The position numbers and the translations under genes are program-made. Shown here one piece after another: positions 1 through 64,000 of a stretch of 64,000 nt of DNA (the stretch's first letter is position 1; each line of letters opens with the position of its first letter). Source of the DNA: an uncultured Eubacteriales bacterium (GTDB lineage: Bacteria > Bacillota > Clostridia > Christensenellales > UBA1242); contig CATLAM010000004.1 in assembly GCA_949878485.1 (NCBI GenBank), positions 1 through 64,000 on the forward strand, written 5' to 3'. Below the pieces are notes generated by a model. It had not been told where the DNA came from. It saw only the letters and a program-made list of their open reading frames with translations, and made no database searches.

Positions 1-85
1 TACCTATAACTACTGATAGTTTATATTCTAATTCAAAGAAGTATAAAAATTTATCTAAAAAAGAAATTCAAAACTTACTCAAAAA

Positions 86-240
86 CTTTTGATTTTCGCA
101 AAATCAAAATTCTGTCGCAAAATCAAAGTTTGATTTTTATTTTGATTTTTTTGATTAATTTTGATGTTTTAATCAAAAAATTGCCGTCGCAAAATCAAAA
201 GCGAGAAATCAAAAAAAGACTTCGTTGTCAGTTGACACAA
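86..240 (+). repeat. Intergenic repeat copy 1: AT-rich, built from CAAAATCAAA/TTTGATTTT words, contains GTCGCAAAATCAAA twice and ends in GTTGTCAGTTGACACAA
   Basis: Long near-identity in the same order with 1875-2030: GTCGCAAAATCAAA at 114 and 186; GTTGTCAGTTGACACAA at 224-240. Confidence 0.75.
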
Positions 241-384
241 ATATATTGTATAAAAAGTCTTTTTTTAGAAAGGCCTTTTTTCATTGCAAAAACCACAATA
301 TACAGTGTTTTTTGAGTATTTAATCACTGCATACAGATATGACAATTTTTGAGATTTGAAATTTGGCAATTTCAAGTCCTTTTT

Positions 385-520
385 CAAAATACAAAAGTTT
401 TGATTTTTTTGATTTTTTGCCCAAAATTTTGATTCTTTATCAAAAAATTGGCTGTCGCAAAATCAAAACTTTAAAAATCAAAACTGACCACCGAGAAAAT
501 CAAAAATAATCAAAATAAAT
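385..520 (+). repeat. Partial/degenerate third copy of the same intergenic repeat family, next to the tRNA-Trp 3' end
   Basis: GTCGCAAAATCAAA at 454-467 and multiple TTTTGATTTTT words; the GTTGTCAGTTGACACAA block is absent. Confidence 0.5.
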
Positions 521-526
521 CAAATT

Positions 527-600
527 TGGCAGGCGAAGTAGGAATTGAACCCACACTTTTAGTTTTGGAGATCAAAGTTCTACCATTAAACCATTCGCCT
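527..600 (-). tRNA. tRNA-Trp (anticodon CCA), 3' CCA encoded
   Basis: Minus strand AGGCGAATGGTTTAATGGTAGAACTTTGATCTCCAAAACTAAAAGTGTGGGTTCAATTCCTACTTCGCCTGCCA: 7-bp acceptor AGGCGAA/TTCGCCT, D arm GTTT/GAAC, anticodon loop CTCCAAA, T arm GTGGG-TTCAATT-CCTAC. Confidence 0.95.
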
Positions 601-604
601 ATAT

Positions 605-623
605 AAGAGAGAAGAACTCTCTT
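605..623 (-). other. Hairpin between the trpS stop and tRNA-Trp (AAGAGAG-loop-CTCTCTT), no U-tract; possible processing structure
   Basis: Perfect 7-bp inverted repeat, 5-nt loop; not followed by a T run in the trpS direction. Confidence 0.55.
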
Positions 624-1614
624 AATTTAATCCGAGTGCTTTTGTTGCTCTTTTTAGAGTATCTCTTGCAGTAGGTTGTGCTTTTTTCGCACCGTTTGCT
701 AAGATTTCATCAAGCAAATTTTTATTGTTGTATTTATTGAAATTGGCTTGAATTTCTGTCAAAAGTTTTGCAACAACTTCTGCAACTTCTCTTTTAAATT
801 CGCCATAGCCCCTTCCTTCAAAGCGTTTTTCAATACTCTCAAAATCTTCATTTGTTATTTTGGATAAGATACTCATAAGGTTAGATATTCCGGGTTGGTT
901 TTCTTCATCAAAATGCACTTTGCCAAGGCTATCGGTTTTCGCACTCATAATTTTCTTTTTAGCAACTTCAATATCATCCATAAGAAAGATTGTGCCTTTG
1001 TTGTCGCCGTTATCCGATTTGTTCATTTTTTCAAGTGGATTTTGCAAGTTTAAAATTTTATTTCCAACAGGTGCAATATACACATCTGGCATAAAGAAAG
1101 TTTCGCCATAACGCTTATTAAATCTTTCAGCCAAATCTCGTGTAAGCTCCACATGTTGCTGTTGGTCTCTCCCGACAGGCACAATGCTTGTGTTGTAAAG
1201 TAAAATATCAGCAACCATGAGAGTCGGATAAACAAATAAGCCTGTATCAACACCATCTTTGCTTTGTGCTTGTGATTTGTATTTAAATTGTGTCATTCGG
1301 TTAAGTTCGCCCATTTTCGTTTGGAAGGTCATAATAAAGCCAAGTGTGCCATGTTCCAAAACATCGCTTTGCCTAAACACAATTGTTTTGCTTGGGTCAA
1401 TTCCACAAGCTAAATACATAGCCACACAATTATAAACCGCTTCTTTCAATTTTTGCGGATCTTTTGGACTTGTGATTGCGTGCAAATCAGCAATAAAGAT
1501 ATAACTTTTATGTGTTTCTTGCCTGTCAACAAAATTTTTAATTGCTCCTAAATAATTTCCGAGCGTCAGATTTCCACTTGGTCTAACACCGGTCAACATA
1601 ACTTTTTCTTTCAT
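622..1614 (-). CDS. trpS: Tryptophan--tRNA ligase
   Basis: 330 aa; MLTGVRPSGNLTLGNYLGAIKNF (HIGH-like), EKMNKSDN (KMSKS-like); typical TrpRS length. Confidence 0.97.
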   Translation of the reverse strand: MKEKVMLTGVRPSGNLTLGNYLGAIKNFVDRQETHKSYIFIADLHAITSPKDPQKLKEAVYNCVAMYLACGIDPSKTIVFRQSDVLEHGTLGFIMTFQTKMGELNRMTQFKYKSQAQSKDGVDTGLFVYPTLMVADILLYNTSIVPVGRDQQQHVELTRDLAERFNKRYGETFFMPDVYIAPVGNKILNLQNPLEKMNKSDNGDNKGTIFLMDDIEVAKKKIMSAKTDSLGKVHFDEENQPGISNLMSILSKITNEDFESIEKRFEGRGYGEFKREVAEVVAKLLTEIQANFNKYNNKNLLDEILANGAKKAQPTARDTLKRATKALGLN

Positions 1615-1634
1615 AGTATAATCTCCTTAATTTT

Positions 1635-1682
1635 GATAAAAATAACCCGTTGATTGTTTTTGAACAAAACATACCAACGGGC
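1635..1682 (-). terminator. Intrinsic terminator in the trpS leader (attenuator)
   Basis: Minus strand GCCCGTTGGTATGTTTTGTTCAAAAACAATCAACGGGTTATTTTTATC: 7-bp CCCGTTG/CAACGGG stem (1675-1681/1646-1652) plus U-rich tail, located before the trpS RBS. Confidence 0.85.
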
Positions 1683-1716
1683 TTTAAGACTATATTTGAA
1701 ATATCTAATCCATTTA

Positions 1717-1770
1717 TATGTTTTGTGACGCACAGAAAAGCATTCACAAAACATACAATTTTGCGAACGC
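1717..1770 (-). promoter_or_regulatory. trpS leader alternative hairpins (0:1 and 1:2 segments)
   Basis: Segment 0 GCGUUCGCAAAA (1770-1759) pairs over 12 bp incl. GU with UUUUGUGAAUGC (1751-1740); segment 1 UAUGUUUUGUGA (1755-1744) pairs perfectly with UCACAAAACAUA (1728-1717); the latter's ACAAAACAUA also pairs with UAUGUUUUGU (1673-1664) in the terminator 5' arm/loop. Confidence 0.8.
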
Positions 1771-1774
1771 CACT

Positions 1775-1807
1775 TTACCAACGCCACCAAATAAATGAAT
1801 TAAACAT
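1775..1807 (-). CDS. Putative trpS leader peptide MFNSFIWWRW*
   Basis: ATG TTT AAT TCA TTT ATT TGG TGG CGT TGG TAA; AGGAG (1814-1818) 6 nt upstream of ATG; just downstream of a strong promoter; 3 Trp codons in the last 4 sense codons. Confidence 0.85.
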   Translation of the reverse strand: MFNSFIWWRW

Positions 1808-1832
1808 ATTTTTCTCCTTTTAAGATACAAAT

Positions 1833-1861
1833 AGTATATGTTATTTTTTTATGAAAGTCAA
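1833..1861 (-). promoter_or_regulatory. Sigma-A promoter for trpS leader: TTGACT-17-TATACT
   Basis: -35 TTGACT (1861-1856), 17-nt spacer, -10 TATACT (1838-1833); predicted start about 1826, just upstream of the leader peptide RBS. Confidence 0.85.
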
Positions 1862-1874
1862 TAGTTTATGCGAA

Positions 1875-2030
1875 TTTTTTGATTTTTGCAAAATCAAAAA
1901 TTCGTCGCGAAATCAAAGTTTGATTATTTTTTGATTTATTTTGATTTTTTTGATTTTTATGCTAAAATTTAGTTGTCGCAAAATCAAAAGTGAAAAATCA
2001 AAAAAAAGACTTTGTTGTCAGTTGACACAA
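1875..2030 (+). repeat. Intergenic repeat copy 2 (same family as 86-240)
   Basis: GTCGCGAAATCAAA at 1904, GTCGCAAAATCAAA at 1975, GTTGTCAGTTGACACAA at 2014-2030, followed by a terminator-like AATCTTC/GAAGATT hairpin. Confidence 0.75.
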
Positions 2031-2161
2031 AATTATTTATTTAAAAATCTTCTTGTTGGAAGATTTTTTTTATTTAAACAAAATTTTTTCAAATTGAATT
2101 TTATAACAATTTATGTGCATTTGGAAATTATTTGTGATATAATCTTTTAAAGGAAAAAGTT

Positions 2162-3202
2162 ATGAATTTATTGGAACTTTCAGAATCAGAAATTAAAGAT
2201 TTTAAAAAGAAACTCATTAAAGAAGGCACAATTTTTGAAAAGAGTGAAATTTCAAGTTATGACGCTAAGTTTTTTGAAGCGGTGACAATTTCAAAAGTTG
2301 TTATCAAATTTCTTTTATTTTTCAGCATTGCTTTATATGTTTTAATTAACATAGGTGGCATAGTTTTATCGATTGTTTATGGCTGTTTTAATTTAATGGG
2401 AATTATTGCTCCAATTATTGCTGTGTGTTTTGTGTGTTTCATTACTTTTGTAATTTTTGGAAGCATAAACACAAATAAAAAGAAGAAAGAAAATGTTGTT
2501 TATGTTATAGACGATAATTTTATATTTAATTTTTCTGATGGTGTAGTTGAAAAATCAAAACTTTTTTATAAATTAAATTATGACAGCATACAAAGAATTG
2601 AATATGTAATTTATGGCTCAAAAAACAAACAAATTTTTGGCAGTGTTAATTTTATTTTTAATGTGCAGGGCGTTGATGTAAAACATTATATTAACTATAC
2701 AAATTTGACTGAGATAAATCAAATAATTGATGATAAATTTCCGATTGTAAAAAATAAGTTGATTGTTGACGGAAAAGCAAAAAATGACGATTTAGTTTTA
2801 AAAAAAACAAAATCATCTAAATATATGTTATTGTCAGTTGCTTTTTTAGTTGCATCAATCTTATTGATTGCTGTTCCGATTGTTTTTAATTATTATAGTT
2901 ATGCACTTATTATTTCTGGTGCTATATTGGCTGTTGTTTGTTTATTGGTTTTCGTTTCTCCATATTTTTATACTTGTCATTTAGTTCAAGGTTTAATCTT
3001 AAGCAGCATTTTTATGATTATAGGTTATTGTTTGCCTTTATTAATTATTGAACTTAGTGGTGTTTCATTTTTAATGTTTATTGCAATCAACAATTCTGTT
3101 TTATTGCCGACATTTTTTGGAAACATTGGCTTGTGTCTGTTTGTTTATTTAATTTTTATGATGTTGAGTAAGTTTGTATATAAATTGAAAAATAAAAGAT
3201 AA
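2162..3202 (+). CDS. Hypothetical multi-pass membrane protein
   Basis: 346 aa ORF with RBS AAGGAAAAAG; several hydrophobic segments. Confidence 0.75.
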   Translation: MNLLELSESEIKDFKKKLIKEGTIFEKSEISSYDAKFFEAVTISKVVIKFLLFFSIALYVLINIGGIVLSIVYGCFNLMGIIAPIIAVCFVCFITFVIFGSINTNKKKKENVVYVIDDNFIFNFSDGVVEKSKLFYKLNYDSIQRIEYVIYGSKNKQIFGSVNFIFNVQGVDVKHYINYTNLTEINQIIDDKFPIVKNKLIVDGKAKNDDLVLKKTKSSKYMLLSVAFLVASILLIAVPIVFNYYSYALIISGAILAVVCLLVFVSPYFYTCHLVQGLILSSIFMIIGYCLPLLIIELSGVSFLMFIAINNSVLLPTFFGNIGLCLFVYLIFMMLSKFVYKLKNKR

Positions 3203-3228
3203 TCTTATTTAAGATTATCTTTTATTTT
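3188..3228. terminator. Bidirectional terminator between convergent genes
   Basis: Long palindrome AAAATAAAAGATAATCTTATTTAAGATTATCTTTTATTTT overlapping both stop codons. Confidence 0.85.
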
Positions 3229-3968
3229 AAATCCTTTCCGATGTCATATTCATTGATGTTTGGGTTTATATATCTGTCTTTTTTATTTTTGTTTTTATAT
3301 TTGATTGCTTTGGCTGGGCAACGATGATAACAGCCAAGGCAGGCTATGCATTTGTCAGAAAAGGTGATTTGTCCGTTTTGCATGGAAATGTTTTGCACAG
3401 GGCAAACTTGAATGCATTTTCCACACTTTATGCATTTTTCGTTTGCATGAAAATTTTTGCCAATCAAATGCCAGTTTGACATATTTTTTCGCCATGTGTA
3501 TTCATGTGTTTTTTTATTTTTTGGAATTTGATAGTTTTCTGTTTTGATGTCTGTTATAATTTTTCCCAGTTTTGCATTGGCTTTTTTTAATATTCTGTTT
3601 TTATAAAAATTTGGTGGTGTAAAAAAAAGAGTAAAATTCTCTGGCATTTTAAGAAGGTGAATGCTTTTTATGTTTAAACCTATTTCCTTGCAAATGTCAA
3701 AGAAAAGTTTGTCTGCTCTGCCTGACATTCCGCCATAGTTTTGAATTACATAAATTTCTTTTGTTTTGTTGAGTTTTGGCAAAAATTCATAGACATGTTT
3801 TGGCATGCCGAAGGAATATATTGGAGTGGCAATGAAAATTCGGTTATATTCGCTTGCATTACCTTTGTAAGTTGGAATGTAATTGATTTCTCCGCCAAAA
3901 CACTTTTGAATTTGCTGGGCAATCCACAAAGTGTTGCCAGTTCCGCTGAAATAAAAAATTCCTGTCAT
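3222..3968 (-). CDS. EFR1-type flavodoxin/ferredoxin fusion (flavodoxin-like + two 4Fe-4S clusters)
   Basis: IFYFSGTGNT flavodoxin P-loop; CIKCGKCIQVCPV and CIACLGCYHRCP ferredoxin motifs. Confidence 0.9.
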   Translation of the reverse strand: MTGIFYFSGTGNTLWIAQQIQKCFGGEINYIPTYKGNASEYNRIFIATPIYSFGMPKHVYEFLPKLNKTKEIYVIQNYGGMSGRADKLFFDICKEIGLNIKSIHLLKMPENFTLFFTPPNFYKNRILKKANAKLGKIITDIKTENYQIPKNKKTHEYTWRKNMSNWHLIGKNFHANEKCIKCGKCIQVCPVQNISMQNGQITFSDKCIACLGCYHRCPAKAIKYKNKNKKDRYINPNINEYDIGKDLK

Positions 3969-4121
3969 AATTTCACCTTTAATCTGTTTTCAATTTAATT
4001 ATAACATATATAGAATAAAAAATGTTAATAATTTGATTGGAAATATAATTTTTCTAAAATTATGTGTAAAGTTTGACTTTTTAAATTTATTTAAATAAAA
4101 TTTAGTTAAAGAGAAAAAATT

Positions 4122-4634
4122 ATGAGAATTAATATTAATTATAACTTAGATGAAAAACTTTTTAATTGGGCGAAAAATGTTAATAAAGAAATTTCTTTAA
4201 TAACAAAAAATGAAATTGATTTTGCTGATGGTAAATGCAGATCGCATATAACTTTATTGATGGGTGAAATTGAAGAAAAGAATTTAGACAAAATTAGAAA
4301 GTTGGTTGAAAATTTTAAATCCAAAGTTTTAGATAAAAAAATTGAATTTCAATCTCCTTTTGTCAAAAATAATTATATATTTGTTGAAGTTGATGACACA
4401 AATTTATTTAAACAAGATTGTGATGAAATGTTGAATTTATTAAATGATTTGATTGTTCCTCATAAATATTTAATTAGCAATGGCAACATTCCGCACATTA
4501 CTTTGGGTTATGTTAAACAAACGGGTGTGTTGCTTGACGCTTATCTGCAATCAATAAAATTTGTGCCTGACGCGATTCTTAAAAAATTAAGTGTTGATTT
4601 GGCAGGAGTGCATGGAACTGTGATATGTGAATAG
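4122..4634 (+). CDS. 2H phosphoesterase / 2'-5' RNA ligase-like protein
   Basis: Two HxTL motifs: SHITLLMGE and PHITLGYV. Confidence 0.8.
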   Translation: MRININYNLDEKLFNWAKNVNKEISLITKNEIDFADGKCRSHITLLMGEIEEKNLDKIRKLVENFKSKVLDKKIEFQSPFVKNNYIFVEVDDTNLFKQDCDEMLNLLNDLIVPHKYLISNGNIPHITLGYVKQTGVLLDAYLQSIKFVPDAILKKLSVDLAGVHGTVICE

Positions 4635-4651
4635 AAAACATGTCTGCTTGT

Positions 4652-5866
4652 TTAATTTTCTGTGGGTGATTCTTCTTTGCTTTTGTGATTTATGAATATG
4701 TCTTTGTCGCTTGCCAGAAAAATTTTGTCATTTCCATATTTGTTTTTAATTTTTTGAATCGATTTTTGAAGATTGTTTTTTTCTTCTTTTAAAAAAGAAA
4801 GTTGTTCCACTTTATCAATTTTTTCCAAATTGGAAACTCTGACTCTTACAGCACGAACATATTTTTCAAATTTCCAATATTTTTTTATTATTTGCATGGC
4901 GGTTTCTGTTATTTCTTCACTGCTTCGGATTGGGCTTATTGTGTAAGAATGCCGGAATATTTCAAATTCATTTGTTTTTAAAGTGACAGTTACACATGAT
5001 GCTTGAAAATTTTTGTTGGCAAGTCTTTGTGCAATTTTTTCACTTAAAAAATTAACAACACTTTTTATGTCTTTTTCGTTTTTTATGTCTGTTATTGTTG
5101 TTGTTCCGTTACCGATGCTTTTAGGCGGAATTAAATGATAATAGCATTTTACTGGCACAAAAAATTCGCCACGCAGTTTTTGATGAAGTTCTACTCCTGT
5201 TTTTCCCATTATGTCATTAACAAATTTTTCTTCCAAATGAACAAAATCGCCTATTGTGTTTATGTTCATTTTTTCAAATTTTTTTGTCAGTCTTGTCCCA
5301 ATTCCAACAATCGAGTTTAATGGCAGGGGATAGGTTTTTTCTTTAAATTTTTCATGTTCAATAATTGTTGTTGCATCAGGTTTTTTAAGGTCACTTCCAA
5401 GTTTTGCAAAAATTTTGGAAAAAGAAACTCCAACAGAAACTGTGAAACCAAATTGTTTTTTGACTTCTTCGCGAATTTCATCGGCGATTTGTTTTCCGCT
5501 TTTTTTAAGATAGTTTAAAGATGGTGTAATGTCCAGCCAACATTCATCTAAACCTAATGGTTCAACAAGGTCGGTGTAGTTTAAATATAACGCATGAAGT
5601 TGTTTGCAAATCTTTTCGTAAAGATTGTAATGTGGCTCTACTGTGACAAGGTCGGGACATTTTTGTTTTGCTTGCCAAATTGCTTCGCCTGTTTGCACAC
5701 CTTGTTTTTTTGCCAATTCATTTTTTGCCAAAATTATTCCTGTTCGCTTTTCTGGGTTGCCAGTAACTGCGACGGGTTTGTCTTTCAATGAGGGGTTTGT
5801 GGAACATTCCACTGAAGCGAAAAAGTTGTTGACATCGACATGTAAAATTGTTGGGAAATTTTGCAT
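4652..5866 (-). CDS. dinB: Y-family DNA polymerase IV
   Basis: ILHVDVNNFFASVECS, LGLDECWLD, SVGVSFSKIFAKLGSDLKKP. Confidence 0.95.
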   Translation of the reverse strand: MQNFPTILHVDVNNFFASVECSTNPSLKDKPVAVTGNPEKRTGIILAKNELAKKQGVQTGEAIWQAKQKCPDLVTVEPHYNLYEKICKQLHALYLNYTDLVEPLGLDECWLDITPSLNYLKKSGKQIADEIREEVKKQFGFTVSVGVSFSKIFAKLGSDLKKPDATTIIEHEKFKEKTYPLPLNSIVGIGTRLTKKFEKMNINTIGDFVHLEEKFVNDIMGKTGVELHQKLRGEFFVPVKCYYHLIPPKSIGNGTTTITDIKNEKDIKSVVNFLSEKIAQRLANKNFQASCVTVTLKTNEFEIFRHSYTISPIRSSEEITETAMQIIKKYWKFEKYVRAVRVRVSNLEKIDKVEQLSFLKEEKNNLQKSIQKIKNKYGNDKIFLASDKDIFINHKSKEESPTEN

Positions 5867-5985
5867 ATATCTTTCCTTTCATTTTTTAAATTAAGTTTGT
5901 TTTGTTTGCTGTTTCATTTGTTTTTTTAAGTAGGTTTTGTTATAATGTTTATGTAATATATTTATGGGAGTATTCTGATATATTT

Positions 5986-7230
5986 ATGCAAAACAAAGAT
6001 ATAGATAATGTTGTAAAGTTTTCTAGAATTGCTATTCCACAAAAATTTGAAGATGTGGAAGATGACGGCAATCGTGTTATCAGATTAAAAAAATTAAATA
6101 AGTCAGTTTTTATTAATGCAAGATTAGTTGACTTTGCAAAAGCGTGTGATTATGTTTGCGACATTGTTGTTGAAAATGAAATTATTTCTGAAATAATAAT
6201 GAAAAATGATGATTTAGACTATAAAAAAAGGCAAAATCACTGTGAAAGTGCTGAAAAAGTTTATGATTGTCATTTTGGTTATGTTATTCCACCTTTTCAA
6301 AATGCTTTCTGTGACAGTGTGACAGCGTTTAAAAAAGAATTTAATTTGGAAGACTTAGATAAAGAAACAATCAAACTTGTGCAAGATGTTATGTTTGTGA
6401 AAAATTTAATGGCAGGAGCGATGTTTATTGATTTTTCCAGAACAGAAAATGGATATAAAAATTTTGCGATTTTGCATGACATTGACGAAATGTCCGAACA
6501 AGAGTTAAATGATATTAGTGACGATGTTGCCAAAAATAAGTTGAAACTTTATATGAAAGTTGGTCAAACTTTGGATGAACTTGGCACGCTTGACAAAACC
6601 TATGGAAAACCACTTACGCACATCTTGGAAGACTTTGGCTTTTTGGACAGAACATATCCTGTGCTTATCGGTGGAAACTGTTTGGAAAAAGATGATTTTC
6701 GTTTTTTAAAAGAACATGAAATTTACAACACTGTGATTTGTCCAAGTGAAGATGGAAAAGTTGGCAGACGAATGACAAATGTTTTGCAACTTAAAAATTT
6801 GGATTTTGTTGTTGGACTTGGAAGCGGTTATTCTTATTCAGTGGACATGTTTGCATATATGCGACAAATGTTGCTGACAGTGCGTGGCATATTTGAAGAT
6901 GAAAATTGTTTGACTGAAAAAGATGTTTTGCTTATGGCATTTTCGGGGACATTTCTTTGTGAAAATCCAAATGACATTTTTGAATTTACAAAGCTTCGCA
7001 TTGGCGAAAAAGCAAATTTTGTGTTGATTAGAAATTCTTTGGAAGAAGATGCATCACTTCAAAATGACATCTTAAAAGAGTTGGTTTGGAATAAATCTAA
7101 ACATGATGTCGAACTGGTTGTGATGTGTGGTGAGATTTGGCAACAGGGCAACTTTTGTGGACTTTTAAATTGCACATATGATGACTTAATCAAACGATTA
7201 AGCAAGAAAATAAAGGAGATTAAAAAATGA
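5986..7230 (+). CDS. Amidohydrolase-superfamily-like protein, metal ligands apparently lost
   Basis: VIPPFQNAFCDSVTAF aligns with VxPGxxNxHTHxxxA; IGGNCLEKDDFRFLKEHEIYNTVICPSEDGKVGRRMTNVLQLKNLDFVVGLGSGYSYSVDMFAYMR aligns with the MtaD/TrzA-type core; start moved to 5986 because 5902 lies upstream of a TATAAT -10. Confidence 0.65.
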   Translation: MQNKDIDNVVKFSRIAIPQKFEDVEDDGNRVIRLKKLNKSVFINARLVDFAKACDYVCDIVVENEIISEIIMKNDDLDYKKRQNHCESAEKVYDCHFGYVIPPFQNAFCDSVTAFKKEFNLEDLDKETIKLVQDVMFVKNLMAGAMFIDFSRTENGYKNFAILHDIDEMSEQELNDISDDVAKNKLKLYMKVGQTLDELGTLDKTYGKPLTHILEDFGFLDRTYPVLIGGNCLEKDDFRFLKEHEIYNTVICPSEDGKVGRRMTNVLQLKNLDFVVGLGSGYSYSVDMFAYMRQMLLTVRGIFEDENCLTEKDVLLMAFSGTFLCENPNDIFEFTKLRIGEKANFVLIRNSLEEDASLQNDILKELVWNKSKHDVELVVMCGEIWQQGNFCGLLNCTYDDLIKRLSKKIKEIKK

Positions 7231-9377
7231 AAATAAATGAACAATTGACAAGCGAATTTGGTTTAAGAGCAGATTATACAGAAAACATAATAAATTTGAT
7301 TGACGAAGGAAACACCATTCCTTTCATTGCCAGATATAGAAAGGAAATGCATGGTTCTTGTGACGACCAAGTTTTAAGAAACTTTGCAGACAGATTGAAA
7401 TATTTAAGAAACTTAGAAGACGAAAAAGCCAAAGTTGAAAAGGTGATAACCGAACAAGGTAAGTGGACAGACGAACTTGCTAAGGCACTTTCTGAAGCGA
7501 TGACACTTACAGAAGTTGAAGATATTTATCGTCCTTACAAACCAAAGCGTAAAACCAGAGCATCTGTTGCCATAGCCAAAGGTTTGGAAGGTTTGGCTGA
7601 CATTTTGCAGGCTCAGTCTAAAAACTATGTGATTTTAAGTGAAGCAGAAAAATATATCACTGAAGAAGTTAAAACAGTGGAAGAAGCCATTGCTGGTGCA
7701 AAAGACATCATTGCAGAACGCATTTCTGACAGTGCTGAACTTAGAAAAGATTTGCGTGAGATTTTGGCGGGAAAATCTTTCATTCAATGCTCTTTGCTTG
7801 AAAACGAAAACAGTGCAACTTATGAAACTTATGCCAATTTTAAACAAGAAGTTAAATCGCTTCCAAGTCACAGAATCTTGGCTATCAATCGTGGAGAAAA
7901 CGAAAAATGTTTGAAAGTTGACATTGTTATTGATGAAAAGTTGACAATTCCAGTAATTGAAAAATATTTCAAAAAAGACAATGCTGACACAAACACTTTG
8001 ATGGACGAAACTATTGCTGATGCTTATGAAAGACTTTTGTTCCCATCTTTGGAAAGAGAATGCAGAAACAATTTGACAGACAGTGCAAACGAACAGGCGA
8101 TTAAGATGTTTGAAGTCAATTTAAGACCACTTCTTTTGGAATCTCCACTTAAAAACAACATTATTCTTGGTTTTGACCCTGGGTATCATAATGGTTGCAA
8201 GATTGCTGTTATTGACAAAAATGGCTCTGTTTTGGATACAACTGTTGTTTATCCAACTCCACCACGCTCTAAAACAGAAGAAGCGATGGAAAAATTGAAA
8301 ACTATGATTGAAAAACATAAGGTTGACATTATTGCCATTGGAAACGGAACAGCGTCCAAAGAATCTGAAATTTTTGTTGCTGAACTTATTAAACATGTCA
8401 GTCATCCAGTAAGTTATGCAGTTGTAAGTGAAGCAGGTGCTTCTGTTTATTCTGCTTCAAAACTTGCTGCTGAAGAATTTCCTGAATATGATGTAAATTT
8501 GCGTAGTGCGGTTTCGATTGCAAGACGACTTCAAGACCCACTTGCCGAACTTATTAAAATTGATGTTAAGTCCATAGGTGTTGGTCAATATCAACATGAT
8601 ATGCCACAAAACAGACTTACTGAAGTTTTGACTGGGGTTGTGGAAGATTGTGTTAACAGTGTTGGTGTTGACTTGAACACTGCTTCTCCAAGTTTGTTGT
8701 CTTATGTTTCTGGGCTTAATATGTCAATTGCAAAAAATATTGTGGCATTCAGAACAAAGTCAAAAGGTTTTAAGTCAAGAGAAGAACTTTTGTCTGTTCC
8801 TAAACTTGGCCCAAAAGCCTATGAACAATGTGCAGGTTTCTTGCGTGTGGTTGGTGGAGATAATGTGCTTGACAACACTGCTGTTCACCCAGAAAGTTAT
8901 GACGCAGCACAAAAACTTTTGAAACTTTTTGATTTAACTGAGCAAGATGTAAAGAATAACAACCTTGTTTTGCTTCCAAAAATGGTGGAACAAAAAGGAG
9001 AAAATAAAGTTGCAGAGGCTTGCGGAGTAGGTGTTCCTACACTTTCTGACATCACAAACGAACTTTTAAAACCTGGTCGTGACATCCGTGAAAGTATGCC
9101 AAAACCAGTGCTTAGAAGCGATGTAATTCATTTGGAAGACTTGAAAGAAGGCATGATTTTCTCTGGCGTTGTCAGAAATGTTGTCGATTTTGGTGCTTTT
9201 GTTGACATTGGTGTGCATCAAGATGGACTTGTGCATATATCTCAACTTTCAGATGGTTTTGTTAAACATCCAAGTGATGTTGTGAAAGTCGGCGATGTTG
9301 TGGAAGTTAAGGTTATGTCTATTGATGTTGCTAAGAAAAGAATTTCTTTGACTATGAAAGGCATTGAAAAGGAATAG
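7227..9377 (+). CDS. tex: Tex family RNA-binding transcription accessory protein
   Basis: IPFIARYRKEMHG, YQF/RuvC-like ILGFDPGYHNGCKIAVID, HhH region, C-terminal S1 domain. Confidence 0.95.
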   Translation: MKINEQLTSEFGLRADYTENIINLIDEGNTIPFIARYRKEMHGSCDDQVLRNFADRLKYLRNLEDEKAKVEKVITEQGKWTDELAKALSEAMTLTEVEDIYRPYKPKRKTRASVAIAKGLEGLADILQAQSKNYVILSEAEKYITEEVKTVEEAIAGAKDIIAERISDSAELRKDLREILAGKSFIQCSLLENENSATYETYANFKQEVKSLPSHRILAINRGENEKCLKVDIVIDEKLTIPVIEKYFKKDNADTNTLMDETIADAYERLLFPSLERECRNNLTDSANEQAIKMFEVNLRPLLLESPLKNNIILGFDPGYHNGCKIAVIDKNGSVLDTTVVYPTPPRSKTEEAMEKLKTMIEKHKVDIIAIGNGTASKESEIFVAELIKHVSHPVSYAVVSEAGASVYSASKLAAEEFPEYDVNLRSAVSIARRLQDPLAELIKIDVKSIGVGQYQHDMPQNRLTEVLTGVVEDCVNSVGVDLNTASPSLLSYVSGLNMSIAKNIVAFRTKSKGFKSREELLSVPKLGPKAYEQCAGFLRVVGGDNVLDNTAVHPESYDAAQKLLKLFDLTEQDVKNNNLVLLPKMVEQKGENKVAEACGVGVPTLSDITNELLKPGRDIRESMPKPVLRSDVIHLEDLKEGMIFSGVVRNVVDFGAFVDIGVHQDGLVHISQLSDGFVKHPSDVVKVGDVVEVKVMSIDVAKKRISLTMKGIEKE

Positions 9378-9379
9378 TT

Positions 9380-9520
9380 ATGGAAGAATGTCCAATTTGT
9401 CACACTTCGGTGGAAGAAATTTTGGAAACTGGTTTTGTTGGTTGTCAGTTTTGTTATGACTTACCGGAAATTAAGAAAGCAGTTGACAAAATGTATGGTG
9501 GAAAGAAACATAAAGAATAA
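9380..9520 (+). CDS. Mini McsA-like zinc-motif protein (46 aa)
   Basis: MEECPICHTSVEEILETGFVGCQFCYDLPEIKKAVDKMYGGKKHKE*; two CxxC pairs, directly upstream of mcsB; below the ORF-track size cut-off. Confidence 0.7.
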   Translation: MEECPICHTSVEEILETGFVGCQFCYDLPEIKKAVDKMYGGKKHKE

Positions 9521-9531
9521 TTGGGGAGAGA

Positions 9532-10539
9532 ATGGAAGAAAATTTTGAAAATATTGCAATTTCTTCAAGAATAAGACTTGCCAGAAATTTCTCGGGCTTC
9601 AATTTTTTCACGAAATTAACAAGTCAAAATGATGCTGAAAATATTTTACAGCAGGTTTCAAGTGCGCTTGTTAAATTTGCCGATTTTGACTTTATTAGAC
9701 TTAACAATTTGTCACTTAATGAATGTAATGTGCTTTTGGAAAGGCATGTTATAAGCAAAGAACTTATTAAAAATAAAGATTATTCCATGGTGGCACTGAG
9801 TGATGACGAACATATGATTGTCATGATAAATGAAGAAGACCACATTAGAGAACAATTTATTGTAAATGGTTTTAATCTTTATTTGCCATACAGAAAAATA
9901 AAAAAAATGGATGATTTTTTGCTGTCAGAGATTGACATGGCTTTTTCATCCGATTATGGTTTTTTGACATCTAGTCCTGCAAATCTTGGGACAGGGATGC
10001 GTGCTTCAGTTTTGTTGTTTTTGCCAGCGTTGGAAAGATGTAAAGATATGCAACTGATTAAAAAGGAAGCAAGAAAATCTGGTTTTACTGTTCGGGGACT
10101 TTATGGTGAAGGCAGTGACGACTTTGGAAGTTATTTTCAAATTTCCAATCAAAATTCGCTTGGAAAAAGTGAAACAGAAATTATTGACAGTGTGTCGGAT
10201 TATGTTTTCAACATCATTCAAATGGAAGTTTCTGCCAGAGAAGACATTCTTTCCAGAGATCATGACAAACTTGTGGATGAAATTTACAGAGCATTTGGAG
10301 TTTTGAAAGAATGCACTTTTTTGGAAGAAAAAGAAATGATTAAATTTTTGTCACTTATAAAGTTTGGAGATGCGCTTGGATTTATTAAAATTCTTGACCA
10401 TAAGGCTTTTGACAGGCTTGCTGTGCAGTGTTCCAGTGCAAATTTAAAGGAAACAGAAGATTTTTCTTTTAATTTAAAGGAAGAATATGTGCGAAGCAAG
10501 TATATAAATAGAAAGATTAAAGAACTTGTTAAAAAATGA
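9532..10539 (+). CDS. mcsB: Protein arginine kinase McsB
   Basis: ISSRIRLARNFSGFNF, phosphagen-kinase fold, EEDHIREQ, followed by clpC. Confidence 0.95.
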   Translation: MEENFENIAISSRIRLARNFSGFNFFTKLTSQNDAENILQQVSSALVKFADFDFIRLNNLSLNECNVLLERHVISKELIKNKDYSMVALSDDEHMIVMINEEDHIREQFIVNGFNLYLPYRKIKKMDDFLLSEIDMAFSSDYGFLTSSPANLGTGMRASVLLFLPALERCKDMQLIKKEARKSGFTVRGLYGEGSDDFGSYFQISNQNSLGKSETEIIDSVSDYVFNIIQMEVSAREDILSRDHDKLVDEIYRAFGVLKECTFLEEKEMIKFLSLIKFGDALGFIKILDHKAFDRLAVQCSSANLKETEDFSFNLKEEYVRSKYINRKIKELVKK

Positions 10540-10571
10540 TAAGTTTTGGATAAAATCTTTGGAGGTGGATT

Positions 10572-13007
10572 ATGGCTTTAAATAATGGTTTGTTTTCTGA
10601 CAGCATAGAAAAGGTGATTAAAAATGCAAGCAAAATTGCTTTGCGTTTTGGCAGTAATTTAGTTGGCACAGAACATATTTTATATGGACTTGTCAGCGTC
10701 AGTGATTGCACTGCAAGCAAACTTTTAAACAGTTATGGAGTGACAGAAAATTCACTTTTTCAATTGTTTGAAGAATCTGCAAGCGGAGTGTCTTTGTTTG
10801 GAAGTGTGGAATTGACACCGAGAACAAAAGAGTTATTTCAAATTGCACAACAATTGGCGCTTGATTTGGGACATTCTTTCATTGGCACAGAACATCTGTT
10901 ACTTTCCATTCTTTCCAATAAAAGTTGTTATGCAACCAAAATTTTGGAAAACTTTTATGGCGTAAACATAGATGAAATCAGGGGAAAACTTTTGGCTTCT
11001 TTGCAAGTGGCTAAAAGTTCGGAGTCAAGCAAAAGAACGGAAGATAATTCGCAAGTAGGAAGCACTTTGCCAGAAAAATTGTTGGAAATGGGAAGCGATA
11101 TAACTCTTAAAGCAAGGCAACATAAACTTGACCCTGTCATCGGCAGAGAAGAAGAAATTCAAAGAGTTATTGAAATTTTATGTCGTAAAACAAAAAATAA
11201 TCCTTGTTTGATTGGTGAAGCAGGGGTTGGGAAAACTGCCGTTGTTGAAGGTTTGGCTCAGGCTATTGCAAGTGGCGATGTTCCAGAAGAAATTAAGGAC
11301 AAAAGTGTTTATGCTTTGGAAATCGGCGGACTTATGGCAGGAACGAAATATCGCGGTCAAATGGAAGAGAAATTGAAAGATGTGATTGAAACCATTATAA
11401 GCAGTGGAAACATCATTGTCTTTATTGATGAAATTCACACTCTTGCACAAGCGGGAAGTGAGAAAGGTGAAACCAGCCCTGCTGATATGTTGAAGCCTTA
11501 TCTTGCAAGGGGAGAGTTGCAAACCATTGGTGCGACAACAACTGATGAATACAGAAAATATATCGAAAAAGATAAGGCTTTGGAACGAAGATTTCAACCA
11601 GTTATGGTTAATCCTCCTTCAGTTGAGCAAACTATTCAAATTTTGAAAGGTTTGAAAGACACATATGAAGCATTCCATAAAATTATGATTACAGACGAAG
11701 CAATTGTTGCGGCAGCAAATCTCTCCGACAGATATATCACTGACAGAAGTTTGCCAGACAAGGCAATTGATCTTATTGATGAAGCGTGTTCGCGTGCAAA
11801 AGTCAATTTTACCTTAAAGCCACAGGTTGTTCGTGACTTGGAAGAAAAAATTAAATCACTTTCAGCAAGTCGTGATGAAGCGTCACTTCAAAGAAATTAT
11901 GAAAAGGCTGCAAAGTTGCAATCTGAAATTGCGGGCCTTGAAATTGAACTTAAAAAGCATAATGACAAGATTGTCAAGAAAAGCGGAAGCGGACAAATTG
12001 GAGAAAATGAAATTGCTGAAGTGGTTTCAAAGTGGACGGGAATTCCTGTTACGAAACTTACTGAAGGTGAAAAGGAAAAATTGTTGCGTTTGGAAGAAAT
12101 CTTGCACAAGCGTGTGATTGGGCAAGATGAAGCGATTAACGCTGTTTCAAAAGCAATCAGAAGAGCAAGAGTTGGATTGCAAGACAGTAAGCGTCCGATT
12201 GGGTCTTTCTTGTTTATGGGACCAACTGGTGTTGGTAAAACAGAACTTTCTAAGGCAATTTCTGAAGCAATGTTTGACAATGAAAACAACATAATAAGAA
12301 TTGACATGAGTGAATATATGGAAAGTCATACTGTTTCCAAATTGATTGGCTCTCCACCAGGATATGTTGGTTTTGACGAAGGCGGTCAGTTGACTGAACA
12401 AGTCAGAAGAAAACCTTACAGTGTTGTTTTGTTCGACGAAATTGAAAAGGCTCATCCTGAAATTTTGAATGCGTTGCTTCAAATTTTGGATGATGGCAGA
12501 CTTACGGACAGCAAGGGCAGATTGGTTAGTTTTAAAAACACTATTGTGATTATGACCAGCAACATTGGTGCAAACGAAATCAGACAACAACGTCAACTTG
12601 GGTTTGGCACTGAAAGCAAAGAAAAGGCAAGCGAACGCGACATTTATATGGATGCTTTAAAGAAAAAGTTTAAACCAGAACTCATCAACAGAATTGATGT
12701 GATTTGCATATTTGATTCTCTTTCAAAACAAGACCTTATTAAGATTTCCAACATCATGATTGACAATTTGAATAAGCGACTTGCTTCAAAGGGATTGAAG
12801 ATTGAAGTTGCACCTAATGCAATTGAGTATATAGTTGCAAAGGGGTCGAATTTGATTTATGGTGCAAGACCGCTTAAGCGTTTTATTGAGCAAGAAATTG
12901 AAGATCGCATTGCTGAAAAGATTTTACTTGGCAGTCTTTCTGGACATGGAACGATTAAAGTAAGTCTTGTTGGAGAAAAATTGGTTTTTGATTCTGAAAA
13001 TGTGTAA
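10572..13007 (+). CDS. clpC: ATP-dependent Clp protease ATP-binding subunit ClpC
   Basis: N-terminal Clp repeats, [16 protein letters not shown] and [14 protein letters not shown] Walker A motifs, UVR-like middle region. Confidence 0.97.
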
Positions 13008-13065
13008 ATTCGTTTGGCAAAACGCATATAATTTGTTAAAATTATCTTAATTAAAGGAGGTCGTT

Positions 13066-13587
13066 ATGAAAATAACATTTATTGAAAAAAAATATAAAAT
13101 AGCCAGCCGTTTTAAGGATGTTTTGACAGAAAAATTGCAAAAATTAGAAAAATATTTTGGCGAAGATGCCACAACAAGAGTTGTTTGTTCTAAACAAGCA
13201 AACAACGAAAAATTGGAAATAAACATCACAAACAAAGGTGTATTATACAGATCTGAAGTTGTAAGCGGAAATATGTATGACAATATTGATTTGGCACTTC
13301 CAAAACTTGAAAGACAAATTGTCAGAAACAAACAAAAATTGACAAAGAGTAAGCGTGCTCCTAAGCCACAATATGAATTTCTTGCAGAAGAACCAGAAAC
13401 AAAATTGCCAGAAATTATTCGTAAAAAATCTTTTACAATCACACCTATGCTTGTTGAAGATGCAAAGGATGCCATTGAAAGACTTGATCACACATTCTAC
13501 ATTTTCCTTAATGTTGAAACTGGAAAAGTTAATGTAATCTATAAGCGTGCCGACAACAAATATGGCTTGATTGAAGTAGATTTCTAA
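13066..13587 (+). CDS. hpf: Ribosome hibernation promoting factor, long form
   Basis: 173 aa; N-terminal HPF/RaiA domain plus C-terminal EAVRRL-like dimerisation domain (IIRKKSFTITPMLVEDAKDAIERLDHTFYIFLNVETGKVNVIYKR). Confidence 0.93.
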   Translation: MKITFIEKKYKIASRFKDVLTEKLQKLEKYFGEDATTRVVCSKQANNEKLEINITNKGVLYRSEVVSGNMYDNIDLALPKLERQIVRNKQKLTKSKRAPKPQYEFLAEEPETKLPEIIRKKSFTITPMLVEDAKDAIERLDHTFYIFLNVETGKVNVIYKRADNKYGLIEVDF

Positions 13588-13630
13588 AAATTTGATTTAG
13601 ATAAATATTTTAACGCAAAACGAACACAAT

Positions 13631-14155
13631 ATGAATATGAAAAAGTTTATTTTGATTATTCTTTGTGTTTGTTTTTGTTTTTTGACAACTGCTTGTGAAA
13701 ACGAAACTGTGATAAGAACTGCACATATAAGCGAAACCACAGGTGCTTTAAGCACGGATTATTCCATTAAACTGGTTGTCGATGAAGATGAAAGATTGGA
13801 AGATAAATATGCAGATGTGCAGATTAAAGCAAGTGTTGAAGGACAGGTTTTAAATTTCAATGAAGAAAATAAAAAGCCTGTTACGCTGGTTTTTGCAAAA
13901 AAAGATTATTGGTATAATCTTACTTATTTAATTGACATGGCAAACGGAGTTTCAGCCGAAGGTGACTATGTTAAATATAAAGAATTTGGCAATCATGTTT
14001 ATATGTTTACATCAAATAATGATGTCGATTTAACTTTCAGAGTGGTGGCTGGGCAGATTAAAGAAAATCCAGAAACCAAAGAAAAGATTTTGGTTTTAAG
14101 TGAAGAAGTTTCTGAAGAAGTGACTGTAAATGTCAAAAAACATAAAGAAAAGTAA
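13631..14155 (+). CDS. Putative lipoprotein
   Basis: Signal peptide with lipobox FLTTAC. Confidence 0.75.
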   Translation: MNMKKFILIILCVCFCFLTTACENETVIRTAHISETTGALSTDYSIKLVVDEDERLEDKYADVQIKASVEGQVLNFNEENKKPVTLVFAKKDYWYNLTYLIDMANGVSAEGDYVKYKEFGNHVYMFTSNNDVDLTFRVVAGQIKENPETKEKILVLSEEVSEEVTVNVKKHKEK

Positions 14156-14230
14156 GGGTTTTTGATGTTATTTTTTGAATTTGCTTTTATTTTTTGATTA
14201 AATATTGTATTCTTTATATAGGAGTATGAT

Positions 14231-14875
14231 ATGTTATCAATCAAAAATTTGAATTTGAAATTCACTAAAGAATTTAATGCACTTGAAAATGTTTGTCTTG
14301 ATGTTGACACTGGCGAAAGTGTTGCGTTTATTGGCGAAAGAGACAGTGGAAAAACAACTCTTCTTCGTGTTATTGCCAAACTTGAAGATTTTGACAGTGG
14401 TGAAATTTATATAAACAAAATTCCAATTAAAAAAATTGATTTCAAAACTGACATCAATGTTGGGTATGTGGCCTATTGTCCTGTGTTTTTGGAGAATAAA
14501 ACTGTATATGAAAATTTTAAATATATCTTAAATAAAAAAGGTTACAAACCAGCAGAAGCAGAAAAGATGATTAATGACGCCATCATTGAATATTCGCTTG
14601 AAAGAATTCGCGATGAAAAACTTAAAAACATTCGAAAAGAAGATAAATATATTTTGTCGCTTGTTCGTCTTGCTTTCAGAAAAATTGATTTGCTTTTGGT
14701 TGACAACATTTTTGATGACATTTCTGATGTCTATGTGGAAGCAATTTTAAGTATGATTAAAAAATTGAAATCTCAAAACACAACTCTTATTTTGGCTTGC
14801 ACAAGACCAGAAATCGCCGAAAAACTTTGCAAAAGAAAGTTTTATTTTGAACATGGAAAAGTAAGCGAAGAATAA
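14231..14875 (+). CDS. ABC-type ATPase-like protein, degenerate motifs
   Basis: Walker A GERDSGKTTLL; Walker B LLLVDNIFDD; no LSGGQ, no Q-loop Gln, no H-loop His. Confidence 0.8.
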   Translation: MLSIKNLNLKFTKEFNALENVCLDVDTGESVAFIGERDSGKTTLLRVIAKLEDFDSGEIYINKIPIKKIDFKTDINVGYVAYCPVFLENKTVYENFKYILNKKGYKPAEAEKMINDAIIEYSLERIRDEKLKNIRKEDKYILSLVRLAFRKIDLLLVDNIFDDISDVYVEAILSMIKKLKSQNTTLILACTRPEIAEKLCKRKFYFEHGKVSEE

Positions 14876-14877
14876 AC

Positions 14878-14911
14878 AAAAAACTCAAAACAAATAGTTT
14901 TGAGTTTTTTG
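14878..14911. terminator. Bidirectional terminator
   Basis: AAAAAACTCAAAACAAATAGTTTTGAGTTTTTTG. Confidence 0.8.
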
Positions 14912-15622
14912 TTATTCCAAAATTTTGTCTGCTTTTACTTTTGTGCTGTCATTTGTTTTAATAAATAACATTGTGTCTATATGGTTTTTTATAATAGGAC
15001 CTAATACGGATATACAAATTGGTTTTGATGTTTCATTGTTTTCTGAATCAAAATATCCATTTTGTTTGTTAATTTCTATAATACCTTTAGTTCTAATATT
15101 TCCTGCTTGTGGCTTATATTTATTGAAAGTCAAGTCTTGACCATTTGCTGTTAAAAAGTTTGAACCCCAAACAACAGCATCAGCCATGGCATATGCGTCG
15201 TTTGATGGAGTGATTTTTTGTATGGCAGCATTATAAATTTTTTGAAGTGGAGCGTCATATTCTATGTTTGATTTTTTATAAGGTAAACAATATAAGTTTG
15301 CAAGTTTTTCCACTTCAGCAAGTTTATCACAACAATTGACCATGTCAATGTTTGGAAAATAACAATATTTTTTCATAAATTCTAATCTTGTTTTTGAATA
15401 ATTGTTTTCATGAAAAATTGTGTTTCCAATTGAAAGGCGTATGTAATCATTTTTTGCTGCTTGAAGAACTGAATAGAAATAACCAAAATATTTTCTTACA
15501 AGCGGAATTTTTGATGTTGTATAATCGAAGTATATGCCGTCCTTGGTTTCTTTATCAATTTCAGATAAAATACGCAAAGCATCAGAGTCAAGGTCAAAAT
15601 AGATATGTTTATCTTTTTCCAT
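14912..15622 (-). CDS. Hypothetical protein with PIN-domain-like pattern
   Basis: Starts MEKDKHIYFDLDSDALRILSEI (PIN beta1 acidic residue); PSNDAYAMADAVVWGSNFLTANGQDLTF resembles the PIN C-terminal D..x..A..xxxx.LvTxN..DF motif; start overlaps the small upstream ORF. Confidence 0.55.
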   Translation of the reverse strand: MEKDKHIYFDLDSDALRILSEIDKETKDGIYFDYTTSKIPLVRKYFGYFYSVLQAAKNDYIRLSIGNTIFHENNYSKTRLEFMKKYCYFPNIDMVNCCDKLAEVEKLANLYCLPYKKSNIEYDAPLQKIYNAAIQKITPSNDAYAMADAVVWGSNFLTANGQDLTFNKYKPQAGNIRTKGIIEINKQNGYFDSENNETSKPICISVLGPIIKNHIDTMLFIKTNDSTKVKADKILE

Positions 15623-15725
15623 TTTCTTCTCCCTTTCTTTTGCAGTTGTTTTTAACAATAAATTCAGCAAATTCTTTATATTGGTCTTTTAAATATTGTG
15701 GAACTTCAAATTCATTTTTGTTCAT
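15609..15725 (-). CDS. Small ORF (38 aa) translationally coupled to the PIN-like CDS
   Basis: MNKNEFEVPQYLKDQYKEFAEFIVKNNCKRKGEENGKR*; RBS AAAGGAG; stop overlaps the ATG region of the downstream CDS. Confidence 0.6.
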   Translation of the reverse strand: MNKNEFEVPQYLKDQYKEFAEFIVKNNCKRKGEENGKR

Positions 15726-15747
15726 TTTTTGCTCCTTTCATAATGAC

Positions 15748-15776
15748 ATCATAACATAACGGGGTGGGGTTGTCAA
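15748..15776 (-). promoter_or_regulatory. Promoter TTGACA-17-TATGAT with CCCCACCCC in the spacer
   Basis: -35 TTGACA 15776-15771; spacer ACCCCACCCCGTTATGT; -10 TATGAT 15753-15748; flanks match the 61024-61052 promoter. Confidence 0.8.
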
Positions 15777-15853
15777 TAGCCAATTTTAGTTATTATAATC
15801 CATAAATTCGTTTTGATGTAAAATCGTGTTGTGTTATAATTTGTTTGAGGTGA

Positions 15854-17623
15854 ATGATGAAAAAAAATACAACAGAAAAAACTGTAAATAAAAGTGAAGA
15901 ATTGAAAATGTTAAAGTCTTGGCTGAAAGATGAAAGACTTTGTCTTGAAGCACAAGAAGAACTTAAAGCAATTGAAAAAGATGCTGAAGAAGTGGAATAT
16001 CGTTTTGGAAAAGAACTTGAATTTGGCACGGCTGGGATGCGTGGCATAATTGGTTATGGCACAAACATGATGAATATCTATACTGTTAAAAGGGCAACAC
16101 AAGGACTTTGTGAATTTCTTAAAACGCTTGGCAAAAAGGCTATGGCAAAGGGTGTTGTGATTTCTTATGACACTCGTCTTAAAAGTGAAGAGTTTGCTTT
16201 GGGTGCTGCTGAAGTTTTGGCTTCTTATGACATTCCTGCATTTGTTTTTGATGATGTGCATCCTGTTCCAATGCTTTCTTATGCTGTAAGGGAAATGAAA
16301 GCAATTGCTGGAATAATGGTGACTGCTTCACACAATCCTAAACAATTTAATGGTTATAAAGTTTATGGGCAAGATGGTGCTCAGATGAGCGTGGAAGACA
16401 CAAAAGTTGTGGTGGATTTCATTGATAAAATCACGGATTATCTTGGCTTTCCAATTCCAACAGAAGAACAAAAAAAGAAATATATAAAAACTGTGCCTGC
16501 AAATGTTGATAAAAAATATTATAAAGAACTTACAAAACTTACACTTTCCCAAAAAGCAATAAAAAAAGTTGGAAAAGATTTGAAATTGGTTTACACTCCT
16601 ATTCATGGGTCGGGTTATGTTCCAGTGACGACAATTTTGAAAAAGATTGGAATAAACACAACTGTTGTTATTGATCAAGCAACCAAAGATTACAACTTTT
16701 CAACTGTTGAAGTGCCAAATCCTGAATATAAAGAAACTCTTTCAATGGGAATTGGTCTTGCAAACAAGATTGGTGCAAGTGTCGTGTTTGGAACAGACCC
16801 TGATTGTGACAGACTTGGCGTTGTTGTCAAAAACCTTCAAGGCGAATTTGAAGGTTTGTCGGGAAATCAAGTCGGAATTTTGCTTTTAGACTATGTTTTA
16901 ACAAGACTTAAAGAAGACGGTAAACTTCCTGCAAACGCTGCGGTGGTTAAAAGTTTTGTTTCAACTGGAATGGCAAAACCAATCTGTGAAAAGTTTGGTG
17001 TTGAACTTTTTGAAACTCCTGTTGGTTTCAAATTTATTGGCGAAAAAATTAAAATTTGGGAACAAGACCATTCACATGAATTTGTTTTTGGTTTTGAAGA
17101 AAGTTGTGGTTATCTTCGTGGAACTCACGCTCGCGACAAAGATGCAGTTGTTGCTTCAATGTTGACTGCAGAAATGGTTTGTTATTATGCCACACAAAAC
17201 AAGACCGTTTACCAAAGATTGCAAGAAATATATGATGAATATGGTTACATTTTAGACTGTAATATTTGCATTCCTTTCAAAGGTTTGAATGCCATGAAAG
17301 ACATGAACAAGGTTGTTGATCCTTTGAAAGTAAATCCTGCAAAAAAGATTGGAACTGCAAAAGTTGTTTCAGTAAGGGATTATTCTCAAAACTTGAAAAC
17401 TGATTTGAAAACTGGAACGCAAACTGAAATTGAAAAAGATTTTCCTGTGACAAATTGTTTCTATTACGAACTTGAAGGTGGTAGTTTTATTTGTGCAAGA
17501 CCATCTGGAACAGAACCTAAACTTAAGATTTACTTTTCTGTAAGGGCGAAAGACAAAAAGAGTGCCACAAGCACTTTGGAAAAATTGCAAAAAGCATTTA
17601 ATGACTTGATTTCAAAAAAATAA
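15854..17623 (+). CDS. Phospho-sugar mutase (phosphoglucomutase/phosphomannomutase family)
   Basis: FGTAGMRGIIGYGTN, GIMVTASHNPKQFNGYK, GTDPDCDRLGV, GFEESCGYL, ARPSGTEPKLKIY. Confidence 0.95.
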   Translation: MMKKNTTEKTVNKSEELKMLKSWLKDERLCLEAQEELKAIEKDAEEVEYRFGKELEFGTAGMRGIIGYGTNMMNIYTVKRATQGLCEFLKTLGKKAMAKGVVISYDTRLKSEEFALGAAEVLASYDIPAFVFDDVHPVPMLSYAVREMKAIAGIMVTASHNPKQFNGYKVYGQDGAQMSVEDTKVVVDFIDKITDYLGFPIPTEEQKKKYIKTVPANVDKKYYKELTKLTLSQKAIKKVGKDLKLVYTPIHGSGYVPVTTILKKIGINTTVVIDQATKDYNFSTVEVPNPEYKETLSMGIGLANKIGASVVFGTDPDCDRLGVVVKNLQGEFEGLSGNQVGILLLDYVLTRLKEDGKLPANAAVVKSFVSTGMAKPICEKFGVELFETPVGFKFIGEKIKIWEQDHSHEFVFGFEESCGYLRGTHARDKDAVVASMLTAEMVCYYATQNKTVYQRLQEIYDEYGYILDCNICIPFKGLNAMKDMNKVVDPLKVNPAKKIGTAKVVSVRDYSQNLKTDLKTGTQTEIEKDFPVTNCFYYELEGGSFICARPSGTEPKLKIYFSVRAKDKKSATSTLEKLQKAFNDLISKK

Positions 17624-17633
17624 GGAGAAATTT

Positions 17634-18278
17634 ATGAAAATTGCACTTATAAATGAAAACAGCCAAGCAAGCAAAAACGAACTTATTTTTAATGTGCTTT
17701 CAAAAGTTGCAAAAAAGTATGGCGATGAAGTGATAAACTTTGGTATGTTTGGCGACAATGATGCACACAGTTTAACTTATGTAAAGGCAGGGCTTTTAGC
17801 AGGAATTTTGCTTAACAGTAAAGCAGTGGATTTTGTGATTACTGGTTGTGGAACTGGACAAGGGGCTATGCTTGCACTCAACAGTTTTCCAAATGTTTTG
17901 TGTGGACACATAACTGACGCAAGCGATGCGTTTATGTTTCGTGAAATTAATGACGGCAACGCAGCAAGTTTTGCTTTTGCAAAAGGTTTCGGTTGGGGAA
18001 GCGAACTTGACCTTGAAAATATGTTTGACAAACTTTTGTCAACAAGCGGTGGAAACGGTTATCCAAAAGAAAGAGCAGTTCCAGAAAAACAAAATAAACA
18101 AATTTTGGATGAAATCAAAAATGTTACTCATAATGATATGCTAAGCATTTTGAAAGAGATTGATCAAAAATTTCTGAAAGACACAATAGATTATGACTTT
18201 TTTAAAGAGAATTTCTTTAAAATGTGTAAAGATGACAAAATCGCAAAGCATTTGCAAAAAGTTTTAAATAAAAGATAA
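17634..18278 (+). CDS. RpiB/LacA/LacB family sugar-phosphate isomerase
   Basis: INENSQASKNELIF, VITGCGTGQGAMLALNSFPNVLCG. Confidence 0.85.
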   Translation: MKIALINENSQASKNELIFNVLSKVAKKYGDEVINFGMFGDNDAHSLTYVKAGLLAGILLNSKAVDFVITGCGTGQGAMLALNSFPNVLCGHITDASDAFMFREINDGNAASFAFAKGFGWGSELDLENMFDKLLSTSGGNGYPKERAVPEKQNKQILDEIKNVTHNDMLSILKEIDQKFLKDTIDYDFFKENFFKMCKDDKIAKHLQKVLNKR

Positions 18279-18289
18279 GGAGAGTAAAT

Positions 18290-18949
18290 ATGAAAATTAA
18301 AAAATTTCCACAAAGTTGTGTTCAAATTACGTCTAAATCGGGGGGGGTAATTTTAATTGACCCAAGTAAATTAAAATACCAAGAGAGATTTTTAGAAGAT
18401 TGGAAGAAGGCTGATGCGGTGTTTATTACACATAAGCATGGCGACCATTTTTATACCGATGTAGTAGGTCAGTTGAATGCACCTTTATTTTCTACAAGCG
18501 AAGTTGTAAACAAATACCCACAATTTAATTTTACAGTTGTAAAAGCAGGTGACAATTTGGATTTGAAAGATTTTCACATTGAAGTTGTTAAGGCTGTTCA
18601 TGGTTTCTTGCCAAAAATGAAATACAGTGGTGGGGAAGTTTTTGAAAATGTTGGTTTTATTGTTTATGCAGATGGTGTAAGTCTTTATATTTCTTCAGAT
18701 ACGATTTGTTTCAATAATGATTATAAAGCCGATTATATGTTTGCTCCTGTTACAGGTCATGGTGTAACTATGTCTGCTTATGAAGCAGGGCTTATGGCAA
18801 AAGATATGGGTGTTAAAAAATTGGTTTGTTGTCATTTAGATAATGAAAAAGATTATCCTGTTGACTTAGAAGCCGTAAGAAAAACTTTAACTGAAATTGA
18901 TATTGATTTTATTTTGCCTGAGATTGGGCAAGAAATTGAACTTAAGTAA
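18290..18949 (+). CDS. MBL-fold metal-dependent hydrolase with an intragenic G8 tract
   Basis: FITHKHGDHFYTDVVG metallo-beta-lactamase motif; UPF0173-like layout. Confidence 0.88.
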   Translation: MKIKKFPQSCVQITSKSGGVILIDPSKLKYQERFLEDWKKADAVFITHKHGDHFYTDVVGQLNAPLFSTSEVVNKYPQFNFTVVKAGDNLDLKDFHIEVVKAVHGFLPKMKYSGGEVFENVGFIVYADGVSLYISSDTICFNNDYKADYMFAPVTGHGVTMSAYEAGLMAKDMGVKKLVCCHLDNEKDYPVDLEAVRKTLTEIDIDFILPEIGQEIELK

Positions 18950-18950
18950 A

Positions 18951-18984
18951 AAAAAGTAGGATTTTAATCCTACTCTTTTTTTTA
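18951..18984. terminator. Bidirectional terminator
   Basis: AAAAAGTAGGATTTTAATCCTACTCTTTTTTT. Confidence 0.85.
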
Positions 18985-19929
18985 TTGTCTTTTAAGATTT
19001 TCAATTGTTATGCCGTCAAATTTATGGATTTGGTTAAACACAATCTTCATAAACTTTTTGCGGTTTACTTTCATGATAAATTTTGCATTTCCGTTTTTGT
19101 CAAATTTAGCGGTTACTTTTCCTGGGTTTTTGTCTACATCAACATCAATGGTTGCATTTTCTGTTTTATAGATTTCAGGGTAAAGCAAATAGTAAATTGT
19201 GCTTAGGTCGCAGTTTGCAATTCGTTTATCTTTATAGTGTGGTTCCCAATATGTTTGATATGTGAGTGACAACATTTTGCCGACATCGTTCATCTTAGAA
19301 ATTTGATTAACTTGTTTGAAAGTGAAGTGTGTTGTGTCTCTTCCAATTCTTGAAGGGCAAAGTGTGATTGGCAATTTTGCGTCGACAGTATATTTAAATG
19401 CGTTAGGGTCAGTGCGAATGTTGAAAGATTTATGGTTAGGGTCAACCTTAATTCCATTTGGAGATGCACCCATCATCAAGACATCTTTAATCAAATCTTT
19501 TGCGTCTGGGTGTCTGATGAGAAGTCTTGCAAAGTTGGTGTGTGGTCCAAGAATTACCATTGTGATTTCATGTGGGTTTTCAAGCAAAACTTCATACATG
19601 GCGTCAGCAACATCTTTTTTGATTGGTTTGCGGATGGTTTCTTTTGGTGGAATATATTTTCCTGTTCCATCTCTTCCATGCAAGAAAATTGCATTTTCCA
19701 AACTGTCAGAATATCTTTTTGGATAGCCAGTAACAAGTGGAATGTCTTTATTGAAAATGTCAAGAAGGTGACAAGCATTTCTTGTTTCGGTGTAAACATC
19801 AAGGTTACCATAAGAAATTGTAAGAAGTTTAATGTCTAGTCTTTCTTCAACAAAAGCAAAAGAAAGAGCAGTGATGTCGTCGACACCTGGGTCAGTATCA
19901 ATAATAACTTTGATTTTTTCTTTATCCAT
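18982..19929 (-). CDS. Inosine/uridine-preferring nucleoside hydrolase family protein
   Basis: KVIIDTDPGVDDITAL signature; start reassigned to MDKEKIK (GGAG just upstream). Confidence 0.93.
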   Translation of the reverse strand: MDKEKIKVIIDTDPGVDDITALSFAFVEERLDIKLLTISYGNLDVYTETRNACHLLDIFNKDIPLVTGYPKRYSDSLENAIFLHGRDGTGKYIPPKETIRKPIKKDVADAMYEVLLENPHEITMVILGPHTNFARLLIRHPDAKDLIKDVLMMGASPNGIKVDPNHKSFNIRTDPNAFKYTVDAKLPITLCPSRIGRDTTHFTFKQVNQISKMNDVGKMLSLTYQTYWEPHYKDKRIANCDLSTIYYLLYPEIYKTENATIDVDVDKNPGKVTAKFDKNGNAKFIMKVNRKKFMKIVFNQIHKFDGITIENLKRQ

Positions 19930-20076
19930 ATAATTCTCCATAACTTTAAACATTATAATATTTTTTTAACCATTTTGTAAAGTAAAATAACTTATTTTCT
20001 GAATTTTGCAGTTTTTCGATTGTAAAATTGGTTTAAATTGCTTTGTAAATGAAGTTTTTTGTGCTAATATATTTAT

Positions 20077-20844
20077 ATGAAAATGGAAAATAAACAAAAA
20101 ATTAAAACAATCACATTATTTGTTTTTGGTCTGTTGATTATTGGGCTTATTTTGTTTCGCGTTTTTGGAAATAAAATTGAAAATATTGATATGATTTACA
20201 ACAACATTATTCTTATTGCTATTGCATTATGTTTTGTGCTTTCTATGCTTTTCTTCAAGTTTACAAAAAAGAAAATTCTGTTGTCAGTTTTTTTGTTGTT
20301 TATTGTTGCACTTGTTTTCTGTCTTTCATTCTTGAAACCAGAACAATTAATATACACCATTAAATTCAAGGTTGGGGAAGAAGAGAAAAGTGTTATTTTG
20401 GCTTTGGCAGACATTTTGTTTTTACTTGCACAACTTGCCCTTATTATTTACACTTTGTGTGTAATTAAGGGTGTAGGCTTTAAAATTATCAGTCTTGGCG
20501 TAAGAGTGGCTGTAAGTGTTGTTGCTTGTGTGGTTATGAAATATTTTTGTGGAATAACGTTGGCACAAGTTTTGTATGTTGTAAGTTTATCTAACCTTGT
20601 TTGCACCTTGTTGTTTTTGTGTTTCAGTTTTAAAAACAACTGGTTGCTTGTGTTTGCTGTGCTTTTTATAACTCTTGCAGTTTGCTTGATGGCATTTAAA
20701 ACAGGACAACTTGAAGTGTTTGCAACATGGGAAGGAAAAATTGCTGAATTTTTAAGAACTAATGAAGTTGAAACTTGGTTCTTTGTTGCTGGAACATTTC
20801 TTGTTTCTGCAAGTTCTGTTATGGGAGACAAACAGAGCAATTAA
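20077..20844 (+). CDS. Hypothetical multi-pass membrane protein
   Basis: 255 aa, strongly hydrophobic; ends 14 bp before leuS. Confidence 0.75.
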   Translation: MKMENKQKIKTITLFVFGLLIIGLILFRVFGNKIENIDMIYNNIILIAIALCFVLSMLFFKFTKKKILLSVFLLFIVALVFCLSFLKPEQLIYTIKFKVGEEEKSVILALADILFLLAQLALIIYTLCVIKGVGFKIISLGVRVAVSVVACVVMKYFCGITLAQVLYVVSLSNLVCTLLFLCFSFKNNWLLVFAVLFITLAVCLMAFKTGQLEVFATWEGKIAEFLRTNEVETWFFVAGTFLVSASSVMGDKQSN

Positions 20845-20858
20845 ATTAGGAGATTTTT

Positions 20859-23288
20859 ATGGACTTCGTTGAGATTGAAAAGAAATGGAATAAAAAATGG
20901 GAAGAAGATAATCTTTACAGATTTGATGATAAAAATTTAAAAGATAAATTTTATTTACTTGAAATGTTTTCCTATCCAAGTGGGGCAAATTTGCATCTTG
21001 GACATTGGTGGAACTTTGGTCTTTCTGACAGTTTTGGGCGTTTTAAAAGATTGCAAGGCTTCAATGTCTTTCAACCTATGGGTTTTGACGCCTTTGGTCT
21101 TCCTGCGGAAAATTATGCTTTAAAAACTGGAATCCATCCAGAAGACAGCACCAAGCACAATATTGCTGTTATGGAAAAACAGTTGCGTGAGTTGGGTGCA
21201 ACTTTTAATTGGGAAAATGAACTTGTCACTTGTGAAAGCGAATATTACAAATGGACACAATGGCTTTTTGTGCAACTTTATAAACATGGTTTGGTCTATC
21301 AAAAAGAAGCACCAGTAAACTTTTGTCCGCACTGCAACACAATTATTGCCAATGAACAAGTTGTGAATGGGCATTGTGAGCGTTGCGAAAGTGAAGTTTT
21401 ACACAAAAACATGAAACAATGGTTTTTTAAAATTACTGATTATGCTGAAAGATTGCTTGAAGGACTTGACAACATTGATTGGCCAGAAAAGACCAAAAGT
21501 TTGCAAAGAAACTGGATTGGCAAAAGCGTTGGGGCAGAAGTTGATTTCTATACTGAAGATGGAACAAAACTTACTGTTTTTACTTCTCGTGCTGACACCC
21601 TTTTTGGTGTAACTTTTTTGGTTATTGCGCCAGAAAATCCTTTGACAGAAAAATTGGTTAAGGAAGAATTTAAAAAAGCCGTTGATGAGTATGTTTTGCA
21701 AGCAACTAAAAAAGACGAAATTGAAAGAACCAGCACAACAACTCCAAAAACTGGAGTGTTTACTGGTACATATGTGATAAATCCAATTACTGGAGAAAAA
21801 GTGCCTGTTTTTGTGGCTGATTATGTCATAGCAACTTATGCAACAGGTGTGGTTATGGGTGTTGGGGCTCATGACGCCAGAGATTTTGATTTTGCCAAGA
21901 AATATGGTCTTGAAATCAAAAGAGTTATTTGTGACAAAAATGGGAAAGAACAAGAACTTCCTTACACTGAATATGGAAAACTTGTAAACAGTGAAGAGTT
22001 TGATGGACTTTCAAGTGAAGAAGCAAAAGTTAAAATTGTTGAAAAACTTGAAAAGATAGGCAAAGGTCGATATAAAACAAATTACAGATTGCGTGACTGG
22101 TCGGTTGCAAGACAGCGTTATTGGGGATGTCCTATTCCAATTGTTTATTGTCCACACTGCGGAATTGTGCCTGTTCCTGAAAAGCATTTGCCTGTTGTGC
22201 TTCCACATGTGACTGATTATAAACCAGAAGGTGAAGGTCCACTTGGTAAATGCGAAGAATTCATCAACACCACTTGTCCAGTTTGTGGTGCAAAAGCAAG
22301 ACGCGAAGCAGACACTATGGACACTTTTGTGGATTCCAGTTATTATATGCTTCGTTATCCACAATCTCATTACTGTGATGATGAAATTTTCTCTAAGGAT
22401 TATGTAAATCAAATCTGTCCTGTTGACTGCTATGTTGGCGGAATAGAACACGCAACTGGGCATCTGTTATATTCTCGATTTATAACAAAATTTTTGAAAG
22501 ATATTGGTAAACTTGATTTTGAAGAGCCATTTAAGCGTCTGGTGCATCAAGGTATGATTTTAGGCTCCGACGGCAAAAAAATGAGCAAGAGAAACAGTTC
22601 TAAAACAGCAGATGACTATGTTTACACATTTGGCAGTGATGCTTTAAGGCTTCATATGATGTTTTCTTTGAAATATCTTGACGGCGGAATTTGGGCTGAC
22701 GATGGCATTAAACATATGAAAGCATTTATGGAAAGAATCGAGCGTATTTGTGTTAAATGGGCAAAACTTGAAGGTGATTGTGATGTTTATGGTGATTCGG
22801 AAAAGGCTTTGGAATTTGCTTTAAACAGAACAATTAAAGATTATGCTGAAAACTTTGAAACTTTCAGTTTTAATGTTGCTGTTGCAAGACTTATGGAACT
22901 TGTTAATGCCATGTATAAATACGACGCAGAAGAAAAGAAGAATGTGGCTCTTTGCAAGAAAGTCATGAAAGATTTGATTGTGCTTCTTGCTCCACCTGCA
23001 CCACATTTTGCCGAAGAATTGTGGGAAGAAATTGGTGAAAAATATTCTGTTCACAATCAAAAATATCCGCAATTTGATGCTTCTAAGGTTATGCTTGACA
23101 CTGTTGAAATTGCAGTGCAAGTAAACAGCAAAATTGTTGCAAGAATTGAAGTTGGTGCAGATGATTCCAACGATCAAGTTTTGCAAACAGTAAAGTCTGA
23201 TGAAAAAGTTTCCGAACTTTTAAATGGGAAAACAATTGTTAAGGAAATTGTTGTTCCAAAAAGACTTGTCAATTTGATTGTTAAATAA
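20859..23288 (+). CDS. leuS: Leucine--tRNA ligase
   Basis: MFSYPSGANLHLGHWWNF (HIGH), GSDGKKMSKRNSSK (KMSKS), editing domain TTPKTGVFTGTYVINP. Confidence 0.97.
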   Translation: MDFVEIEKKWNKKWEEDNLYRFDDKNLKDKFYLLEMFSYPSGANLHLGHWWNFGLSDSFGRFKRLQGFNVFQPMGFDAFGLPAENYALKTGIHPEDSTKHNIAVMEKQLRELGATFNWENELVTCESEYYKWTQWLFVQLYKHGLVYQKEAPVNFCPHCNTIIANEQVVNGHCERCESEVLHKNMKQWFFKITDYAERLLEGLDNIDWPEKTKSLQRNWIGKSVGAEVDFYTEDGTKLTVFTSRADTLFGVTFLVIAPENPLTEKLVKEEFKKAVDEYVLQATKKDEIERTSTTTPKTGVFTGTYVINPITGEKVPVFVADYVIATYATGVVMGVGAHDARDFDFAKKYGLEIKRVICDKNGKEQELPYTEYGKLVNSEEFDGLSSEEAKVKIVEKLEKIGKGRYKTNYRLRDWSVARQRYWGCPIPIVYCPHCGIVPVPEKHLPVVLPHVTDYKPEGEGPLGKCEEFINTTCPVCGAKARREADTMDTFVDSSYYMLRYPQSHYCDDEIFSKDYVNQICPVDCYVGGIEHATGHLLYSRFITKFLKDIGKLDFEEPFKRLVHQGMILGSDGKKMSKRNSSKTADDYVYTFGSDALRLHMMFSLKYLDGGIWADDGIKHMKAFMERIERICVKWAKLEGDCDVYGDSEKALEFALNRTIKDYAENFETFSFNVAVARLMELVNAMYKYDAEEKKNVALCKKVMKDLIVLLAPPAPHFAEELWEEIGEKYSVHNQKYPQFDASKVMLDTVEIAVQVNSKIVARIEVGADDSNDQVLQTVKSDEKVSELLNGKTIVKEIVVPKRLVNLIVK

Positions 23289-23320
23289 AAAAATTAGGAA
23301 TATGCTTTCCTAATTTTTTA
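23288..23320. terminator. Terminator after leuS
   Basis: AAAAAATTAGGAATATGCTTTCCTAATTTTTT. Confidence 0.85.
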
Positions 23321-23665
23321 TTAAATTTCTTCAAATGAGTCTTTGGTGTTTAAAGACTTTTCTTTTTGTTGTGTTGAAGAGTTTTTTGTGTTATTGTTTG
23401 TCAGTCCACTGGAAAGCAGAGATGTCAGCGGATTGGTGTTGTTTCCTAAAATTTTGGTCAACATTTCTGGATTATTCATAGAGCCTAAAAGACTGGAGAT
23501 GTTCATATTTGAAAATGGAGATGACATGGTGTTTGATGCCGTTGCTTTTTGTTGTTCTTGACTTGTTGTTTCTTTTTTAGAAAAAGACATAGTCTTGGCG
23601 TCAAAATTCATTTCATCAGGATAATAAGAAGGGGAATGATTGTTGTTCAAGTTATTTTCGTTCAT
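23321..23665 (-). CDS. Hypothetical Asn/Ser-rich low-complexity protein
   Basis: 114 aa ORF ending at the shared terminator; N/S/T-rich composition. Confidence 0.6.
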   Translation of the reverse strand: MNENNLNNNHSPSYYPDEMNFDAKTMSFSKKETTSQEQQKATASNTMSSPFSNMNISSLLGSMNNPEMLTKILGNNTNPLTSLLSSGLTNNNTKNSSTQQKEKSLNTKDSFEEI

Positions 23666-23743
23666 GCTTATTTATATGCTGGAAATTTTGATTTAGTGTA
23701 AATTTTTTGTTTTGTTTCATATATTAGACTATTGGAGTGAAAT

Positions 23744-24001
23744 ATGAAACTTAGTGAAATGCCAAAAAGTGAAAATACGGTTAAAGAAGATAAAAACCAA
23801 AACATGAAAAAATCTTATGAGGATTTGAAAGATTTGGGCTCTGATGAACTTATGGAAAGGTTTAGGAAAGAAGTTCAACAACAAAAAGAAAATGGCACTT
23901 TTGATGTGAACTTGCTTGTAAACTCTATTGACAAAATAAAGATGTATTTACCAGAACAGACTTACGAAAACATAAAAAGGATTATTGAAAGCATAAGATG
24001 A
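23744..24001 (+). CDS. Hypothetical small protein overlapping the protease gene
   Basis: 85 aa; stop/start overlap ATGA with the S8 peptidase. Confidence 0.75.
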   Translation: MKLSEMPKSENTVKEDKNQNMKKSYEDLKDLGSDELMERFRKEVQQQKENGTFDVNLLVNSIDKIKMYLPEQTYENIKRIIESIR

Positions 24002-25143
24002 AAGCATTTAAAATTGACAAAAGGATTTTAAAGGAAATTGAGATTTTAGACACTGCTCATAAAATTCCATGTTTCGTTTTTGGGCGAAATTTACAGGCAA
24101 CTAAAAATCAATTAAAGCAAAATGATATACATATTTTAGATGAATATTTATTCATAAATTCTTTTTATTGTTTGGCTTCAAAGAAAGAAATTATGGCTCT
24201 TTCTGACTTTGAATTTGTTGATTACATTTCTTCTCTTTCGCATGTTGACTCGCTTATGTATCTTTCCAAAAAGATTCTTTCTGTTGAAAAATCAAAATTA
24301 TTTGGAAAGGGCATAGGGGTTGCTTTCATTGATACAGGAATAAACCCACATTGCGATTTCATGATTGGGAAAGACAGAGTTGCTTTTTTTAAAGATTTTG
24401 TAAACAATAAAAATCAATGTTATGATGACAACGGGCATGGCACATTTGTTGCAGGAGTGTGTGCTGGAAGTGGAGTTTTGTCTGGTTTTAAATATAGTGG
24501 CATTGCTCCTAAAGCAGACATCTTTTCTTTAAAGGCTTTGAATGGTCAAGGTGAAGCAAGTGCAAATAAAATTTTGGATGCTATGGAATGGATTTTCGAT
24601 AACCATAAAAAGCACAACATTAAAGTTGTTTGCATGAGTTTTGGAAGCGAACCACTTGGAGTAAATGACCCTATTATGCTTGGTGCTGAAGCATTATGGA
24701 AAAGTGGAGTAGTGGTTGTTGCAGCAGCAGGGAACAGTGGACCAGAATTCCAGACAATTAAATCTCCTGGAATAAGTCCTTACATAATCACTGTTGGTGG
24801 AATTGATGACAATAGATATGGCAAAACAAATTATGATAAACAATTTTTTGAAATGGCAGAATTTTCTTCTCGCGGACCTGCGTTGAAAAATGTTAAGCCT
24901 GACATGGTTGCACCAAGCGTGGACATTATTTCTTGTGGAGTAAACAATTTTTATACAACACTGAGCGGAACATCTGTGGCAACCCCTATGATTGCAGGAC
25001 TTTGTTGTTTAATGCTTGAAAAAAACAATTCTTTATCGCCTTTGCAGGTGAAAAAAGAATTGATTAAAACTTGCAGACCGCTTGGTTTTGAACTGAATAG
25101 TGAAGGTTATGGAATGCCAAATTTTTCTAGTTTTAATTTTTAA
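23998..25143 (+). CDS. S8 family serine peptidase (subtilase), no signal peptide
   Basis: Catalytic motifs VAFIDTGINPH, NGHGTFVAGVCAG, SGTSVATPMIAGL; AAGNSG oxyanion region. Confidence 0.95.
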   Translation: MKAFKIDKRILKEIEILDTAHKIPCFVFGRNLQATKNQLKQNDIHILDEYLFINSFYCLASKKEIMALSDFEFVDYISSLSHVDSLMYLSKKILSVEKSKLFGKGIGVAFIDTGINPHCDFMIGKDRVAFFKDFVNNKNQCYDDNGHGTFVAGVCAGSGVLSGFKYSGIAPKADIFSLKALNGQGEASANKILDAMEWIFDNHKKHNIKVVCMSFGSEPLGVNDPIMLGAEALWKSGVVVVAAAGNSGPEFQTIKSPGISPYIITVGGIDDNRYGKTNYDKQFFEMAEFSSRGPALKNVKPDMVAPSVDIISCGVNNFYTTLSGTSVATPMIAGLCCLMLEKNNSLSPLQVKKELIKTCRPLGFELNSEGYGMPNFSSFNF

Positions 25144-26164
25144 TTTTGTCGTTTATTATTAAACAAATTTTTTCGACTGCATTGTTTTTTGCAGTTTTTT
25201 TCATGTTTTTTTCAATTTTTTCATGAAATTTTGTAAGAAAATCTAATTTCATAGAAAATTTTTCAAAAGTATATTCTTCTTCCTGCAACACTTGAGCATA
25301 ACCTAGTTGTTCAAAAAGTTTAGCGTTGTCTATTTGGTCACCACGAGAACATTTTTTTGAAAGTGGAATTAAAAGCATTGGTTTTGCAAGAGCAAGAAGT
25401 TCGTTTATTACGCCACTTCCAGCACGAGCAACAACTATGTCAGCAGATTTGTAATAGTCTTCTATATTTTCAGCATAAGGAACAATTTTATAGTTTTCAT
25501 GTATGATGTTTTGAAAATTCTTTTTTCCGCTTATGTGAATGATGTTGAATTTCTTTGTCAGTTTGTCGAGATTGTCAAAGATGATTTCATTTAGGAATTT
25601 TGCTCCTAGACTTCCGCCAAGCACCAGCATGCAAGGAAGGTTATTTTTAAAAAGTCTTAAAGGTTGACCTTCAAAAATTTTTTGACGAATAGGCTGGCCT
25701 GTGTAAATACACTTTTTGTTTTTCTTTGCTGTGTCAGAAAAACTTGTGCACATTACATTGCAAGATTTAAGAATGATTTTATTTGCCAGCCCAAATGTTA
25801 AATCGCTTTCATGACTGACAATTGGAATGTTTAATTTTTTTCCAGCCATGGCAACTGGCACGGCAACAAATCCACCCTTGGAAAAAATTATGTCGGGTGC
25901 AAGATTTTTAAGTTTTATTTTTGTTTGTTTAATTGATGAAATAAGTTTGAAAGGTATAAGCAAGTTTCTTAATGTCAACTTTCTTTCCAACTTAACAGCA
26001 GGAATTTCATGATAGGTTATGTTTTTATGCTTTGACAAAATTTCTTTTTCGATGCCGTTGCTTCCAAAATAATGAATTTCAAAGTCTTTTAATTTTTCTG
26101 CAACTGCAAGTGCAGGATAGACATGTCCTGCAGTTCCGCCACCTGTTAAAACAATTTTTTTCAT
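25133..26164 (-). CDS. murG: UDP-N-acetylglucosamine--undecaprenyl-pyrophosphoryl-MurNAc-pentapeptide transferase
   Basis: MKKIVLTGGGTAGHVYPALAVAEKL, LVLGGSLGAKFLN, VARAGSGVINELLALAKPMLLIPL. Confidence 0.96.
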   Translation of the reverse strand: MKKIVLTGGGTAGHVYPALAVAEKLKDFEIHYFGSNGIEKEILSKHKNITYHEIPAVKLERKLTLRNLLIPFKLISSIKQTKIKLKNLAPDIIFSKGGFVAVPVAMAGKKLNIPIVSHESDLTFGLANKIILKSCNVMCTSFSDTAKKNKKCIYTGQPIRQKIFEGQPLRLFKNNLPCMLVLGGSLGAKFLNEIIFDNLDKLTKKFNIIHISGKKNFQNIIHENYKIVPYAENIEDYYKSADIVVARAGSGVINELLALAKPMLLIPLSKKCSRGDQIDNAKLFEQLGYAQVLQEEEYTFEKFSMKLDFLTKFHEKIEKNMKKTAKNNAVEKICLIINDKIKN

Positions 26165-26355
26165 ATAAAACCTCTTGATTTATTATATTGTTTGAATTTG
26201 TTAAAAAGAATATACGAATTTTATTTAAAGAATAAATATACTTAAATATGTATAAATATACAACAAATAAAATCTTGATAAAACGCGAAATTTGTTTTTT
26301 TTATTTGATGTTTTATGTTATAATAAACTTAGTTATAATTAATAATGGAGTTTAT

Positions 26356-28311
26356 ATGGCAGAAAAAGAATATGAATCAAAAGACATAGTTGTGCTGGAT
26401 GGACTTGACGCTGTTAGGTTGCGTCCAGGGATGTATATCGGCACAACAAGTTCAAGGGGTTTCCACCATATCCTTTGGGAAATAGTGGACAATGCCATTG
26501 ATGAAATTTCAAATGGTCATGGCGACACAATTAAAATTACTTTAAATAATGACGGCAGTGCAACGGTGGAAGATAATGGCCGTGGTATTCCTGTTGACAT
26601 TCATCCAACTCTTAAAAAGAGCGGTGTTGAAGTTGTTTACACTACTTTGCATGCAGGCGGAAAATTTAATAATGAAAACTATAAATTTTCTGGTGGGCTT
26701 CATGGCGTGGGGGCGTCAGTAACTAATGCGTTGTCTGAATGGTGCAATGTAACCATCAACAAGGGCGGGAAAAAATATTATATTGAATTTCATTCTTATG
26801 CCGATGAAAATGGAAAAGTTCACAGTGGGATTCCTGTTGGTCCGCTTAAAGAAATTGGGACAAGCACTGAAAGTGGAACAAAAGTTACATTCCTTCCTGA
26901 TAAGCGTGTGTTTGGTGACCAGAAATTTAATTTTGAAACCATTTTAAGACGTGCAAGAGAATTGGCATTTTTAAATAAGGGTCTTAAAATAATTGTTACA
27001 GATCAACCAACTTCGCAAGTAAGTGAATTTCACTATGAAGGTGGAATTAAAGATTTTGTGTCATATTTGGTTGAAGGGAAAAATCCTTTGTTTAAAAATC
27101 CGCTTTATATCACAGCAGAAAACAAAGTTGTTTATTTGGAAGTAAGTTTTATTTCAACTGACTCATACACAGAAAACACTTTCTCTTATGTCAATAACAT
27201 TCCAACAACAGAAGGCGGAATGCATGAAATTGGCTTTAAAAGTGCTTTCACTAAAGTGTTCAACGATTATGCAAGGGCAAACAACTTTTTGAAAGAAAAA
27301 GAAGCAAATCTTTTGGGGGAAGATTTCCGTGAAGGTTTGGTTACTGTCATCAACATCAACATGAATAATGTTCAGTTTGAAGGTCAGACCAAAACAAAAC
27401 TTGGAAATCCTGAAGCAAGAACGGAAGTTGAAGCCTTGGCTATTCAAGAATTAAACAAGTTGCTTGCAGACAAGAAAAATGCCACTTATGCTGAAGTTAT
27501 TGTCAACAAAGCGATTCAAGCGGCAAAAGTTAGATTGGCGGCAAAAAAAGCAAAAGAACTCACCAGAGCAAAGAACAGTGCTGAAAACTTTAATCTTGTT
27601 GGAAAACTTGCTGCTTCAACATCTAAGAATCGTGAGAAGAACGAATTGTTTATCGTGGAAGGAGATTCTGCGGGTGGAAGTGCTAAGCAGGGAAGAGACA
27701 GAAGATTTCAAGCAATTTTGCCACTTCGCGGAAAACCTTTGAATGCCGAGAAAAAACGTGTCGACCAAGTTTTGGCAAATGAAGAAATAAGAACGATTAT
27801 TTCTGCGTTGGACACAGGCTTTGGAGAAGATTTTGATTTGTCTACTTTAAGATATAACAAAGTTATCATTCTTTCCGATGCTGACCAAGACGGCGCTCAT
27901 ATCCGTGCCATTCTTTTGACTTTCTTCTATCGCTATATGCGTCAACTTATCACTGATGGACATGTCTATATTGGGCTTCCACCACTTTATAAGGTTTATA
28001 AAAAAGATTATGAAAAATATGTTTATTCGGATGCTGAACTTCCAGAAGCGGTTGCTCATGCTGGAAAAGGTTATTTAATTCAAAGATATAAGGGGCTTGG
28101 TGAAATGAATCCAGAACAACTCTGGGAAACAACTATGGATCCAGAAAACAGAACGCTGATTCAAGTCACCATTGAAGATGCTGCACAAGCAGAAAAGATG
28201 ATTACTACATTAATGGGTGATGCCATTGATGAAAGAAAGGCTTACATCAACGAGCATGCAAACTTTGACAGAGAAGATGCCTTTATGAAAAACTATAAAA
28301 AAATCGATTAA
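26356..28311 (+). CDS. Type IIA DNA topoisomerase subunit B (GyrB/ParE)
   Basis: LDGLDAVRLRPGMYIGTTSSRGFHHILWEIVDNAIDE, SGGLHGVGASVTNALS, EGDSAGGSAKQGRDRRFQAILPLRGK, SDADQDGAHIR. Confidence 0.95.
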   Translation: MAEKEYESKDIVVLDGLDAVRLRPGMYIGTTSSRGFHHILWEIVDNAIDEISNGHGDTIKITLNNDGSATVEDNGRGIPVDIHPTLKKSGVEVVYTTLHAGGKFNNENYKFSGGLHGVGASVTNALSEWCNVTINKGGKKYYIEFHSYADENGKVHSGIPVGPLKEIGTSTESGTKVTFLPDKRVFGDQKFNFETILRRARELAFLNKGLKIIVTDQPTSQVSEFHYEGGIKDFVSYLVEGKNPLFKNPLYITAENKVVYLEVSFISTDSYTENTFSYVNNIPTTEGGMHEIGFKSAFTKVFNDYARANNFLKEKEANLLGEDFREGLVTVININMNNVQFEGQTKTKLGNPEARTEVEALAIQELNKLLADKKNATYAEVIVNKAIQAAKVRLAAKKAKELTRAKNSAENFNLVGKLAASTSKNREKNELFIVEGDSAGGSAKQGRDRRFQAILPLRGKPLNAEKKRVDQVLANEEIRTIISALDTGFGEDFDLSTLRYNKVIILSDADQDGAHIRAILLTFFYRYMRQLITDGHVYIGLPPLYKVYKKDYEKYVYSDAELPEAVAHAGKGYLIQRYKGLGEMNPEQLWETTMDPENRTLIQVTIEDAAQAEKMITTLMGDAIDERKAYINEHANFDREDAFMKNYKKID

Positions 28312-28353
28312 ATATGATTTGTTTTTAATTTTAATTAAAAGTTGAGGTTTTTG

Positions 28354-31152
28354 ATGTTTAACGACCAACATTATGACGATGATGAGTTTGAAAAACAGTC
28401 AATCGAACCTATTGACGGGCAAATGTGTTATGATGAACTTCTTCTTCCACCAAGTGAAGAAGAAAATTCGGAAGAACATGAACAACAGCCTGTTGATGGG
28501 CAGATTGATATATGGTCTTATTCGCAAAATTTAAAATCTCAAAAGGAAGAAAAAACAATGGAATATAAAGAAAATCAACAAAACTTTGAAGAAAAAAAAG
28601 ATGAAAGAAAAACTGAAATTTTGGTTAATAACTCAAATGATGTTTTAAATTTAGAAACAAATTCAGAAGTTTCAGAAGAAATTTTGGAAGAAGTTGTTTC
28701 CGAAGAAGAAAACAATGAAACCACTTCAAATGAAAATAATGGAAACAACGATTCTAATGGCGGAAACAATGGTGGCTCTGATTCTGGCGTGCTTTTTAAG
28801 TCACTTGAAGATGTGCTTCATGACAGCATGATTCCATACACAGAGCATGTTGTTATGGACAGAGCATTGCCAAGAGTGGAAGACGGTTTAAAACCTGTTC
28901 AACGTAGAATTTTGTATTCTATGCTTGAACTTGGTTTGTCGCCTGACAAACCTTACAGAAAGTCAGCGAGAATTGTTGGTGACTGTATGGGTAAATATCA
29001 TCCACATGGTGACAGTTCCGTTTATGATGCCATGGTCAGAATGTCACAAGACTTTGTTTTAAGGGCTACTTTGATTGATGGGCATGGAAACTTTGGTTCA
29101 ATCGATGGTGACAGCGCTGCTGCAATGCGTTATACTGAAGCAAGAATGACTCCACTTGCCATGGAACTTTTGCGTGATTTGGAAAAGGATACTGTTCGTT
29201 GGGGACTTAACTTTGATGACACTTTGAAAGAACCTGATGTATTACCAGGAAGATTTCCAAACCTTTTGGTTAACGGTGCTTCTGGAATTGCAGTTGGTGT
29301 GGCTACTAACATTCCACCACATAATCTTGGCGAAGTAATTGATGGGGTTGTGGCTTATATTGACAATCCAAGAATTAAACTTGATGAAATGATGAAAATC
29401 ATCAAAGGTCCAGATTTTCCAACAGGTGGCGAACTTATTTTTGGTGATGGACTTAAAAGTGCTTATGAAACTGGTAAGGGTAAAATAACCATTCGTGCCA
29501 AGGTTGGAATTGAACAGAATGGTGATAAACAGAGTTTGGTTATTACTGAAATCCCTTATCAAGTAAATAAGGCGTTGTTGCTTCAAAAAATTGCCGAACT
29601 TAAAGAAAAGAATAAAGAAAAACTTTCCGTTATAAGCGAAATTCGTGATGAAAGTGACAGAAGCGGTATGCGTGCTGTCATTCGTTTGAAGAAAGAAGCA
29701 GATGCAAAGAAAATTTTGGCATTTTTATATCAATCAACCAATTTGCAAGTTACTTATGCCATAAACATGGTTGCCATTGCTGGCGGTAAGCCAAAACTTA
29801 TGGGGCTTATGGACATCATTTCTTATTACACTGCTTTCCAACGCGATGTCGTTGTCAGAAGAACTAAGTTTGATTTGAATGTCGCAAAAGAACGCGCACA
29901 TATCGTTGAAGGGCTTTTAATTGCCATTAAAAACATTGATGCTGTCATTAAAATCATCAAAACTTCTGCCAATGTTGCAGAAGCAAGACAAAGACTTAGG
30001 GATAAGTTTAAACTTTCTGAAAAACAAGCACAAGCAATTTTGGATATGCGTCTTGCAAGACTTGTCAATCTGGAAGTAACAAAACTTGAAGAAGAATTGG
30101 CTGCTTTAAAAGAACGCATTAAGGAATTGGAAACTATTTTGGGATCTCACAAACTTCAACTTGAAGTTGTTAAGCGTGAAATCTTGGAAATTAAAAGAAA
30201 GTTTGCATTGCCAAGACGCTCTCGCGAAAGTAAGCATGGGGAAGAAATTAAGCTTGAAAAAGTTGAAGATGTTGAAGATGTAAAAGATTTCTTTGTTGCT
30301 GTGACTGCTGGAAAAACCTTGAAAAAAATCAGTGCAAAAAATTATTCAAAGTCACAACGAACATTAGTTGATGGCTCTACACTGTTTAATGTTCACACAT
30401 CTCTTCTTCCTGTTAAACACACAGACACAATTTTGATTTTCACTGACCAAGGTAATTGCTTGAAAACCACAGTGGAAAAATTGCCAGAAGGTAAGTGGCG
30501 TGACAAGGGTTTAACCCTTAAACAGATTGATAAATCTGCAGATGTAATTGAAAGTCCAGTTGCTGTTTTGAAGGTTGAAGGAAGCGGAGATATTGCTTTC
30601 TTTACAAAAGAAGGAATGATTAAACGAAGCACCGAAAAAGACTGTGTTGTAAATAAAAGTTTCTATCAAGTTGTTAAACTTTCTGGAAATGACAAGGTCA
30701 TCAATGTAGAACATGAAATTAAAGGCAAAACCTTTGGTGTTTTCAGTAAAGACGGAAATGTTGTAAACTTTGATAAAAGTGAAGTGCCAATTCAAGGCAG
30801 AATTTCTGGTGGTGTGAAAGCCATCAACATTGAAAAAGATGACTATGTTGTTTACGCTGGTCAAAACTTGTCAGATGACTTTGTGGTTATGACAAGTGAT
30901 GGTTTTGCTAAGCGTTTGAATTGTGTGGTTGTGCCAATAAGTTCAAGAAACAGAAAAGGTGTTAAATATGTCAATTTCTCTGGCAAAAATGCTTATGTTG
31001 TTTATGTTGGACTTGCCGATAAGTTTGTTGTTGACCATGGTCTTGATTTCAGTTTGCTTGAAAAGAAAAAAATGAAGCAAGCAGACAGATTAAATGTTGG
31101 AAACAATGAAGTTAAAAAGAAATTTTTAGGAGTTTACAATTTTATTGATTAA
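28354..31152 (+). CDS. Type IIA DNA topoisomerase subunit A (GyrA/ParC) with about 145-aa acidic N-terminal extension
   Basis: Core from [41 protein letters not shown]; catalytic Tyr in [14 protein letters not shown]-rich N-terminal tail. Confidence 0.93.
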
Positions 31153-31178
31153 AAGGTGGAGATGTCCACCTTTTTTAT
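31152..31178 (+). terminator. Intrinsic terminator
   Basis: AAAAGGTGGAGATGTCCACCTTTTTTATTT. Confidence 0.85.
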
Positions 31179-31264
31179 TTATAATTAAAATAAATAAATG
31201 TAAAATTGTCGTAATTTTTGTTTAATTTCTTGGAATTTTGTTAAATTTTGTTTATAATAAATAT

Positions 31265-34200
31265 ATGAAAAAAGTTCTGATGGTTGTCCTGTCAGTTTTT
31301 ATGTTTATGTCAATAAGTGTTGGCATAGGTTTTTCTGTTGGTTTCAATTTTCAACCACAACAAGCAGAAGCGGCAGATTCTGAAAATGTAGACACAAATA
31401 TTGAAAATCAAAATTCACTTACTCAAATTAACCATTATTTTTCAACTGAAATAAACGAATCAGCATCAATTCCAATCACAGGTGAAAATATTAATGATAC
31501 AAGTGAATATTCAGAATATAAAGGTTATGGAAAAATTTATAAAGCAGTTATTTTTGATCAAAATGACGGTCTATATAAAATAAAAATAGAATTAAATTCT
31601 GGCATTAAAATTAATGGTTATGTAATTCATTTTTTTGATACTGTTGACCGTATAAGACCTGTGACTAATCTTATTACAAATACAGAAATAGATACTAAAA
31701 CTGAAGAAATAACTTTTGATAGTGCTGGATGGAAAGGGATTTCTGTTTTTTGGGGAGAAGAGGCTGTTGTAAAATATGGTTTTTACGATGGGAATAATAG
31801 TATTGATTATAATGTAAGTAATACACATGGCAGTTACAACGGAACAGAAATTGGAAATGGTAATGTATACACTGTTTCTGTTTCTGCGGGTGCAGGTAAG
31901 ATGTTACATAGCATTGAGTGGGTGTATAAATCAGATAATGCAATATCTAACAGCGATGATGTTGTTTATCCAAGTGAAAATAGAATTGTTTGGGATGACA
32001 AAAGTGAAAATTTGACTGAAAATCCGTCTAGTTTGAAGAGAGAGAATGGGAGTAAATATTCAACTATTGAAATAACTGGATTTTCAAAGTTCCCTAAATA
32101 TTTAAGAATTGTTTTTAGGGAAAGTAATGAAATTTCATTTGATTTATTGGTGTCTACTGATCCTAATACACGGCATCATTCTGTATTAGAACCAAGCCCA
32201 AATGGATTTCAAAGTGTTTACACTGGCAGCACTGGGTTTTCGGTTGGAGAAATAAACAACAATATATATTCAGAAAAGCAAATAACAATTGGAGATATGG
32301 AAGAAATTAAAATTGGACCAAAAGTTTATAATCATGAATTAGGTTTATTTGCAATTGGATTAAAATATAAGATTTATTATAAAAATAAATCCCAACAAAA
32401 AGTCTATTTGACTGTTACTGGAAGCAATGATAATGAAATAGTCTTATATGAAGATGGATTTAAAGCAAGTTCAGATTTAGAGAAATATAAGTATGTGAAT
32501 GTTAAGTTAACAACTAATGATCTTAAAGATAATTTAAATAATCAAGGCTACATTGAATTATATCTTGAAGAGAGTGGGACGGAAGTTGGGCTGAATGCTC
32601 ATGCAATGTCGGATAAGTTGACAAGTCTGGGACAATATGAATCTTCCAATTTTGGAGGGAAGATTGAGATTTCAACAAATTCAAATATTTATAATGTTTC
32701 AGCGAATTATTCTCAAGGCTATGATTTTTCTGCAAGGATAATAGACACTAAAAATGTTGGTTATGTAACATTCTTTCCAAGCGAAATTTTAAATTCAAGT
32801 GACATTGGGAAACAAGATTCTAAAAGCGTTTTTGCAGTTTCTATGGATAAAGCGGGAAGTGATGGTAATTATAGTTTAAAGGCACATGGAAGCAGCAGAC
32901 CTTTAAAAGAAGAAAATAAAGAAAATGGGTTTGTTTATTATGACAATATTTTTACAGCGTTTATTTATTACACGATGAATGCATATGACGAAGCAGGCAA
33001 TGAAGGCCAATTTATTATGAATTTGCCAGATGATTACAAAATTGAAGTTTATTGTTATTTTTCTCTTCAACAATTTCAATTTAATGGTTTAAATGTTGTT
33101 GATGATAAAGTTGTTGAAGATAAAAATGAAGAAGAAATGTTAAACAAAGAATTTTCTTTCAGCAACAAAGTTAAAGTAACTTACAATTTGCCAAACAATG
33201 GTGGTGAAGTCATTATGTTTGAAAGTGACTTTAAAAAAGACCTTAAAGTTTATTATGGTGCAACAGTTTCTTTAAGTCTTATGGATGGAAAAGAGTTTAG
33301 ATTTGTTGGTCTTTATTACAGCAATGAAACAGAAGACAAACTTATCAGTGTTCCTTCTCAAATAGAAGAAATTTCAGGGAACATTGTTTACAACTATGAA
33401 TTTGATTTCACAACAAACAAGCCTTTAAACTTAAAAGCAAAATATGTTTCTTATTCTGTGACAGACAAACGAATTTATCCAACCAACAGAGTTTACAGCA
33501 TCAGTTCTGCTGAAGATTTAATTTGGCTTAGCAACAGTGTTTTGAATGGAAACACTTTTGAAGGTTATATTGTTAAACAGACAGGAAATATTGTTTTTAG
33601 TGATGATGAAAATTTGCATCCTATTGGAACTGTTAAAACTCCTTTCAAAGGCGTTTATGATGGAAATAATTACACTATTTCAAATTTGAAATTCTTTGCT
33701 GTGGATGATTATACTTTAAACCTTAAAAATGTCGGTTTGTTTGGATGCACTGAAAATGCAACCATTAAAAACGTCAATATTGTTTCTAATGGAAATGGTT
33801 TGGTTAAAGGGCTTTCAAATGTTGGCGGAATTGTTGGCTATGCAAAAGGCACTAAATTTAAATTTGTCAGAAATTTCAACTTAAATGTAGATTTAAAAAA
33901 TAATGGTCAATATATTCCAGTTGAACTGTTTGATTTTAAGAAAGAAATTCTCAAAAATTCTAATGTCACTTTGGTTAATCCAGAAATGAACAATTTTGGT
34001 GGAATAGTTGGTCTAGCAGAAAATTGCAGTTTTACAGCAGTTTCTTGCAGTGCAAATGTTTTGGCTGGTGGAAACATGGAAACATCAGGTGGAATAGTTG
34101 GTTTTGCAAAAAATTGCAATTTAGACAAATGTGTTTATGATAAAAGTCAAGCAAATTCAATGTCTGAAATTGATTTAAAATTGCTTAATTGTGATGCAAA

Positions 34201-34411
34201 AAGCGTTGTGTCTAATTGTTGTGTTTATAAAGATCAACAAACCAATATTTATTATACAACTGTTAAAAATGTTTTGTATTTTGGTGAAATTCAAAGTAGT
34301 GACGATAAACTTTCTGTAAATATAAACGGAACAGAAAATGAATTGTCGAATGATATTTGGTTTATTTTAAATGGCAGGACAGAATTAAAAATTTTCTATT
34401 GGGGTTATTAA
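31265..34411 (+). CDS. Large secreted/surface protein with GLUG-type repeats
   Basis: N-terminal signal peptide ...QQAEAAD; repeats VGGIVGYAKGTKF, FGGIVGLAENCSF, SGGIVGFAKNCNL. Confidence 0.8.
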   Translation: MKKVLMVVLSVFMFMSISVGIGFSVGFNFQPQQAEAADSENVDTNIENQNSLTQINHYFSTEINESASIPITGENINDTSEYSEYKGYGKIYKAVIFDQNDGLYKIKIELNSGIKINGYVIHFFDTVDRIRPVTNLITNTEIDTKTEEITFDSAGWKGISVFWGEEAVVKYGFYDGNNSIDYNVSNTHGSYNGTEIGNGNVYTVSVSAGAGKMLHSIEWVYKSDNAISNSDDVVYPSENRIVWDDKSENLTENPSSLKRENGSKYSTIEITGFSKFPKYLRIVFRESNEISFDLLVSTDPNTRHHSVLEPSPNGFQSVYTGSTGFSVGEINNNIYSEKQITIGDMEEIKIGPKVYNHELGLFAIGLKYKIYYKNKSQQKVYLTVTGSNDNEIVLYEDGFKASSDLEKYKYVNVKLTTNDLKDNLNNQGYIELYLEESGTEVGLNAHAMSDKLTSLGQYESSNFGGKIEISTNSNIYNVSANYSQGYDFSARIIDTKNVGYVTFFPSEILNSSDIGKQDSKSVFAVSMDKAGSDGNYSLKAHGSSRPLKEENKENGFVYYDNIFTAFIYYTMNAYDEAGNEGQFIMNLPDDYKIEVYCYFSLQQFQFNGLNVVDDKVVEDKNEEEMLNKEFSFSNKVKVTYNLPNNGGEVIMFESDFKKDLKVYYGATVSLSLMDGKEFRFVGLYYSNETEDKLISVPSQIEEISGNIVYNYEFDFTTNKPLNLKAKYVSYSVTDKRIYPTNRVYSISSAEDLIWLSNSVLNGNTFEGYIVKQTGNIVFSDDENLHPIGTVKTPFKGVYDGNNYTISNLKFFAVDDYTLNLKNVGLFGCTENATIKNVNIVSNGNGLVKGLSNVGGIVGYAKGTKFKFVRNFNLNVDLKNNGQYIPVELFDFKKEILKNSNVTLVNPEMNNFGGIVGLAENCSFTAVSCSANVLAGGNMETSGGIVGFAKNCNLDKCVYDKSQANSMSEIDLKLLNCDAKSVVSNCCVYKDQQTNIYYTTVKNVLYFGEIQSSDDKLSVNINGTENELSNDIWFILNGRTELKIFYWGY

Positions 34412-34443
34412 AAGAAGTAAAAATTTTTGCTTCTTTTTTTATT
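34411..34443 (+). terminator. Intrinsic terminator
   Basis: AGAAGTAAAAATTTTTGCTTCTTTTTTT. Confidence 0.75.
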
Positions 34444-34600
34444 TAGGACACAACAGAATGTTCTATTTTTTTGTTTATCCAAATATATTATTTTGTGTAA
34501 AAGATTGATTTTCGACATTTTTTACTGATTTGAGAAAATATCAGACAAAATTTTGGTTGTTGAAGTTAATCTATATATTTAAAATAAAAGGTAGGTTTGT

Positions 34601-35365
34601 ATGCATTTCTGTGTTATCAAATCAAAAACAATCAGAATCTTTCTTGCAATGGTTTTAGTTATGGTGCTTTTGGCGATTTCTATTAATGGGACAACTTCCG
34701 CTTCGGTTTATTTTGGATATTCAACGCGAAAGGTGCCGATTTACAATGTGGAAACAACCGAAAAGCAAGTGGCAATTTCTTTTGATGCTGCGTGGGGTGC
34801 GGACAAAACACAAGGCATTATTGAAATTTTGAAAGAGTTTGATGTCACTGCAACTTTCTTTCTTGTAGGTTTTTGGGTGGATGATTATCCAGAAATGACC
34901 AAAGCGATTGCGGACGCTGGTTATGAAATTGGAACTCACTCAAACACTCATCCTGACATGGCTAAACTTGACAAAAACACCACAAGAAGTGAATTGGAAA
35001 CTTCAATTTCCAAGATTAAATCAGTTACAGGAAAAGATGTAAAACTTTTCAGAGCGCCTTTTGGCTCTTACAACAACACATTGCTTGAAACAGCCGAAGA
35101 ACTGTCTTTAAAGACCATTCAATGGGATGTTGACAGTTTGGATTGGAAAGGACTTTCTGCTGGCGAAATGGCAGGAAGAGTGACTTCCAAAGTTAAAAAC
35201 GGCTCTATAATTTTGATGCATAACAATTCTGACAACATCCTTGATGGACTTAGATTAATTTTGAACAAACTTAAAGTTCAAGGTTACAAAATTACATCAA
35301 TTTCAGAATTGGTTTATCAAGACAATTACACTGTGGATAGAAATGGAATACAACACAAAAACTAG
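34601..35365 (+). CDS. Polysaccharide deacetylase (NodB-like, PdaB-type)
   Basis: Signal anchor, VAISFDAAWGADKT, IGTHSNTHPDM, LFRAPFGSYN, SIILMHNNSDN. Confidence 0.92.
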   Translation: MHFCVIKSKTIRIFLAMVLVMVLLAISINGTTSASVYFGYSTRKVPIYNVETTEKQVAISFDAAWGADKTQGIIEILKEFDVTATFFLVGFWVDDYPEMTKAIADAGYEIGTHSNTHPDMAKLDKNTTRSELETSISKIKSVTGKDVKLFRAPFGSYNNTLLETAEELSLKTIQWDVDSLDWKGLSAGEMAGRVTSKVKNGSIILMHNNSDNILDGLRLILNKLKVQGYKITSISELVYQDNYTVDRNGIQHKN

Positions 35366-35375
35366 GAGGAAAATT

Positions 35376-36053
35376 ATGAACATTATAAAAGAAGAAACCA
35401 CAAATTTTGCTTTGATTTCAGGAAAAATTTGTTCGACACTTGAAAAATCTCACCAAGTTGAAGGTGAAGAATTTTATGAATTTAAGGTTGCTGTTGACAG
35501 GCTTTCAAAGGTGACAGATGTTGTGCCTGTGACTGTAAGTGAACGCTCTTTGGTTGGAAAAACACTTAAAGAAGGTGACCTTGTTAAAGTTTGTGGGGAG
35601 TATAGAAGTTATAACAAACTTGTCAGTGACAAGAGCAGACTTATTTTGCATGTTTTTGCCAAAGAAATTGAACTTTGTGAAAGTTTGGAAGAAAATTTAA
35701 ATGAAGTTAAACTGACTGGCTTTTTATGTAAAAATCCAGTTTATCGCAAAACTCCTTTTGACAGAGAAATTTGCGACATTCTTTTGGCTGTAAACAGACC
35801 AAACTATCATAAGACCGATTATGTTCCTTGCATTTTGTGGGGAAGAAATGCCAGATTTATGGCAGAACAAAATGTTGGTTGCAAGGTGGAACTTACAGGA
35901 AGAATTCAATCTCGTGAATATTCCAAAACTTCGCCTGATGGTCAGATTGAAGTTAAAACCGCTTATGAAGTTTCTTGCCGAAGAATTTCAATTTCATCAA
36001 ATATGGTTAAGATTGAAAACAATTCTGATGACAGTGACAGAGCAGCAAATTAA
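35376..36053 (+). CDS. Single-stranded DNA-binding-like protein with two OB-fold-like segments
   Basis: RBS AGGAGG; LISGKICSTLEKSHQVEGEEFYEFKVAVDR... and VKLTGFLCKNPVYRKTPFDREICDILLAVNRP...YVPCILWGRNARF...VELTGRIQSREY. Confidence 0.7.
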   Translation: MNIIKEETTNFALISGKICSTLEKSHQVEGEEFYEFKVAVDRLSKVTDVVPVTVSERSLVGKTLKEGDLVKVCGEYRSYNKLVSDKSRLILHVFAKEIELCESLEENLNEVKLTGFLCKNPVYRKTPFDREICDILLAVNRPNYHKTDYVPCILWGRNARFMAEQNVGCKVELTGRIQSREYSKTSPDGQIEVKTAYEVSCRRISISSNMVKIENNSDDSDRAAN

Positions 36054-36067
36054 GAAAAATTTTAAAA

Positions 36068-36106
36068 TTGTTGAAAATTCAACAAAAATTGTTGACATTT
36101 CAACAA
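36068..36106 (+). promoter_or_regulatory. Two tandem palindromic operators at the marR promoter
   Basis: TTGTTGAAAATTCAACAA (36068-36085) and TTGTTGACATTTCAACAA (36089-36106), centres 21 bp apart; the second overlaps -35 TTGACA. Confidence 0.8.
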
Positions 36107-36120
36107 TTTTTTTATATACT
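36092..36120 (+). promoter_or_regulatory. Promoter TTGACA-17-TATACT for the marR-degV unit
   Basis: -35 36092-36097, 17-nt spacer, -10 36115-36120. Confidence 0.85.
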
Positions 36121-36142
36121 ATATAAGTGTAAGGATGGTTAT

Positions 36143-36592
36143 ATGAACGAACGTTTTGATAAGTTTACTTTTTTAATTATGGAAATAAATCGTTCCATTC
36201 AAAGAATTAAAAAACAGGAAATGGAAAACTGGGGTTTGAAAGGAACTCATGTTTCTTGTCTTTATCAACTTTTTAATCACAAGGAAGGGAAAACTTCCAC
36301 CGAACTTTGTGTGTTATGCGGGGAAGATAAGGCGACAATTTCACGAACACTTCGTGAACTTGAAAAAGAAGGCTATGTTTTTGTGGATGAAAACAGTTTG
36401 CAAAAATATAAAAATCCTTACAAACTTACTGCTGATGGCAAGAAAGTTGGCAAGAAAGTTTCTGATAAGATTGACCAACTGCTTAAAGCAGGAAGTGCGG
36501 GGATTAAAGAAAGTGAAAGAGAAAAGTTTTATGAGCAACTTTCCTTAGTGCTTTCAAACTTGCAAAAAATTGAAGAAAAATATGGAGATTAA
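36143..36592 (+). CDS. MarR family transcriptional regulator
   Basis: wHTH: CVLCGEDKATISRTLRELEKEGYVF; start moved downstream of the mapped promoter. Confidence 0.88.
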   Translation: MNERFDKFTFLIMEINRSIQRIKKQEMENWGLKGTHVSCLYQLFNHKEGKTSTELCVLCGEDKATISRTLRELEKEGYVFVDENSLQKYKNPYKLTADGKKVGKKVSDKIDQLLKAGSAGIKESEREKFYEQLSLVLSNLQKIEEKYGD

Positions 36593-36594
36593 TT

Positions 36595-37443
36595 ATGGCT
36601 GTAAGAATTTTAATTGATTCTGCTTCTGACATTGACAAAAAAGAAGCGGACGAAATGGGCATAGATTTCATTCCTATGCAAATCCAAATTGGAGATGAAG
36701 AGTTTTTGGATGGTGTTAATCTTTCACATAAAGAGTTTTATGAAAAACTTATTGAATGTGATGATTTGCCAAAGACAAGTATGATAAATGAGTTTAGATA
36801 TGAAGAATGCTTTGCAGAACTTACCAAAAATGGTGATGAAGTGGTGGCAATTGTTTTGTCGTCAAAACTTTCAGGATCATATAATTGTGCCAAAGACGCT
36901 TCAAAGAAATTTAAAGATAAGGTTTTTGTGGTTGATAGTTTGAATGCTTGTTTGGGCGAAAGAATTTTATGCCAATATGCTTTAAGACTTGTTCAACTTG
37001 GCAAGAGTGCCAAAGAAATTGCTGAAATTTTGGATGAAAAGAAAAACAAGATATGTCTTTTGGGGCTTCTAGGCACTTTGAAATATCTTAAAAAAGGTGG
37101 CAGAATTTCATCTACTGTGGCATTTGCTGGAGAAGTGTTTTCCATTAAACCAGTAATTCAAGTTGAAAGTGGAAAAATCAAAATGGTTGGAAAAGCAGTT
37201 GGGTCTAAGAAAGGTAACAATTTGCTTGTTCAATGCATCAACAACAATGGCGGAATTGATTTTTCAATGCCTTATGCTGTGGCTTATACAGGGCTTTCAG
37301 ATGATGTTTTAAAGAAATATTTAGAAGACAGCAAATCTCTTTGGGAAGGCAAGACGGATAATGTTCCAATTTACATGGTTGGAAGCACTATAGGAACTCA
37401 TATTGGACCTGGGGCAATCGCTGTTGCTTTCTTTGCAAACTAA
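36595..37443 (+). CDS. DegV family protein (FakB-like fatty-acid-binding)
   Basis: ILIDSASDIDKKEADEMGIDFIPMQIQIGDEEFLDGVNLSHKEFYEKL...PKTSM; TIGTHIGPGAIAVAFF. Confidence 0.93.
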   Translation: MAVRILIDSASDIDKKEADEMGIDFIPMQIQIGDEEFLDGVNLSHKEFYEKLIECDDLPKTSMINEFRYEECFAELTKNGDEVVAIVLSSKLSGSYNCAKDASKKFKDKVFVVDSLNACLGERILCQYALRLVQLGKSAKEIAEILDEKKNKICLLGLLGTLKYLKKGGRISSTVAFAGEVFSIKPVIQVESGKIKMVGKAVGSKKGNNLLVQCINNNGGIDFSMPYAVAYTGLSDDVLKKYLEDSKSLWEGKTDNVPIYMVGSTIGTHIGPGAIAVAFFAN

Positions 37444-37487
37444 ATAAAAAAAGATGCTTAAATTATTAAGTATCTTTTTTTATTTAG

Positions 37488-38993
37488 TTAAAACAATGGT
37501 TCGTCATATGTGTTTGGAATTTCTATGTCCATAAGTTTAAGCACAGTTGGTGCAATTGATGTCAAAGATTTACCTTTTTTCAAACGAACTTTTTTGTGTT
37601 TTTCGCTGACCAAAATGACAGGAACTGGGTTTGTTGTGTGATTTGTAAGTTTGTTTCCATCTTTGTCAAACATTTCTTCAATATTGCCGTGGTCAGCAGT
37701 TATTATGCATTCTCCACCAACCATAAGTGTGGCAAGGGCGACTGCATAGGCTTGTTTATCGATGCATTCAATGGCTTCTTTGGCGCTTCCAAAGTTTCCG
37801 GTGTGACCAATCATGTCTGGGTTGGAAAAGTTTACAACTACAAAATCATATTTTTGTGAAGCAATTGCATCCAATACAGATTGAGTTATTTCATTTGCAC
37901 GCATTTTTGGATAGTTTTCAAAACTTTTTGCATTTATGCTGTCAATTAAAACTCTTTCTTCGCCTTCATATGGTTTTTCAATTCCACCATTCAAGAAAAA
38001 GGTTACATGTGCATATTTTGTGGTTTCTGAAATGTGGAACTGTGTTTTTCCATTTTCTGAAAGCACGCTTGCCAAATTATCGTTTATTATTTTTGGTGGA
38101 TAAAGTGTGTTCAATTTTTCAAACTTTTCGTCATATTGTGTCATGCAAGTATATAAAAAGTTGTTGAGTTTTTTCGTTTTAAATTCGTTAAAGTTTTCGT
38201 CAGTGAATGCAGATGTAATTTCTCTAGCACGGTCGGCACGGAAATTAAAGAAAAGGAAACTGTCGTTGTCTTTCAAAATCGATTCTTCATCAAAAATAAA
38301 AGGTTCAATAAATTCGTCTGTTATGCCATTATCATAACTTTCTTTTAAAGCAGACATAGGGTCAGTTGATTTTTGTCCTTTACCATCCACAAGCAAGTCA
38401 TATGCCACTTTAAGTCTGTCAAAACGCTTTTCTCTGTCCATGGCATATATGCGACCAACCATTGAACCAATTTTAGCGTTTGTTCCTTCAATTTTTTCAA
38501 TAAGTTTAGGCATAAAAAGTTTGAATGCATCATTTATGCCAGTGTCACGGCCATCTGTGATTGGATGAATATAGATGTTTTTTATGTTGTAATTTTTTGC
38601 CAAATCCAAAATGGCGAAAAGGTGTTCCATATTGGAATGAACAAGCCCTGGTGCAAGCAAGCCCATAAGATGCAAAGAAGAATTGTTTTTCTCTGCATGA
38701 GTAAGTGCTTTTATAAGGGCAGGGTTTTCAAAAAACTTCCCACTTTCAATTTCACTGTCAATTAGTTTAAGGTCTTGCAAAATCACTCTTCCACTTCCAA
38801 GTGTAAGGTGACCAACTTCGCTGTTTCCCATAACTCCGTTTGGCAAGCCAACATATTCTCCGCTTGCTTCAATTTGAGTGTAAGGAAACATCTTTTTAAG
38901 TTTGTCAAGGTTTGGTGTGCCTTGGCTTAAAACGGCATTGCCAAGTTTTTGTTTGCTTATTCCAAAGCCGTCAAGAATGACTAATGTTACCAT
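37488..38993 (-). CDS. gpmI: 2,3-bisphosphoglycerate-independent phosphoglycerate mutase
   Basis: VILDGFGIS, LPNGVMGNSEVGHLTLGSGR, FFNFRADRAREIT, ITADHGNIEEM. Confidence 0.96.
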   Translation of the reverse strand: MVTLVILDGFGISKQKLGNAVLSQGTPNLDKLKKMFPYTQIEASGEYVGLPNGVMGNSEVGHLTLGSGRVILQDLKLIDSEIESGKFFENPALIKALTHAEKNNSSLHLMGLLAPGLVHSNMEHLFAILDLAKNYNIKNIYIHPITDGRDTGINDAFKLFMPKLIEKIEGTNAKIGSMVGRIYAMDREKRFDRLKVAYDLLVDGKGQKSTDPMSALKESYDNGITDEFIEPFIFDEESILKDNDSFLFFNFRADRAREITSAFTDENFNEFKTKKLNNFLYTCMTQYDEKFEKLNTLYPPKIINDNLASVLSENGKTQFHISETTKYAHVTFFLNGGIEKPYEGEERVLIDSINAKSFENYPKMRANEITQSVLDAIASQKYDFVVVNFSNPDMIGHTGNFGSAKEAIECIDKQAYAVALATLMVGGECIITADHGNIEEMFDKDGNKLTNHTTNPVPVILVSEKHKKVRLKKGKSLTSIAPTVLKLMDIEIPNTYDEPLF

Positions 38994-39049
38994 AATTTTC
39001 TCCTTGAATTAAGAATACAATTTGCAGAGAAAAAAGTCAATCAAATTGG

Positions 39050-39436
39050 TCAATTATCACTTTTTAAATGTTCGTCAAACAATCCATTTTGTTCATAATT
39101 TTCTTCATGCTTATATTCTTTTTCGTGTGTTTCAGAATGTTGATGATTTTCTTCTGATTTAATTTGTTCTTTTCCTGCTTCAACATTTGCTGTGGCAAGT
39201 TGTTGATTTTTAACTTTTTTCTTTTTCTTTTCATAAATCTTAAATGTGCCTTTGTTGATGATTGTTCTTATCACCATGTAAACCGCACCAATTCCGAAAA
39301 TGATGTAAATTATTCTGGAAAAAATGCTTGCTTGAAAACCAAACAAACCTGCAATAAAGTCATATTGCAAAAGACCAATTAAAAGCCAATTTACACAACC
39401 TAGAATTGTTAATACGAATGCGATGAAAGTTATCAT
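39050..39436 (-). CDS. DUF378-like small membrane protein with His/Glu-rich tail
   Basis: ILGCVNWLLIGLLQYDFIAGLFG...RIIYIIFGIGAVYMV; C-terminal HQHSETHEKEYKHEEN tail. Confidence 0.75.
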   Translation of the reverse strand: MITFIAFVLTILGCVNWLLIGLLQYDFIAGLFGFQASIFSRIIYIIFGIGAVYMVIRTIINKGTFKIYEKKKKKVKNQQLATANVEAGKEQIKSEENHQHSETHEKEYKHEENYEQNGLFDEHLKSDN

Positions 39437-39542
39437 AAAAGTTCTCCTTTTGCTTTATTGTTTGAAAAATGCGTAAAAAAATCACAAACTTTGAATATTT
39501 TTTTGCTTAATTGAATATATTTTAAGAAATTCGCAAAATTGG

Positions 39543-39571
39543 TTGACAAAATTGCAATCATTTTGTATAAT
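39543..39571 (+). promoter_or_regulatory. Consensus sigma-A promoter upstream of greA: TTGACA-17-TATAAT
   Basis: Exact hexamers with 17-nt spacer. Confidence 0.9.
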
Positions 39572-39658
39572 ATAGTGGTTTAAATGAAAGTGGGAACATC
39601 GACCTTTTCCTTGGGTCATTTTTTTAAGTCACTATTACTAGAAAAAAGGAGATAAAAC

Positions 39659-40129
39659 ATGGAAAAACATTATTTAACACCAGAAGGGAAAAAACAACTT
39701 GAAGAAAAATTAAATTTTTATAAAACAGTTAAAAGACCAGATGTTGTAAAGCGTATCGGTATTGCCAGAGAATTTGGCGATTTATCTGAAAACTCTGAAT
39801 ATGATGCAGCAAAAGACGAACAAGCACAAATTGAAGCAGAAATCAATGAAATGGAAAACATTTTGTTAAATGCTGAAATCATTGATAAAAAGAAAATCAA
39901 TTCTGATGTGGTAAGCATTGGTTGCAAAGTTAAAATTTATGACGAAGAATTTGATGAAGAAGTGGAATATCGCATTTCTGGATCTTCTGAAAGTGACCCA
40001 AGAAATGGGATTATCAGCAATGTTTCACCAGTTGGAAGTGCTTTGATTGGTCATAAAGTTGGGGAAATCGTTAAGGTTAACACTCCAGACGGCGAAACAG
40101 AATATAAAATTGTTTCAATTAATATTTAA
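39659..40129 (+). CDS. greA: Transcription elongation factor GreA
   Basis: YLTPEGKKQLEEKLNFYKTVKRPDVVKRIGIAREFGDLSENSEYDAAKDEQ. Confidence 0.96.
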   Translation: MEKHYLTPEGKKQLEEKLNFYKTVKRPDVVKRIGIAREFGDLSENSEYDAAKDEQAQIEAEINEMENILLNAEIIDKKKINSDVVSIGCKVKIYDEEFDEEVEYRISGSSESDPRNGIISNVSPVGSALIGHKVGEIVKVNTPDGETEYKIVSINI

Positions 40130-40305
40130 AGATTTTTGTCACTTCTTGTGGCAAATTCTTTATTTTTATAAACTTTAAATTCAACTTTTGCAATTTTATT
40201 TTAAAAATAACTTTTGATTGGTTGTTTTTGTTTACTTTTTTATTTTTATTTGTTATACTTTCAATATAGTAAGTTTTTTGTATTTGAAATTTTTAAAGGA
40301 AAATT

Positions 40306-41223
40306 ATGGCATTTTTAAACTCATTGAAACTATTTGGAACAAACTTTGTCAAGATTCTTAAATTCTATCTTGCTTATTTTGTCGTTTGGGGAATTTCTTT
40401 TGCTTTGTTGTTGCCATCTTATTTCCAATTTTCTGATTTAATCTTTTCAAATTTCCAAGCACAAATGACTTCAGCGACAGGTGTTTTTCAGGGCACTATT
40501 GGCGAAAATCTTCAAAACATAGCCAATTTCTTTTTTAAATCTTTAGTTGATGTTTTCAACACAAATGTTGGACTTGCTGTATATGGTTTGATTGTAATTT
40601 TGGTTGTTATGCCAATTTTGCTTAATGTTGTTAAATACACTTTGCAATTTATGCTTTATTATTATATGACAAGCAAAATCAAAGTTGGTTTTTTCAGTGC
40701 ACTTGTTAAAGGACTTGGAAAATCTATTGTCTATGCTGTGATGAAAATGATTTATGACCTGTTCTTTGTCGGGGCAACATTTGCCATTCTTTATGGGCTT
40801 TCTGTTGTTGAAAATCAAATTTTTGTCGACTATCTTTTGCCAGTGCTTTTTGTTTTGGTGTTGGCTCTTATGTTTTCCATCAGCGAAATTTTGGTGCTTG
40901 GTTGGTCTCCAGCGCTTATTGTTTTTGACTGCAATGATTTTTCTGCGTTCAAAAAAGGACTTAAAGCGGTTAAAAGACATTTCTGGACAATCTTTGGTGT
41001 GTCTGTTTTGCAATTCTTATTGTTCTGGCTTATTGTGTTGATTTTCGGCGTTTATCCACTTATTGTTTTAATTCCATTTATGACTTCGCTTCTTTGTGTC
41101 TATAATATGGTTGTATTCTTCTATAGTCAAGGCATGAGATTTTATGTAAACAAAACAACCATTCTTACACCTAAAAAACTTGAAGAAGTTGACAACATTA
41201 ACAAAACTGCTTATATTTTATAA
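40306..41223 (+). CDS. Hypothetical multi-pass membrane protein
   Basis: 305 aa hydrophobic ORF with RBS AAAGGAAAA. Confidence 0.75.
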   Translation: MAFLNSLKLFGTNFVKILKFYLAYFVVWGISFALLLPSYFQFSDLIFSNFQAQMTSATGVFQGTIGENLQNIANFFFKSLVDVFNTNVGLAVYGLIVILVVMPILLNVVKYTLQFMLYYYMTSKIKVGFFSALVKGLGKSIVYAVMKMIYDLFFVGATFAILYGLSVVENQIFVDYLLPVLFVLVLALMFSISEILVLGWSPALIVFDCNDFSAFKKGLKAVKRHFWTIFGVSVLQFLLFWLIVLIFGVYPLIVLIPFMTSLLCVYNMVVFFYSQGMRFYVNKTTILTPKKLEEVDNINKTAYIL

Positions 41224-41297
41224 TTTATAAGTTTTAAACCAATTTTGTTTTACAACGCTTTTTTAGCGTAATTTTATATTTTAATTAAGGAGAAAAA

Positions 41298-42953
41298 ATG
41301 AATAACAAACTTAAAATCACCTTTCTTGGCGGTGTTGGTGAAATCGGCAAAAACATGACCGCTTTTGAATATAACGATGAAATAATCGTCGTTGACGCTG
41401 GACTTACTTTCCCAGATGATGAGTTACCAGGGATTGATGTTGTCATTCCTGACATAACCTATCTTGTAAACAATCGTGAAAAAATTAAAGCGATTATTTT
41501 AACTCATGGACACGAAGACCATATCGGGGCATTGCCTTTTGTTTTGCAACAGATTAAAGCACCAATCTATGGTTCTAGGCTTACTCTTGCTTTGGTTGAA
41601 AACAAAATGAAAGAACATCAAAATGTAACTTTCAAGGCTATTTCTGTTAAGCCAAAGAATGTGCTTAAAATTGGCAATTTTTCAGTGGAATTTATTAAAG
41701 TTTCTCACTCTATTGCTGGCTCACTTGCACTTTGCATTACAACACCTGCGGGGAACGTTGTTCACACAGGTGACTTCAAGATTGACTTTGAACCTATTGA
41801 CGGTGTCACAACAGATTTGCAGAGATTTGGAGAACTTGGCAAAAAAGGTGTTAATCTTTTGATGTGCGAAAGCACCAATGTTTGCAAAGCAGGTTTTTCC
41901 ATGAGTGAAAGCAATGTTGGCAGAGTTTTGGAAGATATTTTTAAAAATCATACTCAAAACAGAATTTTTGTTGCAACCTTTGCTTCAAACATTCACAGAC
42001 TTCAACAGATTTTGAATTTGGCGGAAAAATATAAACGAAAAGTTGTTTTCACTGGCAGAAGCATGGTTAACATCACTGAAGTTGGTTTGAAAATTGGCGA
42101 AATTTCTTGCAACAAAGAAAACATTATTGACATCGACAAAATTGACAAATATGCTGACAGTGAACTTTGTATTGTGACAACAGGAAGTCAAGGCGAACCA
42201 CTTAGTGCGCTTTCAAGAATTGCCACAGGGGCATTTAAGCAAATTAAGATTACAAACAATGACCTTGTTGTTTTTTCTGCTTCTCCAATTCCTGGAAATG
42301 AAAAAAGAGTTTACACAATCATTAATTCTCTGTTCCAAAAAGGTGCAGATGTAATTTATGACGAACTGTCAGATGTGCATGCTTCTGGACATGCTTGCCA
42401 AGAAGAAATCAAAACTATTCACACACTCGTTAAACCAAAATTCTTTATTCCTGTTCATGGGGAATACAGACATCTTAGAATGCACAAGCAATTGGCTATG
42501 TCACTTGGCATGGAAGAACGCAACATTGTGATTGCTACTATTGGTGTACAAGTGGAAATGACTCCAAATTCTATTAAGCAAGTTGGTTTTGTAACTGCTG
42601 GTCAAAGACTTGTGGATGGTTATGGACTTGGCGACATGGACAGCAACGTTTTGAAAGAAAGAAAACAACTTTCTGAAGATGGAATTTGTGTTGCTGTTGC
42701 AACAATCAACAATGTTTCTGGCGAAGTGGTTGGTGACCCTTTCATCATCACAAGAGGTGTTGTATATCAAGACGAAGCGGAAGCGTTTGTTCAAGACACA
42801 AAGGCTATGATTGTTTCGTCATTGAAAGAACAAGATTTGCGTGGTTGCGACCCAACTGTAATCAGAAACAATATTAAACGAAACATCTCAAACTTTATTT
42901 ACAAAAGAACAAAGCGTAGACCTATGATTTTGACTATTGTTACTTTGGATTAG
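41298..42953 (+). CDS. Ribonuclease J
   Basis: LGGVGEIGKNMTAFEYNDEIIVVDAG, LTHGHEDHIGALP, PVHGEYRHLRMH. Confidence 0.95.
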   Translation: MNNKLKITFLGGVGEIGKNMTAFEYNDEIIVVDAGLTFPDDELPGIDVVIPDITYLVNNREKIKAIILTHGHEDHIGALPFVLQQIKAPIYGSRLTLALVENKMKEHQNVTFKAISVKPKNVLKIGNFSVEFIKVSHSIAGSLALCITTPAGNVVHTGDFKIDFEPIDGVTTDLQRFGELGKKGVNLLMCESTNVCKAGFSMSESNVGRVLEDIFKNHTQNRIFVATFASNIHRLQQILNLAEKYKRKVVFTGRSMVNITEVGLKIGEISCNKENIIDIDKIDKYADSELCIVTTGSQGEPLSALSRIATGAFKQIKITNNDLVVFSASPIPGNEKRVYTIINSLFQKGADVIYDELSDVHASGHACQEEIKTIHTLVKPKFFIPVHGEYRHLRMHKQLAMSLGMEERNIVIATIGVQVEMTPNSIKQVGFVTAGQRLVDGYGLGDMDSNVLKERKQLSEDGICVAVATINNVSGEVVGDPFIITRGVVYQDEAEAFVQDTKAMIVSSLKEQDLRGCDPTVIRNNIKRNISNFIYKRTKRRPMILTIVTLD

Positions 42954-42956
42954 TTT

Positions 42957-43541
42957 ATGTTGAACAAAGAAGAATTTGCTGGCTTTGAAAGCCATGAATA
43001 CAGACCAATCATAAGGTCGCAAAGCATGAAAGTCTTGCGACAACTTGTTGAAGAAAGAAAGCCTACAAAAATTCTTGAAATTGGAACTTTTATTGGTTAT
43101 TCTGCTTCAGTAATGTTGGACGCAAATAAAGATGCTTATCTTATTACTTTGGAAAAAGATAAGCAAAACAGTTTAGATGCTGTTAAGAATTTAACAGAAC
43201 AGGGGTTTGTAGGACGATTTGAAGTTGTCAATTGTGATGCTTTAGAATATCTTCAAGAAAATTTGCAAACACAGTTTGATTTAATTTTTTTGGATGGACC
43301 AAAAGGTCAGTATTATAAATATTTTCCTTATCTTAAAATGATGTTGAAAAGTGGCGGAGTGCTTGTTGCTGATGATGTTTTGTTTTATGGACTTGTGGAA
43401 TCAAAGGAAAAAATTGAACATAAACACAGAAGCCTTGTAAACAATTTACGCAAATTTTTGGCTGTGCTTGATGAAGATGAAGATTTTGAAACTGAAGTGT
43501 TAAATTTTGATAATGGCATGAGTGTAAGCATTAAAAAATAA
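42957..43541 (+). CDS. O-methyltransferase family protein
   Basis: ILEIGTFIGYSASVML, LIFLDGPKGQYYKYFPYL, GGVLVADDVLFYG. Confidence 0.88.
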   Translation: MLNKEEFAGFESHEYRPIIRSQSMKVLRQLVEERKPTKILEIGTFIGYSASVMLDANKDAYLITLEKDKQNSLDAVKNLTEQGFVGRFEVVNCDALEYLQENLQTQFDLIFLDGPKGQYYKYFPYLKMMLKSGGVLVADDVLFYGLVESKEKIEHKHRSLVNNLRKFLAVLDEDEDFETEVLNFDNGMSVSIKK

Positions 43542-43562
43542 AAATGTCTTTTGACATTTTAT
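43541..43562 (+). terminator. Intrinsic terminator
   Basis: AAAATGTCTTTTGACATTTTATTTTTTT. Confidence 0.8.
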
Positions 43563-43629
43563 TTTTTTATAAAAGCAATTTTTGATTTATTTATTTGTAT
43601 TTTTGTTAAATATTTGGTAAAATATATTC

Positions 43630-44202
43630 ATGGATTTTGAGATTAAAATAATCGAATTTTTACAATCTGGAAAAAGTCCGTTTTTTGACATTTCTTTTCA
43701 AGTTATTTCTCAACTTGGGGCGATTTGCGGAGTTGTTTTTTTGTGCTTAATTTTGCTGTTTTTAGACAGAAAACTTTGCTTCTGGTATTTGTTTTCCTAT
43801 GGCTTTGCTGGGCTTACAACAAGAATTATTAAAGGGCTTGTAAGGCGTCCAAGACCATTTGTCGTTTCGGAAACAATAACCACCATTGGCGATGCGGTCA
43901 CTGATTTCAGTTTTCCAAGTGGTCATGCCACTTGTGCCACTGCGATTGCCATATTTTTGTGTTATTTCTTGTTTAAAAAATATAAAACTAAATGGTCAAG
44001 GTTTTTCATTGTGTTATGTGGTGCTGTTTATGTAGGTTTGGTTTGTCTATCAAGAATGTATCTTGGAAAACACTATCTGACTGATTTGCTTGCAGGAATA
44101 ATTGTTTCTGCTGTGTTCTGCACACTTGGAATTTTGTTTATGAATTATGTAAGGAAGAAAAAGGAGTTTTACAAAGGTGAAAATAAAAATGGAAATCAGT
44201 AA
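43630..44202 (+). CDS. PAP2 superfamily phosphatase
   Basis: KGLVRRPRPF, FPSGHATCA, SRMYLGKHYLTDLLAG. Confidence 0.93.
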   Translation: MDFEIKIIEFLQSGKSPFFDISFQVISQLGAICGVVFLCLILLFLDRKLCFWYLFSYGFAGLTTRIIKGLVRRPRPFVVSETITTIGDAVTDFSFPSGHATCATAIAIFLCYFLFKKYKTKWSRFFIVLCGAVYVGLVCLSRMYLGKHYLTDLLAGIIVSAVFCTLGILFMNYVRKKKEFYKGENKNGNQ

Positions 44203-44608
44203 TTTGCGTCAGACAAGCGAACTTGCTTCTGTTTTTGCCAAAGTTATTAAGCCACCAATGGTAATTCTTTTGAACGGCGACCTTGGCAGTGGAAAAACTA
44301 CTTTTGTTAAAGAAGTTGTAAAGGCTCTTGGAAGTCAAGACTTGGTGACAAGTCCAACCTTTACTCTTCTTAATACATATAATGCCAATTTCCCTGTCTA
44401 TCATTTTGACATGTATAGACTTTCTTCTGCTGAAGATGCTTTAAATGTTGGTTTTGAAGAATATTTTGACAAAAAAACTTTAGATGGTGTTTGCTTTGTT
44501 GAATGGTCAGAGAATGTGGAAGGGCTTATTCATGAAGTGGATTATGTAATTGACATCACTAAGAAAGGTGACAAGCTTCGCACTGTAGTCATCAAGGAGG
44601 GGAAATAA
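44177..44608 (+). CDS. tsaE: tRNA t6A biosynthesis ATPase TsaE
   Basis: LNGDLGSGKTTFVKEVVKALG, SPTFTLLNTY, HFDMYRL; start may be the internal MEIS. Confidence 0.93.
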   Translation: MKIKMEISNLRQTSELASVFAKVIKPPMVILLNGDLGSGKTTFVKEVVKALGSQDLVTSPTFTLLNTYNANFPVYHFDMYRLSSAEDALNVGFEEYFDKKTLDGVCFVEWSENVEGLIHEVDYVIDITKKGDKLRTVVIKEGK

Positions 44609-45255
44609 TGCTTGTAATTAACACAGCGTTTAAAACGGCAAATATTGGCTTAAAAACGGCTGATGGCAGAGTTTTTGAAAGACAACTTGATTCTTCGGCT
44701 AAGCATTCAGAAAATGTTTTAAAAACAATTGATGAAATTTGTGAAGAAGCGGAGGTAGATGTGCTTTCTGTTGACACTGTGGCAGTGGTGACAGGACCTG
44801 GTTCGTTTACTGGGCTTAGGATTGCAGTTTCCATCGCTAAAGCACTTGGATGTGTCAATAAAAATCTTAAATTTTTATCTTTATCATCTTTGCAACTTAT
44901 GGCATATATATCATGTAAAAACCATAAACATGAAAGTGATTTTGTTTGTGCTTTGGATGCTCTTTCAAAACTTTATTTTGTGGCTGAATTTGACAATAAT
45001 GGAAATTTGTTGAAAGAAGAAAAAATTGTTGGCGAAAACGAATTTTTAAGTTTAAACTTGCCAATAATTGGGCTTAAAGGTGACTTAGATGTTTGGCAAC
45101 AAGTGGAAATTTCCACACAAGATGTCTTGGAATTTGCCTTAATTAAAGAAAAAGAGAAAAATTTTGTTTCAGCCGACCAGTTGATGCCAGTATACTTAAG
45201 ATTGTCACAAGCGGAAGATAATTTATTGACAAAAAAATCTGAAAAAGTTGATTAA
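44608..45255 (+). CDS. tsaB: tRNA t6A biosynthesis protein TsaB
   Basis: LVINTAFKTANIGL, SAKHSENVLKTIDEI, VAVVTGPGSFTGLRIAVSIAKALG. Confidence 0.93.
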   Translation: MLVINTAFKTANIGLKTADGRVFERQLDSSAKHSENVLKTIDEICEEAEVDVLSVDTVAVVTGPGSFTGLRIAVSIAKALGCVNKNLKFLSLSSLQLMAYISCKNHKHESDFVCALDALSKLYFVAEFDNNGNLLKEEKIVGENEFLSLNLPIIGLKGDLDVWQQVEISTQDVLEFALIKEKEKNFVSADQLMPVYLRLSQAEDNLLTKKSEKVD

Positions 45256-45313
45256 ATCAGTTGACATTCAATATAAATGTATGTAGAATACATAACGAGA
45301 TAAAGGAGATTTT

Positions 45314-45835
45314 ATGAAAAAACCTGTTTATGTCAGATGTCCAAGATGTGAACTTAATTACATTGAAAAGAAAGACAAACTTTGCAGTGTTTGCAAGGCT
45401 GAACTTTCTGCAAACAGAGACAGCATAGTAAGTGACTTGGATTTGGAACTTTGCCCAATTTGCAAAACAAACTATATTCAACCAGACGAAATTATGTGTG
45501 CCACTTGTTTGAAAGAACATCAATCAGAAGATGGTGAAATCAATACAGACTGGGAAGAATATCTCAATCGTGACGAAGAAGAAGTTGTTTATGATGACGA
45601 AGAAACTGGAGATATGGCATCAGTTACTGATCTTGATGACGACACTCTTGATGATGACGACTTAGATTCTGACATTGGCTTCGACGACAGTTTGGAAGAT
45701 GACGACACTCTTGATGAACTTGATGGCGAAGAATTTGATGAAGAATTTGAAGACGACCTTGATGAAGACGATGACTTTAATGAAGATTTTGACGAAGATG
45801 ATGAAGAGGAAGATGACGAAGACGACGATTTCTAA
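45314..45835 (+). CDS. Zinc-ribbon protein with extreme acidic (D/E) C-terminal tail
   Basis: CPRCELNYIEKKDKLCSVC and CPICKTNYIQPDEIMCATC followed by about 100 residues dominated by D/E; upstream TTGACA-17-TAGAAT. Confidence 0.85.
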   Translation: MKKPVYVRCPRCELNYIEKKDKLCSVCKAELSANRDSIVSDLDLELCPICKTNYIQPDEIMCATCLKEHQSEDGEINTDWEEYLNRDEEEVVYDDEETGDMASVTDLDDDTLDDDDLDSDIGFDDSLEDDDTLDELDGEEFDEEFEDDLDEDDDFNEDFDEDDEEEDDEDDDF

Positions 45836-45847
45836 TTTATTAAAAAC

Positions 45848-45882
45848 AAAAAAAGAGACTTAAATTTTAAGTCTCTTTTTCT
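45848..45882. terminator. Bidirectional terminator
   Basis: AAAAAAAGAGACTTAAATTTTAAGTCTCTTTTT. Confidence 0.85.
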
Positions 45883-45885
45883 TTA

Positions 45886-48800
45886 TTAGTTTTTGTTGTC
45901 TTTTTCTGAATTTTGCTCTTTAGAAAGTTTTTCTTGTTCTTTATTAAGTTTTTTAGACATTTTTGCAAGTTCTTTTTGTTTCATTTCTTCTTTTGTGTAA
46001 ACTCGTCTTTCAACATTAAGCAAATAATCAGGTGACTTGATTTCTTCAATTTGCTTGTTCAAAGCGTCAATTCTTTCTGAGATAACAGTTCTCTTACGAG
46101 CAAATTGTTTGAATTCTTTGTCAGTATCTTTAGAAATCTGATTTTTGTCTTGGCTTCTAAGGTTGACAACTTTTTCTTTGTGTTCTTGTTCCATCATATC
46201 AAGTTCTTTCTGGAATTTGTTTCTTGTTTCTTCAACAGATTTAAGTTCGGCATTTCTTTCTTCAAGTGCTTTTTTCTTGATGACGTCGATGTTAAGACTT
46301 TCTTTTCTGTCGTAAGTTTCTTTTCTCTTTCTTTCAATCTTCTTGATTTTAACTTTTCTTAAAACATAACCAACAACAGCAATTATGATTGCAAGAGCAG
46401 TAATAAGGGAAGGTGCCAAAATCCACCAGTTGCTGTCAGCAGTGTTATTGCCATTTTCTGTGTTGTTGTCTTCATCTGGATTTGGTTTTTCTTCTTCCTG
46501 ATTTGTAAGTTTTGAAACAAACACTTTTTTGTCGGCTTTATTTATATCATAGTCTTTTTCTGAAGCAGTGTCTTGTGCAATTTTATATTCAGTGTCATCT
46601 TCCAAAGTTTGGAAATCAAAGTCATAAATCACTGCAACGCCTGTGGTTTCAATTGTGTCACAGATAAGCGCGAAATATACATTTTCTGAAACGGTGTCTG
46701 ATGATGTGTTGTGGAAATAAATTGTGTATTCTTGATAGCCTTTCTTACTTTCTGTGTTTAGTTGTGTGGCATAGTCGAAGCCTGTAAGTCCAGCGGTGAC
46801 ACCAAAGTTGTAAGTTTTATCTTTGTCTAAAGCATTTGATGAGTCAATTTGATAAGCAAAGTTTGTTCTCAATTTAAATGACAATTTTGCATAAGCATCC
46901 GCACTTAATGAAACTTTATAGTTTGATGTCATTGTGTAACTGCCTGCGTTTTGAACGCTCATATACATTACATATTTGACATCTTTATCAGAAATATATA
47001 ATGAACTGTTTTTGTCTGTGAAACTGTAGTTTGTGCTGTCTGCCTTTAAAATTCCGCCTTCATAAAGTCCGTCACCACTTGAACCTGCTTTGCCAGTAAA
47101 GGCGACATTGGTTGAAGTTTGAAGGTCATCTGTGATGTTGTTTGTTGGAAGGTTTAAGAAACTGTTTGTAAGGTCAACAATGGCACTTTTGGTGTTGATT
47201 TTGTCATCAGTTTCAAGGTCAAGTGTTCCTGAATAATTTTTAAATTCAAAATCATCAAAGTAAGCATAAGTGAATGAGTTTTTGTTTTCTGTTGTAACAA
47301 ATTCAATTTGAATGTAATAATTAAATTCTGTTGAACCTGTATTGAAATAAATTTCATATTCAGACCAATCATAACCACTGAGTTTTGGAGTTTCAAGAAG
47401 CAAAACTCCGTCTTCTTTTAATACTTTAACAATGATATTTGCAGGTGTTTTATATTTGAAAGTAAGAAGTTGTGCACCTGATGTTCCCATTGTGATGTTG
47501 TCTGATTTAAGGATTTGTTTTGTTGCTCCATAATTTGCAAACATCATTACATTGTTTGGAACATCTTTACTTATAGGTGAATTGTTGGCATTGATTGTCC
47601 AAGCATAAGGATTTTCTTCGTCCTTAACGCCATTTGCTTTATATTCATTGAATTTGTCTACATATTGTTTATATTTGTCAGGTTTTGTGTTGATTACGCC
47701 ATGGAAATTCAATTTGTTTTCACCACTTTCAATTGTCCAGTTTTGTGGGTCGTAAATTTTATCTTGGTCGGTGACTGTCAATTTATTGAAGTTTCCATTT
47801 GGAACTGTTGTGCTTGAACTGTTTGCATTAAATTCAATTGAGTTGCTGGCGTTGTTGAATGCTTCAGTTGTGCTTTTTTCGATTTTAATGTTGTCGAATG
47901 TAATGCAACCTGTGGTTTTTTCACCATCTTTTCCAAGGCTGAGCACTATGTTAAAGTTAGTGTCATATAATGCTCCACCTTTAACATAGAATTCTGCGGT
48001 TGCATATTTGTTGTTGAAATTGTCATTTCCTTTTGAAGTAAGGGCAGAACTGTCTTTGTTTGTAAGTGTGTAAAGGTCGAGATTATAGTCTTTAAGCACT
48101 TTGTCATTCTCTTTGATTGACATATATGCACTTCCAGATGAAATGTCAGAAATTTTGTAAGAAGCGGTGACTTTGTAAATTTCATTTGCACCAATGCTGA
48201 CGCTTTGTGATTTAACACTTGCCATGCCATCCTTTGCCCAAAGAGTTAAAGCGTATTTGTTTGGTCTTAAAGTCAAGCCGTTCATTTTGCCGTCTGCATC
48301 ATAACTGAAGTCAACATCGCAAGAGAAATCTGAACCAACGCTTTGATAGCCATCAACAAAAATTTCTGGGGCATTTGAGTTGAACACCTGAGCATGTCCA
48401 TTATTTGTTTTAACTTCCCAATTGTTGATTTTGTCAATATTTGTTCCGCTGTTTTCAAAGTCAAAGTTATTGCCACTGAAAGCAAGATTTTCTTCTTGTC
48501 TTAAATCAATAAGTTGTTCACATGATTGTATGATTTCTTCTGTTCCAGTAATGTTGCCTAAGTCATCAGTGTAATTGATTTTTTGTGTGTAAGAAAGACC
48601 AAGTTTGTCTTTATATAATGACCAGAATTTGTTTTCGCTGTAACGATATACATGGCAATCATCAAAGAAAACTACACCAGTGCTTGTGCGGTCATGTGAA
48701 TTTGCACCAAGCCACAAATCAAGGTTTACTGTTTGTTTTTCATTTCCAGTTGCAATATAGAAATAGAAATTTACCCATTCGTTGGAGTTAATTTTTTCAA

Positions 48801-49842
48801 AGTCAGCCTTGACTGTTTTGCCGTCTTTGTCTTTCAAACCATTGATATAGACAGAGCCATAAACATAGTCGTTGATTGGGTCATAGACATTCTTTTCTGT
48901 GTAATATGGTGTGCCTGTTTTGATGTCATAGCGGTTATCTTTTTCGTTGAAGTTGAAAGTTGTGCTTTTCTTAAGTTCTGCACCGCTTACAACCCTGTTT
49001 CCTACTTTTGTGTCTTCACTGTCCATAGGTTGAGTGTTTGTTTTCAAGGTGTAAACTGGTGTGAAAACATCTGTTGATTCTTCATACATAAAACCAACAT
49101 ATTCATCGTCTTCATAGAAAAATTGAATGTTTTCAAGGTCGCTTGCAAGTGTGAAAGAGGCAACATCTTCCAAAGATTTAATGACAAATTTTGTTGAAGT
49201 GTTGTTGTTTGCACTTGTGTAAGTGAATGAAACATAATCTCCCCATTTAGCATTTTCAAAACTGTTTTTGGAGATATAGCAGTTGTCTGTTTTTGTGATT
49301 ACATGTCCATCTGATGTGATGTAATCAGTTGTGGTTTTATAGTTTGTGTCTGTCTTGAATGCAACTGAAAACTGATAGAAAGAATTTGCTTCCAAGTTTA
49401 AAGTGCTTGAGCGATAGCCTTTGCTTGCTTGATAGCGGTCAGATGATTTGTTTGATTTAGAGTTTATCATCAAAATTTTATAGTCATCATCCGCTTTTGC
49501 TTTTCTTCCTGGGTTGTTTGAAAGATAATATGTCGATGACATATAAGTTTGGAAAGGTTCTCCAACATTGATTGCCCCTGCTGTGGTTGTTCCTTGTCCA
49601 GTAATTCCTGTCCATCCAGAAATGGTGGTCATAGAGTGTGTGGAAGAAGAATTGGAGTTGAAGTTGTTGTTGGACATGCTTACTTCTTCAAAATAACTGT
49701 CTAAGAAAGTTGTGGAAGAATCATCTGCGTTTGCAGAAAGAATGTGGCTGGCAGAAAAAACAATTCCTGTTGCGGACAAAGGAAAGATGATTGCCAACAA
49801 AAACATTATTATTTTGCTTCTAAGATTTAAAGTTCTTTTCAT
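45886..49842 (-). CDS. Very large membrane-anchored extracellular protein with cytoplasmic coiled-coil tail
   Basis: 1318 aa; N-terminal signal; long beta-type extracellular region; single TM WWILAPSLITALAIIIAVVGYVLRKV followed by K/E-rich coiled coil. Confidence 0.85.
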   Translation of the reverse strand: MKRTLNLRSKIIMFLLAIIFPLSATGIVFSASHILSANADDSSTTFLDSYFEEVSMSNNNFNSNSSSTHSMTTISGWTGITGQGTTTAGAINVGEPFQTYMSSTYYLSNNPGRKAKADDDYKILMINSKSNKSSDRYQASKGYRSSTLNLEANSFYQFSVAFKTDTNYKTTTDYITSDGHVITKTDNCYISKNSFENAKWGDYVSFTYTSANNNTSTKFVIKSLEDVASFTLASDLENIQFFYEDDEYVGFMYEESTDVFTPVYTLKTNTQPMDSEDTKVGNRVVSGAELKKSTTFNFNEKDNRYDIKTGTPYYTEKNVYDPINDYVYGSVYINGLKDKDGKTVKADFEKINSNEWVNFYFYIATGNEKQTVNLDLWLGANSHDRTSTGVVFFDDCHVYRYSENKFWSLYKDKLGLSYTQKINYTDDLGNITGTEEIIQSCEQLIDLRQEENLAFSGNNFDFENSGTNIDKINNWEVKTNNGHAQVFNSNAPEIFVDGYQSVGSDFSCDVDFSYDADGKMNGLTLRPNKYALTLWAKDGMASVKSQSVSIGANEIYKVTASYKISDISSGSAYMSIKENDKVLKDYNLDLYTLTNKDSSALTSKGNDNFNNKYATAEFYVKGGALYDTNFNIVLSLGKDGEKTTGCITFDNIKIEKSTTEAFNNASNSIEFNANSSSTTVPNGNFNKLTVTDQDKIYDPQNWTIESGENKLNFHGVINTKPDKYKQYVDKFNEYKANGVKDEENPYAWTINANNSPISKDVPNNVMMFANYGATKQILKSDNITMGTSGAQLLTFKYKTPANIIVKVLKEDGVLLLETPKLSGYDWSEYEIYFNTGSTEFNYYIQIEFVTTENKNSFTYAYFDDFEFKNYSGTLDLETDDKINTKSAIVDLTNSFLNLPTNNITDDLQTSTNVAFTGKAGSSGDGLYEGGILKADSTNYSFTDKNSSLYISDKDVKYVMYMSVQNAGSYTMTSNYKVSLSADAYAKLSFKLRTNFAYQIDSSNALDKDKTYNFGVTAGLTGFDYATQLNTESKKGYQEYTIYFHNTSSDTVSENVYFALICDTIETTGVAVIYDFDFQTLEDDTEYKIAQDTASEKDYDINKADKKVFVSKLTNQEEEKPNPDEDNNTENGNNTADSNWWILAPSLITALAIIIAVVGYVLRKVKIKKIERKRKETYDRKESLNIDVIKKKALEERNAELKSVEETRNKFQKELDMMEQEHKEKVVNLRSQDKNQISKDTDKEFKQFARKRTVISERIDALNKQIEEIKSPDYLLNVERRVYTKEEMKQKELAKMSKKLNKEQEKLSKEQNSEKDNKN

Positions 49843-49935
49843 ATTTCACCCTTAATAGTAAGATTAACTTAATTATTATAATACATTTATTATAAATAAT
49901 CAAATAATTTCTTCAATTTTAAAGACAATATTTTT

Positions 49936-50340
49936 ATGAAAAAGGAAAAAATCACATATAAAGTTTCAGAAAACGACAAATTGTCTGTCAAAAGCAAGTT
50001 TTTGCTTTGCGTCTGCGGAGCAATCATCGGATTTGTAAATGGTTTCTTTGGCGGAGGTGGGGGAATGATTTGTGTTCCTTTACTTGAAAAGGTGCTTCAC
50101 TTGCAAAACAAATATTCGCATGCGACAGCAATCGCGGTTATTCTTCCAATTTCTTTCGTAAGTGCGGTAATTTATCTTTTAAATGGCAACCTTGAAACAG
50201 TCCCTTTTCTTACTGTTGGAAGTGGGGTGGTTTTAGGTGGGATTTTAGGCTCTTTTTTGCTTAAATTTTTGCCGTCAAAGGTTATTCGAATTATCTTTGT
50301 TTTCATCATGCTTGCAGGTGGAATTAGACTGCTTTTTTAG
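49936..50340 (+). CDS. TSUP (TauE/SafE) family half-size membrane protein 1
   Basis: IIGFVNGFFGGGGGMICVPLLEKVL motif; 134 aa. Confidence 0.88.
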   Translation: MKKEKITYKVSENDKLSVKSKFLLCVCGAIIGFVNGFFGGGGGMICVPLLEKVLHLQNKYSHATAIAVILPISFVSAVIYLLNGNLETVPFLTVGSGVVLGGILGSFLLKFLPSKVIRIIFVFIMLAGGIRLLF

Positions 50341-50349
50341 GAGATTTTT

Positions 50350-50712
50350 ATGTTTTATTTTTGGTGTGTCATAGCAGGGTTTTTGTCAGGTATTTTCGGC
50401 GGTTTAGGCATGGGCGGTGGAACGCTTCTCATCCCTATTTTAACCATCTTTTTATCCTTTGACCAAAAACTTGCTCAGGGGCTTAATTTATTGACATTTT
50501 TAATCATGGCGATTGTGTCTTTGTGCATTCATTACAAGCATGGTTTTGTGCATACAAAAAACATCATTTGGATCATCATTTTTGGCGTAATTTTTTCGGT
50601 TTTTGGTGCATTTTTGATGTCATTTTTACCTTCAAAAATCTTAAAAATCATTTTTGGTGTCTTTTTGTGTGCCTTGGCTGTGGTGGAATTTATAAAAGTA
50701 TTCAAAAAATAG
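50350..50712 (+). CDS. TSUP (TauE/SafE) family half-size membrane protein 2
   Basis: IAGFLSGIFGGLGMGGGTLLIPIL motif; 120 aa. Confidence 0.88.
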   Translation: MFYFWCVIAGFLSGIFGGLGMGGGTLLIPILTIFLSFDQKLAQGLNLLTFLIMAIVSLCIHYKHGFVHTKNIIWIIIFGVIFSVFGAFLMSFLPSKILKIIFGVFLCALAVVEFIKVFKK

Positions 50713-50766
50713 TGGACAAAATTCTCTTTTTATGCTATATTTAGATATATTAAAGGAGATATATTT

Positions 50767-50937
50767 ATGGTTGACAAGAATAAATGCATCAGTTGTGGAA
50801 CTTGTGTGGCTATTTGTCCTGTTGGTGCCATCTCTTTTGGAGAAGACGGAAAAGCACAAATTGATAAAAATATCTGCATCCATTGCGGTGCTTGTCAGGC
50901 TAGTTGTCCTGTTGAAGCAATTGATTTGGATGAATAA
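50767..50937 (+). CDS. Small 2[4Fe-4S] ferredoxin
   Basis: MVDKNKCISCGTCVAICPVGAISFGEDGKAQIDKNICIHCGACQASCPVEAIDLDE*; two CxxCxxCxxxCP motifs; below track cut-off. Confidence 0.93.
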   Translation: MVDKNKCISCGTCVAICPVGAISFGEDGKAQIDKNICIHCGACQASCPVEAIDLDE

Positions 50938-50949
50938 AGAGAGGGTGTT

Positions 50950-52431
50950 ATGGAAAATATTGCTTACATTGAATTTGATGAACGCAAAACAAAACTGCTT
51001 ATCGTTCAAAGCAGAAACGGAAGATATCGCATCTTGGAAGAAGTGGAAAATTATTACGACCTTAGGTCAGACATTTTAACTGATTGTCTTTTCAGCCCTA
51101 AATCTAAAGCGGATATTTTAAAAATTTTGAATATCTATCGTTATACGATTGAAACCTTTAAAGTTGACAAAATGATTGCAACTGCTTCAAACATAATCGT
51201 TAAAGCAAGAAACTATCGTGGTTTTTTGGATGAAATTTACACCAATACTGGCATGAATTTCATTATTTCCAATGATGATGAAGTTGTGAAAAACATTTAT
51301 CTTTCTTGTATGTCTAAAATTGACACATCTAAGGGTTACATCATTAATGTTGGGTCTTACCAAACTTATTTCATTAAGTTTAACAGAAGAAATGTCATTG
51401 AATATAACACAATTCCTTACGGATATACAAATTTGACTGAACTTGGTGTTTCATTTGATGAGATGACTGCTTTGGTTAAGAAAGAACTTAAAAAGGCATC
51501 ATTAGTTAAAGGTTATGATGAAGAAATGGTCGTTGGTTGTGGTTGCTCGTTTATTGATGTTTCCAGAGTTGCCAAGAAATTGACTAAATATCCTATTGAA
51601 ATTGACAATAACTATGATCTCTCAAATGAAGCATTGACAAAAGTTTGTGAATTTGCAAGCACAATCGATGTTCAGAAAGTTAAGAAGATTAAAGGAATTG
51701 GACCAGAAGGTGTGGAAAGCATGAACGGTGGTTTGGCGATTATCAGTTCTTTCTTTGAAACATTAAAACTTCCACAAGTTTCTGTTTCAACCGCAAACAA
51801 ACTTGAAGGCATTGTGCTTTTCAATTTGGTTGGTGTGGCAAATGAAAAATATACTGATTTGTTGCAAAACAGTTTAGATTCTTATTACGAATTCAAAAAA
51901 GAAGGTTTGGCAATTAATAGTCAAGTGTATGACATGGCAATTTTGCTTTTCAAACAATTGAAAGTTGTTCATAAATTGCCAAGAGTTTATGTTAAACCAC
52001 TTAAAATTGCGGCTTATATGTTTGATTGTGGAAAATTTATCAATTTTTCAAATTACCAAAAACATGCTTTTTATGGAATTTTAAATTCTGACATTACTGG
52101 TGTTTCTCAAAAAGATTTGCTTTTGGCGGCTTTTGCTTGCACTTGCCAGAATATTGACAATTTTAATTTGCCTGAAGTTATGAAATATCGTGAAATTTTG
52201 ACAGATGAAGATGTTGATGCCATAAGAAAACTTGGTTTACTTGTCAATCTTGCTGTCAATTTAAATGCTTCCAGAAAAAATGTCATCAATGACATTGTTT
52301 GTGACATCTTGGGTGATTCAATCATCATGAAAACTGTTGTAACAACTGACCCTTCATTTGAAATTATGCAAAGCATGAAGGTTTCTGATGACTTTAAGAA
52401 AATATTTAAGAAAAGTTTGCAGATAATTTAG
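50950..52431 (+). CDS. Ppx/GppA-like ASKHA protein with degenerate active-site motifs
   Basis: ATASNIIVKARNYRGFLDEIYTNTGMNFIISNDDEVVKNIYLSCM resembles the Ppx/GppA core; INVGSYQTYFIKF where GGGSTE is expected; HD-like region reads YMFDCGKF. Confidence 0.6.
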   Translation: MENIAYIEFDERKTKLLIVQSRNGRYRILEEVENYYDLRSDILTDCLFSPKSKADILKILNIYRYTIETFKVDKMIATASNIIVKARNYRGFLDEIYTNTGMNFIISNDDEVVKNIYLSCMSKIDTSKGYIINVGSYQTYFIKFNRRNVIEYNTIPYGYTNLTELGVSFDEMTALVKKELKKASLVKGYDEEMVVGCGCSFIDVSRVAKKLTKYPIEIDNNYDLSNEALTKVCEFASTIDVQKVKKIKGIGPEGVESMNGGLAIISSFFETLKLPQVSVSTANKLEGIVLFNLVGVANEKYTDLLQNSLDSYYEFKKEGLAINSQVYDMAILLFKQLKVVHKLPRVYVKPLKIAAYMFDCGKFINFSNYQKHAFYGILNSDITGVSQKDLLLAAFACTCQNIDNFNLPEVMKYREILTDEDVDAIRKLGLLVNLAVNLNASRKNVINDIVCDILGDSIIMKTVVTTDPSFEIMQSMKVSDDFKKIFKKSLQII

Positions 52432-52438
52432 GTAAAAT

Positions 52439-53740
52439 ATGGAAGAAACGAAAAGTAAAAGAAAACTTATATTTTGGATTGTTTTTGCGGTAATCGCTGT
52501 TGTTTTGGCGTATGTAATTACTGTGTTATATTTCTTTGTCTTTTCTCCAAACAATATTCGTGCAAAGATGATTGTTTGGCCTTTTTTCAGTGAAGCAAAT
52601 GTTGCTGACATGTATGAGCAAGCATCTGCAGAAATTCAATTCACTTATGTTGACCCAAATGATTATGTAACAGTGACAGAAAAAACTGTTGGGGTAAATG
52701 TTGCAGAAGACGGCTTTTTTGTTGTGCCTTACATCAGTGAATTTGCTGATTTTCGAAATTATGAAAACGCTTCAAAAACAAGAGAAGGCAAATCTCAGCT
52801 TAAGGTTATGACTTGTGCTGGCGTTTTTGATGGGGTGCTTTTATACAGTGATGAAGCATTTAATGTTTGTGTCATTAAGTGCGAAAGAATTGTTGATAAA
52901 GACCAAAAGATTGCTTTGCCTTATCTGGATATTGCATCTGTTGGCACAACCACAAATGCAAGTGAAGCATTGTTTGTTTCCCCAATTGAAAAAGAAGATT
53001 TTTATAAGTGCAGAGTTATTAAAGATTCTTATGTAAGCCTTTTTGAAAAGGTGGATGTTGGTGACAAATATGCAATGGATTATTTAATTCAAGGTTGTGT
53101 AGATGTTAGAGTAACTTTGAAAAATAATGTAACAGACATGGACAACAAAACTACAAGAGTTTGTTGTGATCGCTCTGGAAATGTTTTGGGATTTTCTTCA
53201 TATTACATCGAAGAAAATGATGATGGAGAATTTGAAACTAAATATGTGTTTATGCCTATTTACGGTGCAAGAAGTTTCTTTAATGATGTGGTTAAGTCTT
53301 ATAACGAAAAGAAAGTCTATTCAAATTCGCTTATAAATGAACTTATTGCTTTTGACCAAGTGGAAGTTGAATCTTATAATCGTGTTGCTTTGTTGAATAA
53401 AAACCCTGAAAATCAAAATTCATTTTTCTATAATGGTAGGTGGTATAATTTTTCAACAGGAATTAAAAATTATGACCAATCACTTTTGAATGGTGTATAT
53501 TTATTTGACAATTTTGTTCATGGACAAAATCAACAAATTGATGTTGACAGTGTTATTATTGGAATCACTGTAAATGGCAAAGAATATGAAATTTCTGGAA
53601 AAATTGATTTCTTGACAATTTTATATGCTGTCAAAAGTGGTGACAAAGTAAGTTTTGAATATTATGCCAATTTTGGCGAAATTGACCCAAGTCAAGAATT
53701 GAAACCAAGTGACATTAAGACTGTCAATTGGACAATTTAA
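52439..53740 (+). CDS. Hypothetical membrane-anchored protein
   Basis: 433 aa; N-terminal TM LIFWIVFAVIAVVLAYVITVLYFFVF; tight spacing to neighbouring genes. Confidence 0.75.
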   Translation: MEETKSKRKLIFWIVFAVIAVVLAYVITVLYFFVFSPNNIRAKMIVWPFFSEANVADMYEQASAEIQFTYVDPNDYVTVTEKTVGVNVAEDGFFVVPYISEFADFRNYENASKTREGKSQLKVMTCAGVFDGVLLYSDEAFNVCVIKCERIVDKDQKIALPYLDIASVGTTTNASEALFVSPIEKEDFYKCRVIKDSYVSLFEKVDVGDKYAMDYLIQGCVDVRVTLKNNVTDMDNKTTRVCCDRSGNVLGFSSYYIEENDDGEFETKYVFMPIYGARSFFNDVVKSYNEKKVYSNSLINELIAFDQVEVESYNRVALLNKNPENQNSFFYNGRWYNFSTGIKNYDQSLLNGVYLFDNFVHGQNQQIDVDSVIIGITVNGKEYEISGKIDFLTILYAVKSGDKVSFEYYANFGEIDPSQELKPSDIKTVNWTI

Positions 53741-53754
53741 TTGGAGGAATGTCG

Positions 53755-54756
53755 ATGAGAAAAATTAAATATGCAATAGAAATGGGCGGTGGAAACACTT
53801 GCATATATGTGAAAGGTGAAGGGCTTGCTTTGAAAGAGCCTACTTTGATTGCTGCAGAGCCAACAGAAGAAGGCTACAAAGTTGTGGCTTTGGGAAGTGA
53901 CGCAAAAAAACTTATTGGAAAAACCAAAGATAATGTGGAAATCTTTACTCCTACCATAAGTGGTGACCATTCAAATTATGAATATTCAGTTATTTTGCTT
54001 AAACATTTTTTGACCAAAGTGGGTTATAAGCCACATCAAGAAAATGCTTTGTTTGTAATTCCTTGTGGTGCGACTGCCAAAGAAAAAGAAAATATTTTGA
54101 AAGTGTGTGACGGGGCAAATTTGGCACATGTCGAACTTATGCCATCTGTGCTTTGTTCTTGTGTTGGCGAAGGCAGAAGCATTGACAACTCAAAAGTCAA
54201 CATGGTTGTAAACATTGGTGGAACAGACACAGACATAGGTGTAATAAACATGTCAAACATTTTGCAAGGTGCAACCGTTTCCATCGGTGGAAAAAAGATT
54301 GATGCATCAATTGTGAACTTTTTGGCTTACACAGAAGATTTAGTCATTGGGCTTTCAACTGCAGAAACTTTAAAAAAAGAAGTTGGAAGTTTATATGAAA
54401 ATGACACTTTAAACATGGAAATCACAGGTGTGGATGCAAAGACTAAATCTCCTAAATCAGTTGTCATTTTTTCCACTGATTTAATTAAGGCTATTGAACC
54501 TTTTTACAGTGAAATTGTGCGTGCAATTGACACAACAATCAACACATTACCACCTGAAATTGTGGCTGACATCATCAACAACAAAATTTTGCTTGTTGGC
54601 GGTGCATCAAAAATTCAAGGGCTTGCCGATTATTTGAAAAAGAATTTAAACTATCCAGTTGAAATCAGCGATGATGTTGAAAATGTGACAATTTTAGGTG
54701 CAGGTAAATTGTTGTCAGATTATCAATTGTTGGAAGATATTTTGGAAAAATTATAA
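53755..54756 (+). CDS. MreB-like actin-fold (ASKHA) protein
   Basis: VNIGGTDTDIGVINMSNILQGATVSIGGKKIDASIVNF, TINTLPPEIVADIINNKILLVGGASKIQGLADYL, VTILGAGKLL match the MreB layout. Confidence 0.8.
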   Translation: MRKIKYAIEMGGGNTCIYVKGEGLALKEPTLIAAEPTEEGYKVVALGSDAKKLIGKTKDNVEIFTPTISGDHSNYEYSVILLKHFLTKVGYKPHQENALFVIPCGATAKEKENILKVCDGANLAHVELMPSVLCSCVGEGRSIDNSKVNMVVNIGGTDTDIGVINMSNILQGATVSIGGKKIDASIVNFLAYTEDLVIGLSTAETLKKEVGSLYENDTLNMEITGVDAKTKSPKSVVIFSTDLIKAIEPFYSEIVRAIDTTINTLPPEIVADIINNKILLVGGASKIQGLADYLKKNLNYPVEISDDVENVTILGAGKLLSDYQLLEDILEKL

Positions 54757-54764
54757 TAAATTAA

Positions 54765-54788
54765 AAGCCACTTATAGTGGTTTTTTTG
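54765..54788 (+). terminator. Intrinsic terminator
   Basis: AAAAGCCACTTATAGTGGTTTTTTT. Confidence 0.85.
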
Positions 54789-54888
54789 TTGCCATTTTAC
54801 AAAATTAGACATTGTTTTATTTTTTTAGACTTATTTTATGTATGTCTAAATAAGCAAGTTGATTTATAATGTTGTCATAGAGGTTTAT

Positions 54889-55680
54889 ATGGCAAGAAAA
54901 ATCGTTGTTACAAGTGGCAAGGGTGGTGTCGGAAAAACCACCGTATGTGCAAATTTGGGAGTTTATCTGTCAAGATTGGGCTTTCGTGTTGTTTTGATGG
55001 ATGTTGACATTGGTTTAAACAATTTGGATGTCATTATGGGGTTGGAAAGGCAGGTTATTTTTGACATAACGGATGTTGTGTCTGGCAAGTGTCGTGTCAG
55101 ACAAGCACTTATTCAAGACCCAAATTTTCCATCGCTTTATCTTTTGCCATCTTCACACACATATTCTTCTTCCAAAATTTCTGGGGAACACATTAAAAAC
55201 ATAACAGATGTTATTGACCACTCTTTTGATTACATCTTGATTGATTGCCCAGCGGGAGTTGAAGCGGGCTTTCACAGAGCAGTTTTTCCTGCAAATGAAG
55301 CCCTTGTTGTGGTTACTCCACACTTGTCAAGCATAAGGGATGCAGATAAGGTTGTTGGGCTTTTGTCAGAATATAACATTGAAAGCAAAGGTTTGGTCAT
55401 CAATCGTATGCGTGGGGATTTGCTTCTTTCTGGTGAACTTATGAATTTAGAAAGCATTGTTAAGGCAATGGGAATTCCACTTTTGGGTGTTATTCCAGAA
55501 GATGACGGCATTTCAAAAACCACTTGTGATGGCAGAATTATGACTGACGGAGAAAGTGCCAGAGCGTTTACACTTTTGTCTGAAAATATTCATAACGGAT
55601 GCAAAAAAATTTATGATTGCACTTACAAATATCGTGGTATAATGGGATATTTTAAACGCAACATTAAAAAACATGTTTAA
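54889..55680 (+). CDS. minD: Septum site-determining ATPase MinD
   Basis: IVVTSGKGGVGKTTVCANLG, LMDVDIGLNNLDVIMGLE, C-terminal amphipathic YKYRGIMGYFKRNIKKHV. Confidence 0.95.
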   Translation: MARKIVVTSGKGGVGKTTVCANLGVYLSRLGFRVVLMDVDIGLNNLDVIMGLERQVIFDITDVVSGKCRVRQALIQDPNFPSLYLLPSSHTYSSSKISGEHIKNITDVIDHSFDYILIDCPAGVEAGFHRAVFPANEALVVVTPHLSSIRDADKVVGLLSEYNIESKGLVINRMRGDLLLSGELMNLESIVKAMGIPLLGVIPEDDGISKTTCDGRIMTDGESARAFTLLSENIHNGCKKIYDCTYKYRGIMGYFKRNIKKHV

Positions 55681-55688
55681 GGAGATTT

Positions 55689-55904
55689 ATGAACAGAATT
55701 GACGAACTTCTTATTCGAGATAAGTTTACAAATTTGGAAAGTGTTGCAGAAGTTTTAAAAGAAGAGATAACACCTATTGCAAGAAACTTTCTTTTAATGT
55801 CGGACGAATTGAAAGTTCGTTATAGACGCAATGGTGACAAGTTTGTTTTCAGTGTGGAAATTGAAGCCGACAGAATTAAACCTTTTGGCAGTAGATTGTT
55901 TTAA
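55689..55904 (+). CDS. minE: MinE-like cell division topological specificity factor
   Basis: 71 aa immediately after minD; VLKEEITPIARNFLLMSDELKVRYRRNGDKFVFSVEI resembles the MinE C-terminal domain; N-terminal part divergent. Confidence 0.7.
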   Translation: MNRIDELLIRDKFTNLESVAEVLKEEITPIARNFLLMSDELKVRYRRNGDKFVFSVEIEADRIKPFGSRLF

Positions 55905-55932
55905 ACAGAGATTTTTCTCTGTTTTTTATTTT
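55904..55932 (+). terminator. Intrinsic terminator
   Basis: AAACAGAGATTTTTCTCTGTTTTTTATTTTT. Confidence 0.8.
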
Positions 55933-56084
55933 TGGCACACTTTATTGATTTTATTAAATTTAAAAATTATAATCTTTTTAAATTATTTTGATTTTAAAAG
56001 GAGATGTGGTAATATTTAATTGTTTTTATATGTGTATCAACAATGTAATTTAAGGCTTGTAACTCTTATTGTAGGTTGGAAGGA

Positions 56085-56357
56085 ATGAAATATTTAGATA
56101 CGGTTCGTTTGATTAAAAATGAAGAGAGATATAAAGAAGATAACATTAAATTGGGCGATTTAGGCACAATTTGGTTGCCAGAGATAAGAAATAATGAATT
56201 TTATGTAAGTTTTGACACTGGTGATGATTGGAATGCATATAAATATAGTTCTATAAAAATTGAAGATTTGGAATTGGTTGAAGACAATGGAGAAACCGAT
56301 GAAGAAATTCTAGAAGATTTGCCAGAGAAAAATCCAGAATGGTGGTGTAAAGTTTAA
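56085..56357 (+). CDS. Small acidic protein, DUF4926-like
   Basis: MKYLDTVRLIKNEERYKEDNIKLGDLGTIWLPEIRNNEFYVSFDTGDDWNAYKYSSIKIEDLELV; RBS GGAAGGA. Confidence 0.6.
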   Translation: MKYLDTVRLIKNEERYKEDNIKLGDLGTIWLPEIRNNEFYVSFDTGDDWNAYKYSSIKIEDLELVEDNGETDEEILEDLPEKNPEWWCKV

Positions 56358-56423
56358 GATGGTTTCATATTAAATCTTAAAGGCGAAAAAAACAAAATAC
56401 CTTATGATTATAAGTCATAATAA

Positions 56424-56450
56424 AAAGTCCCAGATTTGGGACTTTTTGTT
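56424..56450. terminator. Bidirectional terminator
   Basis: AAAAAGTCCCAGATTTGGGACTTTTT. Confidence 0.88.
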
Positions 56451-56460
56451 TATATTAAGT

Positions 56461-57303
56461 TTAACAACCTTCAAAGGTCACAAATCCATAACAATCTGGC
56501 CCTGCGTGTGTTCCGACTACACAACCAATTTCATAGATAGGTGTGTTTTCTGGGTCAACATCAAGTTTGTCAGAATATTTCTTTATAAAGTTTTGAATAA
56601 GTGGTGGATTTGCTGAATGACCGAAATAGATTGGATAATCTTTGTTGCGTTTACGAGAACATTCGACCAAAAATTCATTTGCTTTTTCACCAACTTTTTT
56701 GGCGATATTGTTTACTTTTCCGCCATCCAAAGAAATGATTGGCTTAATTTTCAATGCAGACGCAGCAAAATATGCTGTGGAAGAAAGGCGACCACCTTGT
56801 TTAAGATATTTAAGGTCGGTGACAACCGCATAAAGATGAACCATGCGTTTAAGTCTTTCAAGTTCGACAATCACTTCTTCTGGGGTTGCGTCTTTATGGG
56901 ATTTGATGTATTTTACAAGTTCCATAATCAAAGCACCTTCAGCAAAAGTGGTAACTCGTGAATCACAGATGTAAGCATTTTCCATTTTCAAATTTTCCAC
57001 AGCATTTTTGGCTTGTGCAATTGTTCCTGCAAGGTCTGAAGAAATGACAACAATTAAAATAAACCAATCTTTTTTGTTTACATAAGAATTTAATGCGTTT
57101 TCAAATTTATATTGGTTTGGTTGGCTTGTTTTTGGGATAATTCCAGTTGTTTTCAGTTTGTTATAAAATTCGTCATTTGGCAAACCTTCGGGATATAAAT
57201 CCCCATTAAAGTTTACTTCAATAGGCAAAATGGTTATGTCATTTTGTTCTTGAAACTCTTTTGGCATATCGCAAGATGCTTCTGTGATTATTTTATAATT
57301 CAT
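56461..57303 (-). CDS. DegV family protein (second copy)
   Basis: IITEASCDMPKEFQEQNDITILPIEVNFNGDLYPEG...PKTSQPN; VVGTHAGPDCYGFVTF. Confidence 0.92.
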   Translation of the reverse strand: MNYKIITEASCDMPKEFQEQNDITILPIEVNFNGDLYPEGLPNDEFYNKLKTTGIIPKTSQPNQYKFENALNSYVNKKDWFILIVVISSDLAGTIAQAKNAVENLKMENAYICDSRVTTFAEGALIMELVKYIKSHKDATPEEVIVELERLKRMVHLYAVVTDLKYLKQGGRLSSTAYFAASALKIKPIISLDGGKVNNIAKKVGEKANEFLVECSRKRNKDYPIYFGHSANPPLIQNFIKKYSDKLDVDPENTPIYEIGCVVGTHAGPDCYGFVTFEGC

Positions 57304-57414
57304 ATTACAACTCCTATTTCCTAATCTAAATTAAGTTTAGCAAATTGACGAGAAAAAAGCAAATTATTTGAAAATAATTCGAAAACATTTAAGAAAGTAA
57401 GACAAGATTTTAAA

Positions 57415-59091
57415 TTAGTTCTTTTTGAATAGTTGTTTTGTGAATGTGTAAAGTGAAATAACGACAACCGAATAATAAGCAAGAGAGATAAAGAAATTTC
57501 CAGAAGCATAAAGTGGAGTTTGAAGGAAGCCTGCTTGCATAATTCCGCCGCCCAAAAATGAAGTAAGGTCGGAGTGAATGAAAGGTAACAAGCAATAGAC
57601 AAATATGTTGTTTAAGAAAATGTTGCAGATTGTTGCCACAGCAAACAACAACAATGCAATGGCAAGGTTGAGTTCAAATTTACGAGAGAGATTCATTATG
57701 AAAATCGTTATTGTGGAATAGAAAACCACTTGCAATTGTATTCCAAGCATTTTTATAAGTAAGAAAACAAAAGGACTTATAAAATATATTGTGTCCAGAT
57801 TAAACACAGCAATCATTGTTCCTGGCAAGAAGGAATACATCAACGCACCCCAAATGAAATTGATGAGTGTGAATGATGCTATGCAGAAAGATGTGCAATA
57901 GAATATTGCCAAAAATTGTCCAGCAAAAACTTGATTGAAGGTGGCATTTTGTGAAATCAAGATGTCAATCTTTCCATGTTTCCTGTCAAGTCCAAAAAAC
58001 TTATAAGCTAAGAAAATTCCAAACAAGATTGTCAAAAATCCAACTATGCTTAACATGAAATATGTGTAATCAAAAGAGGAAACTTTATATGAAGCAATGT
58101 TGAAATTTAAGGCTGATTGATATTGTGTGTAATAAATGCTTTCATCTTGAAGAAAATGATTTATTTTTGTAAGGGCAACTCTGGTTTCTTCTTTGTAAAT
58201 TTCATCATAGCCTTGGATATTATTCACTTTTCCATAGTGGTTTTCCAAGACAAGTCTGAATTCATAGATGACACCATATTTGGCACTTTCGCATGTCAAT
58301 TTATAGTTTGTTGCAAGACTTTTCATCTCTTCCAAATCTTCGGAATTTCCTGCTGTTGCATTACTGTTGATTTCAACCATTTTTTGATATATTTTTTCTG
58401 TTTTTAACAATGCGGTGTTGTAATAAGTTTCTTTAAGTGTGTTTATTTCTTCTTCGGCAACATTCCAAATTTCCACTTTATTGATTGTTTCAAAAATTTT
58501 GGTGAAGTTGTCTTTTGAATTGTAAAATTCTTCCAAAATTTTATTGGCATTAGTTTTGTTTTCAATGGCACCAGAAAAATATTTGGACAATTCTTTTAAT
58601 TGTTCAAAGTCTTTTTTATTGATGATTAAGTTTGTTTCAAAATCTTTCTTTTGTTCAAATTCTTCAACAAAAGTTTTAAGGTTGTTTGTGTAATATAAAA
58701 TTTCGTTGTAGGTGACAGGTGCTGTTCCTGTAAATTGTGTGGCTTTTGCACCTTCTGTGGCACTTTGCAAAGTTTCAAAATTCTTTTTAATGTCATTTAA
58801 AGTGTCTTTATCTTTCGAATTTGAATTTAAATCTATGTAATTTAAAGTTTGTTTAAGAAGAGCGTCAAGTTTGCTTTTGCTGTCGTCAATCTCCGTTTTG
58901 TCAAATGCAGTGAAAAAGTCCACAGTTGCGTCTGCGGTGATTTGTGTGCTGTATTGCGGTGTTGCAGGAATTTTGTAGGCAAGTCCGACAATGAAACATA
59001 ATGCCAAAACCACAACAAGAAAAATGATTGTAATCGGATTCAGCATAATACGCTTAAAGTCATAGGAAGCAATTTTAAAGACTTTTCTCAC
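57415..59091 (-). CDS. ABC-2 type transporter permease with large extracytoplasmic domain
   Basis: TM1 near N-terminus, about 280-aa hydrophilic coiled region, then a cluster of TMs; overlaps the upstream ATPase gene. Confidence 0.82.
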   Translation of the reverse strand: MRKVFKIASYDFKRIMLNPITIIFLVVVLALCFIVGLAYKIPATPQYSTQITADATVDFFTAFDKTEIDDSKSKLDALLKQTLNYIDLNSNSKDKDTLNDIKKNFETLQSATEGAKATQFTGTAPVTYNEILYYTNNLKTFVEEFEQKKDFETNLIINKKDFEQLKELSKYFSGAIENKTNANKILEEFYNSKDNFTKIFETINKVEIWNVAEEEINTLKETYYNTALLKTEKIYQKMVEINSNATAGNSEDLEEMKSLATNYKLTCESAKYGVIYEFRLVLENHYGKVNNIQGYDEIYKEETRVALTKINHFLQDESIYYTQYQSALNFNIASYKVSSFDYTYFMLSIVGFLTILFGIFLAYKFFGLDRKHGKIDILISQNATFNQVFAGQFLAIFYCTSFCIASFTLINFIWGALMYSFLPGTMIAVFNLDTIYFISPFVFLLIKMLGIQLQVVFYSTITIFIMNLSRKFELNLAIALLLFAVATICNIFLNNIFVYCLLPFIHSDLTSFLGGGIMQAGFLQTPLYASGNFFISLAYYSVVVISLYTFTKQLFKKN

Positions 59092-60059
59092 TCGCGTTCC
59101 TCCTTAAAATAAGGGGTAAGGCTGGCGAAAATTTCTTCTGCTTTTCTGTTGAAATAACCTGCTCTGTGAATGGAAATTTTGTTTTGAGTTAAAAATCTTA
59201 CGATGTCTGCAGTAAGTTCTTCATTCGCTTCAAACAAAATGCGGTGACCAAGAATTTTAACTTTTAAGCCATAGTTTTCCATGACCAATTTGCCAGAGTA
59301 ATGTGGATATTTAACCCAAATAAAAGCAAAGTTTTGGTTTTGACTTAATTTGTTGCATTGTTCGTTGTTTAAAATGTCTTTAAGTTCGCGTTCTGCCATG
59401 AAAAGATAGCGGTCACAAAGGTCTTGAATTTGTTCCAATTTATGTGCACAAATTATGACATGTGTGCCTTGTTGTTTGACAAGGTTTATATAGTGTTTAA
59501 CCATTGTGACCAAGTCTTCTGGCAATGTTTTGAAAGGTTCGTCTAAAATCAAAAGAGTTGGCTTTGTTATGAATGCCAAAGCCAATGACATAAGTTTTTT
59601 CTCAAAATATGAAAGGTCTTTAACTTTTGTGTTGATTTTCTTTTCAAGTTGAAATCTTTTCAAAATTTCAATGACTTTGTTTTTTTGTGAATGTCCGCTT
59701 AAAAAATATAAATATTCAAGATTGCTTTTAACAGTTTGATGTCTGAAAAAAGAAGGTGGGTCAAGGCAAACATTAATTTTGTGAACAAGTTCTGGAAAAA
59801 CGGTGATGTCTTTGCCATTTAAAAGCACATAGCCATCACTTATTGGAAGACCGCCAGAAACTGCTTTAATAAGGCTTGTTTTTCCGCTTTTGTTTTCTCC
59901 AACTATGCCTAAGCATTCTCCATTTTTCATGGTGAATGAAACATTCTTGACAAGAAACATATTTCTCATCATGACTGTAAGATTTTTAACTTCCAAAATG
60001 TTTTCCACATTTTCAGTTTGGGCATTATTTTCGTTTTCAATCAAATTTTGATTAATCAT
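59088..60059 (-). CDS. ABC transporter ATP-binding protein
   Basis: Walker A GENKSGKTSLI; Walker B LLILDEPFKTL; H-loop VIICAHKLEQ; signature degenerate (VKDLSYFEKKL). Confidence 0.9.
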   Translation of the reverse strand: MINQNLIENENNAQTENVENILEVKNLTVMMRNMFLVKNVSFTMKNGECLGIVGENKSGKTSLIKAVSGGLPISDGYVLLNGKDITVFPELVHKINVCLDPPSFFRHQTVKSNLEYLYFLSGHSQKNKVIEILKRFQLEKKINTKVKDLSYFEKKLMSLALAFITKPTLLILDEPFKTLPEDLVTMVKHYINLVKQQGTHVIICAHKLEQIQDLCDRYLFMAERELKDILNNEQCNKLSQNQNFAFIWVKYPHYSGKLVMENYGLKVKILGHRILFEANEELTADIVRFLTQNKISIHRAGYFNRKAEEIFASLTPYFKEERE

Positions 60060-60089
60060 ATGTTTATTATAACAAATAAAGAATTAAAA

Positions 60090-60130
60090 GTAAAGAGTTT
60101 TACAACAAAAAAGGGGCTTTATAAGCCCAC
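60090..60130 (-). terminator. Intrinsic terminator overlapping the stop codon of the 60119 CDS
   Basis: Minus strand GTGGGCTTATAAAGCCCCTTTTTTG; TAA lies in the loop. Confidence 0.8.
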
Positions 60131-61001
60131 AGTTTTGTCAGATTTTGTTTGTTTTACAGTGTTTGATTTATTGTTTGTTGCAGTTGCTTCTTTAATTGCT
60201 TCCTTCCTTTTCTTTTCAAGATATCTAAGTTTTGCTAGTCTTGATTTTTCTATTGCAATTGCTTCTTTTTTTCTTTCTATGATAAGCGCTTTATAATTAT
60301 TAGAAACTTGATTATAACCATTATTTAAAGCGTAATAAAGGTCTAATAATTCAGATTTTCCATCTATAATGTTATTGAAAATTTTATTATACAATTCGGC
60401 TTGTTTAGATGTCAAATTCTGGGTTTTAACTTCTTTCTTAAGGCGATTTTCCATTGTTTCTTTCAAGACTTTTTCGTAATTGCCTGTGTCATCTAAAAGC
60501 ATAAAAGGTAATGTGTGCCAATTTTGGTTATAATGCTTATCAGTTTCTATTACATTTGTAATTACTGATTTAAGAGATTCGTTGGCAAAAAATCCATTGT
60601 TGATGAAATTTTTTAAAAAATTTTCAGAAACTTTAATTTGAAAAATTCTTTTTCCTTTTGTAAATTTAGATTGAATTTCTTTTTTTCTTGAGAAATAAGT
60701 AGTAGGTTGAGATCTGATTAAATCAACTAATTCTTTATCTTCAGCGTCATAATGACTGCAAACGACATAGTTTTTGTCACTTATAGGGAGGAAATCAAGA
60801 ATATAAAATTTTTCAGGTTCAACAAAACCTTTCATGTTTGTTGGGATGTCTACAGCGTGTGATTCTTTGAAACCTAAAAATGTCCAGCCGTCTAAGTCAA
60901 AATCTTTAAATATAAGTCTATTGCGGTCTACTGAAAAAGAATTTTTTAATACTTCATTATTTTCATCTACATAAAAATCTTGAATATTTGCGTTTTGCAT
61001 A
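60119..61001 (-). CDS. Hypothetical protein under a G8-spacer promoter
   Basis: Starts MQNANIQDFYVDENNEV with AAAAGGAG upstream; Lys-rich C-terminus; family not recognised. Confidence 0.75.
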
Positions 61002-61023
61002 TTTTTCTCCTTTTTATGTTTAA

Positions 61024-61052
61024 AATATAACATCTCCCCCCCCGTTTGTCAA
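61024..61052 (-). promoter_or_regulatory. Promoter TTGACA-17-TATATT with G8 homopolymer in the spacer
   Basis: -35 61052-61047; spacer AACGGGGGGGGAGATGT; -10 61029-61024; upstream AAAATTGCCTATTGACAA matches the 15748 promoter's AAAATTGGCTATTGACAA. Confidence 0.85.
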
Positions 61053-61130
61053 TAGGCAATTTTAAAAATTGGAGAATTTTTAAGTTTAAATGTTTTGGTA
61101 AATTGGTGGGATTTGTGTTAAAATATTTTC

Positions 61131-63260
61131 ATGAGCGGATATGATTTGCAATCCTTAAATGAAGAACAAAAACAAGCACTCTTAGAAACTGAGGGTGTTG
61201 TTTTGGTGACTGCTGGTGCGGGCAGTGGTAAAACTAGGTTATTGACGCACAGAATTTGTTACTTAATAGAACATGGTGTTTCTCCTTATAATATTTTGGC
61301 GATTACTTTCACAAATAAGGCGACTAACGAAATGAAAACCCGTATTGCCGAGATGTGTGATTGCAATGTTTGGATTTCCACATTTCACTCTATGTGTGTA
61401 AGAATTTTAAGAGAAAACATTAATTACATGGAAGGTTACACACAAAATTTTACCATTATTGACGAAAATGACAAGGATAAAATTATTAAAGATTTGTTGA
61501 AAAAACATCAATGTGAAGACGATGAAAAGTCGAAAGTTTCAACGCACCTTGACAATATTAAAAATAAGGGCTTAGACATTGATGAATATTTTTCAGCACT
61601 CTCAGAATTTAACCACAACAAAGACTTAAAAATTTATGAAGCAATTTGCAATGAATATGAAGCATATTTACACAAAAACAATGCTTTGGATTTTGACGAC
61701 TTGTTAAATAAGACATTGTTTTTGTTTAGAAACTTTAAAGATGTGCTTTTCAAATATTCTGACAGGTTTCAGTATATTTTGGTGGACGAGTTTCAAGACA
61801 CAAACCTTGTGCAATATAAGTTGATCAAACTTTTGTGCAGTGTTCATAAAAACCTTTTTGTCGTTGGAGATGAAGACCAGTGTATTTATTCTTGGCGTGG
61901 TGCAAATTATCATAATATTGCCAGTTTAAAGGATGATTTTGAAGATGTTAAGGTGTTTAAGTTGGAAAGGAACTATCGTTCCACCAAAAGCATTTTAAAC
62001 CTTGCAAACAATGTTATTTCCAACAATAAAGAACGCATCAAGAAAAATCTTTGGACTGACAAAGACCTTGGGGAAGGTCCTGTTGTTTTCACTGCATTTG
62101 ATGAGCGTGGTGAAGCCATGTTTGTGGCAAAAACAATTGAGGACATGATGTGTGAAGGTTATTCATACAATGATTTTGCTGTGCTTATGCGTGTAAATGC
62201 CTTGTCCAGAACGATTGAAGAAGGCTTTTTGTCTTATCAAATTCCTTATAAGGTGTATGGTGGTTTCAAATTTTATGAACGAGCAGAAATCAAGGTTATT
62301 TTGGCTTATCTTTCTGTTTTCGTCAATCCAAATGACGAAATTTCGCTTTTAAAGATAATCAACTTTCCAAAGCGTGGAATTGGCGAAGTGGCAATTTCTT
62401 CTTTGCAGACAGAAGCAGGGGATGACACTTTGTTGAATTATCTGTTAAGTGAAAGATTTAGCACTTCAAAATATTTTTCAAAACTTGGTCATTTTGTCGA
62501 GATTTTCAAGACATTAAAAAGTCAACTTGACACTTTGCCACTTTATGAGTTTGTGGAAAAGGTTGTCAAAGGTTTTGGAATCGATGTTGCCTATGCTGGA
62601 AAAGATGATGAAAGCATCGATAAACTTGGTAATATTGACAGTTTGCTTGCAGGCGTGCAAGAATTTTGCAATGACAATGAAGATGCCACTTTGTCTGACT
62701 TTTTGGCAAATATTATGCTTAAATCGGACAGTGACAACATTCAAGAAAATGGTTATGTAAGTTTAGCAACCATTCATTCTGTTAAGGGATTGGAATTTAA
62801 GTTTGTTTTTGTTGTCGGATTGGAAGAAGGAATCTTTCCGCTTGCAAGGGCTACATTTTCTTCCAGTGAAATGGAAGAAGAAAGGCGACTTATGTATGTT
62901 GCGATTACGCGTGCTGAAGATAAAATCTTTTTATGTCATGCACAAAAACGATATATGTATGGCAAAAGTAATTATCAAGCGGAAAGCAGATTTTTAAAAG
63001 AACTTGGAATTGTGGACAAGAAGAAGCCTAAAGTTTTTTCAAGTTTAAATTCTTTTAAAGATGACTTTTTCAGAGAAGAAAAAGAAGAAGTGTTTGACAG
63101 TGGATTTGCTGTTGGTGACAAGGTGGAACACATGCGTTTTGGATGCGGTGTTATTGTCAATATTTCAGATGACGGGCTTGTTGGTGACATTGAATTTGAA
63201 GATTTTGGAAAGAAAAGTTTGATGCTTAACATAGCATCACTTGTGAAGGTGGAAGAATGA
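61131..63260 (+). CDS. pcrA: UvrD/PcrA-type ATP-dependent DNA helicase
   Basis: LNEEQKQALLETEGVVLVTAGAGSGKTRLLTHRI, VDEFQDTNLVQY, GDEDQCIYSWRGA, TIHSVKGLEFKFVFVVGLEEGIFP. Confidence 0.95.
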   Translation: MSGYDLQSLNEEQKQALLETEGVVLVTAGAGSGKTRLLTHRICYLIEHGVSPYNILAITFTNKATNEMKTRIAEMCDCNVWISTFHSMCVRILRENINYMEGYTQNFTIIDENDKDKIIKDLLKKHQCEDDEKSKVSTHLDNIKNKGLDIDEYFSALSEFNHNKDLKIYEAICNEYEAYLHKNNALDFDDLLNKTLFLFRNFKDVLFKYSDRFQYILVDEFQDTNLVQYKLIKLLCSVHKNLFVVGDEDQCIYSWRGANYHNIASLKDDFEDVKVFKLERNYRSTKSILNLANNVISNNKERIKKNLWTDKDLGEGPVVFTAFDERGEAMFVAKTIEDMMCEGYSYNDFAVLMRVNALSRTIEEGFLSYQIPYKVYGGFKFYERAEIKVILAYLSVFVNPNDEISLLKIINFPKRGIGEVAISSLQTEAGDDTLLNYLLSERFSTSKYFSKLGHFVEIFKTLKSQLDTLPLYEFVEKVVKGFGIDVAYAGKDDESIDKLGNIDSLLAGVQEFCNDNEDATLSDFLANIMLKSDSDNIQENGYVSLATIHSVKGLEFKFVFVVGLEEGIFPLARATFSSSEMEEERRLMYVAITRAEDKIFLCHAQKRYMYGKSNYQAESRFLKELGIVDKKKPKVFSSLNSFKDDFFREEKEEVFDSGFAVGDKVEHMRFGCGVIVNISDDGLVGDIEFEDFGKKSLMLNIASLVKVEE

Positions 63261-64000
63261 ATAAACTTGAAAAAATGAAAGAGTTGATTGAAAAAATTGA
63301 CCTTTATAATTATCATTATTACACTATGGATGACCCTATTGTTTCAGATAAGGAATATGACCAAGTTTATTATGAACTTGTTGACCTTGAAAAAGAAACT
63401 GGAAAAATATTACCAAATTCTCCTACGCAAAGAGTGGGAGATGTTGTGCTTGACAAATTTGTTAAACATAAGCATGAACATCGCCTTTACAGCCTTTCCA
63501 AAGTCAGAGATTTTGATGATTTGGAAAAGTGGTGCAATGATATGCGAGAATTTGACGCAGACACAAAATTTGCTTTGGAATATAAATATGACGGTTTACA
63601 ACTTGTTTTGGAATATTTTGAAGGAAAGTTTTTCAGAGCAACAACTCGCGGTAATGGAGAAATTGGAGAAGATGTAACACTTCAAGTGAAAACAATTTCT
63701 TCTGTGCCATTGGAAATCGACTATAAAGGAAAACTTATCGTTCAAGGCGAAGGCATGATGACGAAAAAAGCATTTGAAATTTATAATCGCACTGCCGAAG
63801 TTTTGCTTAAAAATCCAAGAAATGGTGTGGCTGGGGCAATCAGAAATCTTGACCCTAAGGAAACCGCAAAGCGTAAGTTGGAATTCTATTGTTATTCAAT
63901 TATTTTCTGCGAGAAGAAATTTTCTATGCAAGAAGAAATTCATGATTTCTTAGTTGAAAACAAATTCAATACTGGGCATTTTTTCAAAATCTGTGAAAGT
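63257..64000 (+). CDS. ligA: NAD-dependent DNA ligase (5' part, truncated by window end)
   Basis: From ATGAATAAACTTGAAAAAATG; YNYHYYTMDDPIVSDKEYDQVYYEL; ALEYKYDGLQL (KxDG lysine); RNPRNGVAGAIRNLDPK region. Confidence 0.95.
   Translation, partial: MNKLEKMKELIEKIDLYNYHYYTMDDPIVSDKEYDQVYYELVDLEKETGKILPNSPTQRVGDVVLDKFVKHKHEHRLYSLSKVRDFDDLEKWCNDMREFDADTKFALEYKYDGLQLVLEYFEGKFFRATTRGNGEIGEDVTLQVKTISSVPLEIDYKGKLIVQGEGMMTKKAFEIYNRTAEVLLKNPRNGVAGAIRNLDPKETAKRKLEFYCYSIIFCEKKFSMQEEIHDFLVENKFNTGHFFKICES

Follow-up and report, generated by a model that had tools for sequence, protein, structure and literature searches.

The promoter described here lies in a window of 64 kb, by which is meant the whole stretch of DNA that was analysed, in a genome of 1.12 Mb (28 contigs, about 33% GC). 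It precedes an open reading frame on the minus strand and faces a divergent helicase gene on the plus strand. The closest comparison is with the relative L050 (genome G085=G035), whose neighbouring UvrD-like helicase is 93% identical; G035 and G085 carry the same gene and promoter at near-identical coordinates, are apparently the same genome and were counted once. The features of the region are as follows.

61131-63260, plus strand: divergent UvrD/PcrA helicase gene (Pfam)
61095-61124, plus strand: probable promoter for the divergent helicase gene, a weak match (9/12)
61047-61052, minus strand: -35 box TTGACA, exact consensus, kept in the orthologous promoter of L050
61030-61046, minus strand: -35/-10 spacer AACGGGGGGGGAGATGT, 17 nt (AAC-G8-AGATGT), read directly; 18 nt in L050
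61036-61043, minus strand: G8 homopolymer GGGGGGGG, the proposed slippage site, read directly; G9 in the orthologue L141/L050
61031-61032, minus strand: TG of the extended -10 element (promoter scan), present in the L050 orthologue too
61024-61029, minus strand: -10 box TATATT (promoter scan)
Between the -10 box and the start codon at 61000: AAAAAGGAG, read directly
61007-61010, minus strand: ribosome-binding site GGAG, read directly; AAAGGAG is kept in L050
60119-61000, minus strand: open reading frame for a 293-aa protein, the candidate switched gene
60114-60128, minus strand: terminator-like hairpin GGGCTTATAAAGCCC with CTTTTTTGTT at the 3' end of the gene, a consensus match only

It is certain that a promoter with a G8 run in its spacer lies upstream of the open reading frame 60119-61000. 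Its -35 and -10 hexamers (61024-61052) match the consensus at 11 of 12 positions in the promoter scan, and the extended -10 element reads TGTTATATT, with the TG one base upstream of the -10 hexamer. A homopolymer is found between the -35 and -10 boxes upstream of a gene, as in promoters of the porA type. Sequence reading and promoter scan agree with the preliminary description in placing a 17-nt spacer with G8 between the two boxes on the minus strand; the gene, given there as 60119-61001, was off by one and corresponds to 60119-61000. An Rfam search of 50-64 kb gave no match, so that no riboswitch or known RNA leader accounts for the region.

The 293-aa product is a cytoplasmic-looking protein for which Pfam, NCBIfam, PADLOC and PHROGs gave no confident match, and its AlphaFold model is poor (pLDDT 51). 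An orthologue is present in only one of 60 relatives, to which the protein is 44% identical over the BLAST alignment, as opposed to ~90% or more for the proteins of neighbouring genes. This distribution and divergence identify the gene as accessory and fast-evolving. Because of the terminator-like hairpin at its 3' end and a promoter-like site belonging to the next gene, an ABC transporter (59088-60059), it probably forms a single-gene transcription unit. Inside the gene, at 60386-60415, a perfect match to TTGACA-18-TATAAT occurs on the minus strand, along the direction of transcription; as conservation in L050 is not apparent, this internal match is probably due to chance.

The length of the tract had been called striking for low-GC DNA, and the numbers bear this out: the window contains two G/C runs of 8 (at 61036 and 18340), as against ~0.1 predicted by a first-order Markov model of its sequence. 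Under the same model, G/C runs of 5-7 are fewer than predicted, and A/T runs are strongly depleted: 42 of length 8 are expected and 11 occur, and of the ~35 expected with a length of at least 9 there is none. The whole genome holds 28 G tracts of at least 7, and its length spectrum is non-monotonic, peaking at G8-G9 (G6, 7; G7, 3; G8, 13; G9, 11; G10, 1), although consensus tract lengths in a metagenome-assembled genome may be off by one. That G8 and G9 outnumber G6 and G7 is impossible for a falling chance distribution and indicates that long G/C runs are being kept. An excess of tracts over chance within one genome is also what is seen in phasomes.

The tracts are concentrated in promoters. 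A permissive test, in which both boxes needed four of six matches, was dropped as 24% of random positions pass it; in the strict test, TTGACA or TTGACT had to lie within 8 nt of the tract and the -10 box to match at least at 4/6 positions, which random positions achieve in 0.8% of cases. By this measure, half of the genome's own G7+ tracts (14/28; p ~2e-22; all contexts read) are located between TTGAC[A/T] and a -10 box, and the -35 box alone is found beside 15/28, compared with 2.6% of random positions (p ~4e-17). The relative L050 gives the same picture (15/30 tracts; p ~7e-24). A single architecture, TTGACAAnnC8-9G(TG)TTATAAT and close variants of it, recurs in about half of the tracts. Most tract promoters carry C on the non-template strand, the site at 61036-61043 being among the few with G there. 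The remaining tracts of the genome are mostly inside open reading frames. Genes behind tract promoters include RidA, NUDIX, SDR, serine hydrolases, acyltransferase 3, YfhO and small membrane proteins. Membrane or surface-like targets of tracts are YfhO, acyltransferase 3, PMT_2, the Listeria-Bacteroides repeat and Big_2, while many others are cytoplasmic enzymes.

Comparison with L050 revealed both retention and change of length. The orthologous promoter reads TTGACA-AAT-G9-AGATGA-TATATT, giving an 18-nt spacer with flanks of the same lengths as those around the G8 of the 17-nt spacer here. Unequal tracts were also found at the promoter pairs L040/L130 (9 vs 10), L034/L133 (9 vs 8) and L026/L140 (7 vs 8). 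Tract length thus differs at orthologous promoters, as at porA, in a comparison that is between species only, with one genome per species. Among the 11 promoters with a detectable orthologue, 10 have kept a tract of at least 7, in 220-nt windows whose mean identity is 72% (51-89%); at this flank divergence, neutral evolution would be expected to leave a run of 8 intact at about 7% of sites. The exception is the promoter of the YfhO gene (L041/L182), where tract and -35 box are both lost. Four further tract promoters had no orthologue found in L050 and were counted neither way.

The strict spacing of ordinary promoters is lost where a tract is present. In 397 kb drawn from this genome and its relatives there are 32 non-tract promoters whose boxes are exactly TTGACA and TATAAT; 24 of them have a 17-nt spacer and 4 an 18-nt one. 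In the tract promoters of the two genomes, a 17-nt spacer occurs in only 4/28, with a range of 13-20 (p ~2e-6 vs non-tract). Order-wide, 21 exact-consensus C-tract promoters were found in 14 of 396 genomes (the reversed control pattern gave 0), and a single one of the 21 has 17 nt, the mode being 16 (11/21). By Levene's test, spacer variance did not differ significantly between order-wide tract promoters and ordinary ones (p 0.10), owing to one outlier of 24 nt within a small reference set and to the strong mode at 16; the significant difference is the shift away from 17 nt, not the variance. Such spacing is what promoters drifting by slippage would show, and it lends indirect support to a possible effect of tract length on transcription. 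In the genome itself as well as order-wide, the mode of tract promoters is 16 nt, one nucleotide shorter than in ordinary promoters (17 nt), perhaps because the state most often captured in assemblies lies one step below the optimum.

Tracts within genes differ in frame state between relatives. In an isochorismatase-like gene the reading frame continues across the tract in L016 and is shifted in L155, in a GNAT acetyltransferase it is open in L036 and shifted in L135, and in a Listeria-Bacteroides repeat protein it is shifted in L045 and open in L151. In a further relative (L065), two tandem membrane-protein paralogues, L065:133 and L065:1883, carry a G tract immediately behind the start codon, directly after ATGAGACGTAAATTCGC; one has G9 and is shifted after 13 aa, the other has G10 and is open for 462 aa. 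These are ON/OFF states of the kind described for phasomes. A frame-shifted case resembling the L065 paralogues was also seen at L056:2219. Since frame differences join the promoter-spacer tracts, the G tracts of the lineage appear to act as switches, or at least to have slipped, by two routes. The window's other G8 tract (18340-18347) lies 50 nt past the start of a gene for a metallo-beta-lactamase-fold protein (18290-18949) and the frame is open through it, making this gene a candidate for translational phase variation, ON as assembled.

The best reading of the G8 run is that of a phase-variation (contingency) element of the promoter-spacer type and a candidate switch for the gene 60119-61000, to which we assign a probability of roughly 85%. 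It is backed by the placement of half of the G7+ tracts in spacers, the G9 orthologue, the lost 17-nt spacing and the intragenic ON/OFF frames. The preliminary description had proposed that slipped-strand changes of the tract alter the -35/-10 spacing and hence expression, and this is supported here as the most plausible mechanism. Slipped-strand mispairing during replication would add or remove one G, so that the 17-nt spacing would become 16, 18 and so forth, and the strength of the gene's sigma-A promoter would change with it. We infer replication slippage as the cause of the length differences and a switching that is reversible within populations. The promoter at 61024-61052 would be one of about 15 of its kind, with 28 tracts in all in the genome.

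That such a mechanism was already known, as had also been claimed, is borne out by porA of Neisseria meningitidis, whose transcription changes when its -10/-35 spacer gains or loses a single G (PMC176907, as described in PMC3899988). The resemblance lies in a poly-G tract within the -35/-10 spacer, where a one-base change in porA alters spacing and transcription. PorA is a single outer-membrane porin of a Gram-negative pathogen, whereas the protein here is cytoplasmic-looking, belongs to a commensal of the Clostridia and would be affected in expression; a single genome here has about 15 promoters of one plan. In promoter repeats of Haemophilus influenzae hifA/hifB, Bordetella pertussis and Mycoplasma hyorhinis, repeat number likewise changes spacing, although hifA/hifB, with its shared divergent promoter, relies on a repeated TA dinucleotide and the others differ in repeat type and lineage (PMC3899988). 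The phasomes of Campylobacter and Neisseria also comprise tens of G/C tracts, intragenic and intergenic, with a modal length near 9, but consist mostly of surface-structure genes, whereas here promoter spacers hold about half of the tracts and the targets include many enzymes or small membrane proteins (PMC8355987; PMC5953494). The pili of Bifidobacterium breve provide a gut commensal in which G-tract length is a switch, there tested by maximum-depth sequencing; that tract is intragenic and acts on the reading frame, in contrast to the promoter spacing considered here (PMC9187656).

With the spacer at the optimal 17 nt, the assembled genome probably has the gene in its high-expression state, and a relative with G9 (18 nt) would show somewhat lower expression. 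This assignment of G8 as the high-expression length derives from spacing only and is weakened by the extended -10 element, leaving it somewhat favoured over its opposite. With an extended -10, expression may be less sensitive to spacing, and the switch may be graded instead of all-or-none. Two points bear on the predicted switching rate. MutS is present in the genome, so that high slippage rates from absent mismatch repair are not indicated, and the enzyme would damp slippage. In N. meningitidis, mutability increases with tract length and the modal poly-G length is 9 (PMC5953494); by that standard G8 is short and its slippage rate may be low. It also counts against phase variation that the gene 60119-61000 and several other tract genes (NUDIX, RidA, SDR, hydrolases) are unlike the surface antigens of known phase-variable sets.

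Three other explanations have to be weighed. The one that survives best, though unlikely, holds that the tract belonged to a formerly switched promoter that is now locked at the optimal 17 nt, the gene being constitutive. The spacer of exactly 17 nt, a G8 at the short end of tract lengths, the extended -10 and the presence of MutS all speak for it; yet the orthologue's G9 between flanks of the same lengths means that length does change on the evolutionary time scale, and G8 is the commonest tract length in the genome, including intragenic tracts with ON/OFF differences. Less probable still is a G/C run that serves as a fixed regulatory element of a regulon, such as a regulator binding site or an A-form structural spacer, without switching by length. 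A common operator might well produce one architecture in about half of the tracts, mostly with C on the non-template strand, and the downstream genes, which are metabolic or encode small membrane proteins, would suit a regulon. Against this, tract length varies from 7 to 10 across sites and between orthologues, orientation varies (G is on the non-template strand at 61036-61043), spacer lengths of 13-20 are unlike an operator, and promoterless intragenic tracts are enriched in the same genome and show frame switching. Neutral expansion of G/C runs as a mutational by-product, free of selection, is very improbable: slippage mutation alone can lengthen runs and some genomes of the genus are without tracts (G005, G009, G026), but A/T runs, which should expand too, are depleted, G6-G7 are rarer than G8-G9, half of the tracts fall exactly in spacers of roughly 17 nt, and retention at 10/11 orthologous promoters far exceeds the ~7% per site that neutral loss would leave.

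At least one G8+ tract occurs in 55 of the 61 genomes of the genus, with 0 to 39 per genome; those with none are G005, G009, G013, G026, G031 and G072. Exact-consensus spacer tracts are concentrated in the genus and its family; elsewhere in the order they turn up as single cases in other families, and they occur in 2/199 other genomes of the phylum. The relatives are uncultured Clostridia and Christensenella sp., with stated sources in rectum, caecum and other gut samples (deer, goat, buffalo and the like). Literature searches returned nothing linking phase variation with Christensenellales and, more widely, nothing on homopolymer phase variation in gut Clostridia. The mechanism is a known one, of the meningococcal porA type; the genus-wide poly-G/C set, half of it in promoter spacers, is new in the literature searched.

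A broader and rather speculative possibility, which we consider doubtful, is that the genus stochastically tunes about 15 housekeeping-like or unknown genes per genome through the length of spacer poly-G/C, as a genome-wide bet-hedging that acts on metabolism instead of surface antigens and perhaps replaces regulators lost in a reduced genome. Promoters switched by slippage are known mainly from Gram-negative pathogens and mycoplasmas; if the present reading is true, gut Clostridia known only from metagenomes would diversify their populations by the same means, and the many non-surface targets would widen the usual view of the purpose of phase variation.
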